A DNA stretch of 64,000 nt from Slackia sp. (GTDB lineage: Bacteria; Actinomycetota; Coriobacteriia; Anaerosomatales; Anaerosomataceae), in the NCBI GenBank assembly GCA_020725885.1, contig DYEA01000007.1:186001-250000 (forward strand), written 5' to 3'. A program made the position numbers and the translations under genes. Below are positions 1 to 64,000 of the stretch, in pieces. The notes beneath the pieces were generated by a model. That model searched no databases. It saw only the letters and a list, made by a program, of their open reading frames with translations, and was not told where the DNA came from. The first letter of the stretch is position 1; every line of letters starts with the position of its first letter.

Positions 1-139
1 CCCGCTGTGCGGCTCGCTCGACGTGTACGGCGTGACGCGGATCGTCGGCTACTTCAGCAAGGTGCAGACGTGGAACCGCAGCAAGGTGGCAGAGCTGTAC
101 GACCGGGTCCGCACGGACCTGTCCGATCTCGCGAGCTAG
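1..139 (+). CDS. nrdD: Anaerobic ribonucleoside-triphosphate reductase, C-terminal end (partial)
   Basis: The frame enters from the left edge at base 2 and ends at a TAG at 137-139, giving the last 45 residues. They begin with PLCG, probably the second half of a CxxC zinc pair, and continue into GYFSKVQTWNRSK. This zinc-ribbon tail sits next to the glycyl-radical loop in class III reductases. The family makes dNTPs without oxygen. The adjacent nrdG and the glutaredoxin-like gene support the call. The catalytic body lies outside the window. Confidence 0.85.
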   Translation, partial: PLCGSLDVYGVTRIVGYFSKVQTWNRSKVAELYDRVRTDLSDLAS

Positions 140-158
140 GTAGGCAAGGGAGCGCACG

Positions 159-404
159 ATGGAAGTCAAGCTGTTCGTGAAGGAGGACTGCCCGCGGTGC
201 CCGGCCGCGAAACGGGCCTGCGAAGGCATCGACCGCCTGCGGATCTACGACGTCGACTCGATCGAGGGGCTCGCTGAAGCGTCGTTCCACGGCGTGATGG
301 CGACCCCGACCGTGATCGTGGTCGATTCGAACGGCCGCGAAGTGGCCGCCTGGCGAGGCGTCGCGCCCGAGCCGAGCGAGCTGCGCGCCGTGCTCATCCA
401 CTGA
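159..404 (+). CDS. Small glutaredoxin/thioredoxin-like protein with CPRC motif
   Basis: This 81-residue protein has the thioredoxin-fold layout: a first strand MEVKLFVKE, then the redox motif CPRC at about residues 11-14, and later the cis-proline region MATPTVIVV. Family members reduce disulfides. It lies between nrdD (19 bases upstream) and nrdG (15 bases downstream), so it may supply electrons or maintain thiols for the anaerobic ribonucleotide reductase. NrdD in many anaerobes takes electrons from small glutaredoxin or thioredoxin-like proteins, so this placement makes sense, but the partner is inferred from context. Start ATG with a GGGAGCG upstream. Confidence 0.8.
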   Translation: MEVKLFVKEDCPRCPAAKRACEGIDRLRIYDVDSIEGLAEASFHGVMATPTVIVVDSNGREVAAWRGVAPEPSELRAVLIH

Positions 405-419
405 GAGGCAGCGGCTCAC

Positions 420-1139
420 GTGGCATCGACGACGATCGCATCCGCCGCGCCGCTGCGCCTTGCCGCGTGGCAACCGGCCAGCATGCTCGACTGGCCCGGA
501 CGCATCGCCGTCACGGTCTTCGTGCGCGGCTGCCCCTTCCGGTGCGCCTATTGCCACAATCCGGACCTGCTCGCACCTGGCGCGCAAACGGACTGCGCGG
601 CGCTGCTGGAGCACCTCCAGCGCAGAGCCGGCTGGATCGACGGCGTAGCCATCACGGGAGGCGAGCCGACGAGCGACCCGGCGCTCGTGCCGTTCTTGCG
701 AGCACTGCGCGAGCTCGGGCTGCCGGCGAAGCTCGACACCAACGGGGGCAGGCCTGACGTGCTCGAGCGGCTCTTGGACGAGCAGCTCGTCGACATGGTC
801 GCGATGGACGTGAAGACGGTACCTGAGCGGTACGACGCGCTTACGGGAATGCCCGGCTCGGCCCGGACGGTCATCGCGTCGGCCAAGCTGGTGATCGGAT
901 CGGGCGTGCCGCACGAGTTCCGCACGACGGCTTGGCCAGGCGCATTGACGCTGGACGACTTCCCGCGCATCGCTGCGTCCCTCGAGGGCGGCCAGCGCTA
1001 CGTGATCCAGCAGTTCCGCGCCGAGCGCACGCTCGACCCTGCCGCCGCCGCCGTCTTGCCGTTCAAGAGCGACGCGCTGCACGCAGCCGCTCGCGCGTGC
1101 TCGCCGTACGTCCCGACCGTCGTGAGAGGAGCCGCCTGA
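420..1139 (+). CDS. nrdG: Anaerobic ribonucleoside-triphosphate reductase activating protein (radical SAM)
   Basis: This 239-residue radical SAM protein has the cluster motif [11 protein letters not shown] at about residues 38-48, followed by the GGEPT SAM-binding loop near residue 80. NrdG uses a 4Fe-4S cluster and S-adenosylmethionine to install the glycyl radical on NrdD. The length and the opening [15 protein letters not shown] match the longer NrdG/pyruvate-formate-lyase-activase-like form seen in many anaerobes. The start is a GTG at 420. The TGA stop shares one base with the ATG of dut, so the two are translationally coupled. Its place behind nrdD settles the substrate better than the sequence alone does. 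Confidence 0.9.
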
Positions 1140-1570
1140 TGGATCTCCGCATCAAACGGCTCGATCCAGACCTGCCTCTGCCGCGCTACGCGCACGAGGG
1201 AGATGCCGGCCTCGATCTGTACGCGGCCGAGAGCGTGACGCTCGCGCCGTTCGAGCGCGCGCTCGTTCCGACGGGGATCGCCGTCGCTATTCCAGAGGGA
1301 TTCGCTGGATTCGTGCAACCTCGGAGCGGGCTTGCCATCCGTCGTGGGCTCAGCCTCGTGAACACCCCTGGCCTGATCGACAGCCACTACCGCGGGGAGA
1401 TCAAGGTCATCGCCATCAACCTCGACCCGAGCCAGACGCTCGTCATCGAACGCGGGGACAAGATCGCCCAGCTGGTCGTACAGCCGATCGTCCGGGTTGC
1501 CCTCGTCGAATGCGACGAACTCGACGAAACCGCGCGAGGGGAGGGGGGCTTTGGCAGCACCGGCGTCTAA
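1139..1570 (+). CDS. dut: Deoxyuridine 5'-triphosphate nucleotidohydrolase (dUTPase)
   Basis: This 143-residue protein is a trimeric-type dUTPase. All five family motifs can be seen: GDAGLDLYA near the start, PRSGLA, the substrate loop [23 protein letters not shown], and the C-terminal glycine-rich arm GEGGFGSTG. It hydrolyses dUTP to dUMP and pyrophosphate, which keeps uracil out of DNA and feeds dTMP synthesis. It follows nrdG with a one-base stop/start overlap, forming a dNTP-supply operon. Its 3' end overlaps the NUDIX gene by 20 bases. Confidence 0.96.
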
Positions 1571-2075
1571 GACGCCTCGCATCCGGGTCGCCGCCGCGAT
1601 CCCTGTCGGCTCCAGTCTCATCCTCGTCCGGCAGCACAAGGGGGACGCGTCCTACTGGCTCCTCCCGGGCGGGGGAGTCTCCTGGGGCGAATCGCTCGCC
1701 GAATCGCTCGTGCGCGAGGTGCGAGAGGAGATCGGGTTGGACGTCGCGGTCGACCGACTCCTCTTCGTGAACGACAGCGTGGCTCCTGACGGCTCGAAGC
1801 ACGTCGTCAATCTCACGTTCCTCGCATACGCCGTGTCACCGGTCGATGCCGTATCGGCGCTCGACCCGGCCATAGACGCGGTCGACACCGTCCCGTTCGC
1901 ACAGCTTGAGAGAATCGACCTGCGTCCGCCGGTCGCCAAGGAGCTCATAGCGTACTTCGGAGAGGGGCGCCTCTCGTCGCCGTACCTCGGTACGCGCTGG
2001 ACGTCCGGCGTCGGGCCGTTTGACGACCAGATCCGCAGCTCGGACCCCAAGGTCGATACTTTACATAAGCCGTGA
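1551..2075 (+). CDS. NUDIX hydrolase
   Basis: The NUDIX box GX5EX7REUXEEXGU is intact: [12 protein letters not shown] followed by [13 protein letters not shown], at about residues 43-68. NUDIX enzymes cleave nucleoside diphosphates linked to another group; the substrate here cannot be read from sequence. The start is placed at TTG 1551 because a very purine-rich GAGGGGAGGGGGG lies just upstream, although the frame is open further upstream. That choice gives 174 residues and a 20-base overlap with dut. Following dut, it may clean up oxidised or non-canonical nucleotides, which is inference. Confidence 0.88.
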
Positions 2076-2194
2076 GGACTGCTGAGCGTGACGCCTGGAG
2101 AGGAGGTGGCGCAGCAAGCAGCCGGAGACCGTTTCGTACCAGTTCGCGCTAGTGCACGCTTGCAAGATCCCACCTGATCGGAAGGACTGGTGCT

Positions 2195-3619
2195 ATGGAG
2201 AGCTTCTTCAAGTTCCAAGAGCGCGGGACGGACCTCAGGACCGAGGTCATCGCGGGGATCGCCACCTTCATGACGATGGCGTACATCATCTTCGTGAACC
2301 CCGGCATCCTGTCCGCGGCGGGCGTCCCGTTCGCGGGCGCCGCGACTGCGACCGCGCTCGGCGCTGCGCTCATGTGCGTCTGCATGGGGGTGTTCACCAA
2401 CCGGCCCCTCGCGCTCGCGTCCGGCATGGGCCTCAACGCGGTCGTGACCTTCTCCGTCATCGGCTTCCAGCAGGCCAACGTGCCCTGGCAGGTCGGGATG
2501 GCGGTCATCTTCGTCGAGGGTCTCATCATCCTCGCGCTCGTGCTGACGGGGCTCCGCGAGGCCGTGATGAACGCCATTCCCATCGACTTGAAGCGCGCGA
2601 TCGGCGTCGGGATCGGCTTGTTCATCACCACGATCGGCCTGAACGAAGGCGGCATCATCCAGCCGAACTCCGCGACGCTCATCTCGCTCGGCGACTTCAC
2701 CCAGAAGTACGTCTGGGTCACCATCGTCGGGCTCCTCGCGATCCTCGTCTTCATGGCGCTCCGCGTCAAAGGCGACATCTTGTGGGGCATCCTCACCGCG
2801 ACCGTCGCGGCGCTGCTTCTCGGCGTCACGTCCGTCCCGAAAGGCGGCGTCGTCGCGCCGCTCGACTTCAGCACCTTCTTCGCGCCGTTCCAGACCGTCG
2901 AGGGCGGCACGATCGCGATCGCACGCGTGTTCACGCCGTCGCTCTTGCTCATGGTGTTCGCCATCATGCTGACCGACTTCTTCGACACCATGGGCACGGT
3001 CATCTCCATCGGCGAGCAGGCCGGATTCGTGGATGAGAACGGCAAGGTCCCGGGCATCCGCAGCATCCTCACGGTCGACTCGATCGCCGCGAGCGTCGGC
3101 GGCCTGTTCGGCGCAAGCTCGATCACGACCTACATCGAGTCCGCAGCTGGCGTCGCCGAGGGCGGCCGCACCGGGCTTACCCCGATCGTCACCGGCTTCC
3201 TGTTCGCGCTCTCGGCCTTCTTCGCGCCGGTCATCGCCATGATCGGAGGCGGCTACGACGTCGGCAACGCCGAGCACTTCAAGCAGCTTGCCGGCGCGGG
3301 ATTCACCGTGCCGGACGGGTCGTACTACATGTATCCGATCACCGCAGGCGCGCTCATCGTCGTCGGGTTCCTCATGATGCGTACCGTGCGTGAGATCCCG
3401 TGGACCGACCTTGAGGAAGCCTTCCCGGCGTTCCTGACGATCGTCGGCATCCCGCTCACGTACAACATCAGCTACGGCATCGGCCTCGGGTTCATCAGCT
3501 ACGTGCTGCTGAAGGTCTTCCACGGCAAGGCGAAGCAGGTCCACCCGCTCCTGTGGATCGTCTCCGCCGCGTTCGCCGTCACCTTCGTCCTGCCCGCCAT
3601 CGAGAAGCTGATCGGCTAG
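2195..3619 (+). CDS. NCS2 family permease, AzgA-type (hypoxanthine/guanine/adenine)
   Basis: This 474-residue protein has about 12-14 hydrophobic segments and the AzgA-branch signature MTMAYIIFVNPGIL near residues 25-40, followed by ASGMGLNAVVTF. The AzgA/GhxP branch imports purine bases with protons. The ATG at 2195 has GGAAGGA eight bases upstream. It sits nine bases before a second NCS2 permease of a different branch, so the pair probably imports both purines and pyrimidines or xanthine. The window also encodes apt, hpt and the pyr genes, which would use these bases. The 119-base leader has no riboswitch I can identify. Confidence 0.9.
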   Translation: MESFFKFQERGTDLRTEVIAGIATFMTMAYIIFVNPGILSAAGVPFAGAATATALGAALMCVCMGVFTNRPLALASGMGLNAVVTFSVIGFQQANVPWQVGMAVIFVEGLIILALVLTGLREAVMNAIPIDLKRAIGVGIGLFITTIGLNEGGIIQPNSATLISLGDFTQKYVWVTIVGLLAILVFMALRVKGDILWGILTATVAALLLGVTSVPKGGVVAPLDFSTFFAPFQTVEGGTIAIARVFTPSLLLMVFAIMLTDFFDTMGTVISIGEQAGFVDENGKVPGIRSILTVDSIAASVGGLFGASSITTYIESAAGVAEGGRTGLTPIVTGFLFALSAFFAPVIAMIGGGYDVGNAEHFKQLAGAGFTVPDGSYYMYPITAGALIVVGFLMMRTVREIPWTDLEEAFPAFLTIVGIPLTYNISYGIGLGFISYVLLKVFHGKAKQVHPLLWIVSAAFAVTFVLPAIEKLIG

Positions 3620-3628
3620 GGATGCCCA

Positions 3629-4981
3629 ATGGCTGAACACGTTCGCGTCATCCAAACCGACGAGAAGCTGCCGCTCGCGCAGGCGCTCCCGCTGTCGGTG
3701 CAGCACCTCATGGCGATGTTCGGCGCCACGGTGCTCGTGCCGTACCTGACGGGCCTGCACCCAGGCATCGGCCTGATGACCTCGGGTATCGGCACCATCG
3801 TCTACCTGCTGTGCGTCCGCAACAAGATCCCGAGCTACCTCGGATCCAGCTTCGCGTTCATCGCTCCGCTGATCGCGGTGGGAGGGGGAGCCGTGGGCGG
3901 CGTCGCCAAGACGCCGGAGCGCATCCCGTACGCCCTGGGCGGCCTGGTCGCCGCCGGCGTGGTGTACATGATCGTCGCCGCGATCATCAAGGCGTTCGGG
4001 ACCGACTGGCTGAACAAGATCCTGCCGCCGGCCGTCGTCGGCGCGGTCGTGATCGTCATCGGCCTCGGCCTGTCGGCCGTCGCGGTCAAGATGGCGCTGT
4101 ACCCGGCGGCCGACCCGGCGAACGGGGTAGACCTGAAGGGGCTCTTGGTCGCTGCCATCACGCTGTTCTCTGCGATCGCGTTCTCGTCGTACCTCAAAGG
4201 GTTCGCCCGGACGATCCCGGTCCTTCTGGGGATCATCGTCGGCTACCTCGTGTCCATCCCGCTCGGGATGGTGAGCTTCGAGGGCATCGCGCAGGCGAAG
4301 TGGATCGACTGGCCCTGGCAGTACTTCACCTATCCGAAGTTCGAGCTCAACGCCATCCTCATCATCGCGCCCGTGGCGCTGGTGGTCGTCGTCGAGCACA
4401 TCGGCCACCTGCTCGTCATCAACGAGATCACCGGCAAGGACTTCACGCCGATGCTGCCAGAGTCGCTGTTCGGCGACGGCCTGGCGACGGCGCTGTCAGG
4501 CGCAGTCGGCGGGACGCCGTCGACCACGTACGCCGAGAACATCGGCGTGATGGCCGTCACCAAGGTGTACGCCACGCAGCTGTTCTGGTACGCCGGCGCG
4601 CTCGCGTTCATCATCGGCGGATTCGTGCCGAAGCTCTCTGCGCTCATCAGCTCGATTCCGACGCACGTGATGGGCGGAGTCTCGCTCTTGCTGTTCGGCC
4701 TGATCGCCGCAAGCGGCCTGCGGCTGCTCGTGGACTCCGGCATCGACTACAGCCACAGCCGGAACCTGATCCTCTCGAGCGTCGTGCTCGTCGTCGGCAT
4801 CGGCATGGAGACCGGCGGCTTCACGATCCCGCTCGGCAATTACACGATCCCCGGCATGGCGCTTGCCACCGTTCTCGGAGTCGTGTTGAACCTGATCCTG
4901 CCGCCAGAGCCGGAAGGCATCGCGATCGATGCGCCGGACTTCACGGCAGAGGTCCAGGCAGAAGCTGCTCAAGAGGCGTAA
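3629..4981 (+). CDS. Uracil/xanthine permease, NCS2 family (UraA-like)
   Basis: This 450-residue membrane protein begins with the UraA/PyrP pattern LPLSVQHLMAMFGATVLVP. It also carries GSSFAFIAP and the transport-site segment VVVEHIGHLLV and PSTTYAENIGVMA. These mark the nucleobase-cation symporter-2 uracil/xanthine branch. The substrate is probably uracil because of the E in the VEHIG segment and the AENIG motif, but xanthine cannot be excluded. It follows the purine permease by nine bases and ends before a strong hairpin terminator. Confidence 0.92.
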   Translation: MAEHVRVIQTDEKLPLAQALPLSVQHLMAMFGATVLVPYLTGLHPGIGLMTSGIGTIVYLLCVRNKIPSYLGSSFAFIAPLIAVGGGAVGGVAKTPERIPYALGGLVAAGVVYMIVAAIIKAFGTDWLNKILPPAVVGAVVIVIGLGLSAVAVKMALYPAADPANGVDLKGLLVAAITLFSAIAFSSYLKGFARTIPVLLGIIVGYLVSIPLGMVSFEGIAQAKWIDWPWQYFTYPKFELNAILIIAPVALVVVVEHIGHLLVINEITGKDFTPMLPESLFGDGLATALSGAVGGTPSTTYAENIGVMAVTKVYATQLFWYAGALAFIIGGFVPKLSALISSIPTHVMGGVSLLLFGLIAASGLRLLVDSGIDYSHSRNLILSSVVLVVGIGMETGGFTIPLGNYTIPGMALATVLGVVLNLILPPEPEGIAIDAPDFTAEVQAEAAQEA

Positions 4982-4998
4982 GACGCACAGTTTGCACG

Positions 4999-5033
4999 GA
5001 GAACGCGGCGTGCAATAAGCGCGCCGCGTTCTC
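4999..5033 (+). terminator. Rho-independent terminator of the nucleobase permease operon
   Basis: A perfect 12-base-pair stem (GAGAACGCGGCG at 4999-5010 and its complement at 5022-5033) encloses an 11-base loop, 18 bases after the uraA-like stop. It is followed by TCGTTCTC, a weak T-tract. Confidence 0.75.
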
Positions 5034-5137
5034 TCGTTCTCACGCACGAAAGGCGGAGGTGCCTCTCGACGTGCACAAGCTGCACTCCGCCGTATGGACC
5101 GGCTTACCCAACCCGCCCTCGTCCTGCCTGCTACGTG

Positions 5138-5146
5138 TGATAATAT
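5138..5146 (+). promoter_or_regulatory. Extended -10 candidate in an AT-rich block, no sense gene downstream
   Basis: TGATAATAT fits an extended -10 (TGnTAATAT). It lies in the most AT-rich stretch of the left part of the window (5137-5160). No convincing plus-strand gene follows. A transcript from here would run antisense to the gene at 5208-5525. The block can also be read on the minus strand as an AT-rich 3' region. Confidence 0.3.
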
Positions 5147-5207
5147 ATCTTATGTTAAGTGCCCCACAGAGCGCAGCCTCCTGTATGTCTCCTCTTGGAT
5201 GATCGCC

Positions 5208-5525
5208 TTACTCCTCCTCGCGGGCGGGCAGGACGTACGCCTCTTCGAACTCGCTCGTCGTCATCTCGTCGAGATCGGCCTGGACGTCTGAGAGCCAAGA
5301 GAGCGCCTCTTCGTGATCGTCGAAGGCGGCGAGCACCGTCACGTCGTCCTCGTCGTCGAGACGGACCGCCTCGATGCGATAGACCGCGAATTCGCGCAGC
5401 GGGTCGTCGGGCGGCCGGCGCCAGAGGATGTCGTCCCGCCATTCGAGGTCGAGGTCCCCTTGCTCGTCGACCCGTATCAACCGCAAGCGATAGAAGTCCC
5501 TGGCCTCACCGAACACGCGAGCCAC
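5208..5525 (-). CDS. Conserved hypothetical acidic protein, 105 aa
   Basis: I do not recognise a family. The 105-residue protein is very acidic, with no signal peptide or membrane segment. It has an N-terminal aromatic/basic segment (DFYRLRLIRVDEQG), a WRDDILWRRPPDDP motif, and ends in REEE. The central LREFAVYRIEAVRLDDEDDVTVL looks like alternating strands, so a small alpha/beta fold is likely. The GTG start at 5525 lies 12 bases after the stop of the SH3-domain gene, so the two are probably cotranscribed. Codon use is ordinary for this genome, which supports a real gene. Confidence 0.65.
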   Translation of the reverse strand: MARVFGEARDFYRLRLIRVDEQGDLDLEWRDDILWRRPPDDPLREFAVYRIEAVRLDDEDDVTVLAAFDDHEEALSWLSDVQADLDEMTTSEFEEAYVLPAREEE

Positions 5526-5537
5526 TGCAGGCCTCTT

Positions 5538-5987
5538 TCATCTCTCGACCCGGGTGTAGCTGCCTCCAGCCACGACCCACCCTTCCGTCCCATCCACGTC
5601 ACGCACGCGGTACCAACCCTCGCCCTCTTCGACGAGGAGAAGCCGCATGCCTGCCTTCAGACGTTTGATCACCCGAGCGCTCGTGCTCGGCTCTTCACGG
5701 AAGTTGAGGCCGTCGACGAGCACCAGGACGCCCGCCCCCGTCGCCGTGGCCCCCTCCCCCTCTGGCTCGGAGATCCCGCCGGCCGTCGCCTCACCCGAGC
5801 CAGTCGCCTGGTCGCTCGGAGCAGCGGTCGACGTCGCCTCTGGCCCGGCGCCTGCTCGCGACGCGGCGCGCTGATAGGACAGCAGCGCACCCGCAACCAG
5901 CCAAAGGACCGCCAGCAGGGCCGCCACGGCAAGGACCGCTCGGATGGGCCTCGGCACCGAGGGAGGCGCTATGCTCGAGCCGGTCAC
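5538..5987 (-). CDS. Membrane-anchored bacterial SH3-domain (SH3b) protein
   Basis: This 149-residue protein has one transmembrane helix (about residues 16-38), a low-complexity Ala/Gly/Ser/Thr linker to about residue 85, and a C-terminal SH3b domain. The SH3b signature is LNFREEPSTSARVIKRLKAG, then WYRVRDVDGTEGWV. SH3b domains usually bind cell-wall peptides, so a tethered wall-binding role outside the membrane is likely. The GTG start at 5987 follows GAGGGGG. It lies 16 bases after the stop of the 181-residue membrane-anchored gene and may share its transcript. Confidence 0.8.
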   Translation of the reverse strand: MTGSSIAPPSVPRPIRAVLAVAALLAVLWLVAGALLSYQRAASRAGAGPEATSTAAPSDQATGSGEATAGGISEPEGEGATATGAGVLVLVDGLNFREEPSTSARVIKRLKAGMRLLLVEEGEGWYRVRDVDGTEGWVVAGGSYTRVER

Positions 5988-6003
5988 CAGACCCCCTCAC
6001 CCG

Positions 6004-6549
6004 CTAGATGTACAGCCCTCCGCCGTACACAGCGTCGTCTTCGAGACGGTACTTCGCTTTGAGCGCGGCGATGGCACCGTCCGCGGCCTCAAGGAAGCGG
6101 CGGGCCGCCGGCAAGTCCACCGCTGCGAGCGCGTCGAGCGTCTCGGGCCCCTCGGACTGCACGATCGCTTCGGCCTGCTCCATGACCACCTCCGCCGCGT
6201 CGCTCAAGTCGTCCGCAACCGGCACGAGCTCTTTAGGCAGCGGCATCGTCGCCAGCTCCACGGCGTCGATGCGCATGCGCGAGGCAACCTCTCGCAGCGC
6301 CTTCCGGTCCTCGTCTGCCTCGTCGAGCGCGAACGCGATGAGCTGGTCGTCTGACGCCCCGGCAAGCCGGCCGACCACGGCGGCGAACGATTCCAGGCCG
6401 GCGCGTACGCCTTCACGCCGCGCGATGAGCAGCACCAGGTACCGCTTCACCGTGTTGCGCCAGAGCACGATCCCGCCGACGACGCCGCCAGCAACGATGG
6501 CCACGCCTGCCAGCGTCGCCACGACGATCAGAATGGTGCTGCCTTCCAC
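6004..6549 (-). CDS. Hypothetical membrane-anchored protein, 181 aa
   Basis: Family not recognised. One N-terminal transmembrane helix (about residues 5-29) is followed by WRNTVKRYLVLLIARREG and a long, mostly helical acidic cytoplasmic domain rich in Ala, Asp and Glu, with likely coiled-coil stretches. It lies one base after the stop of the phenylacetate-CoA ligase-like gene and so is probably the last or near-last gene of the iorAB-liv-paaK transcript, though a functional link is not evident. The GTG start at 6549 follows GGAGTGAC. Confidence 0.65.
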   Translation of the reverse strand: MEGSTILIVVATLAGVAIVAGGVVGGIVLWRNTVKRYLVLLIARREGVRAGLESFAAVVGRLAGASDDQLIAFALDEADEDRKALREVASRMRIDAVELATMPLPKELVPVADDLSDAAEVVMEQAEAIVQSEGPETLDALAAVDLPAARRFLEAADGAIAALKAKYRLEDDAVYGGGLYI

Positions 6550-6550
6550 G

Positions 6551-7855
6551 TCACTCCACCCGACGGTTGTCGATGACCCGCTTTGCCTTGCCCGCCGTCC
6601 GCTCTATTGTACCTGGCTCGACGAGGGTGACCTTCGCGTGAAGCCCGACGACGGAGTAGATCTTCTCCGCGACCTTCCTGGTGAACCCGACGAGGTCCGC
6701 CATGGTATCCGAGAAGATGGCCTCCGCGACCTCGATCCGGACCTCCAGGTCGTCCATCGGCCCGTCGCGGTTCACGACGATGAGGTAGTGCGGCTCCACG
6801 CCTTCGATCTGCATGAGCGCGTCTTCGATCTGCGACGGGAAGACGTTGACTCCGCGGATTATCAGCATGTCGTCGGTCCGTGCTCGCACCTTCCGCATCC
6901 GGGCGGACGTCCGTCCGCACGCGCACGGCGAGGTGTCGATGGAGGTCAGGTCGTGCGTCCGGTACCTGATGACCGGGAACGCCTCCTTCGTGAGCGTCGT
7001 GATGACGAGCTCGCCCTCCTCCCCTTCTCCGACCGGCTCGCCGGTCTCGGGGTCGACCACTTCGAACAGGAAGTGGTCCTCGGCCACGTGCAGCCCGCAC
7101 TGGTGCTCGCACTCGCCTGACACGCCCGGCCCCATGACTTCGGACAGGCCGTAGTTGTCGGTGGCAAGGATTCCCAGCCGCCGTTCGATCTCCTCGCGCA
7201 TCCCTTCTCCGGAGGGCTCGCCGCCGAACAGCCCCACGCGCAGCGGGAGCGACCGTACGTCGATGCCCTGCTGCTCGGCGACTTCGGCGATGTACAGCGC
7301 GTAGCTCGGAGTGCAGACGAGAGCCGTCGTGCCGAAGTCCTGCATCATCATCAGATGACGCTCGGTGTTCCCTGCGCCTGCGGGAAACACCGTGGCGCCG
7401 ATGCGCTCGATCCCGTAGTGCATGCCCCAGCCGCCCGTGAACATGCTGTAGAGGAACGCCATCTGGACGCGGTCTTTCGCGGTCACGCCGGCGGCCGACG
7501 CGATGCGGGCGGTGAGCTCCGTCCACGTGTTGAGGTCCCCCCGCGTATAGCCGACCACGATCGGCTTTCCCGTGGTGCCGGACGATGAGTGCACGCGGAC
7601 CACCTCTTCGAGCGGCACCGCGAACATGCCGAACGGATACGTGTCCCGAAGCGCCGTCTTGTCCGTGAACGGCAACAGCCGCACGTCGTCCAGCGACCGG
7701 ATGTCTTTCGGGTGGACGCCTCGCGCCTGAAGCTGCTCGCGGTAGTACGGAACGCGCTCGTAGACCCACGCGACCGTCGTCTGCAGCCTCCGGAGCTGGA
7801 GCTCGCGCAGGTCTTCCCGCGCCATCGTCTCGTACTCAGGATTCCAGATCGGCAT
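6551..7855 (-). CDS. paaK: Phenylacetate-CoA ligase family protein
   Basis: This adenylate-forming enzyme has the ATP-binding loop SSSGTTGKP near residue 90, the motif [12 protein letters not shown] near 240, and the C-terminal domain hinge around [19 protein letters not shown]. PaaK enzymes join an aryl acid to CoA with ATP going to AMP. At the end of an iorAB/liv operon it may work on phenylacetate or indoleacetate. I place the start at ATG 7855 (434 aa) because GGAAGGAGC lies eight bases upstream; an upstream ATG at 7885 would overlap livF further. It overlaps livF by 20 bases. Confidence 0.9.
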
Positions 7856-8579
7856 CCGTGGGCTCCTTCCCATGCCATGACCCAAGGTACGCCAAGCGGA
7901 CGTCGTCGTTGCGCCGCAGGTCCGCCGCAGGGCCTTCCATGACGATGCGTCCCCCTCGCATGACGTACCCGCGGTCCGCGTGCTTCAACGCGAGGTTCGC
8001 GTCCTGCTCGACCAATACGACCGCGATCCCTTCGGAGCGCAGCTCGTCGAGCACGTCGAAGATGTCGGACACGACGCGGGGCGCCAGCCCGAGCGACGGC
8101 TCGTCGAGCAGCATGACCCGAGGCCGCGACATGAGCGCCCGCCCGATCGCGAGCATCTGCTGCTCGCCGCCAGAAAGGGTGGACGCGGGCTGCGACAGCC
8201 GCGCTGAGAGCACTGGGAACAGCGCGAGGACCCGCTCGAGCACTTCCTGGACGTGGCCGGTCGCGTAGGCGCCCAGAGCCAGGTTCTCGGCCACCGTGAG
8301 CGGACCGAAGAGCATCCGGCCCTCGGGCACGAGCGCGAGGCCGTTTGACACCAGCCGTTCCGGCGGCACTCCGGTCACGTCCTTGCCGAACAGCCGCACG
8401 GCGCCCGCTTCTGGCTTCAGCAGGCCCGCAACCGCCTTGAGGAGCGTCGACTTCCCGGACCCGTTCGAACCCAGGAGCGCCACCACTTCGCCAGGCTCTA
8501 CCCGCAAGCTCGCATCCCGGACGACCAGGATCCGGCCGTAGCCAGCGTGCAGCCCCACGACCTCGAGGGCGTCAGGCAC
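7836..8579 (-). CDS. livF: Branched-chain/aromatic amino acid ABC transporter ATP-binding protein LivF
   Basis: This 247-residue ATPase has Walker [13 protein letters not shown] signature LSGGEQQM, and Walker [12 protein letters not shown]. The LivF-type EPSLGLAP motif separates it from LivG. With LivG it powers uptake of hydrophobic amino acids. The GTG start at 8579 overlaps the livG stop by eight bases. Confidence 0.95.
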
Positions 8580-9342
8580 CGTCGCTCACCTCGCCGAGGT
8601 ACGCTTCGAGCACCGCGGGATCCTTCTGGATGATGAGCGGCGGGCCCTCTGCGATCTTCCGGCCTTGATCGACGACCACGACCTCGTCGGAGATTCCCAT
8701 CACGAGACCCATGTCGTGCTCGACGACCAGGATGGCCGTGCCTGCGTCCCGGACGCGGAGCAACACCTCTCCCAGGTCCGCCGTCTCGCGGCCGTCCAGC
8801 CCAGCGGCAGGCTCGTCGAGCATGAGCAGCCGCGGCCTTGTCGCCAGGGCGCGCGCGAGCTCTACGAGGCGCCTGACACCGTGCGGCAAGTCTGACGCCC
8901 TCGTGTCGCGGTACCTGTCGATGCCCACGAGACGCATCACGTGCGCCGCCTCTTCACGCGCCTCGCGCTCCTCGCGACGCACTCGCGGGGACCGTATCGC
9001 GGCCAGCCCGAACGATGCGGACAGCCGCAGGTGCATACCGACCAGCACGTTCTCTTCCACCGTCATGGTGTCGAACAAGCGGCTCTCCTGGAACGTCCGC
9101 GCCAGACCCATGCGCACCGTCTCGTGCGGGGGGCGGCCGGTCAGGTCGATGCCCTCGAACGTCGCGCTTCCCGCGTCGGGACGCTCGAACCCCGTGAGGA
9201 GGTTGAACACCGTGCTCTTCCCCGCCCCGTTGGGGCCGATCAGCGCCTTGATCGTCTGCGGGTGCACGTCGAACGACAGGTCGCGCACCGCATGGACGCC
9301 GCCGAACCGCTTGTCCAGGCCACGGACCGAGAGCAGGCTCAT
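8572..9342 (-). CDS. livG: Branched-chain/aromatic amino acid ABC transporter ATP-binding protein LivG
   Basis: This 256-residue ATPase has Walker A GPNGAGKST, then the LivG-type stretch FNLLTGFERPDAG and ARTFQESRLFD. The signature position reads LPHGVRRLVELARAL rather than a canonical LSGGQ, which is a real departure but common in LivG proteins (often LPYGxQR). Walker B is LLMLDEPAAGLD. The ATG start overlaps the livM stop by four bases. Confidence 0.95.
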   Translation of the reverse strand: MSLLSVRGLDKRFGGVHAVRDLSFDVHPQTIKALIGPNGAGKSTVFNLLTGFERPDAGSATFEGIDLTGRPPHETVRMGLARTFQESRLFDTMTVEENVLVGMHLRLSASFGLAAIRSPRVRREEREAREEAAHVMRLVGIDRYRDTRASDLPHGVRRLVELARALATRPRLLMLDEPAAGLDGRETADLGEVLLRVRDAGTAILVVEHDMGLVMGISDEVVVVDQGRKIAEGPPLIIQKDPAVLEAYLGEVSDGA

Positions 9343-10322
9343 CCCTGCCCTCCCCTCTCAGGGACGCCCCTGCGCCCACGAAGCCTGAACCCGCGCGACC
9401 GCGCGATCAGGACGCCCACGACCGTGAGCCCGACGATGTCCGGCACCCAGTCCTGGACGGCCTCCGCTGCCTGCCGCGAAAGCCCGGGAACCAGCGCACC
9501 GAGGTACTGCAACAGCGTCAGCGCCGCCATCGCGACGACGGGCCCCGCAAGCGACTCGCGTCCGCCCAGCACGACCGCGGCGACCAGGAGGATCGACAGG
9601 TCAAGGCCGAACGTCGTGGGCGAGATGAAGCCCACCGTGTGCGCGTACAGCGACCCTGCGAGCCCGGCCAGCGCGGCCGACAGCGTGAACGCGCGCACCT
9701 TGACGCTGCTCACGTCGATGCCGCAGGCCGACGCGCCAGGCTCGGTGCAGTGAAGCGCCCGCATGGCGCGACCAGGACGGCTCTTGACGATGTTCGCCGC
9801 TCCGACGAGGGCGACGAGCGCGACGCCCCACACGAGCAAGTACAGGGAGGCCGGCGTGTCGAGCTCGTACGGGCCGATCGACGGGAACGGCACGCCGCCA
9901 AGGCCGTCATTGCCGCCCGTGAACCGGCGGGCCTCCACGAACGCCACGCTCATGATCTCGTTGAAGCCGAGCGTGGCCATGGCGAGGTAGTGCCCCTTCA
10001 GGCGGAGCCCCGGGACTGCGACCGCCCACCCGGCGCACGCAGTCAGGCCGACAGCCGCCGCGACGGCGACCAGCCACGGAAGACCCAGCGCGCTGCTCAG
10101 GTATGCCGAGGTGTAGGCGCCGATCCCGAAGAAGGCGGCGTGACCGAGCGACACCTGGCCCGCATACCCGAAGAGGAGCGCGAGGCCGAGCACGATGAGC
10201 GTGTTCACGCCCACGAACGTCAGCACCTTGAGCAAGTATCGGTCCGCTCCCAGGAACGGGACCGCAAGCACGGCCACCGCCGCCACCACCTGGACCGACG
10301 TCATCAGGTTCCGCCGGCTCAC
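9339..10322 (-). CDS. livM: Branched-chain/aromatic amino acid ABC transporter permease LivM
   Basis: This permease has about 8-9 hydrophobic helices and the LivM signatures LLFGYAGQVSLGHAAFFGIGAY and GLRLKGHYLAMATLGF. I take the GTG at 10322 as start, because it overlaps the livH stop (GTGA) and has GGAGAG seven bases upstream, giving 327 aa. An ATG at 10304 is the alternative. The open frame continues upstream antisense to nothing useful and over livH, which is not coding. Confidence 0.93.
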   Translation of the reverse strand: MSRRNLMTSVQVVAAVAVLAVPFLGADRYLLKVLTFVGVNTLIVLGLALLFGYAGQVSLGHAAFFGIGAYTSAYLSSALGLPWLVAVAAAVGLTACAGWAVAVPGLRLKGHYLAMATLGFNEIMSVAFVEARRFTGGNDGLGGVPFPSIGPYELDTPASLYLLVWGVALVALVGAANIVKSRPGRAMRALHCTEPGASACGIDVSSVKVRAFTLSAALAGLAGSLYAHTVGFISPTTFGLDLSILLVAAVVLGGRESLAGPVVAMAALTLLQYLGALVPGLSRQAAEAVQDWVPDIVGLTVVGVLIARSRGFRLRGRRGVPERGGQG

Positions 10323-11197
10323 AGCTTCTCTCCGAGGTGGCGTCCCACGATTCCCTGCGGCCGCAGCACGAGCACGAGCAACAGCACGACGAGCGCCACT
10401 GCGTCCTTGTACGTCCCTGAGACGAACGCGACCGCCCCGCTCTCGAGCAGCCCGAGGACGACGCCGCCCACGATCGCGCCCACCGGGTCGCCAAGGCCGC
10501 CGAGCACGGCCGCAGCGAATCCCTTCAGGCCCATCCGCGCTCCGACGTCGTAGGCCGTCTGGGTCACCGGGGCGACCACTGCGCCAGCCAGCGCTCCGAG
10601 CGCTCCGGCCAACGCGAAGGACGCCATGACGACGCGAGCCGTGTCGATGCCGACGATCCGTGCTGCATCGTGGCTCACCGAGCACGCCCGCATGGCAAGC
10701 CCAAGTTTCGTCCACCGGTACAGGACGGTCAGCGCGACCGCCGCGAGCAGCGTCAAACCCACCACCCAGAGCACCTGGCGCTGGACCATCGCGCCTGCGA
10801 CCGCGACGGGCTCGCCCTCGGAGAAGGCCGGAACCGCCCTCTCGTCGGGCCCGAAGAGATGCCTGGCCGCCGACTTCAGCAGCATCGAGCACCCGATCGT
10901 GATGATGATGAGGGTCAGGGCGCCCGAGGCCCGCGCCGGCCTGAGCGCGAAGCGCTCGATGAGGGCCCCGACCGCAGCCGTCGCCGCCACGGCGCCCGCG
11001 ACCGCGAGGCCGAGCGGCACGCCCGCCGCGACTTCTGCCGCGACGAGCATGCCGCCCAGCATGAAGAACTCGCCTTGCGCGAAGTTGATGACGCCCGTCG
11101 AGGCGAACACCAGCGTGAAGCCGAGCGCCATCAGCGCGTAGATGGCGCCGTTCTGAAGCCCCGATGCGACGAACTGCAAGAGGTCCGCGGTGCTCAT
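10319..11197 (-). CDS. livH: Branched-chain/aromatic amino acid ABC transporter permease LivH
   Basis: This 292-residue integral membrane protein starts with the LivH-type FVASGLQNGAIYALMALGFTLVF and then GVINFAQGEFFMLGG. Near the C-terminus it has GGLGDPVGAIVGG, the coupling region typical of LivH. It lies 19 bases after the livJ stop; the Shine-Dalgarno sequence is weak, so coupling to livJ translation is plausible. Confidence 0.94.
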   Translation of the reverse strand: MSTADLLQFVASGLQNGAIYALMALGFTLVFASTGVINFAQGEFFMLGGMLVAAEVAAGVPLGLAVAGAVAATAAVGALIERFALRPARASGALTLIIITIGCSMLLKSAARHLFGPDERAVPAFSEGEPVAVAGAMVQRQVLWVVGLTLLAAVALTVLYRWTKLGLAMRACSVSHDAARIVGIDTARVVMASFALAGALGALAGAVVAPVTQTAYDVGARMGLKGFAAAVLGGLGDPVGAIVGGVVLGLLESGAVAFVSGTYKDAVALVVLLLVLVLRPQGIVGRHLGEKL

Positions 11198-11216
11198 CGA
11201 CGCCGTTTCTCGCAGG

Positions 11217-12410
11217 TCACTGCTCGTCCAGCACCCACGCGCCGTTCTCGATCCGGTACAGCACGAGCTCGGACTCGGTCAGGCCGTTGTGGTCGGTCGG
11301 CGAGTACGTGAACGTGCCGCCGACACCCACGAGGCCCTTGGTCTGCTCGATGGCGTTCCGAAGCTTCTCAGGCGTGACGTCGCCTTCGACGCGCTTCAGA
11401 GCGTCGACGACGATGAGGAACGCGTCGTAGGCATGTCCCGCGAACGTATCCGGCGGCGTCCCGTACTTCTTCGTGTACGCGTCGATGAAGCTCGTCGCGA
11501 CCCGATACGATTCGGTCCCCGCGCCGTACGCTTCCGGAACAAGGATCTTGCCAGCTGGAAACACGAAGCCTTCCGCCGCCGAGCCCGCGCCTTCGATGAA
11601 CTCCTTGCGAGCGTTACCGTGGCTTCCGAACAAAGGCTGCTTCATGCCGAGCTGGCGCATTCCCTTGACGACGAGAGCCGCCTCCTTGCCGGCGTTCCAC
11701 ATGAGGACTGCATCCGGGTCCGCCGCACGGATCTTCGTGAGCTGTGAAGACACGTCTGTGTCTCCCGGATTGAAGGTCTCGTCGGCCACCACGCTGATGC
11801 CCGCAGCAGGCGCCTCCTTCACGATGATGTCATGACCGTCTTTGCCGAAACCGCCTGTGTCGGATATCACCGCAATCTTCTTGTAGCCCTTCTTGGCCAT
11901 GGTCTTCAAGATGAATGGCACGACGATGCGGTTCGGCCACGGCGTCTGGAAGACCAGCGGGTCGAACTGAGCGGTGATCACCGACCCCCCGGCCATCGAG
12001 ACCTGCGGCACGCCGGCGCGCTGGATCTCCGAGCGCATGGCCATCGTCTGCGCGGTGCCCGTCGCGCCGATGATCGCCAGGACGCCGTCTTGCTCGATGA
12101 GCTTCGTCGTCGCGGCGGCCGCCTTCGCCGGGTCGGTCGCGTCGTCTTCGAAGATAAGCTCGATGGGATGTCCGTTCACGCCGCCTTCCGAGTTGATGCG
12201 GTCGCGCTCCATCTCCATCGCCTGCTTCTCGGGGATTCCGAGACCGGCGTAAGTGCCTGTGAGCGAGACGACGACGCCGATGCGGTACGGCTCTTTCTGA
12301 GCGCCGCCGCCCTCCTCCGGCTCTTGCTTCGGCGCGCACCCGGCCACCGCTCCGGCGAGCAGCGCTGCGGCCACGAGCGAAGCCAGGGTACGCCATGCCC
12401 TCCGTTCCAT
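11217..12410 (-). CDS. livJ: Amino acid ABC transporter substrate-binding lipoprotein (LivJ/LivK family)
   Basis: This 397-residue protein has a lipoprotein signal peptide with the lipobox AVAGC at residues 21-25 and a Gly-rich spacer after it. The mature part has the two-lobed type I periplasmic-binding fold, with the hallmark GVVSLTGTYAGLG at the start and IGATGTAQTMAM in lobe 1. It captures hydrophobic amino acids outside the membrane for LivHMGF. Gene neighbours (IorAB, PaaK) suggest aromatic amino acids as well as leucine, isoleucine and valine, but the pocket was not examined. The ATG has AAGGAGG upstream. Confidence 0.93.
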   Translation of the reverse strand: MERRAWRTLASLVAAALLAGAVAGCAPKQEPEEGGGAQKEPYRIGVVVSLTGTYAGLGIPEKQAMEMERDRINSEGGVNGHPIELIFEDDATDPAKAAAATTKLIEQDGVLAIIGATGTAQTMAMRSEIQRAGVPQVSMAGGSVITAQFDPLVFQTPWPNRIVVPFILKTMAKKGYKKIAVISDTGGFGKDGHDIIVKEAPAAGISVVADETFNPGDTDVSSQLTKIRAADPDAVLMWNAGKEAALVVKGMRQLGMKQPLFGSHGNARKEFIEGAGSAAEGFVFPAGKILVPEAYGAGTESYRVATSFIDAYTKKYGTPPDTFAGHAYDAFLIVVDALKRVEGDVTPEKLRNAIEQTKGLVGVGGTFTYSPTDHNGLTESELVLYRIENGAWVLDEQ

Positions 12411-12455
12411 GACTGCCTCCTTCCCGAGCGCCGCAGCGTCCCGCCCGGCGCTCCC

Positions 12456-12899
12456 CTACCCCTGCACCGACGGCCTGACGGCCGCGATATCTTCCTGCGA
12501 GACGAGCCGGACGGGCTTGCCTTCCAGCAACCGCAGCGCTTTGCCCACGTCTGCGACGTTGATGACGACGAGAGTGGCGACGAGCGAGTACACGTACTCT
12601 ATGTTGACTCCGGCGGACGACACCGCTTTCAGCACGCCCGCGAGCCCGCCCGGGACGTCCGGAACGTCGATGCAGATGACGTCGTCGACGCGGACGGTGA
12701 AGCCCGCAGACTTCAACGCTCGCTCGGCGTCCTCGGGCTTGTCGACCACGAGGCGGAGGATGCCGTACTCTGCGGTGTCGGACACCGAGAACCCGCGTAT
12801 GTTCACGCCGGCGTCGCCGAGGATGCCCGTCACCTCGCTCACCCGGCCGGACTTGTTCTCGATGAAGACGGAGATCTGCTTGACCGTCGGTCCTGTCAC
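12456..12899 (-). CDS. ACT domain protein (tandem ACT, amino-acid sensing)
   Basis: Two ACT domains lie in tandem in 147 residues: QISVFIENKSGRVSEVTGIL, then CIDVPDVPGGLAGVLKAVS. ACT domains bind amino acids. Stand-alone tandem ACT proteins encoded with IorAB and PaaK are common in anaerobes, and probably tune aromatic amino acid catabolism; that role is inferred. The GTG start at 12899 overlaps the iorB stop (GTGA) and has GAGGAG ten bases upstream. A second copy of this pairing is at 28716-29147. Confidence 0.85.
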   Translation of the reverse strand: MTGPTVKQISVFIENKSGRVSEVTGILGDAGVNIRGFSVSDTAEYGILRLVVDKPEDAERALKSAGFTVRVDDVICIDVPDVPGGLAGVLKAVSSAGVNIEYVYSLVATLVVINVADVGKALRLLEGKPVRLVSQEDIAAVRPSVQG

Positions 12900-13489
12900 G
12901 ACCTGCACGCTCCTCTCAGACACGCCTCTTTGCCGAGCTGGAACGCCCGGAGGTTCGCCTCGACGGTAGCAGGCGGAACCCGCGCGGCGATCGCCTCGGC
13001 CCACGTCGCCTCCGAAAACGGGAGCCCCGCGGAGGCCGCGCCCACCAACACGATGTTCGCCGACTTCGAAGAGCCGGCCTCGCACGCGAGAGCGTCCGCG
13101 TCGATGAAGATGGCGCCCTGCGCCGCCAGCGCCGCCTCCAGGTCCCCGGGAACCGCCGCCGCACCCGTGAGCACAGGGAGCGGGGGCACGACGCGCTGGT
13201 TCACTACGAGGCGCCCGTCGGGACGCAGAAGCGGCAGCTGCCGCGCCGCCTCGATCACCTCGAACGCGATCAGATGGTCCGCGGTCCCCGGGTCTGCAAC
13301 CGGCGACTCGACGCACTCCCCGAACCGCACGAAGGTCACGACGGAACCCCCGCGCTGGGCCATGCCGTGGACCTCGGACAGCCTCACGTCGAACCCTTCG
13401 GCCATCGCGACCTTCGCGAGCACGTCTCCGGCCAGTATCGTCCCTTGTCCGCCCACGCCGGCGAGCACGACGGTCGTCACGCCGCTCAT
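12896..13489 (-). CDS. iorB: Indolepyruvate ferredoxin oxidoreductase, beta subunit
   Basis: This 197-residue subunit has the pyruvate-ferredoxin-oxidoreductase gamma-like fold, opening with VVLAGVGGQGTILAGDVLA and then SEVHGMAQRGGSV, both diagnostic of IorB. With IorA it oxidatively decarboxylates aryl pyruvates (indolepyruvate, phenylpyruvate) to aryl-CoA, reducing ferredoxin. The ATG at 13489 overlaps the iorA stop (ATGA). Confidence 0.95.
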   Translation of the reverse strand: MSGVTTVVLAGVGGQGTILAGDVLAKVAMAEGFDVRLSEVHGMAQRGGSVVTFVRFGECVESPVADPGTADHLIAFEVIEAARQLPLLRPDGRLVVNQRVVPPLPVLTGAAAVPGDLEAALAAQGAIFIDADALACEAGSSKSANIVLVGAASAGLPFSEATWAEAIAARVPPATVEANLRAFQLGKEACLRGACRS

Positions 13490-15240
13490 CGCGCCCTCCC
13501 TCCGACGTCGCATGCCGGCCCTGCTGGGACGATCGCACCGAAGCGGCAGACCTGCACGCACTGGCCGCACCCGACGCAGATCATCGCATCGATGAGCGCC
13601 TTCCCGCTGTCGGCGCGCGAGATCGCGGGACAGCCGAGCTGTATGCACGCCCCGCACGCCGCGCACAGCTCCTCGTCCACCGCCACCGGGTCCTTCGAGG
13701 ACTTCTGCAGCAGCGCGCACGGGGCCTTCGCGATGAGGACGGACACGCCTTGGTGCTCGACTGCGGCTTTGAGCGCGTCCAGCGTCGCTGACATGTCGAA
13801 GGGGTCGACGACCTGCACCCACGATGCGCCGCACGCGTGCGCAAGCGCCTCGAGGTCGAGCTCGTGGCCAGGGGCGCCGGAGATGGTGACCCCGGAGACG
13901 GGGTTGCCTTGGTGCCCCGTCATCGCCGTGGTGCGGTTGTCGAGCACGACCACGGTCCCGGTGCCGCCGTTGTACGTCATGTGGACCAGGCCGGCGATTC
14001 CGGAGTGCGCGAACGTCGAGTCCCCGATCACGCCGACGACCGGGCGGCCTGGCCCGACGAGCGCGGCGCCGTGCGCCATGCTCACGCTCGCGCCCATGCA
14101 GATGCACGAGTCCATGGCCGCGAGCGGCGGAGCTGCGCCTAGCGTGTAGCACCCGATGTCGCCGGTGATCACCGCATTCAGCCTCTTGAGCGCCCAGAAC
14201 ACCCCGCGGTGCGGGCATCCAGGGCACATCAGCGGGGGCCGGTCCGGGAGACCGTCGACGGACGGACGCCCCTCCGGCACGTCGAGCCCGAACGCTCGCC
14301 TGACGACGGACGGGGTGACCTCGCCCCACTGCGGGAGGTCGACCGGTGCCGGCGTCACGCCGGCGAGCGCCACGAGGTCGCGCAGGAACGGCCCGATCTC
14401 CTCGACGACCGCGACCGTCTCGACCTGCTCAGCGAAGGCGCGGACCGTCTGCGCCGGGAAGGGGTGCACCATGCCGACCTTGAGGACCGACGCCTCCGGC
14501 AGCGCCTCGCGCACGGCACGATACGCCGCCCCGTCCACGACGATGCCGAGGCTTCTGTCGCGCATCTCGATCCGGTTCAGCCCGGACTGCTCGGAGTACG
14601 CGCTCAGGCGCCCCAGCCGCTCCTCGAGATCGACCCGCTTGCGCCGCGCGTTCGCGGGAACCATCACCCACTTCGCCGGATCCTTGACGTACGGTCGAGG
14701 CCCAGATCCATGCCGTTCGCCATCGACCTCGACGGCAGCCTTCGAGTGCGACACGCGCGTGGTCGAGCGAACGAGCACGGGCACGTCGAACCGTTCGGAG
14801 ATCTCGAAGGCCGCTCTCGTCATCTCGAGCGCCTCGGCCGGGTCCGACGGCTCGAGCATGGGGACCTTGGCCGCGACCGCGTAGCGTCGGCTGTCCTGCT
14901 CGTTCTGAGACGAGTGCATCCCTGGATCGTCGGCTACGAACAGCACGTAGCCCCCGTTGACGCCGGTGTATGCGAGCGTGAACAGCGGATCGGCAGCGAC
15001 GTTGAGGCCGACGTGCTTCATGGTCACGAGCGTGCGCTCGCCCGCGAAGCTCACGCCTGCGGCGACTTCGGCGGCGACCTTCTCGTTCGGCGCCCACTCG
15101 CATCGCACACCCTCGTAGCGGACGAGGTTCTCTAGCACTTCCGTCGAAGGCGTGCCCGGGTACCCGACTCCGACTGCGACGCCCGCTTCCCACGCGCCAC
15201 GCGCGACCGCTTCGTTGCCGGACATGAGCACACGTGCCAC
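13486..15240 (-). CDS. iorA: Indolepyruvate ferredoxin oxidoreductase, alpha subunit
   Basis: This 584-residue protein has the IorA layout: an N-terminal pyrimidine-binding domain with GVGYPGTPSTEVLENL, a central domain, and a TPP-binding domain with MCPGCPHRGVFWAL and GDIGCYTLG then GDSTFAHSGI. Two 4Fe-4S motifs close it: CAACGACIQLGCP and CVGCGQCVQVC. TPP-dependent oxidation of aryl pyruvates occurs here. The GTG start at 15240 has GGGAGG five bases upstream. It heads the operon iorA-iorB-ACT-livJHMGF-paaK. Confidence 0.96.
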   Translation of the reverse strand: MARVLMSGNEAVARGAWEAGVAVGVGYPGTPSTEVLENLVRYEGVRCEWAPNEKVAAEVAAGVSFAGERTLVTMKHVGLNVAADPLFTLAYTGVNGGYVLFVADDPGMHSSQNEQDSRRYAVAAKVPMLEPSDPAEALEMTRAAFEISERFDVPVLVRSTTRVSHSKAAVEVDGERHGSGPRPYVKDPAKWVMVPANARRKRVDLEERLGRLSAYSEQSGLNRIEMRDRSLGIVVDGAAYRAVREALPEASVLKVGMVHPFPAQTVRAFAEQVETVAVVEEIGPFLRDLVALAGVTPAPVDLPQWGEVTPSVVRRAFGLDVPEGRPSVDGLPDRPPLMCPGCPHRGVFWALKRLNAVITGDIGCYTLGAAPPLAAMDSCICMGASVSMAHGAALVGPGRPVVGVIGDSTFAHSGIAGLVHMTYNGGTGTVVVLDNRTTAMTGHQGNPVSGVTISGAPGHELDLEALAHACGASWVQVVDPFDMSATLDALKAAVEHQGVSVLIAKAPCALLQKSSKDPVAVDEELCAACGACIQLGCPAISRADSGKALIDAMICVGCGQCVQVCRFGAIVPAGPACDVGGRAR

Positions 15241-15288
15241 GCGGACCTCCCAGATGGATAGCGGACGGAAGGGTCACTGGTTCGCCGA

Positions 15289-15297
15289 ATGATAGCA
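15289..15297 (-). promoter_or_regulatory. Extended -10 promoter of the iorAB-liv-paaK operon
   Basis: On the minus strand TGCTATCAT is an extended -10 (TGnTATnAT) about 50 bases before the iorA start. No good -35 element is visible, as expected for extended -10 promoters. Confidence 0.5.
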
Positions 15298-15339
15298 CAG
15301 GGGATATGCAGCGACCTGGAGGAATGCAGCACGGGGCGC

Positions 15340-16455
15340 TCAGAAGCGCGAGGCTCCGACGTAATCGCCTCGAGACTGGATCCGCATCGTCAGCGACGAC
15401 ACTTTCACCACGTCTCCCAGCTGCGGCGCGTGCACGTAGTCTCCGTCGCCGACGTAGATGCCGACGTGATGCACCCGCGACGGATCGCCGTCGGTGCCGA
15501 AGAAGACGAGGTCGCCGGGCCGAAGGAGGTCGAGGCGGTCGGGCGGGATGTGCGCTCCGGCCCGGTACTGCGCCGCGCTGGTGCGCGGGAGCGAGATGCC
15601 GATCTGCGCGTAGACGTACTGGCACAACCCTGAGCAGTCGAATCCCTCAGGAGACGCTCCGCCCCACACGTACGGCACGCCGAGGTACTTCAGCGCGATG
15701 TCCACCACCTCGGGATGCCCGGGCGGTAGATCGCCCGCCGGCGTCGCCGGTCGGCCGCGGCGCGCAGCTGCTGCGGCCGCGGCACGCTTCGCCCGCTCTT
15801 CCGCGAGCCGCCGCTGGCGCTCCTCCTCCTCAGCGATCAGCCGCTTGATCTCGGCGTCGAGCGATGCGACGTACGACTCCTGCCGCTGGATCGCCGCCCG
15901 GATGTCGGCGGCTTGGCGCTCCGCCTTGGCGCGCAAGGCCGCCTGCTCTTCTTCGCGGTTCTGAAGCGCGCGCTGCACGGACTCCACGCGCCGCCTCGCT
16001 GCCGACGCCTCACGCACCAACTGCGCGTCGTGGCGCCCGATGCGCGTCAAGAACTCGATGCGGACGATCAAATCCTCGAACGACGACGCTCCGAAGAGCA
16101 CCTCGACGAATCCCGCGTCCTCGCCGCGGTACATCGCTGCGACCCGCTCCTCGAGGAGCCGCTGGCTCCGTGCGAGGTCCGCTTCCGCTCGCTCGAGCTC
16201 GGCTTCGGTCGTCGCGATCTGGGAGCGCGTTTGGGCGAGCGCTTCAGTGATCGCGTTGTACTCCTCGACCGCGACCTCGAGCTCCTCGTTCATCCTCTCA
16301 AGCTCGACCCGCGCTTCAGCGGCCTGCTGCTGCTTCAAACGCAATTCCACCGCGGTGGGCACCGCTGCGGCAGGCGAGGCGACGGCGAGCACGGCCAGCA
16401 CGGCCGCCGCTGCGGTCACCAGACGGAGAGACGATGTCCGTACGGCCGACGGCAC
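15340..16455 (-). CDS. Secreted coiled-coil NlpC/P60 peptidoglycan endopeptidase
   Basis: The protein has a signal peptide (about residues 1-31, ending SPAAA), a long coiled coil (about 35-230) rich in Glu, Arg and Ala, an Ala-rich linker, and a C-terminal NlpC/P60 domain. Catalytic Cys is in GFDCSGLCQY and the His in VHHVGIYVG. This layout resembles RipA-type or PcsB-like daughter-cell-separation hydrolases that cleave peptide stems outside the membrane. I start it at GTG 16455 (371 aa) because GGAGG is five bases upstream. An ATG at 16503 lacks a ribosome binding site. Confidence 0.85.
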   Translation of the reverse strand: MPSAVRTSSLRLVTAAAAVLAVLAVASPAAAVPTAVELRLKQQQAAEARVELERMNEELEVAVEEYNAITEALAQTRSQIATTEAELERAEADLARSQRLLEERVAAMYRGEDAGFVEVLFGASSFEDLIVRIEFLTRIGRHDAQLVREASAARRRVESVQRALQNREEEQAALRAKAERQAADIRAAIQRQESYVASLDAEIKRLIAEEEERQRRLAEERAKRAAAAAAARRGRPATPAGDLPPGHPEVVDIALKYLGVPYVWGGASPEGFDCSGLCQYVYAQIGISLPRTSAAQYRAGAHIPPDRLDLLRPGDLVFFGTDGDPSRVHHVGIYVGDGDYVHAPQLGDVVKVSSLTMRIQSRGDYVGASRF

Positions 16456-16514
16456 GCCCACCTCCTGCTGCGTCTCGGCTGCGACCAGCGAGGACGCCCG
16501 CATGCTCGGATCGC

Positions 16515-16523
16515 ATTCTAGCA
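16515..16523 (-). promoter_or_regulatory. Extended -10 promoter of the NlpC/P60 gene
   Basis: On the minus strand TGCTAGAAT lies 60 bases before the GTG at 16455. Transcription would begin near 16508, leaving only about five bases before the ATG at 16503, which favours the GTG start. Confidence 0.45.
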
Positions 16524-16571
16524 CGAGCAGCACGGAGCGCCCGGGCCACGAGCCCGCTTCGCGGAAAGACA

Positions 16572-16585
16572 GGGCCGCCCGGCCC
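16572..16585 (-). terminator. Weak hairpin after apt
   Basis: GGGCC and GGCCC pair around a four-base loop, followed on the minus strand by TGTCTTTCC. It lies 13 bases beyond the apt stop. The stem is short, so termination is uncertain. Confidence 0.35.
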
Positions 16586-16598
16586 AGCATCGACAGCG

Positions 16599-17117
16599 CT
16601 ATTCGACGTGTATCAGGGACACGATACGCGCGTCGTCCCCGAGCTTGCTCCGTCCCCCGAGGAAGTCCAGCTCGATGAGGAACGCGAAGCCGGCGCACGT
16701 CGCGCCCGTCATCTCGACGAGGTGCCGCTTCGCCGCGGCCGTGCCGCCGGTCGCGAGCACGTCGTCGACGATCAGCACCTTGTCGTCCGGACCGAGCGCG
16801 TCGGCGTGGATCTCCAGCGAGTCCGTCCCGTACTCGAGCTCGTAGTCGGCCCGCGTCGTGCTCCACGGCAGCTTGCCTGGCTTGCGGGCCGGCACGAACC
16901 CGGCGCCCAGCTTGTAGGCCAGAGCGCCTCCGAAGATGAAGCCGCGCGCTTCCGCGCCGAGAACTTTCGTGATACCGGCGCCCTCGAACTCCCGCGCGAT
17001 CACGTCGATCGCTTCCCGAAATCCGTCCGGGCTTGCGAGCAGCGGCGTGATGTCCTTGAAGACGATGCCTTCCTTCGGGAAGTCCGGGATGTCCCTGATG
17101 TACCGAGCGAGATCCAC
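16599..17117 (-). CDS. apt: Adenine phosphoribosyltransferase
   Basis: This 172-residue protein matches Apt over its full length: IRDIPDFPKEGIVFKDITPLL at the start and the PRPP-binding motif VLIVDDVLATGGT near residue 116. It converts adenine plus PRPP to AMP. It sits 65 bases after the K+ channel gene and near hpt, forming a purine salvage neighbourhood that fits the purine permease at 2.2 kb. Confidence 0.97.
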   Translation of the reverse strand: MDLARYIRDIPDFPKEGIVFKDITPLLASPDGFREAIDVIAREFEGAGITKVLGAEARGFIFGGALAYKLGAGFVPARKPGKLPWSTTRADYELEYGTDSLEIHADALGPDDKVLIVDDVLATGGTAAAKRHLVEMTGATCAGFAFLIELDFLGGRSKLGDDARIVSLIHVE

Positions 17118-17182
17118 GCTTCACTCCTCTCACGCGTCGAGACACGACGAAGGCTACCGCTTCGCGGCGGCGCACGCCAGCG

Positions 17183-18166
17183 TCACACCAGCTTCTCGAG
17201 CGCCGCGAGCTGTTCGCGTGTGCCTAACGCGATGACTTCGTCTCCAGCGCTGAACCGCGTCTGAGCCCCAGGATTGGCGTTGATCCGGTCCCCTGACCGC
17301 ACGGCGAGCACGAATGCACCTGTGCGGTCCCGGATCTGAGCCTCGGCGATCGTCTTCCCGTCCAGCTCCGACCCTGGCCGGACACGCATGGCATCAAGGC
17401 GATACTCGAGCGCGTCGCCGTGCATCACGACGTCGAGGTAGTCGGCCACGACGGGCCGCGTCAGCATCGCCGCCATCCGCCTACCGCCGATGACGTTCGG
17501 GGTGATGACCCGGTCGGCGCCCGACTTCAGGATCTTGCTTTCCGACGCGATGCTCGTGGAACGAGCCACGATGAACAGGTTCGGATTCAGGGTGCGCGCC
17601 GTCAGCACGATGAACAGGTTGTCGGCGTCCGTGTCGACCGCCGCGACGAGCCCGCGCGCCCGCTCTACGCCGGCCTGCCGCAACACCTCCTCGGACGTCG
17701 CATCGCCGTGGACGAAGAGCCACCCCGCCTCCTCCGCGGCCGCCTTGCACTCCTCACAGGAGTCCACGACGACGAACGGGACCCCTTCCTCTGCGAGCGA
17801 ACGCGCCACCACCGAGCCCACGCGCCCGATGCCGACGACGATGTAGTGGCCCGACAGTTCCGCGATGCGCTTCTGCATGCGACGGCCCTCCACAAGCGTC
17901 CGTAGGTGCCCTTCGACCATGAACTCCACGATCGTGCCGAACGAATAGCCGAGCCCGCCGACCCCCGCCAGGATCAGCCCGATGGTGAGGATCCTTCCAG
18001 CGTCGCTCAGCGGCCGGACCTCCCGGTAGCCGACGGTGGCGATGGTGATGACCGTCATGTACAGGGCGTCCAGCAACGGCCAGCCCTCGACGACGGCGTA
18101 TCCGAGCGTTCCCACGACGAGGATGGCCACCAGCACGGCGACCGCCCGTGCGACGCGGCGGGCCAT
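17183..18166 (-). CDS. Potassium channel with TrkA-N/TrkA-C regulatory domains
   Basis: Two transmembrane helices (about 7-28 and 60-82) flank a pore helix with the selectivity filter TVGYREV. A RCK/TrkA-N nucleotide-binding domain follows, starting HYIVVGIGRVGSVVARSL (a GxGxxG motif), then a TrkA-C domain from about residue 245. This is a two-helix K+ channel gated by an RCK domain, as in MthK-like proteins. The filter TVGYREV differs from TVGYGDV at the G and D positions, which is common in bacterial homologues. The ATG shares one base with the hpt stop (TGATG). Confidence 0.9.
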   Translation of the reverse strand: MARRVARAVAVLVAILVVGTLGYAVVEGWPLLDALYMTVITIATVGYREVRPLSDAGRILTIGLILAGVGGLGYSFGTIVEFMVEGHLRTLVEGRRMQKRIAELSGHYIVVGIGRVGSVVARSLAEEGVPFVVVDSCEECKAAAEEAGWLFVHGDATSEEVLRQAGVERARGLVAAVDTDADNLFIVLTARTLNPNLFIVARSTSIASESKILKSGADRVITPNVIGGRRMAAMLTRPVVADYLDVVMHGDALEYRLDAMRVRPGSELDGKTIAEAQIRDRTGAFVLAVRSGDRINANPGAQTRFSAGDEVIALGTREQLAALEKLV

Positions 18167-18711
18167 CAGCCCATCACCTCGTCGCGGACGACGGCGACGT
18201 ACGGCAGGTTGCGATAGCGGCCGCCCAGGTCGAGCCCGTACCCCACCACGAACACGTCCGGGATCTCCAGCCCCCGGTACGCGATCGGCACGTCGGCGAT
18301 CCGCCTCGCTCGACGGTCGAGGAGCGTGCACACCGCCACGCTGGCAGGCGACCGGCCCGACAAGACGCTGAGGATGTAGTGCAGGGTCAGCCCCGTGTCG
18401 ACCAGGTCCTCGACGACGAGCACGTGCTTGCCCCGGATGTCGTCGTCGAGGTCCTTGACGATGCGCACCGCCTCCCCGCTGCCATACGACGAGATCGCCA
18501 TGAAGTCGAGGGTGAGGTCGAGCTCGATGTGCCTGCACACGTCCGCCAGGAACACGAGCCCGCCCCGCAGAAGCGCTACCAACACCAAGTCCTTGCCACG
18601 GTAGTCCTCGGTGATGCGCGCCCCTATGCTCGAGCAGATCTCGGCGATGTCTTCCTCGGTCAACAGCACGCGCTCGATGTGCGGATCATGGATCGTGTAG
18701 TAGCCGCTCAC
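18166..18711 (-). CDS. hpt: Hypoxanthine(-guanine) phosphoribosyltransferase
   Basis: This 181-residue protein has the HPRT features: DLVLVALLRGGLVFLADV, the flexible-loop SYGSGE, and the PRPP motif VLVVEDLVDTGLTL. It salvages hypoxanthine or guanine to IMP or GMP. The ATG overlaps the stop of the nuclease-like gene (ATGA). Confidence 0.96.
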   Translation of the reverse strand: MSGYYTIHDPHIERVLLTEEDIAEICSSIGARITEDYRGKDLVLVALLRGGLVFLADVCRHIELDLTLDFMAISSYGSGEAVRIVKDLDDDIRGKHVLVVEDLVDTGLTLHYILSVLSGRSPASVAVCTLLDRRARRIADVPIAYRGLEIPDVFVVGYGLDLGGRYRNLPYVAVVRDEVMG

Positions 18712-19151
18712 CGATCGCGCACCTCGTCGTCTGTCACGACGCCACCGCCGTGCTCGTGCGGCTGCTCTCTGCCGGGGATGCCGAACTTGAACAGCAGCTT
18801 CCGGAAGTCCTTCTGATACAGCAACAAGATCTTGACCTCCGGATACAGCTCGCGCAGCCGCCGCACCTTGCGGTTCTTCTTCGTCACGAGCTTCTGGCTC
18901 ATCGTGGTGAGCTCGAGATACAGGTCGAAGTCAGGCAGGTAGAAGTCCGGGGCGAACGAGGCGATCACGTTGCCTTTGGAGTCCCATTCGATCGGGAACG
19001 AGGTGGGCTCGTACTCCCATCGCACGTGATAGAAGTCGAGGATGCGCGCAGCCACGCGCTCGCTGGGATGCGCGAACTTCGTCTCCGCGACCCGCTGGGA
19101 GACCGGCAGCCCGTCTGAGTCCGTCGTTTCCTCGGAGAGTTCGGCAGCCAT
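18708..19151 (-). CDS. Conserved protein with a PD-(D/E)XK-like nuclease core, 147 aa
   Basis: The middle of the protein reads FAPDFYLPDFDLYLELTT, followed by a lysine-rich KNRKVRRLRELYPEVKILLLY. A PDF...ExT pattern with downstream Lys and a final hydrophobic strand is typical of the PD-(D/E)XK/DUF559-like fold, but the usual ExK is ELT here, so catalysis is uncertain. No membrane segment is present. Start ATG at 19151 lies six bases after the MerR stop; a GTG at 19160 is possible. Its position between a MerR regulator and hpt gives no clear role. Confidence 0.65.
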   Translation of the reverse strand: MAAELSEETTDSDGLPVSQRVAETKFAHPSERVAARILDFYHVRWEYEPTSFPIEWDSKGNVIASFAPDFYLPDFDLYLELTTMSQKLVTKKNRKVRRLRELYPEVKILLLYQKDFRKLLFKFGIPGREQPHEHGGGVVTDDEVRDR

Positions 19152-19156
19152 CCGCG

Positions 19157-19867
19157 TCACGTCACGTCTTCGAACGTCCTTGCGAGCGCACGGTGCAGCA
19201 GCGCTCGCTTGAGCGTCGCCGTCAGCTCGGTGAGCTTGCCGAGCGCGTCGAGCAGCTGCTGGCGGACTTCGGGAGTCTTGCTCATGTACGCGGGCATCAA
19301 GACCTGCGAGAAGAACGCGGCCTCGCGCTCCGCGAACGTCTCGTACATGCGCAGGTGCCGGGGCTCGATGCCGAACTTGCGCAGGTCCCAGCACGCGTGC
19401 GCGATGGCGACGTCCGGTTGCGGCAGCTCGTCGCCCGACTCGCCCTTCACGAACGCGATCAGGCCGAACTCCTCGAGCTCCCGCAGGAACGCGACGGGGA
19501 TGCCGAGAGACTCCGGGGCCGCCGACAGCGGCACCGTCTCAGCGGCCTCGAGGGGCAGCCGCGCCGTCTCGCCTGACGTGACCACCGCCTCGATGTCGGC
19601 CGGCACCCGCCCCTTGTCCAGGTCCTCAAGACGCTCGCGGATCACCGCCAGCGGCATGTAGTGCTCCTTCTGGAGCGTGAGCACGAGCTCGAGCCGGGAG
19701 ACGTCGGCTTCGTGGAACTTGCGGTACCCTCCCGCAGTCCGCTCCGGGCTGACGAGCCCCTCCTCTTCCAGGAACCGAACCTTCGAGATGGTGAGGTCCG
19801 GGAAGCGCGGCTTGAGCCGTTCGACCACCTCGCCGATGGTCATGTAGTCCTTGTGTGCGGTCGGCAT
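19157..19867 (-). CDS. ftsR: MerR family transcriptional regulator, FtsR-like
   Basis: The N-terminal winged helix is MerR-type: MTIGEVVERL, then SKVRFLEEEGLVSP and GGYRKFHEADVSRL. A second MerR-like region (about residues 110-180) resembles the doubled arrangement of Rv1828/FtsR. No cysteine effector pair is seen. In Actinomycetota this regulator follows an FHA gene (GarA) as here, three bases away. FtsR controls ftsZ expression in Corynebacterium; the same role here is inference. The ATG has GGAGGGGG upstream inside the FHA gene. Confidence 0.8.
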   Translation of the reverse strand: MPTAHKDYMTIGEVVERLKPRFPDLTISKVRFLEEEGLVSPERTAGGYRKFHEADVSRLELVLTLQKEHYMPLAVIRERLEDLDKGRVPADIEAVVTSGETARLPLEAAETVPLSAAPESLGIPVAFLRELEEFGLIAFVKGESGDELPQPDVAIAHACWDLRKFGIEPRHLRMYETFAEREAAFFSQVLMPAYMSKTPEVRQQLLDALGKLTELTATLKRALLHRALARTFEDVT

Positions 19868-19869
19868 CG

Positions 19870-20319
19870 CTACGCACCCCCTCCTTCGAGGAAGAGCAGC
19901 TGGAAGCGCCCGATCTGCACCAGATCGCCGTGCTTGAGGGTCGCCTTGTCGACGCGGACGTCGCCGACGTACGTGCCGTTGAGCGACCCGGCGTCTTCGA
20001 TGGTCACGCCCTCCGGACCCACCTCGATGACCGCATGGGACCGCGAGACGGTCACGTCGTTGAGGAAGATGTCGCTAGCCGGGTTGCGTCCGACGGTGAG
20101 CCGCGGACGGTCGAGGTAGAAGCGCTCCCCTGCGTCAGGCCCCTTGCGCACGACGAGCATCGGCGCCTCGCCCGACTCGATCCCCGCAGGGCTCTCCGGT
20201 GGCGCCGGAGCGGCGACGGGCTCGAAGGACGCGGTCGTCTCGTGCAGACGCGCGCCGCACGCCGAGCACGTCTTCGCAGCCTCAGGCGCTTCGGCACCGC
20301 ACGCGGGACACACCTGCAT
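19870..20319 (-). CDS. Zinc-ribbon FHA protein, GarA/OdhI-like
   Basis: This 149-residue protein starts with a zinc ribbon (CPACG and CSACG, about residues 4-7 and 18-21). A linker with ETT (HETTASFEP) follows, then an FHA domain (about 55-140) with GRNPASDI, SRSHA and LNGTYV. GarA and OdhI carry an ETT motif that is phosphorylated by Ser/Thr kinases and folds back on the FHA domain, switching off 2-oxoglutarate metabolism enzymes. Here the motif is kept, but a zinc ribbon replaces the usual N-terminus. I start it at ATG 20319 because GGAGG is eight bases upstream. The next gene is the FtsR-like regulator. Confidence 0.82.
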   Translation of the reverse strand: MQVCPACGAEAPEAAKTCSACGARLHETTASFEPVAAPAPPESPAGIESGEAPMLVVRKGPDAGERFYLDRPRLTVGRNPASDIFLNDVTVSRSHAVIEVGPEGVTIEDAGSLNGTYVGDVRVDKATLKHGDLVQIGRFQLLFLEGGGA

Positions 20320-20350
20320 CGCGACCACCTCCGAGCGCTGCAACGCTCGC

Positions 20351-20611
20351 TCAGTCGAGGAAGCCGAACTCCCTCGTCTTGAACGACCGCGCGATCTCCT
20401 CCTCGAGCGCGGACACCACCTGCGGGTTCTCGAGCACGTGCGCGAGCTTCTCCTCGTTCAGGCGGTTCTTGACGTACGGGTCTGACAGCACGTCGGTCAG
20501 CTTCCGACCGTTGTGCACCTCACGGACGATGTACTCGACGACGCGCTCCTCGACGACGTCTGCCGCCATCTCCTCCAGGAACGCCTGGAGCTTCTCGGTC
20601 AAGCTCGCCAC
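20351..20611 (-). CDS. Conserved hypothetical helical protein, 86 aa
   Basis: Family not recognised. The 86 residues are acidic and almost all helical (LTEKLQAFLEEMAADVVEE, then RLNEEKLAHVLENPQVVSAL), with no membrane segment or cysteines. It sits in the operon between the RsiG-like gene (30 bases upstream) and the FHA gene (31 bases downstream). The GTG start at 20611 has AAGGAG six bases upstream. Confidence 0.7.
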   Translation of the reverse strand: MASLTEKLQAFLEEMAADVVEERVVEYIVREVHNGRKLTDVLSDPYVKNRLNEEKLAHVLENPQVVSALEEEIARSFKTREFGFLD

Positions 20612-20641
20612 GCTCGTCTCCTTCTATCGAAGACCTGCTGC

Positions 20642-20950
20642 CTACTCGTCTTCCTCGTCGGGCTCATCGGTGACGTCGACGGTCGAGACGCCCCGGAAGT
20701 CGCTCGCGAGGATGTCGATCAGCCGCTCGATGTCGTGCGGCGACACCACGTCCTTGCCGCTCTCCCGCTGCTCCTTGAGCCTCCGCACGAGTTCCGCCCG
20801 CAAGATGTCGATCTTGCCGTGCAAGACCCGCCTGCGGTAGCTGACCCGCTGCTCTTCCGCGTACAGCTCGTCGAGCAGCTCCCGCAGCTCGTCCACCGAC
20901 TTGTGCTCCAAGTCGAGAAGCGGGTTCTCGTCGCTGTGCTTCTCTGCCAT
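20642..20950 (-). CDS. RsiG-like anti-sigma factor candidate, c-di-GMP signature helix
   Basis: This 102-residue helical protein contains EQRVSYRRRVLHGKID (about residues 32-47). It fits the RsiG c-di-GMP-binding signature E-x3-S-x2-R-x3-Q-x3-D with one change: His at the Gln position. The next residues ILRAELVRRL also match how I know RsiG proteins continue. RsiG binds the WhiG sigma factor when armed with c-di-GMP in Streptomyces; short one-motif versions occur in deep actinobacterial lineages and act as homodimers. No sigma gene is next to it here. Start ATG 20950 is chosen for GGAGGGGG upstream. It heads an eight-gene operon with hpt. Confidence 0.68.
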   Translation of the reverse strand: MAEKHSDENPLLDLEHKSVDELRELLDELYAEEQRVSYRRRVLHGKIDILRAELVRRLKEQRESGKDVVSPHDIERLIDILASDFRGVSTVDVTDEPDEEDE

Positions 20951-20982
20951 GGCCGCCCCCTCCACATGCTTCCGTCACACGC

Positions 20983-20991
20983 ATTCTACCA
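20983..20991 (-). promoter_or_regulatory. Extended -10 promoter of the rsiG-like/FHA/MerR/hpt operon
   Basis: On the minus strand TGGTAGAAT is an extended -10 about 35 bases before the ATG at 20950. Confidence 0.5.
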
Positions 20992-20999
20992 GACGTGGC

Positions 21000-21018
21000 C
21001 CTCGACCGCAGGTCGAGG
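21000..21018 (-). terminator. Eight-base-pair stem-loop between the lipM-like gene and the rsiG-like promoter
   Basis: CCTCGACC and GGTCGAGG pair around a three-base loop. It lies just upstream of the extended -10 of the rsiG-like operon and 13 bases beyond the octanoyltransferase stop. It lacks a T-tract, so it could be a terminator or an operator. Confidence 0.35.
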
Positions 21019-21030
21019 TAGGGCTGCTGG

Positions 21031-21804
21031 TCAGGGCAGCGGCACCTCGAAGCGGCCGCGCTCCGAGCGGGCTTCCGCCGTTTCGGCCTCGCTCAGCACG
21101 CCTCGCCGGAGCGCGATGCCGAGCGTGTCCTCGAACGCTCCGACGACCGCCTCCTCGAGCGCCTCGAAAGAAGGCGCCTCGCCAAGCACGTCTTCGAGCG
21201 TGGTCGCCGAGGACCGCAAACGAGCGGCACCCTCCGCGTCCAGCCGGAACACGCGCGCCTCTGCGTCCGCGTCACGCGAACGCACGAACGACCCGTGCTG
21301 CAAGCACGCGTCTCCCTGCCACACCTGCGCGCTGCCGGAGAGCTTCGCAGCTCCTATGGAGAGGTCGGCGTGCGTCGCGTGCAGGTAGCACGCGCCCGCT
21401 GCCCGGCTTCCCCGGGTCCGCGAGGTGATCTCGGCCGGGACGCCGAGCCTCCGGTACGCCTCGGCGAGGGCGGCGGAGAGCAGCCGGTAGCTCGCCACGA
21501 CGCCACGCGGCAGCCCGTCGGCCACGCTGGCCACGACCGAGTACGTCAGCTCGTCGTCGTGCAGCACTCCGCGGCCTCCTGTGGGCCGGCGCACGACCTC
21601 CGCGCCGATGGCCCGCACCGCATCGAAGTCCACGTCGCTCTCAGATTGGAACCGGCCGAGGGACGCGGTCGGCCGGCTCCACCGGTACAGCCGGAGCGTC
21701 GGCGGCGCCTCGTCACGAGCGCGAGCAGCCAAGATCGCGGCGTCCACCGCCATGTTCCAGGCGCCGTCGGACGGTCCGTCGAGGATGAGCCGCCAAGCGT
21801 TCAC
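21031..21804 (-). CDS. LipM/LplA-family octanoyl or lipoate transferase
   Basis: This 257-residue protein of the biotin/lipoate A-B ligase family has [20 protein letters not shown] and [20 protein letters not shown], the pattern of LipM-type octanoyltransferases. A Cys in AAGACYLHA lies where the LipM catalytic Cys is found, favouring octanoyl transfer over ATP-dependent lipoate ligation. It is last in the glycine-cleavage operon, so GcvH is the probable acceptor. The GTG start overlaps the gcvPB stop (GTGA). No LipA is seen in the window. Confidence 0.83.
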
Positions 21805-23291
21805 GCCTCTCGCGGCGCCGTCTCGGTCGGGCGCCAGGCCAGGTCGGGCTCTTTGACGGCGCGCGCTTCGTCCAGCCGCCTGACCGGCGTCGTGTACGGC
21901 GCCCCGCGAAGACGGTCCGGATCCTGCTCGGCCTCCTCGGCGATCGCACGCATCGCGTCGACGAACGCGTCGAGCGTCTCGAGAGACTCTGTCTCGGTCG
22001 GCTCGATCATGAGCGCTTCGTCGACGATCAGCGGGAAGTACACGGTGGGCGGATGCACGCCGTAGTCGAGCAAGCGCTTTGCGATGTCGAGCGTGCGAAC
22101 CCCGTGCTCCTTGCGGAATCGGGCACCGGACGCGACGAACTCGTGCATGCACGAGCGCTCGTACGGCACGTCGTACGCATCTTTGAGGCGCGCCATCACG
22201 TAGTTCGCCGAGACGACGGCCTGCTCGGAGACCTCCGCGAGCCCGTCGCCGCCGACGCCCCGGATGTACGCGTACGCGCGCACGAGCACCCCGAAGTTGC
22301 CGGCGAACGACCGCATGCGGCCGATCGCGCGCGCCGGCCGCGCGAAGACGTACCGGTCGCCGTCCTTGACCACCACCGGATCCGGCAAGAACTCCGCCAA
22401 CGACTCGCGCACGCAGACCGGACCCGCGCCGGGTCCTCCGCCGCCGTGCGGCGTCCCGAACGTCTTGTGAAGGTTGATGTGCACCGCATCGAAGCCCATG
22501 TCGCCTGGCCGGACCTTGCCCATGATGGCGTTCATGTTGGCGCCGTCGTAGTACGCGAGCGCTCCAGCTTCGTGCACGAGGCGCGTGACCTCGAGGATGT
22601 TCTCGTCGAACAGGCCGAGCGTGTTGGGGTTCGTGAGCATGATCGCCGCAACGTCCGGGCCGAGGGCCGCCTTGAGCGCCTCGACGTCGACGCCGCCGCG
22701 CTCGTCGCTGGGCACCTGCGTGACTTCGTACCCGCACATCGCCACGGTGGCGGGGTTCGTCCCGTGCGCCGAGTCGGGCACGAGCACCCGCCTGCGGGCG
22801 TCCCCGCGCGATTCGTGGTACGCGCGGATGACCATGAGGCCAGTGAGCTCGCCGTGGGCCCCGGCCGCCGGCTGGAGCGTAACAGCGGGAAGGCCGGACA
22901 GCTCGGCGAGGGCCTCCTGAAGCTCGTGCATGAGCCGCAACGCGCCTTGCACGCTCTCGGCGGGCTGGTACGGGTGGAGGTTCGCGAAGCCGTCCAGACG
23001 GCACGCACGCTCGCCGATGCGCGGATTGTACTTCATGGTGCACGACCCGAGCGGGTAGAACCCGGTGTCGACGCCGAAGTTCAGCCCCGCAAGCCGCTCG
23101 TAGTGGCGGGCGATCTCGACCTCGGTCACGTGCGGGAGCGCCGGCGGCTCGCGGCGCACTGCGTCGCCGAGCACCGTCTGCAGGTCGGGTTCGGGCACGT
23201 CCAGAGCAGGCGGGGTGACGCACGCAGACTCAGGGGCCCCCGTCTCGAAGATGAGGCGGCCGAGGTCGCGGTAGGTACGGTCGGTGCTCAC
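21801..23291 (-). CDS. gcvPB: Glycine dehydrogenase (decarboxylating) subunit 2, PLP-binding
   Basis: This 496-residue subunit carries the PLP lysine in [16 protein letters not shown] near residue 275, and the opening [13 protein letters not shown]. With GcvPA it forms the split P-protein that decarboxylates glycine and passes aminomethyl to the lipoyl arm of GcvH. The GTG start at 23291 overlaps the gcvPA stop (GTGA) and agrees with the family start. Confidence 0.96.
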
Positions 23292-24616
23292 AGCGAGGCC
23301 ACCTCCTCCACGAACGCGTCGATCTGGCTTCGCGTGCGCTTCTCGGTCGCCGCGAACAGCACCACGCCGGCCAGCGCTTCGTCGAAGCGAGCGGCGTGCA
23401 CCCCCGCGAGATAGCCGCGCTCGAGCATGGCGGACTGCATCGCCTCCACGTCGCCGTGGTACCGCAGCGCGAACTCGTGCGCGAACGGCGCGTCGGAGAA
23501 CCGCTCGAAGCGTCCGGTCCCCAGCAGCGCGTCGTGCAGGTAGCGAGCCTTCGCGATGCACGCGCGCGCGATGCCTTCCAGCCCTCGGGCACCGACTGCG
23601 GAGAGATAGACTGCCGCGGCGAGCGCGTTGAGCGAGTGGTTGGAACAGATGTTCGAGGTCGCCTTCTCCCGCCGGATGTGCTGCTCGCGCGTCTGCATCG
23701 TGAGCACGAATCCCGGTTTCCCCTCGGCGTCCACGGTGCGGCCGACGATGCGGCCAGGCATCTGCCGCAGGAACTCCGCCTTCGCAGCGAACAGCCCGAG
23801 ACCGGGCCCACCGAAGGACATCGGGTTCCCGAGAGGCTGCCCCTCGCCCACCACGATGTCCGCACCAAGCACGCCGGGCGCCTCCATCACGCCGAGCAGG
23901 ATCGGGTTGACGGCGACGACCGCGAGCGCGCCCGCGTCATGCGCGAGCTGGCACGCAACGCGCACGTCCTCGACGCAGCCGAAGAAGTTGGGCGACGCGA
24001 CCAGGACCGCGGCAGCGCCTTCCGTGTGCGCCCGCAGCGCCTCGAGGTCCGTCACGCCGCTGGCGGCCGGCGCTTCGACGACCTCGATCGTGCCCCCACG
24101 CGCGTAGGTGCGCAACACCTCGCGCCACTCGGGATGCACGGTCGAGCTGACCACGACACGATGCCGCTTCGTCACGCGTGCAGCCATGAGGGCGGCTTCG
24201 GCGAGCGCCGTGGCGCCGTCGTAGACCGACGCGTTCGCCACGTCCATGCCGGTGAGCGCGCACACCATCGACTGGTACTCGTAGATGGCCTGCAAGGTGC
24301 CCTGGCTGACTTCGGGCTGATATGGCGTGTACGCCGTGAAGAACGCAGGCTTGCTCACGACGGCATCGACGATCGCCGGCACGTAGTGGTCGTAGCAGCC
24401 CGCCCCGGCGAACGACACGAGACCGCTCGCGTCCGCAGCGGCGAGCGCTTCGAGCTCGGCAGCCAGCTCGACTTCGCTCAAACCCTCTGGGAGCGCGATG
24501 GGGCGCTTGAGCCGGGCTTCCTCAGGTATCGGGGCGAACAGCTCCTCAGCGGAGCGCACGCCGATAGCGGCGAGCATGCGTTCCCGCTGCTCGCAGGTCA
24601 CAGGGACGAACCGCAT
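23288..24616 (-). CDS. gcvPA: Glycine dehydrogenase (decarboxylating) subunit 1
   Basis: This 442-residue subunit has the family segments [31 protein letters not shown] and [15 protein letters not shown]. It is the non-PLP half of the split P-protein. It lies four bases after gcvH and overlaps gcvPB by four bases. Confidence 0.96.
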
Positions 24617-24620
24617 GGGC

Positions 24621-25007
24621 TTACGCTTCCCCTGCGATGAAGGCTTCGTACTCGTCCGCGGTCATCAGGCCGTCGAGGGCGGTTGCAGCGTCGGCCACGC
24701 GCACCTTGATCATCCAGCCGTCTTCGTACGGGCTCTCATTGACGAGCTCCGGTGCGCCAGCAAGCGCGCCGTTCACCTCGACGATCTCACCCGAGACCGG
24801 CGAGAACAGCTCCGAGACGGACTTCACGGACTCGATCTCGCCGAACGACTCGCCCGCCACGGCCTCGTCCCCTACCGAGGGCAGGTCGACGTACACGACT
24901 TCGCCCAGCTGGTCCTGCGCGTAGTGGGTGATGCCGATGGTCGCGACGTCGCCGTCGAGCCGCACCCACTCGTGCTCACGGTCGTACTTCAGGTCCGAGG
25001 GATACAT
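24621..25007 (-). CDS. gcvH: Glycine cleavage system H protein
   Basis: This 128-residue protein has the lipoyl-attachment context GEIESVKSVSELFSPVSGEI, with the modified Lys near residue 65. It shuttles the aminomethyl group between the P-, T- and L-proteins and should be modified by the LipM-like enzyme encoded at the end of the operon. The ATG lies 19 bases after the gcvT stop. Confidence 0.97.
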   Translation of the reverse strand: MYPSDLKYDREHEWVRLDGDVATIGITHYAQDQLGEVVYVDLPSVGDEAVAGESFGEIESVKSVSELFSPVSGEIVEVNGALAGAPELVNESPYEDGWMIKVRVADAATALDGLMTADEYEAFIAGEA

Positions 25008-25026
25008 CCCCGCTGCTCCTTCCGCC

Positions 25027-26130
25027 CTACGACGATGCCTTCGAAAGCGACGTCCCCGTCACGAACGGCGGCTTGACGACCACCGCCCGCGAGACCTTGC
25101 GCCGCATCGCCACGGCGAGCTCGGTGCCTGGGTCCGCAAGATCCGCGGGCACGTAGGCGGTCGCGATGCCCTGGCGCAGCGACGGCGAGAACGTGCCGCT
25201 TGCCACCTTACCGACCTCCGCCTCGCCGCGCAACACGGGATAGCCGTGGCGCGGCACGCCGTCGTCGACGACGAGTCCCACGAGCCGCTTCGACGGCCCG
25301 GCTTCTTTGATGCGAGCGATCGCCTCGCGCCCGATGAAGTCGCCCTTGCCGAGCGCCACCGTCCAGCCAAGCCCCGCCGAGATCGGGTCGACGCCGCGGT
25401 CCATGTCGCTGCCGTAGAGCGCGTAGCCCATCTCGAGCCGGAGCGTGTCACGCGCCCCGAGACCGCACGGCTGGACCTCCGGGAACGAGAGCAGGAGGCG
25501 CCAGATGGCCACGGCGTTGCTCGCGTGGCACACGACCTCCACGCCGTCCTCGCCCGTATAGCCCGTGCGCGCCAACAGCACCGGGATGCCACCCAGCCGC
25601 GCCTCGGCGATCGTGAACCGGTCGGGCGCCACGAACCCGGGGCCCGCGAGCTCGCCGATCACCCGGAGCGCCTCGGGGCCCTGGACGGCGATGAGCCCCG
25701 TCCGGTCGGACTCGTCGACGGCCTCGACCGTCTCCGGCAGGTGCGCCGTGATCCAGTCCCAGTCCGCGTCGTGGTTGGCCGCGTTGGCGATGACGAGGTA
25801 CTCGAGGTCGCCGGTGTGGTAGACGATGAGGTCGTCGATGATGCCGCCGTCCTCGTCGCACATCACCGTGTAGAGCGCCTGACCGAGCTCGTCGATCTTC
25901 GACAGATCGTTCGTGACGATCCGCTGCAGCGCGTCTTTCGCCTCGAACCCGAAGAACCGGAACTCGCTCATGTGGCAGACGTCGAAGATGCCCACGCGCT
26001 CACGCACGGCCAGGTGCTCCTCGACGATGCCCGCGTACTGCACCGGCATCTCCCATCCCGCGAACGGCACCATGCGGGCGCCGAGCGCGACGTGCTCGTC
26101 GTACAGAGGCGTGCGTTTGAGCTCGCTCAT
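25027..26130 (-). CDS. gcvT: Aminomethyltransferase (glycine cleavage system T protein)
   Basis: This 367-residue protein starts with LKRTPLYDEHVALGARMVPF and carries GIFDVCHMSEFRFFG and ARTGYTGEDGVEV, the T-protein motifs. It transfers the methylene to tetrahydrofolate. Start ATG 26130 is chosen for the family N-terminus and AAGGGA upstream. It is 20 bases after the carboxypeptidase gene; no glycine riboswitch lies between. Confidence 0.96.
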   Translation of the reverse strand: MSELKRTPLYDEHVALGARMVPFAGWEMPVQYAGIVEEHLAVRERVGIFDVCHMSEFRFFGFEAKDALQRIVTNDLSKIDELGQALYTVMCDEDGGIIDDLIVYHTGDLEYLVIANAANHDADWDWITAHLPETVEAVDESDRTGLIAVQGPEALRVIGELAGPGFVAPDRFTIAEARLGGIPVLLARTGYTGEDGVEVVCHASNAVAIWRLLLSFPEVQPCGLGARDTLRLEMGYALYGSDMDRGVDPISAGLGWTVALGKGDFIGREAIARIKEAGPSKRLVGLVVDDGVPRHGYPVLRGEAEVGKVASGTFSPSLRQGIATAYVPADLADPGTELAVAMRRKVSRAVVVKPPFVTGTSLSKASS

Positions 26131-26150
26131 CGCGGTCCCTTCTCTTCGCG

Positions 26151-27437
26151 TCACGGCACGGCAGGCGCGATGACCTGCCGTGCAGCCTGCTGCGGGCCGC
26201 CGAACAGACGCCGCCAGGCGCGGGCGACCCACACGCTCAACCGTTCATACCACGCGGGCGCCTCGACGTCGCCAGCGGCGACGACCGGCACCTGCGCCAC
26301 GAGCGTATCCCCTTGCAGTATCCCGAGCGTCCCGACGCGCTCGCCGCGCCGCACCGGGGCGTCGACCGCGGCCGGCACCGTCACGGTGGTCTCGAGAGGC
26401 CCCTCGAGGTCGAAGACGGCGGTCGACGTCGTCTCAGCGACCACCGCCGGGACGGCCACGTCCAGGTAGTCCCGCACCGGCAGCGCGGCGACCGTCGTGC
26501 CAGCGGAGGCGACCTGCCTTCGCCGGTAATGCTCGAACCCCCAGTCGAGCAACGCGCGCGCCTCTGCGAACCGCTCCGACTCGCTTCGCGTGCCGAGGAC
26601 GACGCAGACCAGAGAGACCCCGTCTCGTTCGGCGGACGCCACCAAACAGTACCCGGCCTTGTTCGTCCACCCGGTCTTCACACCCGTGGCGCCCGGATAT
26701 CGGCCGATGAGCTTGTTCGAGTTCTCGAACCGGCGCTCCCCGCGCTCGCCGACGAGCGCCATCGACGGCATTCCCACGATGCGCCGGAACTCCGGGATCT
26801 GCAGCGCGTACCTCGCAAGCGTCGCCAGATCGCGGGCGCTGGTGTGGTGGCCTGGCTCGTCCAGCCCGTGCGGATTCGTGAACTGCGTTTCCCGCAAGTC
26901 GAGCTCGCGGGCTTTCTCGTTCATCTTCTCCACAAACGCCGCCTGCGACCCGGCGACGTGCTCGGCGAGCGCGGTCGCAGCGTCGTTGCCCGAGTGGACG
27001 AGCATCGCCTCCAGGAGGCTGCGGACCGTGTACGACTCGCCAGGCAGCAGCCCGGCCTCGGACTCGCCGACGGCGTCCGCTGCAGCCGTCACCCGCACGC
27101 GCTCCTCAAGGTCAGCGACGGACTCGAGCACCACGACGGCCGTCATGATCTTCGTCGTGCTCGCCATCGCTCGCGGGGCGTCAGCGGCGCGCGACCACAG
27201 CTCGCGCCCGTCGGCAGTCACCAGGACCCCTGCTGGCATGTCGAGGTCAGGAGCCGCTGCCGACCACGCCGAACGCTCGGCCAACGGGACGCCGGCGACC
27301 CTGTCGGACGGGCGGACGGCGCCCGACGCGACGGTGGCGCTCGTCGCGACGAAGGCGGCTCCCGCGAACAGCAACGCGACGGCGAGCCGCCGCAATGCGG
27401 CTCGCCGTCGATACCGAGTGTCAAGCCAGGATGTCAC
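26151..27437 (-). CDS. Serine-type D-Ala-D-Ala carboxypeptidase (penicillin-binding protein 5/DacA family)
   Basis: This 428-residue protein has a signal peptide, the catalytic STTK at 93-96, SGN at 149-151 and KTG at 254-256. A beta-rich PBP5_C-like domain follows, and an amphipathic tail (WVARAWRRLFGG) would rest on the membrane. It trims D-Ala from peptidoglycan stems. The start is GTG 27437. A TACAAT -10 lies seven bases upstream, which predicts a leaderless transcript. The gcv genes follow 20 bases later and may be cotranscribed. Confidence 0.9.
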   Translation of the reverse strand: MTSWLDTRYRRRAALRRLAVALLFAGAAFVATSATVASGAVRPSDRVAGVPLAERSAWSAAAPDLDMPAGVLVTADGRELWSRAADAPRAMASTTKIMTAVVVLESVADLEERVRVTAAADAVGESEAGLLPGESYTVRSLLEAMLVHSGNDAATALAEHVAGSQAAFVEKMNEKARELDLRETQFTNPHGLDEPGHHTSARDLATLARYALQIPEFRRIVGMPSMALVGERGERRFENSNKLIGRYPGATGVKTGWTNKAGYCLVASAERDGVSLVCVVLGTRSESERFAEARALLDWGFEHYRRRQVASAGTTVAALPVRDYLDVAVPAVVAETTSTAVFDLEGPLETTVTVPAAVDAPVRRGERVGTLGILQGDTLVAQVPVVAAGDVEAPAWYERLSVWVARAWRRLFGGPQQAARQVIAPAVP

Positions 27438-27444
27438 AACGCCG

Positions 27445-27450
27445 ATTGTA
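27445..27450 (-). promoter_or_regulatory. -10 box giving a likely leaderless D,D-carboxypeptidase mRNA
   Basis: TACAAT on the minus strand ends seven bases before the GTG at 27437. Transcription would begin at or next to the start codon. No -35 element is clear. Confidence 0.5.
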
Positions 27451-27476
27451 TCGGAGTGAACGCCCTCCGCATCCGG

Positions 27477-27482
27477 TATACT
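27477..27482 (+). promoter_or_regulatory. -10 candidate upstream of the pilin-like gene
   Basis: TATACT lies 31 bases before the ATG at 27514; no clear -35 is present. It is divergent from the carboxypeptidase promoter. Confidence 0.4.
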
Positions 27483-27513
27483 CGTCCCGGCCGCTACGAA
27501 CGGGGGTGGGAAT

Positions 27514-27858
27514 ATGGGCGTCGTGGAACGCCGCAGGCGCGATGACGGATTCACGCTCACTGAGATGATGGCGGTGCTCGTCGTCATCGGCATCCTGGCG
27601 CTGATCGCCATCGCGTCGTACACCGGGGCATCGAACCGTGCTGCGGCGGCGGCCTGCTACGAGAACCAGCGGACCATCGAGTCGGCGATTCCCGTCTACA
27701 TGTCGCTCAACAACGGCCAGAAGCCGGCCACGATCGACGATCTCGAGCCCTACGTGCGCACCTGGGCGAACGTGACCCACTGCCCGGCCGATAGAGACAC
27801 GACCCTCACGCTCGATCCCGTGACCCTCAAGGTGTCGTGCCCACTGCATCCCCGGTGA
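27514..27858 (+). CDS. Type IV pilin-like protein (prepilin peptidase substrate)
   Basis: This 114-residue protein has a class III signal: a short basic leader MGVVERRRRDDG, then FTLTEMMAVLVVIGILALIA. Glu is at +5 from the predicted cleavage site G/F. The C-terminal domain has a Cys pair (residues near 53 and 90, possibly also 108) and is short, as in ComGC/minor pilins or pseudopilins. No pilus assembly gene sits next to it in the window. A GGDEF-like gene follows 33 bases downstream. Confidence 0.85.
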   Translation: MGVVERRRRDDGFTLTEMMAVLVVIGILALIAIASYTGASNRAAAAACYENQRTIESAIPVYMSLNNGQKPATIDDLEPYVRTWANVTHCPADRDTTLTLDPVTLKVSCPLHPR

Positions 27859-27891
27859 GAGCCATTCCGTGTCCCTGAAGGAGGTCTGATC

Positions 27892-28719
27892 GTGAAGTAC
27901 TCGCGTTTCGAGACCCTCGTCATCACCCTTGGCGCCGCCGTCGTCGCAGCGAGCGTGCTCGTGCCGCGCGACGCCGTGTTGCAGTGGCCTGAGCTGGTCG
28001 CCCAAGTGCTCCTGTTCTTGACGTTCGCGGCCGCGGCCCACTGGGGACGGAACGGGGGCTCGATCGTCGCGGCCGCCTCGGCGCTTGTGTACGTGCTGAC
28101 ACGCGTGCCGCTGCTTGCAGACCAAGGACTGACGAATGACGTCGCTGGAGCGCTGCTGGCACGGCTCGCGGCTTTCGCGGTCGTCGGCATCGTCGGCGGC
28201 GAGCTGTTCGGGCGGATCAAGTACTTCCTTGCGCGCGTCGACGGCTCGATCATGCTCGACGAGTACACGCAGGTGTACAACCGCCGCTACTGCTCGCAGG
28301 CGTTGCGGAACGCCATCGCCCAGTACCAGCGCTACCAGACCCCGTACTCCGTCGTGCTGCTGTCGCTCTCGCCGGCGCTGTTCGCGGAGCTGCGCCCCAC
28401 CCGCCAGCACGCGCTGCTGAAGTCGGTCGCCGGCCACATCCGCAGCGACATCAGGCTCGTCGACGACGTCGGCTACCTCGGCGACGGCCGCTACCTGCTG
28501 ATGCTGCCGAACACGCCGAAGTCAGGCGCGGAAGTCGCAGCCGACCGCGTCCGGGCCGGCGTGCGCGATCTGATCGGCGCCAAAGACGAGTCCGTCTCAG
28601 CGACGGTGCTCGGAGTGGCGGAGGACGCCAGCGCGATCTGCGAGCTGGCACGGTCGCTCGAGCCGCAGGCGCCCCCACGGCTCGACGACGTGTGCGCGAG
28701 CGCCCCGGAGCAGGCTTAG
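27892..28719 (+). CDS. Membrane protein with a degenerate GGDEF domain
   Basis: Four or so hydrophobic helices span residues 5-110. A GGDEF-like domain follows: DEYTQVYNRRYCSQAL (like the DxLTgLxNRR start) and RLVDDVGYLGDGRYLLMLPN. The GGDEF signature reads LGDGRYL, so the metal and GTP-binding residues are lost and diguanylate cyclase activity is unlikely. It may bind a nucleotide or act as a scaffold. It follows the pilin-like gene, suggesting a role in surface structures. Confidence 0.8.
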   Translation: MKYSRFETLVITLGAAVVAASVLVPRDAVLQWPELVAQVLLFLTFAAAAHWGRNGGSIVAAASALVYVLTRVPLLADQGLTNDVAGALLARLAAFAVVGIVGGELFGRIKYFLARVDGSIMLDEYTQVYNRRYCSQALRNAIAQYQRYQTPYSVVLLSLSPALFAELRPTRQHALLKSVAGHIRSDIRLVDDVGYLGDGRYLLMLPNTPKSGAEVAADRVRAGVRDLIGAKDESVSATVLGVAEDASAICELARSLEPQAPPRLDDVCASAPEQA

Positions 28720-29147
28720 TCCAACTCGTACAACGTCGAGGCCTCGGCCAACGCGACCCCTGCCCGCTCGAGCGCCTGGCGCGCACGCTCCGGCTCGTCG
28801 ACCCGCAGGATGTCGACCGCCTTGTCGCCGCTCGGCTCGACGAAGCAGTACGCGTACTCGACGTTGATGCCCTCGGCCTGCAGGGCCTCGAGGACGTCAG
28901 CAAGCCCGCCGGGCCTGTCAGGCACCTCGACGGCGAGCACCTCGGCGATCGAGGCGCCGAACCCGGCGTCGTCGAGCACCTGCACCGCGCGCCGCGGCAT
29001 GTCGCAGATGATGCGGACGACCCCGAACTCCGAGGTATCTGCGACCATCAGCGCACGCATGTTGATGCCTGCGTCACCGAGCACCCGCGTGAGCTCGGCA
29101 AGCCGCCCGGCCGTGTTCTCCAGGAAGACGCTGACCTGCTCGACCAT
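28716..29147 (-). CDS. ACT domain protein (tandem ACT), second copy
   Basis: This 143-residue protein repeats the tandem ACT layout of the protein at 12456-12899: QVSVFLENTAGRLAELTRVL, then AVEVPDRPGGLADVLEAL. The ATG shares its base with the TGA of the upstream ligase. It converges with the GGDEF gene, the two stops overlapping by four bases. Confidence 0.85.
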   Translation of the reverse strand: MVEQVSVFLENTAGRLAELTRVLGDAGINMRALMVADTSEFGVVRIICDMPRRAVQVLDDAGFGASIAEVLAVEVPDRPGGLADVLEALQAEGINVEYAYCFVEPSGDKAVDILRVDEPERARQALERAGVALAEASTLYELD

Positions 29148-30454
29148 CACGCCGTCCCCCCTTCGTTCCGCAAGTCGAGGACCCGCTTCGCCTTGCCCTC
29201 GCTGCGCTGGATCGACTTCGGCTCCACCAATTTGACGTCGATCGAGATGGCGAGCGCAGACGCGATCTCCTGCGCGACCGTGCGCCTGAGCGCCTCGAGC
29301 GCCTTGACCTCGTCGAAGGCGATGTCGGGCGCCACCTCGACGTGGACCTCGACGTGGTCCATGACGCCCCGCTTCGTGAGCACGACCTGGTAATGCGGCG
29401 CGACGCCCGGGATGCCGGTGAGCACCTGCTCGATCTGGCTCGGGAAGACGTTGACGCCGCGGATGATGAGCATGTCGTCCGTGCGACCGGAGACCCGCTC
29501 CATGCGCCGGAAGGTGCGCCCGCACGCGCACTCGCCCGGCACGATGCGGGAGATGTCGCGCGTCCGGTAGCGGATGACCGGGATGCCCTCTTTCGTGATC
29601 GTCGTGAAGACGACCTCGCCTTGCTCCCCGTCCGGCACGGGTTCGAGAGTCTCCGGGTCGATGATCTCGACGATGAAGTGGTCCTCGTTGACGTGCAGGC
29701 CGTTCTTGTGGAGGCACTCCGACGCGACGCCCGGGCCGAGCACCTCGGACAGCCCGTAGATGTCGATCGCGACGATGCCCAGCGTCTCTTCGATCTGCCG
29801 GCGCATGTTCTCGCTCCACGGCTCGGCTCCGAACACGCCGAAGCGAAGCGGCAGCTCGCGCGGGTCGATCCCCATCTCGAGCGCCGTCTCCCCGATGAGC
29901 AGCGCGTACGACGGGGTCGCGCCGAGGCCGGTCACGCCGAAGTCCTTGAGGATCTGGACCTGGCGCTTCGTGTTGCCGCCCGAGATCGGGATGGTCGTCG
30001 CGCCCAGCCGCTCGCTGCCGTAGTGCACCCCGAGGCCGCCCGTGAACAGGCCGTAGCCGTAGCTCACCTGGATGACGTCGTCCGGCGTCGCCCCAGCGCA
30101 GACGAGCGTGCGGGCCATGAGGTCGGCCCACCGGTCGATGTCGCCCTTCGTGTAGCCGACGACCGTGATCTGGCCCGTCGTCCCCGATGACGCGTGCACG
30201 CGGACGATGTCACGCAGCGGCGCAGCGAACATGCCGTACGGGTACGCGGCTCGCAGGTCGTCTTTGACCGTGAACGGCAGCCGCCGCAAGTCGTCGAGCG
30301 ACTGCACGTCGCCCGGCTTGACGCCGGCCTCGTCGAACTTGCGCGTGTAGAGCGGCACGGACGCGTACACGCGCTCGAGCGTGTCGCGCAGCCGCTCGAG
30401 CTGGAGCGCCTCCAGACGCGAGCGCTCCATGGCTTCGAACTCGGGCTGGTACAC
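29147..30454 (-). CDS. paaK: Phenylacetate-CoA ligase family protein, second copy
   Basis: This 435-residue ligase has [10 protein letters not shown] near residue 88, [12 protein letters not shown] near 238 and [20 protein letters not shown] near 325. Its N-terminus [21 protein letters not shown] matches PaaK. Together with its ACT partner it copies the paaK/ACT pairing at 6.5-12.9 kb, though without iorAB. The GTG start at 30454 follows AAAGGGGAGC. It is 33 bases after the VanW stop. Confidence 0.92.
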
Positions 30455-30472
30455 CCCGCTCCCCTTTCCCCT

Positions 30473-30493
30473 CCCTGACCGCCTCGGTCAGGG
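30473..30493 (-). other. Perfect nine-base-pair hairpin overlapping the VanW stop codon
   Basis: CCCTGACCG and CGGTCAGGG pair around a three-base loop and include the VanW TGA. No T-tract follows on the minus strand, and the hairpin sits close to the ribosome binding site of the second paaK, so it may affect that gene's translation. Confidence 0.4.
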
Positions 30494-32359
30494 TCCCGTG
30501 GTCGTGGAGGTCGACGGCGTGGAGGATACCACCTTGGTCCCGACGCGCACGACCTCCTCCGCCGGCCGGTACACGGACTTGAAGGTGTCCTTGCGGATGA
30601 CGGCGCCGTCCTTCTTGACGATCCGCGTCACGATGACGGAGCGCCCCTTGACGCCCTTCTCCTCGATGACCCGCGTGCCCACCGGCAGCGTCGGATCCTT
30701 GACCTCCCGCACGGGATAGTCCTTGAGGTCGAAGAAGTCGCTCGTGGTGTAGCTCACCTCGTAGCCGGGATCGGTGCCGTACAGCGAGATGGTCACGGTC
30801 GACGAGGTGTACGACGTGGCGATGAGGATCCAGTGCTCGGTGTCGTTGCGGAACTTGAAGTCAGGCCCGCCCCACGACACCGTGGCGTCCCTGCCCTTCG
30901 GGTAGTGGCTGATGTAGAGGGAGTGGTTGTGCCGCTCCACAACCGGCAGGCCTGAGAAGAAGACGGTGTTGAAGATGGTCGTGCCGACCTGGCACACGCC
31001 GCCGCCCAATTGCGGCACCAGCTTGCCGTTGACGATGGCGTTGGCCTCCTGGTAGCCCTTCTCGGCGGTCCGCGGCCCGATGGTCTCGTTGAACGAAAAC
31101 ACGCCGCCAGGCGGCACGAGCGTCCCGTCGAGCGCGTCTGCCAGCAGGTGGATGTTGTTCACGCGCGGCTTGTTGGACGGCGAGTAGTCGGTCGTGTAGG
31201 TCGCGATCCGCTCCTTGATGCCCATCTGCTTGGCGTCTTCGGTGGTGATCTCCGGCTCGACGCGCCGCATCGGCAGGTCCACCACGCGCTCTCCGTCCCC
31301 GGTGAGCGCCGCGAGCGCCGTCTTGGAGAACGCCTCCGCGTCGAGCGCGAGCCCGTCTTGCGAGGGAACGATGGTGACCGCGCCCTTCGAGACCTTGAAC
31401 GACGCGTCTTTCGCCGGCTTGCCGACCGAGCCGACGATCGGCGTGAGCGTCCGGGACACCTCGTCGCTCGCGAGGTAGCACTCGAGCACGGAGTCCGCAG
31501 AAGCGGTGGATTCGGCACGCCTGAACGCGAGCCACTTCGCGATGGACGCGGGTTCGACCGACCACGTGGACGTCTCGTAGCGCACCACGAGCGGCGCGCT
31601 CAGCGCACGCTTCGCGGCAGCGAGGGCGTCTTGGGCCCCCTCGTCTTGGACGGCCGCCTTCACCGGCACGAGGTCCAGCCGCACCACGCGCTCGTCGCTC
31701 GCGAGCGCACGGGCGATGGCGTCGCGTGCCGCCACGCGGTCCACGCCGAGGCCGTCTTTCGCCGGAACAAGCCTCGCCTCGATGCCGACGACCTCGACGG
31801 ACGCATCTGCCGCTGGACTGCCGACGGAGGCGTCGATGGCGTCGAGCAGCCCGTCGAGCGCAGCGTCGTCCACGCGGACGCGCAACGCCACGCGCTCCGC
31901 GCCGAACCAGGCGAACAGGCGCTCCTTGACCGATCGGGCGACGTTGCCCGAGCGACCGATCCGGTAGGCCGCCTGCGCGAGCGCTGTCGCGTCGACCGAG
32001 CCCCCGACCTCTTGCGCCGTGATCTTCCACTGCTCGTCGCCCGCCTCGAGGACCACCTCGCGGCCGAGCACGTCGGTCGCGCCGCTCGCGATTGCTCCTG
32101 CGGCCTCCTCGACCGTCATGCCGCCGACCGAGACGCCGTCAACGCGCACGCCTGGATGGATGCGGCCAGCCGAAGCCGCCGCGTCCACGGCGATTCCGAG
32201 CACGAGCACCGCCGCGACGGCTGCCGCGGCCAGCGCGGCAGGGCGGGACGCCACAGTCCGCCACCAACTGCTCGCGGCACGAGCGTTGCGCGCGCTGCGC
32301 CGCGCCCGCGGCTGCTCAGGCGTAGGCTGCGTCGTATCGGTGTCGAGTGTTTCGCTCAT
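30488..32359 (-). CDS. VanW family membrane-anchored protein with G5 domain
   Basis: This 623-residue protein has a basic cytoplasmic N-terminus, one membrane helix (about residues 40-65), two PG-binding-4 type repeats, then a VanW domain (NNIHLLADALDGTLVPPG, SFNETIGPRTAEKGYQEA and the GGGVCQVGTTIFN motif). It ends with a G5 domain (VREVKDPTLPVGTRV...). This is the YoaR layout and points to an extracellular peptidoglycan-associated role of unknown chemistry. Start ATG 32359 is chosen because the frame upstream has no ribosome binding site. Confidence 0.88.
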   Translation of the reverse strand: MSETLDTDTTQPTPEQPRARRSARNARAASSWWRTVASRPAALAAAAVAAVLVLGIAVDAAASAGRIHPGVRVDGVSVGGMTVEEAAGAIASGATDVLGREVVLEAGDEQWKITAQEVGGSVDATALAQAAYRIGRSGNVARSVKERLFAWFGAERVALRVRVDDAALDGLLDAIDASVGSPAADASVEVVGIEARLVPAKDGLGVDRVAARDAIARALASDERVVRLDLVPVKAAVQDEGAQDALAAAKRALSAPLVVRYETSTWSVEPASIAKWLAFRRAESTASADSVLECYLASDEVSRTLTPIVGSVGKPAKDASFKVSKGAVTIVPSQDGLALDAEAFSKTALAALTGDGERVVDLPMRRVEPEITTEDAKQMGIKERIATYTTDYSPSNKPRVNNIHLLADALDGTLVPPGGVFSFNETIGPRTAEKGYQEANAIVNGKLVPQLGGGVCQVGTTIFNTVFFSGLPVVERHNHSLYISHYPKGRDATVSWGGPDFKFRNDTEHWILIATSYTSSTVTISLYGTDPGYEVSYTTSDFFDLKDYPVREVKDPTLPVGTRVIEEKGVKGRSVIVTRIVKKDGAVIRKDTFKSVYRPAEEVVRVGTKVVSSTPSTSTTTGP

Positions 32360-32408
32360 GCGGCGGGATACCTCGCATGCGTCGGATGCGGACGAGAATC
32401 GTCGCAGC

Positions 32409-32434
32409 AGTATACCTGAGACGGCCTCAGTCTC
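32409..32434 (-). promoter_or_regulatory. VanW gene -10 box with an overlapping inverted repeat
   Basis: TATACT (32409-32414, minus) is a -10 about 50 bases before the ATG. Just upstream lies GAGACTGAGGCCGTCTCAGG, holding two overlapping inverted repeats (CTGAG/CTCAG and GAGAC/GTCTC). It could be a regulator site between the -35 and -10. Confidence 0.4.
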
Positions 32435-32467
32435 GCTCCGCCTCGAAGCGCATGCGTTGTGCAAGCG

Positions 32468-34972
32468 TCATTCGGATCCTTCGATGGCCCGCTCGACGAT
32501 GCCGATGTAGCGGCGAACGATCTCGTCGGCCTGCTCGGCTGTGCGCCCCTCCGCGTGTACGTCCACGCTCGCCTCGGACGGATGCGGCAGCACGAGCGCC
32601 CACCCGCCGTCTTCGATGATCCGCACGCCTTCGGTCATCTCGGACTCGCGCTCCTGGCCGATCTCCGCCATCACGCGCATGACCGCGCCTTTGCGCGAGA
32701 ACGGGCACGGCACGCTCGCGTGCCGCAGGTGGAATTCCGGAAGCCCCGCCACGACGTCATCGAGGGTCGTCTCGCGCTCCTCGAGCATCTTGAGCAGCAT
32801 GCCGATGGTCATCACCGCGTCGTACGAGGCGAGGAAGTCCGGGAACACGAAGCCGCCGGTCTGCGACCCCGCGAACCCGACGTCCGGCTCGAGAGCCGCT
32901 GCGGACAAGGCACGGCGCGTCGTCCCGACCCGCACAAGACGCCGGCCCGCCCCGCAGATGTCCTCGATCACGCGTGACGCGCTCACGGGCACCGCCAGGC
33001 CCCTGCCGGTCGCGTCGGTCTTGCACCACAGGCATGCCATCGCGTGCAGCGCGGTGTTGGGGTCCAGCACGCGCCCAGATCCGGTCACCAGCGTCACGCG
33101 CTCCGCCGTCGCGTCGATCGACACGCCGAGCGCGGCGTCGAACGAGCGCACCGCGTTGGCGAGCGCGTTGATGTTCGCATCGCGCTCTTCGGGCACCACC
33201 CGCGTGCGTTCGGAGTCCACGAACGGGCGCAACGCGACGAGCTCCACGTCCCAGCCGACGGCCGCCTGCGACAGCACGAACGATGCCGGGCTGTGACCCA
33301 TGTCCACCACGACGGTCTTGCGGTGCTTCACGAGCGGAGCGCCGCCCAACGCCTCCAGCAGCCCCGCCGTGTAATACTCGAGCGCGCGCGGCGGGTACAG
33401 GATCTCGCCGACGTCTTCGAAGAACGCCCGGCGGAACTCCTGCCGGAAGTACAGACGCTCGACCTTCTTCTCCTGCCACGGCGCGATGTCGATCCCGCGC
33501 TTGTCGTAGAAGTGGATCTCGACCGTCTGCGGGTCCTTCGCGGACGAGCACACGTGGACGCCGCCCTCGCACCGCGTGTCGCGGGTGGTGAAGCGCGTCA
33601 CCGCCGGCGACGCGACGCGCAGGTCGCGGACGTGGCAGCCGGTCGCGTTCAAGCCCGCCACCACCGCCCGCTTGATCATGCGCGCAGCACGGCTCGAGTC
33701 GCGGCTCACCACGACGTGGCACTTGCTCGGCAGCAGCGTGCCGAACGCCTGCGCCGCGTGCAGCGCCACGTCGGGCGTCACGTCGATGTTCACGAGCCCG
33801 GCGATGCCGTCTGCTCCGAACAGCGAGCGCACGCCCTTCGACTCCCAGATCAGCGACGAGGAGACGATCGCGCCCGCCTCGATGCGCTTGTACGGGTAGA
33901 CCTGCACGTCGTTGTTGACGACGGCCCCGTGCCCGACCACGGTCTCGTCACCCACAGCCACGCCCGGATAGATGCGTGCCCGTGCACGGACGTCCACCTT
34001 GCGGCAGAGCACGGCTCCCTCGACGTCGGCTCCCGCCCCGACGAACGAGTCCGACCACACGATCGTGTGCGACAGCCGCGCGTCGCTGCCGATCAAGCAG
34101 TTGTCGCCGATCACGGTGTAGTCTCCGATGCGCGCGCCCTTGCGGACGCGCGCGTTCGCGCCGATGACGACCTTGTGTCCGAGCTCGACGTCGTCGTCCA
34201 CGTCGCACCCGGAGCCGTAGTACACGTCGGTCGCGCTCCGGACGCCCGGGACGTAGATGTGCGCGAGCCCGTCGAGCACGTCCCGGTGCGCCTGCACGTA
34301 CGACTCCAGGCTCCCGATGTCGCACCAGTACCCGTCGGCCACGAAGCCGTAGAGCGGATAGCCGGCGTCCATCAGCTTCGGGAACAGCTCCGAGGAGAAG
34401 TCGTACGGCCGGTCGGACGGGATGTGGTCGAACACCATCGGGTCGAGCACGTAGATGCCGGTGTTGATGGTGTCGGAGAAGACCTGGCCCCACGTCGGCT
34501 TCTCCAAGAAGCGCTGGATGCGCCCGTCTTCGTCCGTGATGACGACGCCGTACTCCAGCGGGTCGGGGACGCGCTTGAGCACGATCGTCACAGGGCCGTC
34601 GTGCGAGCGGTGGAACTCGATGGCCTGCGTGAGGTCGATGTCGGTGAGCGCGTCGCCCGAGATCACGAGGAACGGTTCGTCCCTGAGCGCCTCCTCCGCG
34701 TTCTTGACCGAGCCAGCGGTGCCGAGCGGGCTTTCCTCGATCGCGTAAGTGATGCTCATCCCCCACTCGTCGCCCTCGCCGAAGTAGTCCTCGATCACGC
34801 GGGGCATGAACGCGAGCGTGGCGACGACCTCCGTCATCCCGTGGTGCTTGACGAGGCCGAGGATGTGCTCCATCACCGGCTGGTTGAAGACCGGGACCAT
34901 CGGCTTGGGGCGCATGCTCGTGAGCGGACGAAGCCGCGTCCCCTCTCCGCCTGCCATGATCACTGCTTTCAC
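32468..34972 (-). CDS. Fused mannose-1-phosphate guanylyltransferase / degenerate phosphomannomutase
   Basis: The 834-residue protein starts with a nucleotidyltransferase ([18 protein letters not shown], then [11 protein letters not shown] and [10 protein letters not shown]). A left-handed beta-helix follows (about 250-375), then a phosphohexomutase-like half (about 385-834). The mutase half lacks key parts: the active-site TASHNP is CSSAKDP and the metal loop DxDxDR is DATAER. It therefore probably does not act as a mutase and may be regulatory. Such fusions occur in actinobacteria and cyanobacteria. Product is likely a sugar nucleotide for glycan synthesis; substrate not proven. Confidence 0.85.
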
Positions 34973-35014
34973 CTGACGCTCCCTCCTCGAGCAGCGAAAC
35001 GTGACAGCAGACCC

Positions 35015-35686
35015 TCAGACCTCGTTTCCGCCGCGGACCGCAGCGCGCGCGTGGCGCGTGTACACGACGGCGGTCGCGAACGAAAGCACCATGCCGGCGT
35101 ACACAAGGTAGATGCCCAACGTGACAGAGCCTCCGGCCGTTCCTGGAAGCCAAGACGGGCCTCCGAGCGCGAGCCCAGAGACACGCGGCCACCCCGCGAT
35201 GAGCGACGAGAAGCCGGCGAGCAGCACCGCCGTCGTGACCTTGCCGATGTAGACGACAGGGAGCCGGATGCCCTTGTGCTCGAGCACCCACGACCCGTAC
35301 AGCAGGTACACGTCGCGCGCGACCAGCACGATGGGGATCCACAGCGGCAATTCGCCGATGACGTAGAGCCCGATGACGCCTGACGCGAGCAGAAGGCGGT
35401 CGACCAGCGGGTCGATGATTTTGCCGAGCTCGGTCACGGTGTGCGTGCGGCGCGCGATCTGCCCGTCGATCCAGTCCGTCGAGGCGGCGAGCACGTACAG
35501 ACCGAACGCCGCGACCCGGGACCGCTCGGAGCCGCTCACGAGCACGGCGAAGAAGAACGGCACGATGAGCAGCCGGAGCAGCGTGATGAGGTTGGCGACC
35601 GAGTAGATGCCGTGCCCGGCACCCGCGTGCTCGCTGCGCGCTCCGGCGCTCTCGCCCCGCGCTTCGCTCCGGCCTCGCTCTACCAC
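35015..35686 (-). CDS. pgsA: CDP-alcohol phosphatidyltransferase (PgsA family)
   Basis: This membrane protein has the full CDP-alcohol motif D-x2-DG-x2-AR-x8-G-x3-D-x3-D in DWIDGQIARR and the following GKIIDPLVD. Helices follow for the rest of the 223 residues. It makes phosphatidylglycerol phosphate or a related lipid; which one is not certain from sequence. The start is GTG 35686 with GGAGG five bases upstream, overlapping corA by seven bases. The basic N-terminal 25 residues are unusual. Confidence 0.86.
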   Translation of the reverse strand: MVERGRSEARGESAGARSEHAGAGHGIYSVANLITLLRLLIVPFFFAVLVSGSERSRVAAFGLYVLAASTDWIDGQIARRTHTVTELGKIIDPLVDRLLLASGVIGLYVIGELPLWIPIVLVARDVYLLYGSWVLEHKGIRLPVVYIGKVTTAVLLAGFSSLIAGWPRVSGLALGGPSWLPGTAGGSVTLGIYLVYAGMVLSFATAVVYTRHARAAVRGGNEV

Positions 35687-36630
35687 CAGCGCCTCCTCCG
35701 GAAGAACCACACCATCCACACGGCGATCGCCGCCATGACCACGAGGACCGCGAAGTACCCGTAGCGCCACTCGAGTTCGGGCATGTAGCGGAAGTTCATG
35801 CCGTAGATGCTCGAGATGAGCGTCAGCGGCATGAAGATGGTGGCGATCACGGTGAGCTGCTTCATGATCTCGTTCATGCGGTTGGACTGCGCCGACAGGT
35901 AGATATCCATCGCGCCGCTCGCGACGTCGCGGTAGGTCTCGACGCTGTCTATGGCGCGTGCGAGGTGGTCGCCGATGTCTTGGAAGTACATGTAGGCGTC
36001 CGGCTCGACGAACGCTTCCGCGCGCGCAAGGCCGCGCACGACGTCGCGCTCCGGCACCACGATCTTGTGCAGCTGCACGAGCGCGCGCTTGGCCTGGTAG
36101 AGACGCGCCAGGTGCTCGCGCTCGGCGTTGGCGAGCATCGCGTCTTCGAGCTCCTCGAGCGCGTCGGCGATCTGCTCGAGCGCCGGGAACAGCGCGTCGA
36201 CGGCGCGGTCCAGGATCGCGTGGACGGTCCACTCCACGCCGCGCGCTAGGAACGCGACGGCTTCTTCTGCGACCGCGTCGATCGCCGGGATGCGCTCGCG
36301 GTGGACGGTCACGAGGTGCTCCTCGCCGAGGAACGCGTCGAGCTCGTGCGTCTGGACGCCGTCTGAGTCGACGAGCACCGGGATGAGCCAGATCAGGAAC
36401 GTCGAGTCCGGGTACACGTCGATCTTCGGGCGCTGCGGGAAGTGCAGGCAATCCTCGATCGCGAGCGGGTGCATCGGGAACCGCTCCGCAAGCGCGCGCA
36501 GCGTCGTCTCGTCCGGGTCGAGCACGTCCACCCACACGGTGCCGCTTGCGGGCACCGATGCGAGCGCGTCGAGACCCCCGGAGCGCAGCGCCCCGTCTTC
36601 GACCCAACGCACGGTGACAGCCGCGGACAT
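35680..36630 (-). CDS. corA: CorA family magnesium/divalent cation transporter
   Basis: This 316-residue protein ends with two transmembrane helices and the CorA motif YGMNFRYMPELEW between them. The large N-terminal domain is acidic and helical (coiled coil about residues 130-235), as in CorA pentamers. It moves Mg2+ or Co2+. Start ATG 36630 is chosen as the family N-terminus; the frame upstream runs into the tRNA and is not coding. Confidence 0.92.
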   Translation of the reverse strand: MSAAVTVRWVEDGALRSGGLDALASVPASGTVWVDVLDPDETTLRALAERFPMHPLAIEDCLHFPQRPKIDVYPDSTFLIWLIPVLVDSDGVQTHELDAFLGEEHLVTVHRERIPAIDAVAEEAVAFLARGVEWTVHAILDRAVDALFPALEQIADALEELEDAMLANAEREHLARLYQAKRALVQLHKIVVPERDVVRGLARAEAFVEPDAYMYFQDIGDHLARAIDSVETYRDVASGAMDIYLSAQSNRMNEIMKQLTVIATIFMPLTLISSIYGMNFRYMPELEWRYGYFAVLVVMAAIAVWMVWFFRRRRWW

Positions 36631-36687
36631 CGTCACCCCCAGGAAGCGCAGAGGACCGCCTGAGCAGGCACGACAAGGATAGCAGAA

Positions 36688-36714
36688 GGGGCCGCCCGCT
36701 CGACGGACGACCCC
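36688..36714 (-). terminator. Terminator after tRNA-Pro
   Basis: An 11-base-pair stem with two G-U pairs (minus-strand GGGGTCGTCCG and CGGGCGGCCCC) and a five-base loop is followed by TTCTGCTAT. It lies 11 bases beyond the tRNA 3' end. Confidence 0.6.
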
Positions 36715-36725
36715 GTTGCCACCGC

Positions 36726-36802
<77 letters not shown>

Positions 36803-36851
36803 GCGCTCCCTCAGGAGCGGCTTACCATGGTACGGCTCGCCGGGCGTCGCT

Positions 36852-38066
36852 TCAAGTGCCGCGCTTGCGGCGGACGAGCGCGGAGACGCGGTCGAGGAGT
36901 TCGCGTGCGATGGCGCGCTTGTCCAGCACCGGCAGCTCCTCGGCGGCGTCGCCCGTGACGAACCACACGCGGTTCGCGTCCGTCCCGAACCCCAGGTCGC
37001 CGGAGACGTCGTTCGCGACGACGAGGTCGCAGCGCTTGGCCTCCAGCTTGCGGCGCGCCTCCGCGACCGGGTCGCCGGTCTCGGCCGCGAAGCCGACCAC
37101 CACGCGGCTCCCGTCGTTCGCGGCCCCGAGCTCGGCCAGGATGTCAGGGTTGCGCTCCAGGGCGATGGAATCGGGCAGCGCGTCTTTCTTGATCTTGCCG
37201 CTCGAGCGCGCAGCCGGGCGCACGTCCGAGACGGCCGCCGACGCGATGACGACGTCCGCGTCCGCCCACGCCGAAAGTGCGGCCTCACGCATCTCGGCGG
37301 CGGTCGTCACGCGCACGACGCGCGCGCCGAACGGGTCGGGAAGCGCGGTCGGGCCGCTCACAAGCGTGACGTCCGCGCCTCGCCGCGCGGCCTCCTCGGC
37401 GATCGCGTACCCCGTCTTGCCCGACGAGCGGTTGCCGATGAAGCGCACCGGATCGATGGGCTCGTACGTCGGGCCGGCGGTGACGAGCACGCGCACGCCC
37501 GCAAGGTCGCGCGCCCGCCGCGCCTCGGCCTCCACCGCCTCGGCGATGGCCGCGACCTCAGCGAGCCTCCCCTCGCCCACGTCGCCGCACGCCAATTCGC
37601 CCGAGCCGGGCGCGACGATGACGAAGCCGCGGGCGCGAAGCGCGTCGACGTTTCGCTGCGTGACCTCCTTGCGCCACATGTGCACGTTCATCGCCGGCGC
37701 GAGCACCACCGGGGCCTCCGTGGCGAGCACGGTCGTCGTGAGCAGGTCGTCCGCACGGCCGTGCGCGAGTTTCGCGAGCACGTTGGCGGTGCACGGCGCC
37801 ACCACGACGACGTCCGCCTCCTGCGCGAGCGAGACGTGGTGCACGGGGTCGCCCGGCTCGTCAGCCCACAGCGAGGTGGCCACCGGCTCGCGCGTCAGCG
37901 TGCGGAACGTCAGCGGCGTGACGAACCTCGTCGCCGCGTCCGTCATCACGACCTTCACGCGGAATCCGCACCGCATGAGCGCGCGCACCAGCTCGCACGC
38001 CTTGTACGCGCCGATGCCGCCGGTCACGCCGACGAGGACGGTCTGCTGTTCGGGTGTGGCCGTCAT
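36852..38066 (-). CDS. coaBC: Bifunctional phosphopantothenoylcysteine decarboxylase / phosphopantothenate-cysteine ligase
   Basis: The CoaC half (about 1-185) has GVTGGIGAYKACELVRAL, the catalytic His in PVHHVSLA, and the PAMNVHMW substrate motif. The CoaB half has VLVTAGPTYEPIDPVRFIGNRSSGKTGYA and KIKKD. It carries out two consecutive steps of coenzyme A synthesis. It ends 50 bases before the tRNA. At 404 residues it is complete. Confidence 0.96.
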   Translation of the reverse strand: MTATPEQQTVLVGVTGGIGAYKACELVRALMRCGFRVKVVMTDAATRFVTPLTFRTLTREPVATSLWADEPGDPVHHVSLAQEADVVVVAPCTANVLAKLAHGRADDLLTTTVLATEAPVVLAPAMNVHMWRKEVTQRNVDALRARGFVIVAPGSGELACGDVGEGRLAEVAAIAEAVEAEARRARDLAGVRVLVTAGPTYEPIDPVRFIGNRSSGKTGYAIAEEAARRGADVTLVSGPTALPDPFGARVVRVTTAAEMREAALSAWADADVVIASAAVSDVRPAARSSGKIKKDALPDSIALERNPDILAELGAANDGSRVVVGFAAETGDPVAEARRKLEAKRCDLVVANDVSGDLGFGTDANRVWFVTGDAAEELPVLDKRAIARELLDRVSALVRRKRGT

Positions 38067-38121
38067 ACACGCCTCCAGGCGCTAAGGATACACCGAGGCG
38101 CGCCAGCCTCGCCGCACGCCG

Positions 38122-38523
38122 CTACCCGACCAGCACGACCCCGGGGTACCCCGCGTGCGCCGTGCGGTCGGCCGAGTACAGCGTCGCGCCCAGGAGCGAC
38201 GCGATCGCTGGGGCGCACGCATCGTAGAAGTCGCAGCCCAGGCTGTCTGCCTGGCGGAGCGATTCGGCAAGCACCCGCTCCCCTGGAGGGACGCTGATGA
38301 TGTGCGAGAGCGAGAAGAACCGGACGACTTCTTGCGCGGACGCGGGCCCTGCTTTCCGGAGCACCGAACGGACGACCTCGTAGACGAACAGGTCGGGTAC
38401 CACGATCCGAACGCGACCCGCAGCCGCCCGCCTGAGGATCTCGACGGCCTGCTCGTGGCCGCTTTCGGGAGAGAACCACTTGACCCCGACGGACGCGTCG
38501 AGGACCACGAGATCGCTACTCAC
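38122..38523 (-). CDS. PIN-domain ribonuclease toxin (VapC-like)
   Basis: This 133-residue PIN protein has the acidic residues expected for metal binding: VVLDASVGVKWF (first Asp), E in LFVYEVVRSVL and DFYDACAPAIA and the fourth Asp in LYSADRTAH. VapC toxins cut RNA, often tRNA. The ATG lies within the last codons of the antitoxin gene (eight-base overlap), the normal vapBC order. Confidence 0.85.
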   Translation of the reverse strand: MSSDLVVLDASVGVKWFSPESGHEQAVEILRRAAAGRVRIVVPDLFVYEVVRSVLRKAGPASAQEVVRFFSLSHIISVPPGERVLAESLRQADSLGCDFYDACAPAIASLLGATLYSADRTAHAGYPGVVLVG

Positions 38524-38833
38524 CGGGCTCCCCCAGGATCCTGGCGATCACCGCTGCGTCGTCGTCGGTATCAGCGGCTCGCCGAAGACCCACGAGGTAG
38601 TCGCTCGCCGAGACCTCCGGATGACGGTCGCGCTCGCGCCAGGTTGCGGCGAGGCTCTCGGCGATCTCGACGGCCCGGGCCATGTCGCCGCGCCGCGACT
38701 CACTGGCCCGCGACCTCACGTACTCGGCCAGCGCTTGTTGCACGATCGAGCTGCGGCTGCGATCGAGCGCGACCGCGTCGGCATCGATCTGCTCGAGCAA
38801 GTCGTCCGGGATGTAGACGTTGACTTTGGCCAT
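38516..38833 (-). CDS. Ribbon-helix-helix antitoxin (VapB-like)
   Basis: The 105-residue protein opens with MAKVNVYIPDDLLEQIDADAVALDRSRSSIVQQAL, the ribbon-helix-helix DNA-binding fold in the first 45 residues. The acidic C-terminal part should wrap the toxin. I start it at ATG 38833 (GGAG seven bases upstream). It lies just below a perfect palindrome that is its likely operator. Confidence 0.82.
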   Translation of the reverse strand: MAKVNVYIPDDLLEQIDADAVALDRSRSSIVQQALAEYVRSRASESRRGDMARAVEIAESLAATWRERDRHPEVSASDYLVGLRRAADTDDDAAVIARILGEPGE

Positions 38834-38845
38834 GTCGGGCTCCAA

Positions 38846-38869
38846 AGGTAGCACCTTGCTGTGCTACCT
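38846..38869 (-). promoter_or_regulatory. Palindromic operator of the minus-strand vapBC pair
   Basis: AGGTAGCAC and GTGCTACCT form a perfect nine-base inverted repeat with a six-base spacer, 12 bases before the ATG. A TACACT -10 candidate (38871-38876, minus) lies beside it, so transcription would start within the repeat. Binding by the ribbon-helix-helix antitoxin would shut the promoter. Confidence 0.6.
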
Positions 38870-39012
38870 CAGTGTAGACGCCCGGGACGAGCGAGGCAAG
38901 CCTGCGCGTGGGGTTGGACTCACACGCATCACGCCTCTTGCACCGGGATCAGCGGCGCGGCTACGACGAGCTAAGCGACCGCCCCATCATCGCAACGACG
39001 ACGATGCCGCCG

Positions 39013-39061
39013 TTGTGCCCGCTTCTCCAATGACGTACAATGATTGCACCTATTATACGTC
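39013..39061 (+). promoter_or_regulatory. Promoter and inverted repeat of the plus-strand toxin/antitoxin pair
   Basis: TTGTGC (39013-39018), 17 bases, then TACAAT (39036-39041) form a good -35/-10 pair. GACGTA (39032-39037) and TACGTC (39056-39061) form an inverted repeat across the start site. This is the arrangement of an autoregulated toxin/antitoxin promoter. Confidence 0.6.
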
Positions 39062-39075
39062 TCGGAGGCGTCGCC

Positions 39076-39318
39076 ATGCACACCAAACTCACGTTGCGGC
39101 TGGATGACCAGCTCATCGCGAAAGCAAAGCGCTATTCGGACCGCTCAGGGAAGTCGGTCTCGCAACTCGTCGCGGACTTCTTCGCCGCGATCGATGCGGG
39201 AGAGGACGTCCCCGGTACGGAGATATCCCCCCGCGTCCGTTCGCTGCGGGGAGCCTTCAGAGGCTCTACGGCCACCGAGCAAGACTACCGCCGCTACCTG
39301 GAGGAGAAGTATCGGTGA
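39076..39318 (+). CDS. Antitoxin, DUF6364-like
   Basis: This 80-residue protein starts MHTKLTLRLDDQLIAKAK and continues YSDRSGKSVSQLVADFF, matching the ribbon-helix-helix DUF6364 antitoxin pattern. The C-terminal TEQDYRRYLEEKYR is typical of the family. Start ATG 39076 is chosen for GGAGG eight bases upstream. The toxin start overlaps its stop (GTGA). Confidence 0.8.
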   Translation: MHTKLTLRLDDQLIAKAKRYSDRSGKSVSQLVADFFAAIDAGEDVPGTEISPRVRSLRGAFRGSTATEQDYRRYLEEKYR

Positions 39319-39740
39319 GAGTCCTCTTCGACGCCAACGTTCTGCTTGACGTTCTGCTGGAGCGGAACCCTCACGTTGAAGTCGCTGAGAAACTGGTGGC
39401 GCTAGTCGACAACCGGCGGATCGAGGGCTTCGTTTGCGCAACAGCCGTGACCACGCTGCACTACGTCGGTTCCGGGGCCTTAGGGCAGAAGGCCGTCCGC
39501 AAGCATCTCCGCACGTTGCTCGGGATCTTCGAAGTCGCTGCGGTGGATCGAGACGTGTTGCAGCGAGCACTGGATTCGAACGGATTCACGGACTACGAGG
39601 ATGCCGTCGTACACGAGGCGGCGCATGCGGCGGGATGCCACGCCATCGTGACGCGTGACGCTGCGGGCTTCTCGAAGGCGACGATGCCTGTCTTTCAGCC
39701 GTTGGAGCTCTTGGCGGCGGTTGCAGCGCGGGCAGACTGA
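39315..39740 (+). CDS. PIN-domain toxin paired with the DUF6364-like antitoxin
   Basis: This 141-residue PIN protein has RVLFDANVLLDVLLERN (first Asp), a conserved T and acidic site in CATAVTTLHYV, DSNGFTDYEDAVVHEAAH and ends in an IVTRDAAGF strand. These are the acidic pocket residues of the PIN fold. It should cut RNA when released from its antitoxin. It starts at a GTG overlapping the antitoxin stop. Confidence 0.82.
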   Translation: MRVLFDANVLLDVLLERNPHVEVAEKLVALVDNRRIEGFVCATAVTTLHYVGSGALGQKAVRKHLRTLLGIFEVAAVDRDVLQRALDSNGFTDYEDAVVHEAAHAAGCHAIVTRDAAGFSKATMPVFQPLELLAAVAARAD

Positions 39741-39898
39741 GCCGGCAGGGCTTCCTCGCGGTCTGAAGCTGTTACAGGCCCATCACGACGTCCGCGCCGG
39801 GCCAGGCTGACCAGCCAACGGCGACCCTGAGCGCTGCCGACGGCGGCACTCTAACACGGCGGAGACGGCCGCGGCGGCTATAGTCTGCCAGACCCGGC
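39741..39898. other. Gap between toxin and membrane-protein gene, no gene seen
   Basis: This 158-base stretch has no supportable gene on either strand. A GGCTATAGTCTG segment near 39877 resembles a -10 but no gene follows in the matching direction. Confidence 0.6.
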
Positions 39899-40369
39899 TC
39901 ATCGCCTGGAGATCTCGATGAAGAAGATGATCCACACCACGGCGACTGCGGCCACCATCAGGGACACGAGCGCCCACGCCAGCACCGCTTTCCACCGGGA
40001 GGTCAGAGGAGCGGGTCGGGTGTCCGAGACGAACCCGCCCATGCGCCCGTCAGCATCTCTTGCGGCACGCCGGGCCTCGCGAGCCGCGCGGCGTTCTGCG
40101 CCCACATCGAGCGCAAGCGCATACGTGAACAGGTATGCAGACAGAGCCGCTCCGGCCACGAGTCCCTGCTTGACTGCACCCACGAAGGGCATTCCGGACG
40201 CCCATCCCATGAACGCTGCATCCGCGACCATCGTGGCAACCATGCCGATGAATGCCTGCTTGCGCGTCAGGACTCGGCGGTACCACAACAGCGCGAGCAC
40301 CGCGGCCACGATGAATCCCACGGTGGCGGTTCCATAGAGAGCCAGATCGCGGGGCAAGTGATAGCCCAT
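39899..40369 (-). CDS. Hypothetical four-helix membrane protein, 156 aa
   Basis: Family not recognised. About four hydrophobic helices (near 12-30, 40-60, 70-88 and 130-152) with a basic Arg-rich loop (AERRAAREARRAARDADGR) between helix 3 and 4. The ATG has a strong GAGGAGG upstream. It sits downstream of the Rhs array on the same strand, behind another membrane protein gene (40594-41121), so it could be an added immunity gene or an unrelated flank. Confidence 0.6.
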   Translation of the reverse strand: MGYHLPRDLALYGTATVGFIVAAVLALLWYRRVLTRKQAFIGMVATMVADAAFMGWASGMPFVGAVKQGLVAGAALSAYLFTYALALDVGAERRAAREARRAARDADGRMGGFVSDTRPAPLTSRWKAVLAWALVSLMVAAVAVVWIIFFIEISRR

Positions 40370-40593
40370 GAAGCCTCCTCAGAATCGGCTCAACTCCACG
40401 GCAAGATCGGGCTTCCCGCGACGACGGCAAAGCCCACGCGCCGGACGCATGCCATACCGCAACCGCGACACGGAGTGGCGTGCGGCCGGCGTCACCGAGA
40501 AGATCCAGCACCCGAGACGGCCGCTCCTGCAAACGCCCTGATGCCTTCCGCTGGAAGCCCCCATGTCGGCTTTCGGTCATACGACCCCACGGA
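40370..40593. other. 224-base gap, nothing coding recognised
   Basis: I see no supportable gene or Rhs-core repeat here. The frames that stay open are arginine-rich shadows. It may hold decayed sequence between the two membrane-protein genes. Confidence 0.5.
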
Positions 40594-41121
40594 TCAACCA
40601 CCCGCGCGACCGGCTCTCAAGACCTGCACGATCATTGCGACGAATAGCATCGCGAGCGTGGCGGCGAGAGCTACACCGAGCACGAGATACCACAGGCTCG
40701 GCGTTGCATCACTAAACGCTAGGCCAAGCGTCCACAGCACGACGCCGACCAAGGCGACGAGCATCCATACGCCGGTCACCCAGGCCGCACGCCAGTGCAC
40801 CGCCAGGGACCGTTCCGAGGCTGTGTGCTCCTGGCGTTTGCCCTGCATTTGGCCCGCTTGTACTGCCGACTTCGCCTGCGCCCGCACCATCAAGGCAGCC
40901 GAGACCGCAGCGGCTCCAGCGCACACCCCGAGGCCCACGAGCACTGCGATGCCCGCTGCGCCCGCGAAGCCTGCCAGAAGCCCGATCGCTGCCAGCAGCG
41001 CCGCGAGAACGGCCGTCCACCTCATGACAGCCGTGTGCCGTGATGCGACCGCACCGGGCGCGGCGACTTCGTCTCGCACAACGCCATCCTGCACGGCTGA
41101 ACTGCCACGCTTATCAGACAT
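40594..41121 (-). CDS. Hypothetical membrane protein, candidate immunity protein for Rhs module 1
   Basis: The 175-residue protein has about four helices: two near 33-55 and 55-80, and two near 112-130 and 140-165, with a polar loop between. The ATG at 41121 has GGGGAGAG eight bases upstream and lies 43 bases after the stop of Rhs module 1. By position it is the immunity candidate; no homology is claimed. Confidence 0.6.
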   Translation of the reverse strand: MSDKRGSSAVQDGVVRDEVAAPGAVASRHTAVMRWTAVLAALLAAIGLLAGFAGAAGIAVLVGLGVCAGAAAVSAALMVRAQAKSAVQAGQMQGKRQEHTASERSLAVHWRAAWVTGVWMLVALVGVVLWTLGLAFSDATPSLWYLVLGVALAATLAMLFVAMIVQVLRAGRAGG

Positions 41122-41163
41122 CTGAGCACTCTCCCCGTTTCGTATCTGTCACGCCCATACCGG

Positions 41164-42276
41164 CTAATCTGAAAGTGAATCCGCAGCCGTCAGACTGAGT
41201 CCGACGGTCCCCGCACAGAAGCCTTGCATTCCGATGGCAGTAGCTATCGGGCCGCTTCCGTTCACGAGTGACGCAAACGTACCAACCGCCGCTAGCCCCA
41301 CGCCAACATCTCGCACAGCCCGGGATGTGTATCCTTTCCGATATGCGAATTCCGAAAGGAATCCGCCCACGAACGATGACGTTGCCCCGCCTATGCCGGC
41401 CAGAAGGATCAACCCCGACCCGCCGGTACTGACCGTTATCGCCCCTACAGCCACACCGAGCACGAATACCGACGAAGCTACGCCGATCACGCCGAGCCCA
41501 ATCGACAGCCCGGTGAGTACAGCGCCGACGATGCCGCGCCCTTCCTCGCCCGCCGCCTGACTGTCCCCCATCGCCCTGCGGTTGAGCTCGGCTGCCCTTT
41601 GCGCCTGAGCACGCGCCTCGGCAGCGACCATCTCCGCCCGCCTGGCGGCCTTGTGCCTGCTCGATGCAGGCGTGCGGATGTAGTTCTCGCTCGCGCTGTC
41701 TTCTGAATCGAGGCGCCCGTCGCCGTCCACGTCCACGACCGCGCCAGAGGGGTCGGTCAAGCCCACCGGGTCGCCCAGGCAGTACGCGTAGGCGTTCAAG
41801 GAAAGCGGGTCTGCTGCGCTCGGGGGCGCGGGGTCGGGCGAGAGGAAGCGGTACGTGGCCGGGTCGTAGGCGTACCGCGCCACGACCCGGCCGGACGAGT
41901 TCGTCATCGCCACCACGCTTCCGAGCGCGTCCGTGTGGTACGCGTAGGTCTCGGTCGCGCCCGTGGAGCGCTCGACGAAGACCGAAAGCGGCGTGCGGTC
42001 AGGGCCCCAGAGGTAGGTGTAGCGCGTGCCGTCGGAGCCGAACTCGGCTTTAAACCTGCCGCCTGCCCGCACCGACTTCGTCCAGGTAGTGCCGGACATG
42101 GTCTCGACGATCTTCTTTTCCCGCATCCCTGCGATGCCGTAGGCGTAGGTGATGGTGGCATCGGCTGAGGTGATGCGGCTGAGGTGCCCCTCGGGGTCCC
42201 AGGTGTATGTCGTGGTGCCAGACGGCGTGACGCGCGAGGTGCGGCGACCGTAGGGGTCGTTCGTGTACGTGGTCAC
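41164..42276 (-). CDS. Orphan Rhs core-end module 1 with a hydrophobic C-terminal domain
   Basis: The N-terminal part is the end of an Rhs core (TTYTNDPYGRRTSRVTPSG, LWGPDRTPLSVFVE, HTDALGSVVAM, then YRFLSPDPAPPSAADPLSLN). A DPSG boundary follows, then an EF-hand-like loop DVDGDGRLDSED. The C-terminal domain has an Ala-rich helix and several Gly/Ala-rich hydrophobic stretches to the end, like a pore-forming or membrane-inserting domain. The frame is open up to 42309, right after the stop of the preceding small membrane gene, so the GTG at 42276 is only the first start codon and no good ribosome binding site is seen. It lacks the full Rhs barrel, so it is an orphan tip. Confidence 0.75.
   Translation of the reverse strand: MTTYTNDPYGRRTSRVTPSGTTTYTWDPEGHLSRITSADATITYAYGIAGMREKKIVETMSGTTWTKSVRAGGRFKAEFGSDGTRYTYLWGPDRTPLSVFVERSTGATETYAYHTDALGSVVAMTNSSGRVVARYAYDPATYRFLSPDPAPPSAADPLSLNAYAYCLGDPVGLTDPSGAVVDVDGDGRLDSEDSASENYIRTPASSRHKAARRAEMVAAEARAQAQRAAELNRRAMGDSQAAGEEGRGIVGAVLTGLSIGLGVIGVASSVFVLGVAVGAITVSTGGSGLILLAGIGGATSSFVGGFLSEFAYRKGYTSRAVRDVGVGLAAVGTFASLVNGSGPIATAIGMQGFCAGTVGLSLTAADSLSD
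41569..41742 (-). repeat. Rhs core-end/linker repeat, copy in module 1
   Basis: These 174 bases match 45866-46039 in the broken module without indels at about 90 percent by eye. They encode the EF-hand-like loop and the Ala-rich helix ending RRAM. Confidence 0.8.
41741..42186 (-). repeat. Rhs core repeat, copy in module 1
   Basis: This 446-base stretch aligns base for base (offset 1412) with 43153-43598 in module 2, with only scattered substitutions. It encodes the Rhs core from HLSRITSADATITYAYG to the DPSG boundary. Confidence 0.85.
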
Positions 42277-42305
42277 AGCGGAGCCTGTGGCCGAGCGGGT
42301 GAAGG

Positions 42306-42521
42306 TCAGCTAGACCGCCCCGCGGCATACCCTGCCAGCATGAGACATACCACCCCTATTCCCCGCATCACCAGGGAAGCTTGCCTGATCTGTCCATCGG
42401 ACATACTGAGCCCTTGCTTTCGAGCGCGCGTCCGAACGATCCAATCATCCAGGAATACGAGGTACGCACCGATGACCAGGAGCGCCACTTTTTCCATATC
42501 ACTCACACCGTCCTTCGCCAT
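42306..42521 (-). CDS. Small two-helix membrane protein, candidate immunity protein for Rhs module 2
   Basis: This 71-residue protein has helices near residues 10-26 and 48-66 with a polar loop (VRTRARKQGLSMSDGQ). It starts six bases after the stop of Rhs module 2 and its own stop is the point where Rhs module 1 begins. Start choice is uncertain: ATG 42521 has a purine-rich stretch immediately upstream with little spacing, a GTG and an ATG follow within nine codons. Confidence 0.6.
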   Translation of the reverse strand: MAKDGVSDMEKVALLVIGAYLVFLDDWIVRTRARKQGLSMSDGQIRQASLVMRGIGVVCLMLAGYAAGRSS

Positions 42522-42527
42522 CTCCCC

Positions 42528-43790
42528 CTAGGGGACAACATAGAACCAGGATACGGAGCCGCCCGGCACGGGAAGGCACATGCCGCCCTGCACGTAATCG
42601 TTGTCGGCGATGTGCTGGCCCATGGCATCGATGTCCCACGGTGCCGACCGATCATTGTCGGATCTGTATCCGTACGCCACAGCAAGTCGGTCACCAGCAG
42701 CAAACTCGATGTACCTTCTCCCTGGTTCGGTTCTGCCCTGACCGACCATCACGCTCATTCCTATGCCTGGGTTAGCGATCGCAACCCCACCGTACCAGTG
42801 CTCATCTACGACCACCCCGCCCTGGTAGTTGGAAATCTTGCCTCCAGTCAGTCCGACCACTCCGCCGGCTCCGGCACACGCCCCGGTCACATTCGCGTCG
42901 ATGTAGTACTCATCGTAGCCGTTCAGGGTAGCCCAGGCCTTGGCCTCCCCGACCGCAGCCGCCAACCATCGCGCCTGGGTCTCCTTGCGCCTCAGGTAGC
43001 CGAGGCGCTGCTTCGTGAGCATCAGCTGATAGTGCAGTCGCTTACCCTTCGCCCTCCAGTAGCTGCTCAACTTGCTGTTCTTGGTGTGCTTCGATGCGTG
43101 AAGCGCAACTTCGTCCTCGGACGCTTTCCCGTCTCCGTCCCAGTCAGTGATCGCGCCTGACGGGTCACTCGCACCCACCGGGTCCCCCAGGCAGTACGCG
43201 TAGGCGTTCAAGGAAAGCGGGTCTGCTGCGCTCGGGGGTGCGGGGTCGGGCGAGAGGAAGCGGTAGGTGGCCGGGTCGTAGGCGTAGCGCGCCACGACCG
43301 AGCCTGACTCATCCGTCATCGCCACCACGCTTCCGAGCGCGTCGGTGTGGTACGCGTAGGTCTCGGCAGCGCCTTCGGAGCGCTCGACGAAGACCGAAAG
43401 CGGCGTGCGGTCGGGGCCCCAGAGGTAGGTGTAGCGCGTGCCGTCGGAGTCGAGCTCGGCTTTAAGCCTGCCGCCTGCCCACACCGACTTCGTCCAGGTG
43501 GTGCCGGAAGACGTCTCGACGGTCTTTGACTCCCGCATCCCCGTGATGCCGTAGGCGTAGGTGATGGTGGCATCGGCTGAGGTGATGCGGCTGAGATGAA
43601 CACGACTCTTTCGTCTTGGAGTACTCGTTCGTGACGTTCCACGTGTTACCAGAGGCCGTTGCGGGCTTCGCGAGCGGTAGCCAGAGGACGTAGCTGAACG
43701 AGCGGCTCCGTCACCTGTTGAGCCGGACTCCGTGCGGGTTGGCCCGCTCTGCCTCCGATATGTGCTAGTCCACAGGAGCGTCGCCATCAC
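42528..43790 (-). CDS. Orphan Rhs core-end module 2 with a soluble C-terminal domain
   Basis: The recognisable part starts near 43606 (HLSRITSADATITYAYG) and runs through the Rhs core to DPSG, then the EF-hand-like loop DWDGDGKASEDE. The C-terminal domain is soluble, about 190 residues, with an Arg/Lys-rich helix (YWRAKGKRLHYQL) and a Gly-rich part (NVTGACAGAGGVVGLTGG). I recognise no toxin family. The upstream 60 residues (from 43790) overlap the neighbour's end and are probably not native Rhs. A short membrane gene follows, its immunity candidate. Confidence 0.7.
   Translation of the reverse strand: MMATLLWTSTYRRQSGPTRTESGSTGDGAARSATSSGYRSRSPQRPLVTRGTSRTSTPRRKSRVHLSRITSADATITYAYGITGMRESKTVETSSGTTWTKSVWAGGRLKAELDSDGTRYTYLWGPDRTPLSVFVERSEGAAETYAYHTDALGSVVAMTDESGSVVARYAYDPATYRFLSPDPAPPSAADPLSLNAYAYCLGDPVGASDPSGAITDWDGDGKASEDEVALHASKHTKNSKLSSYWRAKGKRLHYQLMLTKQRLGYLRRKETQARWLAAAVGEAKAWATLNGYDEYYIDANVTGACAGAGGVVGLTGGKISNYQGGVVVDEHWYGGVAIANPGIGMSVMVGQGRTEPGRRYIEFAAGDRLAVAYGYRSDNDRSAPWDIDAMGQHIADNDYVQGGMCLPVPGGSVSWFYVVP
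43153..43598 (-). repeat. Rhs core repeat, copy in module 2
   Basis: Direct copy of 41741-42186, described in module 1. The upstream edge in module 2 is abrupt at about 43600, where homology to module 1 stops. Confidence 0.85.
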
Positions 43791-44112
43791 CGGTCCAGAG
43801 GCCGAGCCAAAGACCGAGAAGCGCCAGTCCGAGGAGGCGATACGGGAGCCGATTCGAGAGAACCCTCAAGATCTCGCTCGCGATGGTGTCGGAGGCGACT
43901 GCCCCGCTCCCCAACCGCGTCCGCGTCAGCAGATTCAACACCGGAGGCAGAAGCGTCAACGGCGTGCATGTCACAAGCCAGATCAACCCGCGATACCGCC
44001 GTCTGGGTTGGTCCGCGCCCACAGCGATGCGCATCCCAAGCCACCAAGCCGTCATCCAGACAGCCAGCTCCGTTGCAAGCACCGCTCCCAATCTGGCATC
44101 GATTCCGCCCAT
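43765..44112 (-). CDS. Hypothetical membrane protein, candidate immunity protein for Rhs module 3
   Basis: About 115 residues with likely helices near 5-25, 40-60 and 90-110 and basic/proline loops (DQPRRRYRG). AGGAGG lies five bases before ATG 44112; a GTG at 44115 is the alternative. It starts eight bases after the stop of Rhs module 3. Confidence 0.6.
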   Translation of the reverse strand: MGGIDARLGAVLATELAVWMTAWWLGMRIAVGADQPRRRYRGLIWLVTCTPLTLLPPVLNLLTRTRLGSGAVASDTIASEILRVLSNRLPYRLLGLALLGLWLGLWTGDGDAPVD

Positions 44113-44120
44113 CACTCCTC

Positions 44121-44954
44121 CTATCGCGGTTGGGCGAAGTCATATCCCAGCATTTCTCCCCACGCGTACATGTAGACCATGCCGATGCTCACCCCCGGTA
44201 TGACTGCGGCATGTGACATGTCTCGATCGAGCTTCGTAACATAACCAGCTTCCCACGCTTCATCGACGGACTCGAATACGTACCCATCGTACGCGATTCC
44301 GATTGCGAGAAGACCCGCCGAGCGACTCTGCGCCATCAGCTGTTCACCGGGTTTGACTTTGATCAGGCCCGAGCCGATGTTCGCGAGGTCGAGCGCGCCT
44401 CCAACCACAGTTGACCAGAGAGCCTCCGGGGTCGGATATGAGTAGACGTTGATGTCGTTGCACTTCCCGTACGGCGAGGTGTCATGGCACGCTAACGCCG
44501 CCCACGAACGACGGAACGCTGCCACAGCTGCAGCAATCTCGGCAGCGCTCCTACCACTCTCCGCAGCGCCCGTTGCCATCCTTGCCGCCGCCCGGTTCTC
44601 GGGTGTCGGATTGTTGGTCGCGTTCTGCTGGACCGAATCCTCGACATCGAGTCGCCCGTCGCAGTCCACGTCCACGACCGCGCCAGAGGGGTCGGTCAAG
44701 CCCACCGGGTCGCCCAGGCAGTACGCGTAGGCGTTCAAGGAGAGCGGGTCTGCTGCGCTCGGGGGCGCGGGGTCGGGCGAGAGGAAGCGGTAGGTGGCCG
44801 GGTCGTAGTACCTCGCGGGCAGGCAGTGCATGCCGGTCTCGGCATCAAGGTAGTACGCCCGGTAGCGGAGCGGGTTCCTGTGCGCGATCGGGTCCGTCGC
44901 GCCAAGGACGGTGCAGCGCCCGTACGGGTCGTAGGCGTAGCGCGCGACTCGCAC
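44121..44954 (-). CDS. Orphan Rhs core-end module 3, retains the canonical Rhs motif
   Basis: The 277-residue product keeps the hallmark lost from modules 1 and 2: YDPYGRCTVLG, then NPLRYRAYYLDAETGMHCL, ARYYDPATYRFLSPDP. The DPSG boundary and EF-hand-like loop DVDCDGRLDVED follow. The C-terminal domain (about 180 residues) is helical with AAEIAAAVAAFRRSWAALAC and a hydrophobic tail of helices; no toxin family is recognised. The GTG start at 44954 lacks a good ribosome binding site. A YDASG-like Rhs trace can be read just upstream in another frame. Confidence 0.75.
   Translation of the reverse strand: MRVARYAYDPYGRCTVLGATDPIAHRNPLRYRAYYLDAETGMHCLPARYYDPATYRFLSPDPAPPSAADPLSLNAYAYCLGDPVGLTDPSGAVVDVDCDGRLDVEDSVQQNATNNPTPENRAAARMATGAAESGRSAAEIAAAVAAFRRSWAALACHDTSPYGKCNDINVYSYPTPEALWSTVVGGALDLANIGSGLIKVKPGEQLMAQSRSAGLLAIGIAYDGYVFESVDEAWEAGYVTKLDRDMSHAAVIPGVSIGMVYMYAWGEMLGYDFAQPR
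44651..44808 (-). repeat. Rhs core-end repeat, copy in module 3
   Basis: About 157 bases match 41712-41869 in module 1 nearly base for base. It encodes YRFLSPDP to the EF-hand-like loop. Confidence 0.8.
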
Positions 44955-45074
44955 ACAACATGGTCTTCCGACCCGGATGCATCGTACGTGAAGTCAGGTG
45001 CCATCCTCTAAGGCCAGAACCCGGCCGCGGACTCGACGTGTTCATTGTGCTGAGCGATTCATAGCTGCGCACAG

Positions 45075-45410
45075 TCACCCCAGTTGTCGCAACCGCCGAG
45101 CTACGAGCTCCCATGTGCTGCGACGATACCAAAGCATCAGCGCGACACATCCTGGACCAATCACAAGCACTGCAGCGAGTGCAAACACGAATTCGCCGTC
45201 GAGAATGGCCGCGACCGCAAGACCGAGCGCTCCAATCCCGACCCAGAGCACGTCGCTCCGTGTCACACGCACAATGCTGCTCCGTTTTGACTTCCAAGTC
45301 TCGCTGTTGAGACATGGGTCGCTGAGCCCCATCTGGCGAACAGCAGAGATGACTGCCGCCGTCATTGCAACCAGGAATGCGAGAATGGCAATCAGCCAGA
45401 CTATCTGCAT
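45075..45410 (-). CDS. Hypothetical membrane protein, candidate immunity protein for broken Rhs module 4
   Basis: With the ATG at 45410 (GGAG eight bases upstream) this protein has 111 residues and three hydrophobic helices: MQIVWLIAILAFLVAM at the start, then VLWVGIGALGLAVAAIL and FVFALAAVLVIGPGCVALM. It starts 25 bases after the end of the broken module, the same position as the other candidates. It remains intact although its toxin is not. Confidence 0.6.
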   Translation of the reverse strand: MQIVWLIAILAFLVAMTAAVISAVRQMGLSDPCLNSETWKSKRSSIVRVTRSDVLWVGIGALGLAVAAILDGEFVFALAAVLVIGPGCVALMLWYRRSTWELVARRLRQLG

Positions 45411-45435
45411 GACGCTCACTCCACTCGGCTGACAA

Positions 45436-46040
45436 TCATAGGAAGTCACCCGGTCCGGTGTGGTTCCAGATGCCGTATGCGAAAAGACGCACGGTGCTCG
45501 CCGGTATCGGCACAGGCGATCCGCCCACTTCGAAATCCGCTAGAACCATCGCCACATCGCCAGCGGAGGCTTTGTGCAACACGAATTGCGTGGCCTTCCG
45601 CGAGAACATTACGAGGTCCAACGCCGTTTCGACCAGCATCAACCCCTTGGACGCCGCAAGCAGAGCCAGCCCTTCGGGAGCCCCAACCACTGTGGCGGTG
45701 TCCGCATTCCTCCGGCGTACAGGCAGAGCGCAGTCATCTCCAACGCTGCCCCGATTGCGTCAGCCCCAACATCCCATGAATCAGCGCCAGTAGGCCCCAG
45801 CTCCAGTCCAGCCCGGGCCTTCCGCTGCGAAGACCGCCGCCGACCCGTCCCATCGCCAGGCCCATCATCGCCCTGCGGTTGAGCTCGGCTGCCCTCTGCG
45901 CCTGAGCGCGCGCCTCGGCAGCGACCATCTCCGCACGCCTCGCGGCCTTGAGCCTGCTCGAAGCAGGCGCGCGGATGTAGTTCTCGCTCGCGCTGTCTTC
46001 TGGATCGAGTCGCCCGTCGCAGTCCACGTCCACGACCGCC
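45436..46040 (-). pseudogene. Broken Rhs module 4
   Basis: From about 46040 the frame reads VVDVDCDGRLDPED (EF-hand-like loop) and the Ala-rich helix ending LNRRAMMGLAMG, as in module 1. Then sense jumps to a second frame (GPTGADSWDVGADAIGAAL) and a third (GAPEGLALLAASKGLMLV), which stays open to the stop at 45436. Two frameshifts near 45830 and 45700 explain this. The DPSG and core end are also missing. Confidence 0.65.
45866..46039 (-). repeat. Rhs linker repeat, copy in broken module 4
   Basis: Direct copy of 41569-41742; homology stops at 46039, which marks the right edge of the Rhs island next to korA. Confidence 0.8.
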
Positions 46041-46104
46041 GGGCTCATACGCCGTGGGGAATAACCTCCAGCGAATGCCCGTATCGCCCGACCAGGAGGC
46101 ATGC

Positions 46105-47871
46105 ATGCCTGAGACGCCCCTAGAGCTCCGCGTCCGCATCGGCGGCGAGGCCGGGTTCGGCATCAAGGCCGCTGGCCAGATGCTCGCCCGCACCTTCGCC
46201 CACGAGGGCTACGAGGTCTTCGACCTCACCGAGTACCCCTCGCTCATCCGCGGCGGCCACAACACCTACCTGCTGCGCGTGAGCAGCGAGCCCGTTTACT
46301 CGCACGTAGAGCCCGTCGACGTCCTCGCGTGCCTCAACCGCGAGACGCTCGACAGGCACGAGGGCGAGGTCGTCGACGGCGGCGCGGTCATCTTCGACCC
46401 CGACGACTTCGGAGCCGATGCCGTGCCCGGCCGCCTCCGCGCGGTGCCCGTGCCGCTCACAGCCATCGCCCGCGAGACCGGCGGTAAGATCATGCGCAAC
46501 ACCGTGGCGCTCGGAGCGGTGCTCGGCATCGTCGGCTTCCCGCTCGACCCGCTCGCAGACGCGCTGCGCCGGCAGTTCGCCAAGAAGGCCCCGGAGGTCG
46601 CCGAGGGCAACGTCGCCGCGGCGCAGGCCGGCTACGACGCGGCGCGCGCCGCATGCCCCGACTTCTTCGTCACGCTGGCGCCTCGTCCGGGCGCGCCGGA
46701 GCGCCTGCTGGTGGACGGCAACGAAGCGATCGGGTTCGGCGCGCTCGCCGCGGGCATCGGGTTCTACGCGGCCTACCCGATGACGCCGGCGTCCTCGCTC
46801 CTGCACTTCATGGCGGCGCACGAGCGAAGCGCGGGCGTCGTCGTGAAGCACACGGAAGACGAGATCGCCGCGATGAACATGGTCGTCGGCGCGGCGTTCG
46901 GCGGAACCCGAGCGATGTGCGCGACCTCAGGCGGCGGCTTCTCGCTCATGGTCGAGGCGTTCGGCATGGCCGGCGTGAGCGAAAGCGCGGTCGTCGTCGG
47001 CGTGTTCACGCGCCCAGGCCCAGCGACGGGCATGCCCACCTGGACGGAGCAGAGCGATCTGCGTTTCGTCATCCACGCGGCGCAAGGCGAGTTCCCGCGC
47101 GTGGTGCTGGCTCCGGGCGACCGCACCGACGCCTTCGAGCTCACCTGGCGCGCGTTCAACCTCGCCGACCAGCTCCAGACGCCCGTGGTGATCCTCGGCG
47201 ACAGCTACCTCTCGGACAACCGCCAGACGGTGCCGCCATTCGACCTGGCGGGCGTCACGGTCGAGCGTGGGAAGCTGCTCGCGGAGGGAGACGCGAGCGC
47301 CATTCCGGAGGCGCTCAACGACGAAGGGCTCTACCTCAGGTACAAGGTCACAGGAGACGGCGTCTCCTGGCGCGTCCTGCCAGGCGTGCGGGGCGCGAAC
47401 CAGCTGGGCAACTCCTACGAGCACGACGAGCGCGGCTTCGGCGCCCCGGGCGAAGACGCGGCCGTGCGCACGCAGCAAAACGAGAAGCGCATGCGCAAGC
47501 TCGACCTCGCCCGCACGCTCGTCCCGCCGCCCGCGTACTTCGGCGCCCCGCCCGGCGAAGCAGACCTCGGCATCGTGCTGTTCGGCACCACGAAGGGGCC
47601 TGCGCGCGAAGCGGCGCGCATGCTCGAGCGCGAGGGCGTCCGTATCGCGATCATGCAGGTCGTGACCGTGTGGCCCTTCCCCGCCGAGGAGGTCGCGGCG
47701 TTCATGGATGCCGCGCCGAAGACGGCCGTCGTCGAAGGCAACTACGCAGGTCAGCTGGAGTCGCTCGTCCGCGAGCACGCGCTGCGCGCGCCGGACGCGC
47801 GCCTGCACCGGTACGACGGCCGCCCGTTCTCGCCCGAGCAGATCGTCCGGTTCGTGAAGGAGGTGCTCTGA
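46105..47871 (+). CDS. korA: 2-oxoacid:ferredoxin oxidoreductase, fused gamma-alpha subunit
   Basis: The 588-residue protein starts with a gamma domain (LRVRIGGEAGFGIKAAG, SLIRGGHNTYLLRV) and continues to the alpha domain (GNEAIGFGALAAGIGFYAAYPMTPASSLLH, MCATSGGGFSLM). This is the KorA-type layout of 2-oxoglutarate or related 2-oxoacid oxidoreductases. Start ATG 46105 is chosen for AGGAGG upstream, not the ATG at 46054. The beta gene follows with a one-base overlap. Confidence 0.92.
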   Translation: MPETPLELRVRIGGEAGFGIKAAGQMLARTFAHEGYEVFDLTEYPSLIRGGHNTYLLRVSSEPVYSHVEPVDVLACLNRETLDRHEGEVVDGGAVIFDPDDFGADAVPGRLRAVPVPLTAIARETGGKIMRNTVALGAVLGIVGFPLDPLADALRRQFAKKAPEVAEGNVAAAQAGYDAARAACPDFFVTLAPRPGAPERLLVDGNEAIGFGALAAGIGFYAAYPMTPASSLLHFMAAHERSAGVVVKHTEDEIAAMNMVVGAAFGGTRAMCATSGGGFSLMVEAFGMAGVSESAVVVGVFTRPGPATGMPTWTEQSDLRFVIHAAQGEFPRVVLAPGDRTDAFELTWRAFNLADQLQTPVVILGDSYLSDNRQTVPPFDLAGVTVERGKLLAEGDASAIPEALNDEGLYLRYKVTGDGVSWRVLPGVRGANQLGNSYEHDERGFGAPGEDAAVRTQQNEKRMRKLDLARTLVPPPAYFGAPPGEADLGIVLFGTTKGPAREAARMLEREGVRIAIMQVVTVWPFPAEEVAAFMDAAPKTAVVEGNYAGQLESLVREHALRAPDARLHRYDGRPFSPEQIVRFVKEVL

Positions 47872-48764
47872 TGCCGACCGCAGACGAGCTCAAGCAGCAT
47901 GCGCTCAAACCCACGTGGTGCCCCGGCTGCGGCAACTACGGCATGTACCGCGCGCTCACCGAGGCGATCGAGGAGCTCGGCATCGAGCGCGAGCGGCTCG
48001 TGATGGTGTGGGGCATCGGATGCCACGGCAACGGCGCCGACTTCTACGACGTCCAGGGCTTCCACGGCCTGCACGGCCGCGCGCTTCCGCTCGCCACCGG
48101 CATCGCGCTCACCCGCCCCGACCTCACGGTGATCGTCGAGATGGGCGACGGCGACGGGTATGGCATCGGCGGCAACCACTTCATCCACTCGGTGCGCCGC
48201 AACATCGACATGACCGCTATCTTCCACAACAACCAGATCTACGGCCTGACGACCGGCCAAGCCTCCCCCACCTCGGACCAGTTCATGAGGACGCCATCGA
48301 CGCCCGGAGGCGTCATCGAGGAGCCGGTCAACCCCGTCGGCGTGGCGGTGGCGCAGGGCGCTACCTTCGTGGCGCGCGGATTCGCGGGCGACATCCCGCA
48401 CCTCAAGGAGCTCTACAAGCGCGCGATCTCGCACCGCGGCTTCTCGGTGGTCGACGTCTATCAGCCGTGCGTGACCTGGAACAAGGTCAACACGTTCTCG
48501 TGGTTCCGCGAGCGCGTGTACAAGATCGAGGACCTCCCCGACTACGACCCGACCGACCGCACCAAGGCGTTCGACCTGTCGATGTCGACCTTCCACGAGC
48601 TCACTTGCGCGCCGGACGAGTGCCGCGTCCCGATCGGCGTGTTCTTCGAGGATGAGGACTCGTTCACGTACCAGGACGGGCTCCCGCAGCTCGACCGCCC
48701 CATGTGGAAGCACGCCGAAGCGCCGCGGGACATCGCCGAGATGCTGGGGCCCTACCGCGTGTGA
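47871..48764 (+). CDS. korB: 2-oxoacid:ferredoxin oxidoreductase, beta (TPP) subunit
   Basis: This 297-residue subunit has WCPGCGNYGMYRAL, WGIGCHGNGADFY, the TPP-Mg motif GDGDGYGIGGNHF and NNQIYGLTTGQASPT. It binds TPP and pairs with KorA. No delta or ferredoxin subunit is encoded next to it. Substrate (2-oxoglutarate, or a branched-chain keto acid) is not settled by sequence. Confidence 0.94.
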   Translation: MPTADELKQHALKPTWCPGCGNYGMYRALTEAIEELGIERERLVMVWGIGCHGNGADFYDVQGFHGLHGRALPLATGIALTRPDLTVIVEMGDGDGYGIGGNHFIHSVRRNIDMTAIFHNNQIYGLTTGQASPTSDQFMRTPSTPGGVIEEPVNPVGVAVAQGATFVARGFAGDIPHLKELYKRAISHRGFSVVDVYQPCVTWNKVNTFSWFRERVYKIEDLPDYDPTDRTKAFDLSMSTFHELTCAPDECRVPIGVFFEDEDSFTYQDGLPQLDRPMWKHAEAPRDIAEMLGPYRV

Positions 48765-48815
48765 CGAGTACGGCGGGCGCTTCGCTTCATTCGAGCGGGG
48801 CGCGTGTGCGACGCG

Positions 48816-50030
48816 TCAGCGCCTGCCGCGCCCTCGACCTCGCCTCGAGCTGAAGACCGTGCGCACCTGTTTGGTCGCGGCCCGCTCTGGGTTCGGGACG
48901 ATGCGCCCGTCCGCGTACTCGAAGCCCTCGGCGTCGTGGCACGGAAGCACCGACCCGATCGCCACCTCGATCTCGCGGAACACGCCGTGCTCCTCCGGGG
49001 CGAGGAGCGACACCGCGGCGCCGCTCTTGCCCGCGCGGGCGGTCCTGCCGATGCGGTGCACGTAGTCTTCCGGCGTGTTCGGCAAGTCGTAGTTCACGAC
49101 GTGGCTCACGTCGTCCACGTCGATGCCGCGCGCGACCACGTCCGTCGCCACGAGCACCTGCACGCGCCCGCGCTTGAGCCCGTCGAGCGCGCTTTGGCGC
49201 TGGCCCTGCGAGCGGTCGCCGTGGATGGCCGCGCTCGCGATGCCGCTGCGGCGGAGCGCGACGGCCACGCGGTCGGCGCGGTGCTTGGTGCGCGTGAACA
49301 CGATGGCGCGGTCCGGGCGGTGCTGCTCGATCAGGTGCACGAGCAGCTGCGTCTTCTGCTGCGCGCTCACCGGGTAGACGCGCTGCTCGATGGCCTCGAT
49401 GGGCGTCGTCGCTGGGGCGACGTCCACGCGCACCGGATCGTTGAGCGTCGAGCCGACGACCCGCATCACCGCGGGCGACATCGTGGCGGAGAACAGCAGG
49501 TTCTGCCGCTTGGCAGGCAGCACAGCCAGGACCTTGCGGACCTGCGGCCAGAACCCCATGTCGAGCATCCGGTCGGCCTCGTCGAGCACGAGCACTTCCA
49601 CGCCGGAGAGGTCAGCGGCGCGGCGCTCCATCAAGTCGAGCAGACGGCCGGGGGTGGCCACGAGCACGTCCACGCCGCGCCTGAGCGCGGAAAGCTGCGG
49701 CTCGTATCCGACGCCGCCGTACACGACGGCGACGCGGTGACGCGTGTGGGCCGCGGTCTGCTCTGCGACGTCGGCGATCTGAAGCGCGAGCTCGCGCGTC
49801 GGCGTGAGCACGAGCGCGCGCGGCCCGCCCGGGGCCGCCTCGACGCGCTGCATGACCGGCAGCACGAACGCCGCGGTCTTGCCGGTGCCGGTCTGCGCGC
49901 ACCCGACCACGTCGCGGCCGGCGAGCACGTGCGGGATGGCGTCACGCTGGATGGGGGTCGGGCGCGTGTAACCCATCGCGGCCACCGCCTGAAGCAGGCG
50001 TGGCGCAAGACCCAGGTTGTCGAAACTCAA
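48816..50030 (-). CDS. DEAD-box RNA helicase
   Basis: This 404-residue helicase has the Q motif (FDNLGLAPRLLQAVAAMGYTRPTPIQ), AQTGTGKT, PTRELA, DEAD in VLVLDEADRM, SAT, and HRIGRTARAG. It unwinds structured RNA; the RG-rich end (SSRRGRGRGRR) binds RNA. I start it at TTG 50030, where AAGGAG is five bases upstream. Upstream open frame is not helicase. Confidence 0.93.
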   Translation of the reverse strand: MSFDNLGLAPRLLQAVAAMGYTRPTPIQRDAIPHVLAGRDVVGCAQTGTGKTAAFVLPVMQRVEAAPGGPRALVLTPTRELALQIADVAEQTAAHTRHRVAVVYGGVGYEPQLSALRRGVDVLVATPGRLLDLMERRAADLSGVEVLVLDEADRMLDMGFWPQVRKVLAVLPAKRQNLLFSATMSPAVMRVVGSTLNDPVRVDVAPATTPIEAIEQRVYPVSAQQKTQLLVHLIEQHRPDRAIVFTRTKHRADRVAVALRRSGIASAAIHGDRSQGQRQSALDGLKRGRVQVLVATDVVARGIDVDDVSHVVNYDLPNTPEDYVHRIGRTARAGKSGAAVSLLAPEEHGVFREIEVAIGSVLPCHDAEGFEYADGRIVPNPERAATKQVRTVFSSRRGRGRGRR

Positions 50031-50206
50031 AGAAGCTCCTTCCTCGTGCGCCGTATCAGGCCGCACTGCGGGCAGACGCAGTCGTCCTGGCACATCACGA
50101 GGAAAGCGGCGGACTACCGAGTCTTGGGTGGGCATCCGCGCTTCGCGGACGCTGTTCTACGCGACATCATACACGCTTTCGAGGCCGCACGCGAACCGCG
50201 GACCCG
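50031..50206. other. Gap upstream of the DEAD-box gene
   Basis: No gene is seen. A TATGAT -10 candidate on the minus strand at 50166-50171 lies about 135 bases before the helicase start; no clear -35. Confidence 0.4.
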
Positions 50207-51457
50207 TCACTCCCCGAACGCCGCCTGATGCCACGAGCGCAACCGCTCGGCGTGGTGGCCGCGCACGAGCACGAGGTGGTTGCCAAGCGGCGCGCGCAGA
50301 AGCTCTCCCGCCTCCCCTGCCGACAGGCGCACGAGCGCCTGCGTCCGGCACAGGTCTTCATCGTCGCCGGTCGCGACGATCGCCCCCTCGGCCAGCCACA
50401 GCCGCTCCAGGCGCGCTCCGCCGATACGGACGAGCGTCACCGGGCCAAGCGGCAGCCGCCCTTGGATGCCGACGCCGAGCCCGGACTCGAAGTGCGAGCG
50501 GAGGCGGTGCTCCTCGACGATCGACAGGGGCACGGTGCAGTGCGCGAGCCAGATCTCGTTCTTCTCCTCGTCGATGCGGGCCGGGTTCGCCATCCACGGC
50601 GTCTCGCCCGTGAGCAGGCGAGCCCAAAGCATACCGATGGTGCTCGGCAGATCGCCCTCGCAGCCGGCGGTGACGCCTTCGTCGATGAGCGCAGCAAGCG
50701 CGAGGCAGCCCGACGTCCTCGACCTCAGCACGAGGTCGAAGCACCGCACCGTGAGCGCGTCGAGGCGCTCCTCGCGCACGATCGCGCGCAACGCCGCCAC
50801 GACGCGCCCGGCGTCCGCCAAGTCGCGCTGGCTCGGCTCCACGCACGCCGAGGCGCTCGCGACGAACCGCTCCGCCTCGCGCACGCCCGTCGCGCCGTCG
50901 ACGCGCGCCATCGCCTCGAACAGGCGCTCGATCGGCACCGGCACGACGGTCGGGCCCCACGACGACCGCACCGTCTCCCCGTCCGGGCTGCTCGCCACGA
51001 GCCAGTCGGACGGCTCGCCCACGACGCCGATTCGTGCGCGTGACAGCGCGTCCGCCACGCGCATGTCCTCCACGGCCGCGCTGAGCGCCTGACGGCCCGC
51101 CTCGTCCTCTGGGGACGGCAGGAACACGACCCGCCCTGACGTGCCCTCGGCCCGAAGCGCCGCGAGCGCCTCGAGCGCCGCCGGCAGCGAGTTGTTGCCA
51201 GGATGCGCGACGAGCAGCACCGGGCCCGAGGCGCCGGCTGCCGCCCGGCGGCACGCCACCGCGTCCAGCACCATGCGCTCGGTGCCGCCGGTCAGCACAA
51301 GGAACGCCAGGAGGCCGGGCTCCGCCACCCGCTCCGGCGCGATGCGCTCGCCGCCGGACGCCGCGAGCGCGGCGGCCCAGGGCGCGGCGAGCCCCTCGAA
51401 GACGGCAGGATCGTCGACCAGGACCGAAGCCACGGGAAGGAACACGAATCGCGCCAT
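50207..51457 (-). CDS. L-fucose/L-arabinose isomerase-like protein
   Basis: This 416-residue protein resembles the FucI-like family: VLLVAHPGNNSLPAALEAL, DALTVRCFDLVLRS, then GCLALAALIDEGVTAGCEGDLPSTIGMLW and NEIWLAHCTVPLS. Residues of the metal site (a Glu in CEGDLP and His in AHCT) fit the isomerase fold. No sugar kinase or aldolase gene sits nearby, so the substrate is open. Start ATG 51457. Confidence 0.75.
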   Translation of the reverse strand: MARFVFLPVASVLVDDPAVFEGLAAPWAAALAASGGERIAPERVAEPGLLAFLVLTGGTERMVLDAVACRRAAAGASGPVLLVAHPGNNSLPAALEALAALRAEGTSGRVVFLPSPEDEAGRQALSAAVEDMRVADALSRARIGVVGEPSDWLVASSPDGETVRSSWGPTVVPVPIERLFEAMARVDGATGVREAERFVASASACVEPSQRDLADAGRVVAALRAIVREERLDALTVRCFDLVLRSRTSGCLALAALIDEGVTAGCEGDLPSTIGMLWARLLTGETPWMANPARIDEEKNEIWLAHCTVPLSIVEEHRLRSHFESGLGVGIQGRLPLGPVTLVRIGGARLERLWLAEGAIVATGDDEDLCRTQALVRLSAGEAGELLRAPLGNHLVLVRGHHAERLRSWHQAAFGE

Positions 51458-51518
51458 GTCGGCATCCTTTCTTCGGAAGACCCGTAACCCAATGCCTCAC
51501 GGCATCGTTTACCCGTAC

Positions 51519-51574
51519 GTGCCAGCTACCCCTCGGCTGGCACCCCTCGTGCCGGCCCTCCCCTCGGCCGGCAC
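51519..51574. repeat. Tandem pair of similar stem-loops
   Basis: Two consecutive hairpins: GTGCCAGC/GCTGGCAC (51519-51526, 51536-51543) and GTGCCGGCC/GGCCGGCAC (51549-51557, 51566-51574). Loops are both C/T-rich and similar. They lie between two minus-strand genes; a weak T-run (CTTCTTTG) follows only on the plus strand. Confidence 0.55.
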
Positions 51575-51588
51575 GCTTCTTTGTGCCG

Positions 51589-53754
51589 CTACATCGGGAG
51601 CCGCCGGCCCATCAGCACGATGAACGCCTCCGCGATCTCGGGATCGAACTGCGAGCCAATGCAGCAGTCGATCTCCTGAAGAGCCGCGATCGGCGACATC
51701 GCCGCCCGGTACGGGCGCTCGGAAGTCATCGCGTCGTAGGCATCGCACACGGCGAGCAGTCTGGCCTCGTAGGGGATGCGCTGGCCAGCAAGGCCGTCCG
51801 GGTACCCCGAGCCGTCGTACCGCTCGTGGTGGTGGCGCACCCACGACGCCACGTCGTCGAAGCCGCTCGACCGCATGATCCGCTCGCCGAGCAGCGCGTG
51901 CTCGCGCACGTGCATCACTTCGGCGGCGGTGAGCGGCGACCGCTTCCTGAGCACGCGGTCGGACACCCCGATCTTGCCGACGTCGTGCAGCAGCGCGGCG
52001 ATCTCGAGCCGCCGGATGTGCTCGTGCGGCAACCCGAGCTGGTGGGCCAACTCGGTGACGAGCAGCGCCACATTCTTCGAGTGGTACTGGGTGGCCGGGT
52101 CCCGCGCATCCACGGCCACGGCAAGGGCCCGGATGGCCCGCACCTGCGTCTCGACTTCCAGCCGCTCGATCTCGTCCTTCGCGTCGAGCGACGTCACGAC
52201 GCTGGGGTCGTACACGGCGAATCCGCCGCGGTCGTGCCGCTTCGCCCAGAAGAGCGCGCCGGCGGCGCACCGCATGAGCTCGGCGCGCGTCCCCGCGTGC
52301 AGGGGGTACACGGCGATGCCGGCCGTGGCCTGCAACGGGCTGCCAGAGACCGAGTCGCACACCGTGCGGACCTCGGCAAGCGCGCGCATGGCGAACCGTT
52401 GCGCGTGCTCGGCGGAGGCGCCGCCCATCACCACCGCGAACTCGTCGCCACCGAGCCGTCCGATGTGGTCAGACGACCGCACGCAGCGGGCGATCGCCTC
52501 GGCGGCGCACCTGAGGAGCTCGTCGCCCTCCTTGTGCCCGCACGCGTCGTTCAAGCGCCTGAATCCGTCGATGTCGAACATGACGAGCGCCACGGATCCG
52601 TTCGCGCGATCGGCGATGTCAAGCTCGGTCTGGAGCGCGTCCTGGAACGGGCGGTACGCCTGCAAGCCGGTGACGGGGTCGGTGGTAAGCGCACGCGCGA
52701 GGCGCGCGTTCTCGACCCCGGCGAGCATCTGCCGCACCACGATCAGGGCTGCAAGCGCCGTCCCGGCGACCGCCATGGGCGGCCTGAGAACCTGCACCAC
52801 CAGAGGCGCCGCACCCGCAGCGAACGCGTAGGCGCACGCGAGCACGAGCGCGACCGGGACCACCAGCGAGAAAAGCCCGTGCGCGGGCGGTGCCGTGCGC
52901 GGGACGGGAGTCGCTCTCTCCGATGCCCGACCGGCGTCCCTCAGCCTCCTCGCCATCCCTGCGAAGGCGAGCCACATGCCAGCCGCCCACATGGACTCGA
53001 CAAGCGTGTCCCAGGCGCTCGCGGGGCGCACGACGGCCCCGTACAGCCACGCAGGCCAGATCGCGGTGGCTAAGGCGTAGATCCACAGCCCCGCAAGAAC
53101 GCGTTGGAACCACGAGTCGTCGCTGATGATGTCCGTCGCCCCGTACGCAGCCGCTGTCAGCATGACCAGCAGTGCCCCGAAAGCGCTGTACACGGCGGCG
53201 GATACGCCTTGGACCGGATCGAGCGAGCTGGTGGCCGCCATCAGCGGGCTGACGAACAGGCCGAGCACTCCGACGGCAGCCGCAACCCCGACTGCGACGG
53301 CGTCCACTGCATGGCGGGCGACCGCAAGCCGGCTGTACGCACGCATGTCGACCGACCGCGCGAGAGCTGCGATCATGAGGACGGCAGCGCTTGCGGTCAG
53401 AACCTCCGGAAGGATCGGCCATCCGCTCTCGATGTTCCGCCCTGCGAGGACGTAAAGGCTCACGAACGTCTCGCTCGCGGCGACCAACGATATCGCAGCG
53501 GCGAGCGCCGCGAGCACCCGTCGTTCCACGCCGGACGATTTGCGGCTGGTGAGCACAGAGGTGACGGCCGCGCCCCAGAACGGGACGAGGAAGACGGCCT
53601 GACGCACCGCTTCAAGGATCCCGGAGTGCGGCGTCACGCTAAGGACGACGTAGGCGCTGACGAACACGATAGAAGCGACGACGAACGGAGCCGCCGGCCG
53701 CACCGCGAGCGCTGATCTGCTGGGCTCTTCAGCGGAGACGGCTGTCGCGTCCAT
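51589..53754 (-). CDS. Membrane GGDEF-HD-GYP protein (c-di-GMP synthesis and breakdown)
   Basis: The 721-residue protein has about eight or nine N-terminal membrane helices (to about residue 355), a GGDEF domain with the intact motif RLGGDEFAVVMG, and a C-terminal HD-GYP domain with HDVGKIGVSDRVL and HHERYDGSGYPDGLAG. Both active sites look complete, so it may make and break c-di-GMP. The ATG at 53754 follows a divergent promoter region. Confidence 0.92.
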   Translation of the reverse strand: MDATAVSAEEPSRSALAVRPAAPFVVASIVFVSAYVVLSVTPHSGILEAVRQAVFLVPFWGAAVTSVLTSRKSSGVERRVLAALAAAISLVAASETFVSLYVLAGRNIESGWPILPEVLTASAAVLMIAALARSVDMRAYSRLAVARHAVDAVAVGVAAAVGVLGLFVSPLMAATSSLDPVQGVSAAVYSAFGALLVMLTAAAYGATDIISDDSWFQRVLAGLWIYALATAIWPAWLYGAVVRPASAWDTLVESMWAAGMWLAFAGMARRLRDAGRASERATPVPRTAPPAHGLFSLVVPVALVLACAYAFAAGAAPLVVQVLRPPMAVAGTALAALIVVRQMLAGVENARLARALTTDPVTGLQAYRPFQDALQTELDIADRANGSVALVMFDIDGFRRLNDACGHKEGDELLRCAAEAIARCVRSSDHIGRLGGDEFAVVMGGASAEHAQRFAMRALAEVRTVCDSVSGSPLQATAGIAVYPLHAGTRAELMRCAAGALFWAKRHDRGGFAVYDPSVVTSLDAKDEIERLEVETQVRAIRALAVAVDARDPATQYHSKNVALLVTELAHQLGLPHEHIRRLEIAALLHDVGKIGVSDRVLRKRSPLTAAEVMHVREHALLGERIMRSSGFDDVASWVRHHHERYDGSGYPDGLAGQRIPYEARLLAVCDAYDAMTSERPYRAAMSPIAALQEIDCCIGSQFDPEIAEAFIVLMGRRLPM

Positions 53755-53795
53755 CGAGTCCTCTCGTCTGGCCTCCGCACGTCACTCCGGTCGCA

Positions 53796-53802
53796 TACTA
53801 TA
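53796..53802. promoter_or_regulatory. Divergent promoter core
   Basis: TACTATA forms -10 boxes on both strands (TACTAT plus, TATAGT minus) between the DJ-1-like and GGDEF-HD-GYP genes. No clear -35 elements are visible. Confidence 0.35.
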
Positions 53803-53835
53803 GTGGCACATGAAGGTGGGTCGTGGGAGGTGTCG

Positions 53836-54345
53836 ATGACACAGGTCCTGATGGTCGTAGCCCCGCAGCAGTTCCGGGACGAGGAGTACGAGCATCCTCG
53901 GGAAGTGTTGCTGTCGCGGGGCGCGACGGTGACGACTGCGAGCGTCGAGCCCGGCGAGTGCATCGGCAGGTTCGGCGCGAAGGCGCACGCCGAGATGGCG
54001 GTGGCCGACGCCGACCCTGCCGACTACGACGCGGTGGTCTTCGTGGGAGGAGCCGGCTCCGCGGTGTACTTCGACGACGAACGCGCGCACGCGCTCGCCC
54101 GCGCTGTCGCCGAACGCGGCGGGGTCGTCGCGGCGATCTGCATCGCGCCGAGCACGCTTGCCCGGGCAGGCTTGCTTCGCGGCCGGAGGGCGACCGCCTA
54201 CCCGACCCAGCGAGACGACCTCGTCGCGCACGGCGCCGCGTGGAGCGACGGGCCGGTGGAGATAGACGGCCGCATCATCACCGCGAACGGACCGGACGCG
54301 GCTCGAGCGTTCGGCGAAGCGATCGCCGACGCGCTCGGACTGTAG
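53836..54345 (+). CDS. DJ-1/PfpI family protein
   Basis: This 169-residue protein has the nucleophile elbow AAICIAPSTLA (Cys near residue 105) and FVGGAGSAVYFDD of the DJ-1/PfpI fold. These proteins act as chaperone-like or glyoxalase/deglycase enzymes in stress. Start ATG 53836 follows GGGAGG. It precedes a rubrerythrin, suggesting an oxidative-stress pair. Confidence 0.85.
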   Translation: MTQVLMVVAPQQFRDEEYEHPREVLLSRGATVTTASVEPGECIGRFGAKAHAEMAVADADPADYDAVVFVGGAGSAVYFDDERAHALARAVAERGGVVAAICIAPSTLARAGLLRGRRATAYPTQRDDLVAHGAAWSDGPVEIDGRIITANGPDAARAFGEAIADALGL

Positions 54346-54382
54346 GGGGCGATCGACGGCCACACCGACGGAAGGAGCCGGC

Positions 54383-54919
54383 ATGGAGCTGAAGATCTAC
54401 CGGTGCCGCATCTGCGGCGAGACCTACCTGGGCTACGAGGCGCCTGAGAACTGCCCCTTCTGCGGGGCCCACAAGGAGTTCCTCCAGGCGCCTGAGCTCT
54501 ACGACCGCTCGATCGACTCCGTGGCGATCACGGAAGTGGAGCGCGCCGACCTCGAGGCGTCCATCGAGCTGGAGCGCTCGAACACGCGCTTCTACCTCGG
54601 GATGGCCCAGCGGCGTGACAACGACACGCTGCGCTCGACGTACAAGCGCCTCGCGAAGATCGAGATGGAGCACTGCGAGCTCTTCTGCAGGCTGGCGGGC
54701 GTCTCCCTGCCCGAAGACTTGAGCGAGCCAGGCGAGACCACGGGCTCGTGGGCGACCGACATCGAGGAGTCGCTCCGGCGCGAGAACCGCGCGAGCGCGC
54801 TGTACGCGACGTTCGCCGAGCGCGCCACGAACGAGCGGCTCAAAGAGGTGTGGGCGGCGGTGAGCGCGGTCGAAGCCGACCACATCACGCTCGACGAGCT
54901 CGCGAAGCAGTACCTCTAG
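54383..54919 (+). CDS. Rubrerythrin-like protein with N-terminal rubredoxin domain
   Basis: A rubredoxin-like FeCys4 domain (CRICGETYLGYEAPENCPFCG, residues 8-27) comes first, then a ferritin-like diiron domain with SIELERSN, EMEHCELF, RRENRASAL and EADHITL. The order is the reverse of classic rubrerythrin. These reduce peroxide in anaerobes. 178 residues, ATG at 54383 with AAGGAGC upstream. Confidence 0.9.
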   Translation: MELKIYRCRICGETYLGYEAPENCPFCGAHKEFLQAPELYDRSIDSVAITEVERADLEASIELERSNTRFYLGMAQRRDNDTLRSTYKRLAKIEMEHCELFCRLAGVSLPEDLSEPGETTGSWATDIEESLRRENRASALYATFAERATNERLKEVWAAVSAVEADHITLDELAKQYL

Positions 54920-54950
54920 CCCGCGGACCGGCCGCCAGCCAGCGCGTCGG

Positions 54951-55717
54951 TCACAGCTCGCGGCGCGAGAAGACGAGCGTCGCTGCGGCCAGCGCGACGA
55001 CCGCTGCGGCCGCCGTCGTCGCGAGCGGCCACGCGAGCGGCGGCCGCTCTCCTGCGAGCAGCGCTCCGGGCGCTCCGAGCAGGCCGGCCGGCGTGTGCTC
55101 CACCGCCCAGCCCCACAGCGCCAGGATCGTCATGGCCGCGTAGATGCCCACGCCGAGACCCGCGGCGCCGCTCGGGCTCGGCACGAGCACGGACGTGAGC
55201 GTCATCAGCGCCACCACGAGCGCGGCGAACGCAAGCCAGACGGCCGTGGGCTCAGCGAGCGGCCGAAGCGGCGCTTCGCCGAACACCGCGAGCGTCACGC
55301 CCCAGGTGCAGGCGGCGCCGATCAGCGTCGTGACTGCCACGAGCAGCGCATTCGCCGCTGCCTTAGCGAGCACGAACGCGGTCCGGGACACGGGCTTCGT
55401 GAGCACCATGACGGCGGTCCCCGACCGGACTTCGGACGCCACCGTCCCGCCGAGCATGATGAGCAGCGCGAAAGTCACGATCTGCGTGAGGTTCTTGACC
55501 CACTGCGCGTAGGCGTCGCGCCAGGTCGGCTCGGGGAGCTGGATCACGGCGCCGCCCAACTGCTCGCTCGACATCGAACGCAGGATCTCGGGCATCACCT
55601 TGGCGAGCAAGGGCCCCGACAGCGCGAAGAACAGCACGATCGACGGCAGCACCCAGATGCGCCAGGTGCGCGCGACCTCTCGGAGCTCCTTGACGAGGAA
55701 TGGCCTGAACCCGCGCA

Positions 55718-55718
<1 letters not shown>
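54951..55718 (-). CDS. ABC-2 type transporter permease
   Basis: The 255-residue protein has six or so membrane helices and the typical ABC-2 N-terminus (FLVKELREVARTWRIWVLPSIVLFFALSGP). The ATG shares one base with the ATPase stop (TGATG). The substrate is unknown. Confidence 0.85.
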
Positions 55719-56633
<915 letters not shown>

Positions 56634-56644
<11 letters not shown>

Positions 56645-56957
56645 GCGGCTCCTCCTCGCGCCCGTAGAGCACGTCGACGGCACGAGCCATCGTCTCGCCT
56701 GAGGCGCCCTGCGAGCCGCTCTCCCCGCTCTCCTGCGCGGGCAGCCTGCCTGCAGCCAGGAACACGATCGCGCCCACCAGGTTCACGAACAGGATGATGA
56801 GCACCCACGGCCACTTCTTGCCGAGCCGCACGCGCTCGACGGGCGTTCGGGCGAGCACCACGAGCGCGGCGAGTTCGACCGCGATCTGCACGGCGCCGAG
56901 CGCGACGATCCCTGCCCGGAGCGTCGCCGGCAGCTCCGACCACCCGACCTGCTCCAT
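56634..56957 (-). CDS. Small membrane protein with PLDc_N-like helices
   Basis: This 107-residue protein has two helices (about 20-37 and 47-65) with the GKKWPWVLIILFVNLVGAIVFLAAGR pattern, as in PLD_N (PF13396) proteins that often lie beside ABC-2 exporters. The start ATG at 56957 is coupled to the glycosyltransferase stop. Confidence 0.8.
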
Positions 56958-58042
56958 CAGGTCCCCTTCCCTGCGACTTCCTCGAAGACGCGCGCGTACT
57001 CCGGCGCGAGCCGCTCGACCGTGAACGGCTCCGCGACGCCGCGCGCTACGCCCGGGGTCTGCCTGTCGAGCACGAGCGCGCGCAGCCGCGCGACGAGTTC
57101 CTCGTGCGTGCCGTAGCGGTGCTCGGCGGGATACAGCTCCGGATACGCGAGCCGGTCCGGCACGACCGGCCAGCACCCAGCGTAGCACGCCTCGACCATC
57201 GCGAGCCCGAAGAACTCGTTTCGCGCCGTGGACACGGCGACGTCCGCGCTGGCGAGGAGCGCGGCGTACGCGTCGCGCCCTTCGGGCTCACCCACCGCCG
57301 CGAGCCGCGATCCCAGCCGCTCGGCCATGCCGCGCACCGCGTCGGCGGTGTCGCGGAACGCCTGGCCGGCCACCACGACCTCGAACTCGAGCCCCTCGTC
57401 CGCGAGCGCGTGCACAGCGGCGAAGAACGCCTCAGGGTCTTTGTCGTGCTCCCAGCGGTGCGGCCACACGATGCGGACGCGCTCGCCTCGCACGGGCGGG
57501 TGCGCGTCGAACGGCGCGGGGTCGAACGGCGGCGGCAGCACCTGCGACTTCGCCACGATGCGCTTCGCCGCGTCCTTCGGCACGAAGTCCGGGAACTGCT
57601 TGAGGAACGGCCCGACGCGCTCGACGAACCCGTCGAGGTGCCACTGCGTGGTGAACAGGCACCGGTCGGCCACGAGCGCGCTCACGATGTTCGTGAGCGG
57701 GAACTGGAAGTCCCACTCCGCTTCGTGGCGGACCGGGTACATGAGCTGGTTCTCGTGGAAGTACACGATGGCAGGCACGCCGTCGAGCGCAGGGCGCGCC
57801 AGCGCGACGAGCTCCGCCAGGTTCACGAAGGTGCTCGCGTACACGAGGTCCCAGCGCACGCCGGCCGCGTGCAGGCGGCGCACCTGGTCCGCGAGCACGA
57901 TCGCCGCACCGCGCATCCGCCACTTCCACTTGCGGGCGGGCATCGCAAGCAGGTCGTGCTCGAACGGAAGCGCCGGCAGCAGCGCGTCCAAGACGGCCTT
58001 GTGCGAGCCGCCGAAGTACGGCTCAACGACGAGGACGCGCAT
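56957..58042 (-). CDS. Glycosyltransferase like tRNA-queuosine alpha-mannosyltransferase (DUF3524)
   Basis: The 361-residue protein opens MRVLVVEPYFGGSHKAVLDALL and has HDLLAMPARKWKWRMRGAA, the DUF3524 signature shared with metazoan QTMAN (GTDC1). A GT4-type C-terminal half has IVWPHRWEHDKDPEAFF and the E-x7-E area STARNEFFGLAMVEACYAGC. The QTMAN homologues glycosylate queuosine at tRNA position 34; bacterial activity is inference. It follows thiI (20-base overlap), also a tRNA-modifying enzyme. Confidence 0.82.
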   Translation of the reverse strand: MRVLVVEPYFGGSHKAVLDALLPALPFEHDLLAMPARKWKWRMRGAAIVLADQVRRLHAAGVRWDLVYASTFVNLAELVALARPALDGVPAIVYFHENQLMYPVRHEAEWDFQFPLTNIVSALVADRCLFTTQWHLDGFVERVGPFLKQFPDFVPKDAAKRIVAKSQVLPPPFDPAPFDAHPPVRGERVRIVWPHRWEHDKDPEAFFAAVHALADEGLEFEVVVAGQAFRDTADAVRGMAERLGSRLAAVGEPEGRDAYAALLASADVAVSTARNEFFGLAMVEACYAGCWPVVPDRLAYPELYPAEHRYGTHEELVARLRALVLDRQTPGVARGVAEPFTVERLAPEYARVFEEVAGKGT

Positions 58043-59249
58043 CGTCGGAAGAAGGCCAGGCGCGCGGGGCGCGGTAGACGGGGCTTAAGAAGTCGACCCA
58101 CCGCATCTGGGCGATTGCGTCGGCGACCATCCGCTCGACGTCGAGCGCGGCCTCAGCGGCGTCGACCTCCTCTGTGCGGGCGTGCGTCTCGGGCGTGCGC
58201 GGCATGAACAGCGTGCAGCAGTCCGACTGCGGACGCGTCGAGATGTCGAAAGTGCCGATCCGGCGGGCCTCGGCCGCGATCTCCTGCTTGTCGTTGCCGA
58301 TGAGCGGCCTGAACACCGGGCGGCGCGCCACGGCGTCGATGGCTGCGACGTTCTCGAGCGTCTGCGACGCGACTTGGCCAAGCGACTCGCCGGTGACGAG
58401 CGCTTTTGCGCGCTCCTCGTCGGCGACGCGCTCGGCGACCCGCACCATCAGCCGCCGGTAGAGCAGCACGCGCAGGTCGGGCGGCGCTGAAAGCGAGATC
58501 TCACGCTGAAGCGCGCCGAACGGGACGACGTAGATGCGGCCGAGCCCACCGGTGCGCTCGAGCACGCGGCCGATCTCGACCACGGACTCCTCCGAGCTCG
58601 CGTCCGTGTACGGCTGACCCGAGAAGTGCACCCCGACCACCACGGCGCCGCGCCGCATGATCCGCCACGCCGCCACCGGCGAGTCGATGCCTGAGGACAG
58701 CAGCGCGACGACGCGGCCGGCGCTGCCGGCCGGCAAGCCGCCCGGACCCGGAACCTTGCGGGCGTAGACGAACGCCTGGTCGTGCACGACGTCGACGTGG
58801 CAGGTGACGTCTGGGTCGTCGAGATCGACGCAAAGCCCGGTCGCGAGCCGGACGCGCTCCCCCACCCGGCGGTTGATCTCCGTGCTGGGCTCGGGGTGGT
58901 CGGTCGCAGAGCGGCGGGCCTTGATGGCGAAGGTGCGCGCGCCTTCAGCGGCCGCCGCCGCGACGACGCCCACGGCCGCCTCCTCCATCGCTCCGGGATC
59001 CCGAGGCACGACGAGCGCTTCGGCCACAAACGCCACGCCTGGGATCTGCGCGAGCCGCTCGATCGCCTCCGCCGCTTCCTGCGCCTCGAGCGGGACGACG
59101 AGCCGGTTCGCCATGATGCGGATGCGGCGCGCGTCAGACCACCCGAGCGCGAAGGCGAGGTTCTCCTGCAGCCTCCGCTCGAACGCCCGCTTGTTGTGGC
59201 CCTTGAGCCCGATCTCGTGATAGTGGACGAGCGCTGCGTGCGATGCCAT
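58023..59249 (-). CDS. thiI: tRNA 4-thiouridine synthase ThiI (short form)
   Basis: This 408-residue protein has a THUMP domain (about 50-170), then the PP-loop ALLSSGIDSPVAAW and the conserved Cys in RPQSDCCTLFMPR. No rhodanese domain, so sulfur must come from a partner. It also may make thiamine thiazole sulfur. Start ATG 59249. Confidence 0.93.
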   Translation of the reverse strand: MASHAALVHYHEIGLKGHNKRAFERRLQENLAFALGWSDARRIRIMANRLVVPLEAQEAAEAIERLAQIPGVAFVAEALVVPRDPGAMEEAAVGVVAAAAAEGARTFAIKARRSATDHPEPSTEINRRVGERVRLATGLCVDLDDPDVTCHVDVVHDQAFVYARKVPGPGGLPAGSAGRVVALLSSGIDSPVAAWRIMRRGAVVVGVHFSGQPYTDASSEESVVEIGRVLERTGGLGRIYVVPFGALQREISLSAPPDLRVLLYRRLMVRVAERVADEERAKALVTGESLGQVASQTLENVAAIDAVARRPVFRPLIGNDKQEIAAEARRIGTFDISTRPQSDCCTLFMPRTPETHARTEEVDAAEAALDVERMVADAIAQMRWVDFLSPVYRAPRAWPSSDDARPRR

Positions 59250-59266
59250 GGCGCCCCCAGAAACGA

Positions 59267-59296
59267 CGCGCCCCGCAGCTGACGGCGCGGGGCGCG
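59267..59296 (-). terminator. Rho-independent terminator between rpoZ and thiI
   Basis: A 10-base-pair GC stem (59267-59276 with 59287-59296) is followed on the minus strand by TCGTTTCTGG. It ends the mihF-gmk-rpoZ transcript. Confidence 0.7.
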
Positions 59297-59320
59297 GTGT
59301 GTCCCGACTGCCGTCGAGCG

Positions 59321-59578
59321 CTACTTGTAACTCTCCGTCGTGCGGACGTAGCCGATGTCGCCGCTCGCGATCTCCTCGAGCGCGATCGTCAGCGGCTTCG
59401 TCTTTGCAAGCTGCGCGATCTGCGGAGTCTGGATGGACTGCAGCGCAAGCGACGCCTGGTCGCGGATGCCGCGAACCATGTCGTTGATCTGGCGCGCGCG
59501 GCGGGCCGCGACGATGCACAGCGTGTACTTCGAGTCGACCTTCGAGAGCAACAGGTCGATGTCCGGTTCGATGACCAT
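59321..59578 (-). CDS. rpoZ: RNA polymerase omega subunit
   Basis: This 85-residue protein reads DLLLSKVDSKYTLCIVAARRARQIN, then PLTIALEEIASGDI, both omega signatures. Stabilises beta-prime. It abuts gmk. Confidence 0.94.
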   Translation of the reverse strand: MVIEPDIDLLLSKVDSKYTLCIVAARRARQINDMVRGIRDQASLALQSIQTPQIAQLAKTKPLTIALEEIASGDIGYVRTTESYK

Positions 59579-60148
59579 CTAAGATCGCCTTCCTAGCAGG
59601 GATTCCGCGATGCCCACGAGCTCGTCCGTGGCGCGGGCGACATCGTCGTTTTGTACCACATAGTCGTATGTGCCCACAAGCCGCAGCTCACGCTTGGCGG
59701 TCTCCAGACGCTTCGCGATCTCCTCGTCGCTCTCGGCCCCGCGCTTCCGGATGCGGCGCTCCAGCTCGTCGAACGAGGGGGCCACGACGAACACGCACAC
59801 GGCATCGTCCACGAGCCGGCGCACCTGCTCGGCTCCCTGCGGGTCGATCTCGAGCACGACCAGGCGGCCTTCAGCGATCTTCTGCTCGACGTCCTGGCGC
59901 AGCGTGCCGTAGCGGTTGCCGTGCACCTCGGCCCACTCGAGGAAGTCGCCTGCGTCGACGTGCCGCTGGAACTCCGCGGCGGACATGAAGCGGTAGTCAA
60001 CGCCGTCGACCTCGCCGGGCCGCGGGCGCCGCGTCGTCGCCGACACCGACACCCAAGCCTCAGGCACGCGCTCGACGAGGCGGTCGACGAGAGTGCCTTT
60101 GCCGGCTCCCGAGGGACCCGAGATGATGAGCAGCCGACCTTTCGGCAC
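59579..60148 (-). CDS. gmk: Guanylate kinase
   Basis: The 189-residue protein has ISGPSGAGKGTL (P-loop), SATTRRPRPGEVDGVDYRF and NRYGT, all guanylate-kinase markers. Converts GMP to GDP. Confidence 0.97.
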   Translation of the reverse strand: MPKGRLLIISGPSGAGKGTLVDRLVERVPEAWVSVSATTRRPRPGEVDGVDYRFMSAAEFQRHVDAGDFLEWAEVHGNRYGTLRQDVEQKIAEGRLVVLEIDPQGAEQVRRLVDDAVCVFVVAPSFDELERRIRKRGAESDEEIAKRLETAKRELRLVGTYDYVVQNDDVARATDELVGIAESLLGRRS

Positions 60149-60168
60149 GGACGGGTCGTCGGACGCGA

Positions 60169-60477
60169 TCAGCCCAGACGCTCCATCAGGCCTTCGCGCT
60201 GGCGAGCGCCCAGACCCTGCACGCGGCGGCTCTCGGAGATCTCCAGCTCCTCCATGATCTTCTGCGCCTTCGCGCGGCCGAAGCCGGGCAGGCTCTCCAG
60301 CAGCGCAGAGACCTTCATCCGGCCGATGACCGGGTCGTCGGTGCGCTTCATCACCTCAGCGAAGGAGATCTCGCCGCTCTTGATCTTCCGGCGCAGCTCG
60401 GCGCGCTCCTGGCGGGCCTTGGCCGCCTTCTCGAGCGCTGCTTTGCGGTCTGCCTCGGACAGCTTGGGCAGGGCCAT
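60169..60477 (-). CDS. mihF: Integration host factor, actinobacterial type (mIHF)
   Basis: This 102-residue protein has the mIHF form: basic AARQERAELRRKIKSGEISF-like helix, KRTDDPVIGRMKVSALLESLPGFGRAKAQKIMEEL (the helix-two turns-helix G-x-G-x-A DNA-binding part). It compacts DNA and is unrelated to IHF. Conserved order mihF-gmk-rpoZ is actinobacterial. Confidence 0.94.
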   Translation of the reverse strand: MALPKLSEADRKAALEKAAKARQERAELRRKIKSGEISFAEVMKRTDDPVIGRMKVSALLESLPGFGRAKAQKIMEELEISESRRVQGLGARQREGLMERLG

Positions 60478-60553
60478 CGTTCCTCCTCGTGACTCGATCC
60501 GACCAGTCCTGACGCCGCCTCAAGCGGCCGCACGAAACGGGTGCACGCCGAAG

Positions 60554-60582
60554 ATACTACCCATGACCTGCGGATATGCCAA
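60554..60582 (-). promoter_or_regulatory. SigA-type promoter of the mihF-gmk-rpoZ operon
   Basis: On the minus strand TTGGCA (60577-60582), 17 bases, TAGTAT (60554-60559). It lies 77 bases before the mihF ATG, the best -35/-10 pair in the window. Confidence 0.65.
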
Positions 60583-60591
60583 GCGGTTTCG

Positions 60592-61173
60592 TCACAGCCG
60601 CCGGCTGCCGGGCGAGTACAGCGGCACGCCCGAGGCGCAGAGCGCGCACGAATCCGGCTCCCAAGAGTCGACCTCGAGTCGAAGCAGAGGGTGCAGCGGC
60701 ACGTCGAACGCCTTCGGGCCGCCGCGGTCGATGATCGACGTGACCGCCACTGGCTCGCCCCCCGCCTCGCGGACGAGCGCGATCACCTCGGCGACCGATC
60801 CGCCCGTCGTGACCACGTCTTCGACGACGAGGACCCGCGCGCCGGCCGGCACCGTGAAGCCGCGGCGGAACCGCATCACGCCCTGCTCGCGCTCGCTGAA
60901 GATGAACTTGACGCCGAGCGCCTGTGCGACGGCGAACCCGATGATGATGCCGCCGACCGCGGGAGCTGCCACGAGGTCGACGCCGTTCGCCGAAACGCGC
61001 TCGGCCATCGCCCGAGCGAGCCTCGTGGTGAGCGCCGGGGCCTCGAGCACGCGCGCGCACTGCACGTAGGTGTCCGAGTGACGCCCGCTCGTGAGCTGGA
61101 AGTGCCCAGAAAGCACCGCGTCGGCGCGCTTGAGCGCCTCGAGCACCTCTGCTTCGGACATCGCTTGCGTCAT
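60592..61173 (-). CDS. pyrE: Orotate phosphoribosyltransferase
   Basis: The 193-residue protein has the PRPP motif VLVVEDVVTTGGSV and FQLTSGRHSDTYVQ. Converts orotate to OMP. ATG overlaps the pyrF stop (ATGA). Confidence 0.95.
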   Translation of the reverse strand: MTQAMSEAEVLEALKRADAVLSGHFQLTSGRHSDTYVQCARVLEAPALTTRLARAMAERVSANGVDLVAAPAVGGIIIGFAVAQALGVKFIFSEREQGVMRFRRGFTVPAGARVLVVEDVVTTGGSVAEVIALVREAGGEPVAVTSIIDRGGPKAFDVPLHPLLRLEVDSWEPDSCALCASGVPLYSPGSRRL

Positions 61174-61877
61174 CGCTCGGTCTCCTCTCCTGCGACGATC
61201 CTCTCGAGCGCGGCGACCGGGTCGGGCACCGCAGTGATAGGCCTGCCGATCACCAGGTGCGACGCGCCGGCCGCAAGCGCGGCCTCAGGCGTCGCGATGC
61301 GCGCCTGGTCGTCCGCGGCCGCCCACGCGGGCCGCACGCCTGGCGTGACGACGAACGCAGTCGGCCCGAGCGCCTCACGCATGCGCGCCGCCTCCTGGGG
61401 CGAGCACACCACTCCGTCGCAGCCGGCCTCGCGGGCGAGCGCCGCCAGCAGCCCAGCCTGTTCCGCCGGAGGACGCGCGACGCCGGTGGCTGCCAGCGCG
61501 GCCGCATCGATGCTCGTCAGGACCGTGACCGCCACGATGGCCGGCCGATGACCGCCGCAACCGGCTTCATCCGCCGCCTCGACGGCCGCGCGAAGCATCG
61601 CCTCGCCGCCCGATGCGTGCACGGTGAGCATGTCTGCGCCCTGCGCCGCGAGCGCGCGCACCGCGCCACGCACCTGGTGCGGGATGTCGTGCAGCTTCAG
61701 GTCGACGAACACGCGGAACCCTGCGCCCTTGAGCGCTTCGACGACCGCCCTGCCGCCGGCCGCGTACAGCGTGAGCCCGACCTTCATCCATCCGACGCGG
61801 CCTTCGAGACGCCGCGCGAGCTCGAGCGCCTCGTCTGGGTCGTCGTAATCGAGCGCCACGATGATCTTGTCGCGCAC
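61170..61877 (-). CDS. pyrF: Orotidine 5'-phosphate decarboxylase
   Basis: Core VDLKLHDIPHQVRGAVRALAAQGADMLTVHASGG with the Lys-Asp pair, and the C-terminal RIATPEAALAAGASHLVIGRPI, are diagnostic. Decarboxylates OMP to UMP. Start GTG 61877 is chosen for GGAAGG nine bases upstream; ATG 61898 or GTG 61952 (GTGA overlap with the previous gene) are alternatives. Confidence 0.92.
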   Translation of the reverse strand: MRDKIIVALDYDDPDEALELARRLEGRVGWMKVGLTLYAAGGRAVVEALKGAGFRVFVDLKLHDIPHQVRGAVRALAAQGADMLTVHASGGEAMLRAAVEAADEAGCGGHRPAIVAVTVLTSIDAAALAATGVARPPAEQAGLLAALAREAGCDGVVCSPQEAARMREALGPTAFVVTPGVRPAWAAADDQARIATPEAALAAGASHLVIGRPITAVPDPVAALERIVAGEETER

Positions 61878-61948
61878 CTGAACCGCCCTTCCATCCATCC
61901 GTGGTCGAAACGCGCGCTCCTCCGCCGTTTTCCGCTCCCCGGTCCTTT

Positions 61949-63340
61949 TCACCAGCCGAAGGGGCTCGGACGCTCCTCTGCGCCGGTCCAGAGCACGCGC
62001 GAATCGGCGCCGAACTCGTTTGCCCTGTACGCGATCACGCGCACTGTGCCGTCGTCATCGTACTTCGCCGTGGCCCAAGCGAGTCCGGCCTCAGGATGCC
62101 ACGCAGGGACTCCGTCCGGGAGGTTCAGAGACGCTATCTCGAATACGCCGTCCTCGTCGACACGATGCACTGATGAGCCTGCGAAGAAGATCGGACCCTT
62201 CTCGGTCACGCCGCACGGCAGCCACGGGAACGGCGTCGTTTCATCGACGACATCGTGGGCTTCCACCTGTTCTGAGAGGTGCGAGAGCCGAGGCTCTCGT
62301 CCTTCCGCGACGCTGAGGGCGACCACGTCGAGGAACGCGGTCACGGAATCGGCGCCCGGTCGCATCTCGTCCGGCTCCAACCACACGAGCGTGTCCTCGT
62401 CGGGCATCCACACGGCCGAGGGCGCCATGCCGAGGGTCTGCACCCGCTGCCTCGAGACCACCGCGCCTTTCGCAGCGTCGATGACGTAGAGGTGCCGCTC
62501 GGGACGCTCCACAGCGGGAAGCTCAGAGACTGCCAGCGGATCCGACCCCAAGAGTCCTTCGACGGCGAAGTACCGGCCGGAGGGCGACCAACCGATGGGC
62601 ACCAAGGTGCCTTTCGGCACGGGGCGAAGGTATGCTGGCTCAGCCGGAGGCTCGCCGCCTGAAGGACCGAACGCGATCTTCGCAGGCCCGACGCCAAGAG
62701 CGGGGTCCACCGCGAGGAATGCCGCCATGCCTCCTGGACCCGGTATCGGCTCCCATCGCAGCGACGCGGGCCGACGCGGCGAAGACTTGCCGTCCAGCCG
62801 CCAGACGAGCAGTTCGTCTGGAACGTGGTCGAACGTGTCGCCCAGCCCGTCGTCTGGCGGAAGGTCGGACGCGGGGATGCGCTCGAGCCACACGACCGGC
62901 GCCTCAGGCTCGACGAACAATGGGCGGTACCCCTCGATGACGCGCCCCGCACGGGTCTGCTTCTCGATCGCGATGATCGCCGGTCGTCCGCCGTCAGTCA
63001 GGTGCTGCACGACGAGGTACCGGCCGTCGCCGCTCCACTGCGCGACTTTGAGCCAGCCGCTGCCTGCAACACCCCAGTCGTCGGGCTCGAGAGGCCCCTG
63101 TTCGGTGACTCCGAACACGTCGCCGAGAAATCGCACGGCCGCACGGATGCCGACCGCGCATCCGGCCACGACTGCGAGCGTCAGCACCGCCGCCACGACG
63201 CGCCACCAGCGCACCGTCCGCTTGCGCGGCGGCTCGCCCACGGGGATCGGGATCGGGGCCGGAACCACGCCTGGGGTCTGCCCGCCGGCCGGCGCGGCCA
63301 TGCCCTGCTCGTTTGCGGCGCGCGCCTCCTCGTCGCTCAC
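61949..63340 (-). CDS. Membrane-anchored hypothetical protein with beta-propeller-like repeats
   Basis: Family not recognised. The 463-residue protein has a proline-rich N-terminus, one membrane helix (about 43-67), and then an extracytoplasmic part with repeating GDGRYLVV, GWSPSGRYFAVE and WMPDEDTLVW strands, resembling TolB/WD40-like propeller blades. The GTG at 63340 (GGAGGAG upstream) is chosen. It is encoded between pyrD and pyrF and probably cotranscribed, though no role in pyrimidine synthesis is evident. Confidence 0.7.
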   Translation of the reverse strand: MSDEEARAANEQGMAAPAGGQTPGVVPAPIPIPVGEPPRKRTVRWWRVVAAVLTLAVVAGCAVGIRAAVRFLGDVFGVTEQGPLEPDDWGVAGSGWLKVAQWSGDGRYLVVQHLTDGGRPAIIAIEKQTRAGRVIEGYRPLFVEPEAPVVWLERIPASDLPPDDGLGDTFDHVPDELLVWRLDGKSSPRRPASLRWEPIPGPGGMAAFLAVDPALGVGPAKIAFGPSGGEPPAEPAYLRPVPKGTLVPIGWSPSGRYFAVEGLLGSDPLAVSELPAVERPERHLYVIDAAKGAVVSRQRVQTLGMAPSAVWMPDEDTLVWLEPDEMRPGADSVTAFLDVVALSVAEGREPRLSHLSEQVEAHDVVDETTPFPWLPCGVTEKGPIFFAGSSVHRVDEDGVFEIASLNLPDGVPAWHPEAGLAWATAKYDDDGTVRVIAYRANEFGADSRVLWTGAEERPSPFGW

Positions 63341-63359
63341 CACGCCACTCCTCCGCCAG

Positions 63360-64000
63360 TCACTGTCCGCCGCCCGCGCCGCGGTGCGCGGCTCCGACGA
63401 GGTCCGCCACGCGCGCTACGCCGCGCTCCCGACAGTACGCCTCCACGCCGTCCAGGATGCGCGTCATGGCGGCCGGGTCGACGAAGTTCGCCGTGCCGAC
63501 TGCGACCGCCGTCGCCCCCGCGAGCATGAACTCGACCGCGTCGTGCGCGCTGGCGATGCCGCCCATGCCGATCACGGGCACGCGCACCGCTTCGTACACG
63601 TCCCACACCATGCGCAGGGCCACCGGCTTGATCGCGGGGCCGGACAGCCCGCCCACGCGACGGGCGAGCACGGGGCGCTGCGTCTCGACGTCGATCGCCA
63701 TGCCGAGCAGCGTGTTGATGAGGCTCACGGCGTCCGCGCCGGCCCCCTCCACCGAGCGCGCGATCGCCGCGATGTCGCCGACGTTCGGGCTGAGCTTGAC
63801 GATGAGGGGCTTGGACGTCGTTGCGCGCACCGCCGCCGTCACCGACGCCGCAGCCTCGCACGACGTCCCGAACTGCATGCCGCCGGCGTCCACGTTCGGG
63901 CACGACACGTTCAGCTCGAGCGCCGAGACCGCCGGTTCGCGGTCGAGCCGCTTGGCGACGGCGACGTACTCGTCGACCGAGTGCCCGCTGACGTTGACGA
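63360..64000 (-). CDS. pyrD: Dihydroorotate dehydrogenase, catalytic subunit (partial)
   Basis: The frame enters from the right edge and ends at TGA 63360, leaving about 213 residues. [44 protein letters not shown] and [20 protein letters not shown] are class 1B (PyrDB) dehydrogenase motifs. The catalytic Cys is expected near VSCPN. The N-terminus lies outside. Confidence 0.93.

What the first reader, a model, noticed from the sequence alone, without database searches (positions are those of the whole stretch)
20642..20950. RsiG-like c-di-GMP anti-sigma candidate with His in the signature
EQRVSYRRRVLHGKID fits E-x3-S-x2-R-x3-Q-x3-D except for His in place of Gln. The rest of the helix also matches RsiG as I know it. 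Single-motif RsiG proteins are known from deep actinobacterial branches. The gene heads an operon with FHA, MerR and hpt genes, and the window holds an active-looking c-di-GMP enzyme. A sigma partner is not adjacent.
Basis: partly seen in the sequence, partly recalled or inferred. Interest (0 to 1): 0.75.

Follow-up and report, generated by a model that had tools for sequence, protein, structure and literature searches.

The report
Single-motif RsiG switch protein, Anaerosomatales
The gene encodes a small RsiG protein, a known kind of bacterial off-switch that uses the messenger c-di-GMP to hold the sigma factor WhiG; the His reported as odd is a known working variant, and comparison with relatives indicates that in this little-studied actinobacterial order the switch controls type IV pilus (surface hair) genes.

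Summary
Window 20642-20950 (minus strand, ATG at 20950, 102 aa) encodes a single-motif RsiG: Pfam RsiG E 9e-19, best PDB match Rubrobacter RsiG (7lq4) 3e-10, signature E-x3-S-x2-R-x3-H-x3-D. The His is not new: Conexibacter RsiG has it and binds c-di-GMP (PMC8325347). His is fixed in all 65 RsiGs read from this order (Anaerosomatales, class Coriobacteriia). Within the class, RsiG (65 of 69 genomes) and WhiG (66 of 69) occur in this order and in none of 329 other genomes. Beyond the finding: in all 30 genomes examined the pilC-pilA intergenic region carries a flagellar/WhiG-type promoter (20 exact, 28 within one mismatch; shuffles reach this in 0.1%), and a second one precedes a pseudopilin gene in most of 15. 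So the switch most likely gates type IV pili, as proposed for Rubrobacter. rsiG is also tied to a GarA-like FHA gene and an Rv1828/FtsR-like MerR gene in all 65 named relatives. New member of a known kind, with a clade extension and a predicted regulon.

The parts
20642..20950 (-). rsiG: single-motif RsiG, 102 aa, signature E-x3-S-x2-R-x3-H-x3-D
   Evidence: Pfam PF22802 9.1e-19; PDB 7lq4/7lq3/7lq2 RsiG about 3e-10; His in 65 of 65 order members
20351..20611 (-). 86-aa ORF of unknown family, conserved next to rsiG in Anaerosomatales and Aquicultor-type genomes
   Evidence: No Pfam hit; syntenic
19870..20343 (-). Zinc-ribbon + FHA protein, GarA/OdhI-like (true start perhaps ATG at 20319)
   Evidence: PDB GarA 1.4e-28; Pfam FHA and Zn_Ribbon_1; next to rsiG in 65 of 65 loci
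19157..19867 (-). MerR regulator, Rv1828/FtsR-like
   Evidence: PDB 5ydc Rv1828 7e-5 as the only hit; Pfam MerR_1; synteny
18708..19151 (-). Unnamed ORF (likely start ATG at 19151), order-specific neighbour
18166..18711 (-). hpt: phosphoribosyltransferase
   Evidence: Pfam Pribosyltran 4.8e-27
51589..53754 (-). GGDEF + HD-GYP enzyme, both active sites intact: candidate to make or degrade the c-di-GMP signal
   Evidence: GGDEF hit at G000:C6:238228-238683; sequence

Best explanation
The protein is a single-motif RsiG. Two copies form an antiparallel coiled coil; each supplies one E-S-R-H-D motif, and together they hold a c-di-GMP dimer. In that armed state the dimer binds the one WhiG sigma factor of the cell and keeps it from RNA polymerase. 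When c-di-GMP falls, WhiG is released and transcribes from T(A/C)AAG-N14/15-GCCGATA(A/C) promoters, chiefly those of type IV pilin genes. Shown here by sequence: family membership, motif, the WhiG partner with conserved c-di-GMP contacts, and promoters conserved ahead of pilin genes across the order. Inferred from the Rubrobacter, Conexibacter and Streptomyces work: dimerisation, c-di-GMP binding, sequestration, and the sign of regulation.
For: RsiG HMM and PDB matches. The published His-form RsiGCw binds c-di-GMP. One WhiG/FliA-type sigma in the genome, 282.6 bits against a cut-off of 189.6, matching Streptomyces WhiG at 7e-91. WhiG K37/G41/R42 align exactly to Streptomyces K57/G61/R62, which contact c-di-GMP, and K-x3-G-R is present in all 31 order WhiGs aligned; FliA lacks the Lys and Gly. 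RsiG 65/69 and WhiG 66/69 in the order, 0/329 in the rest of the class. pilA promoter in 30/30 genomes: 20 exact, 8 with one mismatch, 2 with two; the antisense strand almost never scores, and shuffles reach one mismatch in 0.1%. A second promoter before a pseudopilin gene in most of 15 genomes, with only 3 antisense hits in all these loci. Twelve GGDEF domains in the genome. Cultured relatives are non-motile but piliated.
Against: No biochemical test was possible. Co-occurrence of RsiG and WhiG within the class reflects one or few evolutionary events, so it is not many independent confirmations. rsiG and whiG are 74 kb apart. One order member (L193) has Gly in place of the motif Glu. The promoter sites are predictions; no transcription start data were available.
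Confidence: 0.83

Rival explanations
1. It is a true RsiG by descent, but here it holds WhiG without c-di-GMP or with another ligand, the His having changed ligand affinity or made it sensitive to pH or metal.
For: Gln-to-His in a ligand-stacking position; only 102 aa; one order member has lost the motif Glu.
Against: His-form RsiGCw binds c-di-GMP and not c-di-AMP. E, S, R and D are kept in 64 of 65 members, and WhiG keeps its c-di-GMP contact residues. The genome has 12 GGDEF domains.
Confidence: 0.1
2. RsiG acts on another sigma factor, such as the SigB/SigF-like one at G000:C6:354833-355492, and the pilin promoters are read by WhiG without RsiG control.
For: rsiG is not next to whiG; the SigB/F-like sigma is also on this contig.
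Against: All five characterised single-motif RsiGs bind WhiG. WhiG and RsiG are present together and absent together in the class, while SigB/F-like proteins of similar score are widespread in genomes without RsiG. The K-G-R contacts are in WhiG.
Confidence: 0.04
3. Chance coiled-coil resemblance: a basic helix that happens to fit the signature.
For: Coiled coils are low in complexity, and the signature has five fixed positions (general knowledge).
Against: 67 bits against a curated RsiG model with cut-off 27, none of 14 control genomes hit, 65 of 69 order genomes hit once each, conserved synteny.
Confidence: 0.01

Closest known systems
Rubrobacter radiotolerans RsiG (PDB 7lq2-7lq4), PMC8325347
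   Same: Small single-motif RsiG; the whole motif helix aligns; WhiG partner; WhiG-type promoters at type IV pilus genes.
   Different: Rubrobacter has Gln at the stacking position; this one has His and about seven more residues after the helix. WhiG here resembles Streptomyces WhiG more than Rubrobacter WhiG.
Conexibacter woesei RsiG (RsiGCw), PMC8325347
   Same: Single motif with His; shown to bind c-di-GMP alone and better with WhiG.
   Different: Class Thermoleophilia, not Coriobacteriia; its regulon was not reported.
Streptomyces venezuelae RsiG-WhiG (PDB 6pfj, 6pfv)
   Same: Same signature residues; WhiG contact residues K57/G61/R62 conserved here as K37/G41/R42.
   Different: Twin-motif monomer that controls sporulation.
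GarA/OdhI-FtsR gene pair (PMC6683498)
   Same: FHA and MerR genes directly downstream of rsiG match this conserved actinobacterial pair.
   Different: In the genomes read here rsiG sits just upstream of the pair; PMC8325347 does not mention the linkage, and PMC6683498 says the region upstream of odhI varies.

Membership tests
RsiG (single-motif) | Matches the RsiG family profile above its curated cut-off | tested here: met
   PF22802 67.4 bits, cut-off 27
RsiG (single-motif) | E(X)3S(X)2R(X)3[Q/H](X)3D motif | tested here: met
   EQRVSYRRRVLHGKID; His accepted by PMC8325347
RsiG (single-motif) | One motif only, about 100 aa | tested here: met
   102 aa, one motif
RsiG (single-motif) | WhiG-family sigma in the same genome | tested here: met
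   P0002, G000:C6:132209-133003
RsiG (single-motif) | Partner WhiG keeps the c-di-GMP contacts Lys, Gly, Arg in sigma-2 | tested here: met
   K37, G41, R42
RsiG (single-motif) | Homodimeric antiparallel coiled coil | not testable with these tools
   No complex prediction or binding assay available
RsiG (single-motif) | Binds c-di-GMP and sequesters WhiG with it | not testable with these tools
   Needs purified protein
WhiG regulon of type IV pili (Rubrobacter type) | Flagellar/WhiG-type promoters directly upstream of pil genes | tested here: met
   30/30 pilA upstream regions; pseudopilin sites
WhiG regulon of type IV pili (Rubrobacter type) | Transcription starts mapped at these promoters | not testable with these tools
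   No RNA data

The most novel reading that the evidence does not exclude
In Anaerosomatales c-di-GMP gates surface genes at two levels: it arms RsiG to block WhiG initiation at pilin promoters, and at least one WhiG-type promoter (G000:C4:52700-52727, exact TAAA-N16-GCCGATAA) feeds straight into a c-di-GMP-I riboswitch with a terminator-like hairpin ahead of a secreted-protein gene. The rsiG-garA-ftsR gene block further couples this to Ser/Thr-kinase/GarA signalling and cell division.
Probability: 0.3. Interest if true: 0.65.

Novelty: new member of a known kind. Interest (0 to 1): 0.5.

Why it matters
It extends single-motif RsiG from the Rubrobacteria and Thermoleophilia of the 2021 study to a whole order of Coriobacteriia (and to Aquicultor- and Solincola-type genomes). 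It also supplies comparative evidence, independent of the Rubrobacter transcription data, that an old job of the RsiG-WhiG switch is type IV pili. One cultured member, Parvivirga hydrogeniphila, makes pili only on insoluble iron, which makes a c-di-GMP-to-pilus link during mineral respiration directly testable.

Tried and rejected
The WhiG-promoter match in the window (16937-16963, two mismatches) is within chance expectation (0.35 expected) and lies over another gene. The site before pilC (337221) has two mismatches and overlaps the end of pilT; it recurs with two mismatches in the two closest relatives but in no consistent form beyond, so it is not counted. No Rfam riboswitch is in the window. 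The two weak RsiG hits outside the order (G244, G258) are below cut-off and lack the motif. The idea that the His is unusual was rejected. The His count from the search for related loci alone would be biased, because its search peptides include VLHGKIDI; the count of 65 comes from profile hits instead. The RsiG tree has few columns; it fits vertical inheritance but does not prove it. No structure prediction was run: a monomer model would only restate the coiled coil already solved in 7lq3. The Rubrobacter sigma-4 contacts (T237, R239, K243) could not be placed with certainty on this WhiG and are not claimed.

Full report
What is there. The ORF at window 20642-20950 on the minus strand encodes MAEKHSDENPLLDLEHKSVDELRELLDELYAEEQRVSYRRRVLHGKIDILRAELVRRLKEQRESGKDVVSPHDIERLIDILASDFRGVSTVDVTDEPDEEDE. 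Pfam gives RsiG at 9.1e-19. Against the PDB the best matches are Rubrobacter RsiG chains at about 3e-10, then the Streptomyces RsiG (deposited as AmfC) at 8e-9. Pfam RsiG hits none of 14 control genomes.

The His. PMC8325347 states that the Gln of the first motif is often His in other RsiGs, that His can make the same stacking contact, and that Conexibacter RsiG with His binds c-di-GMP with Kd 25 uM alone and 1.7 uM with WhiG. In this order all 65 RsiGs recovered by profile search carry His; 64 have the full E-S-R-H-D set and one (L193) has Gly for Glu. The Gln form is typical of the family that contains the Rubrobacter-like sequences (f40), although at least one member there (L159) also has His.

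The organism. The closest named relatives are Coriobacteriia bacteria, among them EMTCatB1 and bacteria named Anaerosomatales. The genome is 1.83 Mb. Anaerosoma and Parvivirga, the cultured members of the order, are non-motile rods with pili-like appendages; in Parvivirga these appear only with ferrihydrite (PMC9686372).

The partner. Of six genes with sigma region 2, one is a clear WhiG/FliA: G000:C6:132209-133003, 282.6 bits to TIGR02479 (cut-off 189.6), against 133 for the next, a SigB/F-like protein. It matches Streptomyces WhiG at 7e-91. In that ungapped stretch its K37, G41 and R42 fall on K57, G61 and R62, the WhiG residues that touch c-di-GMP in the crystal. The K-x3-G-R pattern is present in all 31 order WhiGs aligned; FliA lacks the Lys and Gly, and the second FliA-like proteins L284 and L285 lack the Gly. 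rsiG and whiG lie 74 kb apart here and 58 to 105 kb apart on one contig in 18 relatives (computed from the positions).

Distribution. In 398 genomes of the class, RsiG above cut-off is in 65 and WhiG above cut-off in 66, all within the 69 genomes of this order; 62 have both, and most of the exceptions are fragmented or incomplete assemblies. Because this is one clade it is one evolutionary contrast, not many. Across the phylum sample 245 of 396 genomes have RsiG, and 23 of 25 RsiG genomes tested outside the class have a WhiG-like sigma at E below 1e-30.

The regulon. The own genome has a type IV pilus cluster at about G000:C6:329447-345686 with PilB, PilT, PilC, a pilin (N_methyl), a prepilin-peptidase-like gene and pseudopilins (gene names beyond the ATPases and the pilin rest on sequence inspection). 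WhiG-type promoter matches lie between pilC and the pilin (TCAAGCGCGGCTTGCAGATGCCGATAC, 335894-335920) and before a pseudopilin (334468-334495). Genome-wide, TMAA-N16-GCCGATAM with at most one mismatch has 12 matches against 1 for the reversed pattern. In 30 order genomes the 130 bases after pilC hold the promoter in every case: 20 exact, 8 with one mismatch, 2 with two; dinucleotide shuffles reach one mismatch in 0.1% and two in 1.7% of cases. The spacer varies while the boxes stay, as expected under selection on the promoter. In 15 genomes read further, nearly all sense-strand matches lie just ahead of the pilin and the pseudopilin gene, with only 3 antisense hits in all these loci. A third site (G000:C6:35928, before a short gene upstream of a GspE/PilB-like ATPase) is kept in the relative G003. 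The Rubrobacter study inferred the same kind of regulon.

Neighbourhood. rsiG-FHA-MerR is the gene order in all 65 named relatives, including Aquicultor, Solincola and Solirubrobacterales, as far as the contigs reach. The FHA protein matches GarA at 1.4e-28; the MerR protein has one PDB hit, Rv1828, at 7e-5. PMC6683498 says ftsR is always downstream of odhI/garA in Actinobacteria. I found no paper in the library that links RsiG with FHA or with Coriobacteriia; the library is not complete.

Signal enzymes. The genome has 12 GGDEF domains. The one at window 51589-53754 has intact GGDEF, I-site-like RSSD and HD-GYP residues. The one at 27892-28719 (+) is degenerate (GDGRY in place of GGDEF).

A second layer. 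The exact flagellar-type promoter at G000:C4:52700-52727 lies 41 bases ahead of a c-di-GMP-I-GGC riboswitch (62.8 bits, gathering 59), followed by a strong hairpin and a T run, then a 191-aa ORF with an apparent signal sequence. This suggests a second c-di-GMP gate on a WhiG transcript. I could not check it in relatives.

Verdict. The protein is a new member of a known kind; the His is ordinary. What is added is the order-wide presence, the conserved pilin promoters and the gene linkage to a garA-ftsR-type pair.

Noticed in passing
L260:1701-1857 (G000:C4:52700-52856): Exact WhiG-type promoter directly ahead of a c-di-GMP-I-GGC riboswitch with a terminator-like hairpin, before a gene for a secreted protein; sortase and LPxTG-type surface protein genes lie nearby.
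   Followed up: partly
[quoted passage not shown]
   Followed up: partly
window 20351-20611 (-): 86-aa protein of no Pfam family between rsiG and FHA, conserved in Anaerosomatales and Aquicultor-type genomes but not found in the Solirubrobacterales loci.
   Followed up: partly
G000:C15:198721-198748 and C15:97139-97166: WhiG-type promoter matches before a response-regulator gene beside CheR/CheA-like genes, and before a GGDEF gene; if real, the switch also feeds its own signal enzymes and pilus chemosensing.
   Followed up: no
window 27892-28719 (+): Membrane protein with a degenerate GGDEF domain (GDGRY in place of GGDEF).
   Followed up: no
L193:about 330-640 (-): One order member has Gly in place of the motif Glu of RsiG (GQRLSYRRRVLHGKID); low-completeness genome, could be error or drift.
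   Followed up: no
L284, L285: Some RsiG genomes outside the class carry a second FliA-like sigma without the c-di-GMP-contact Gly, perhaps a flagellar sigma that escapes RsiG.
   Followed up: no
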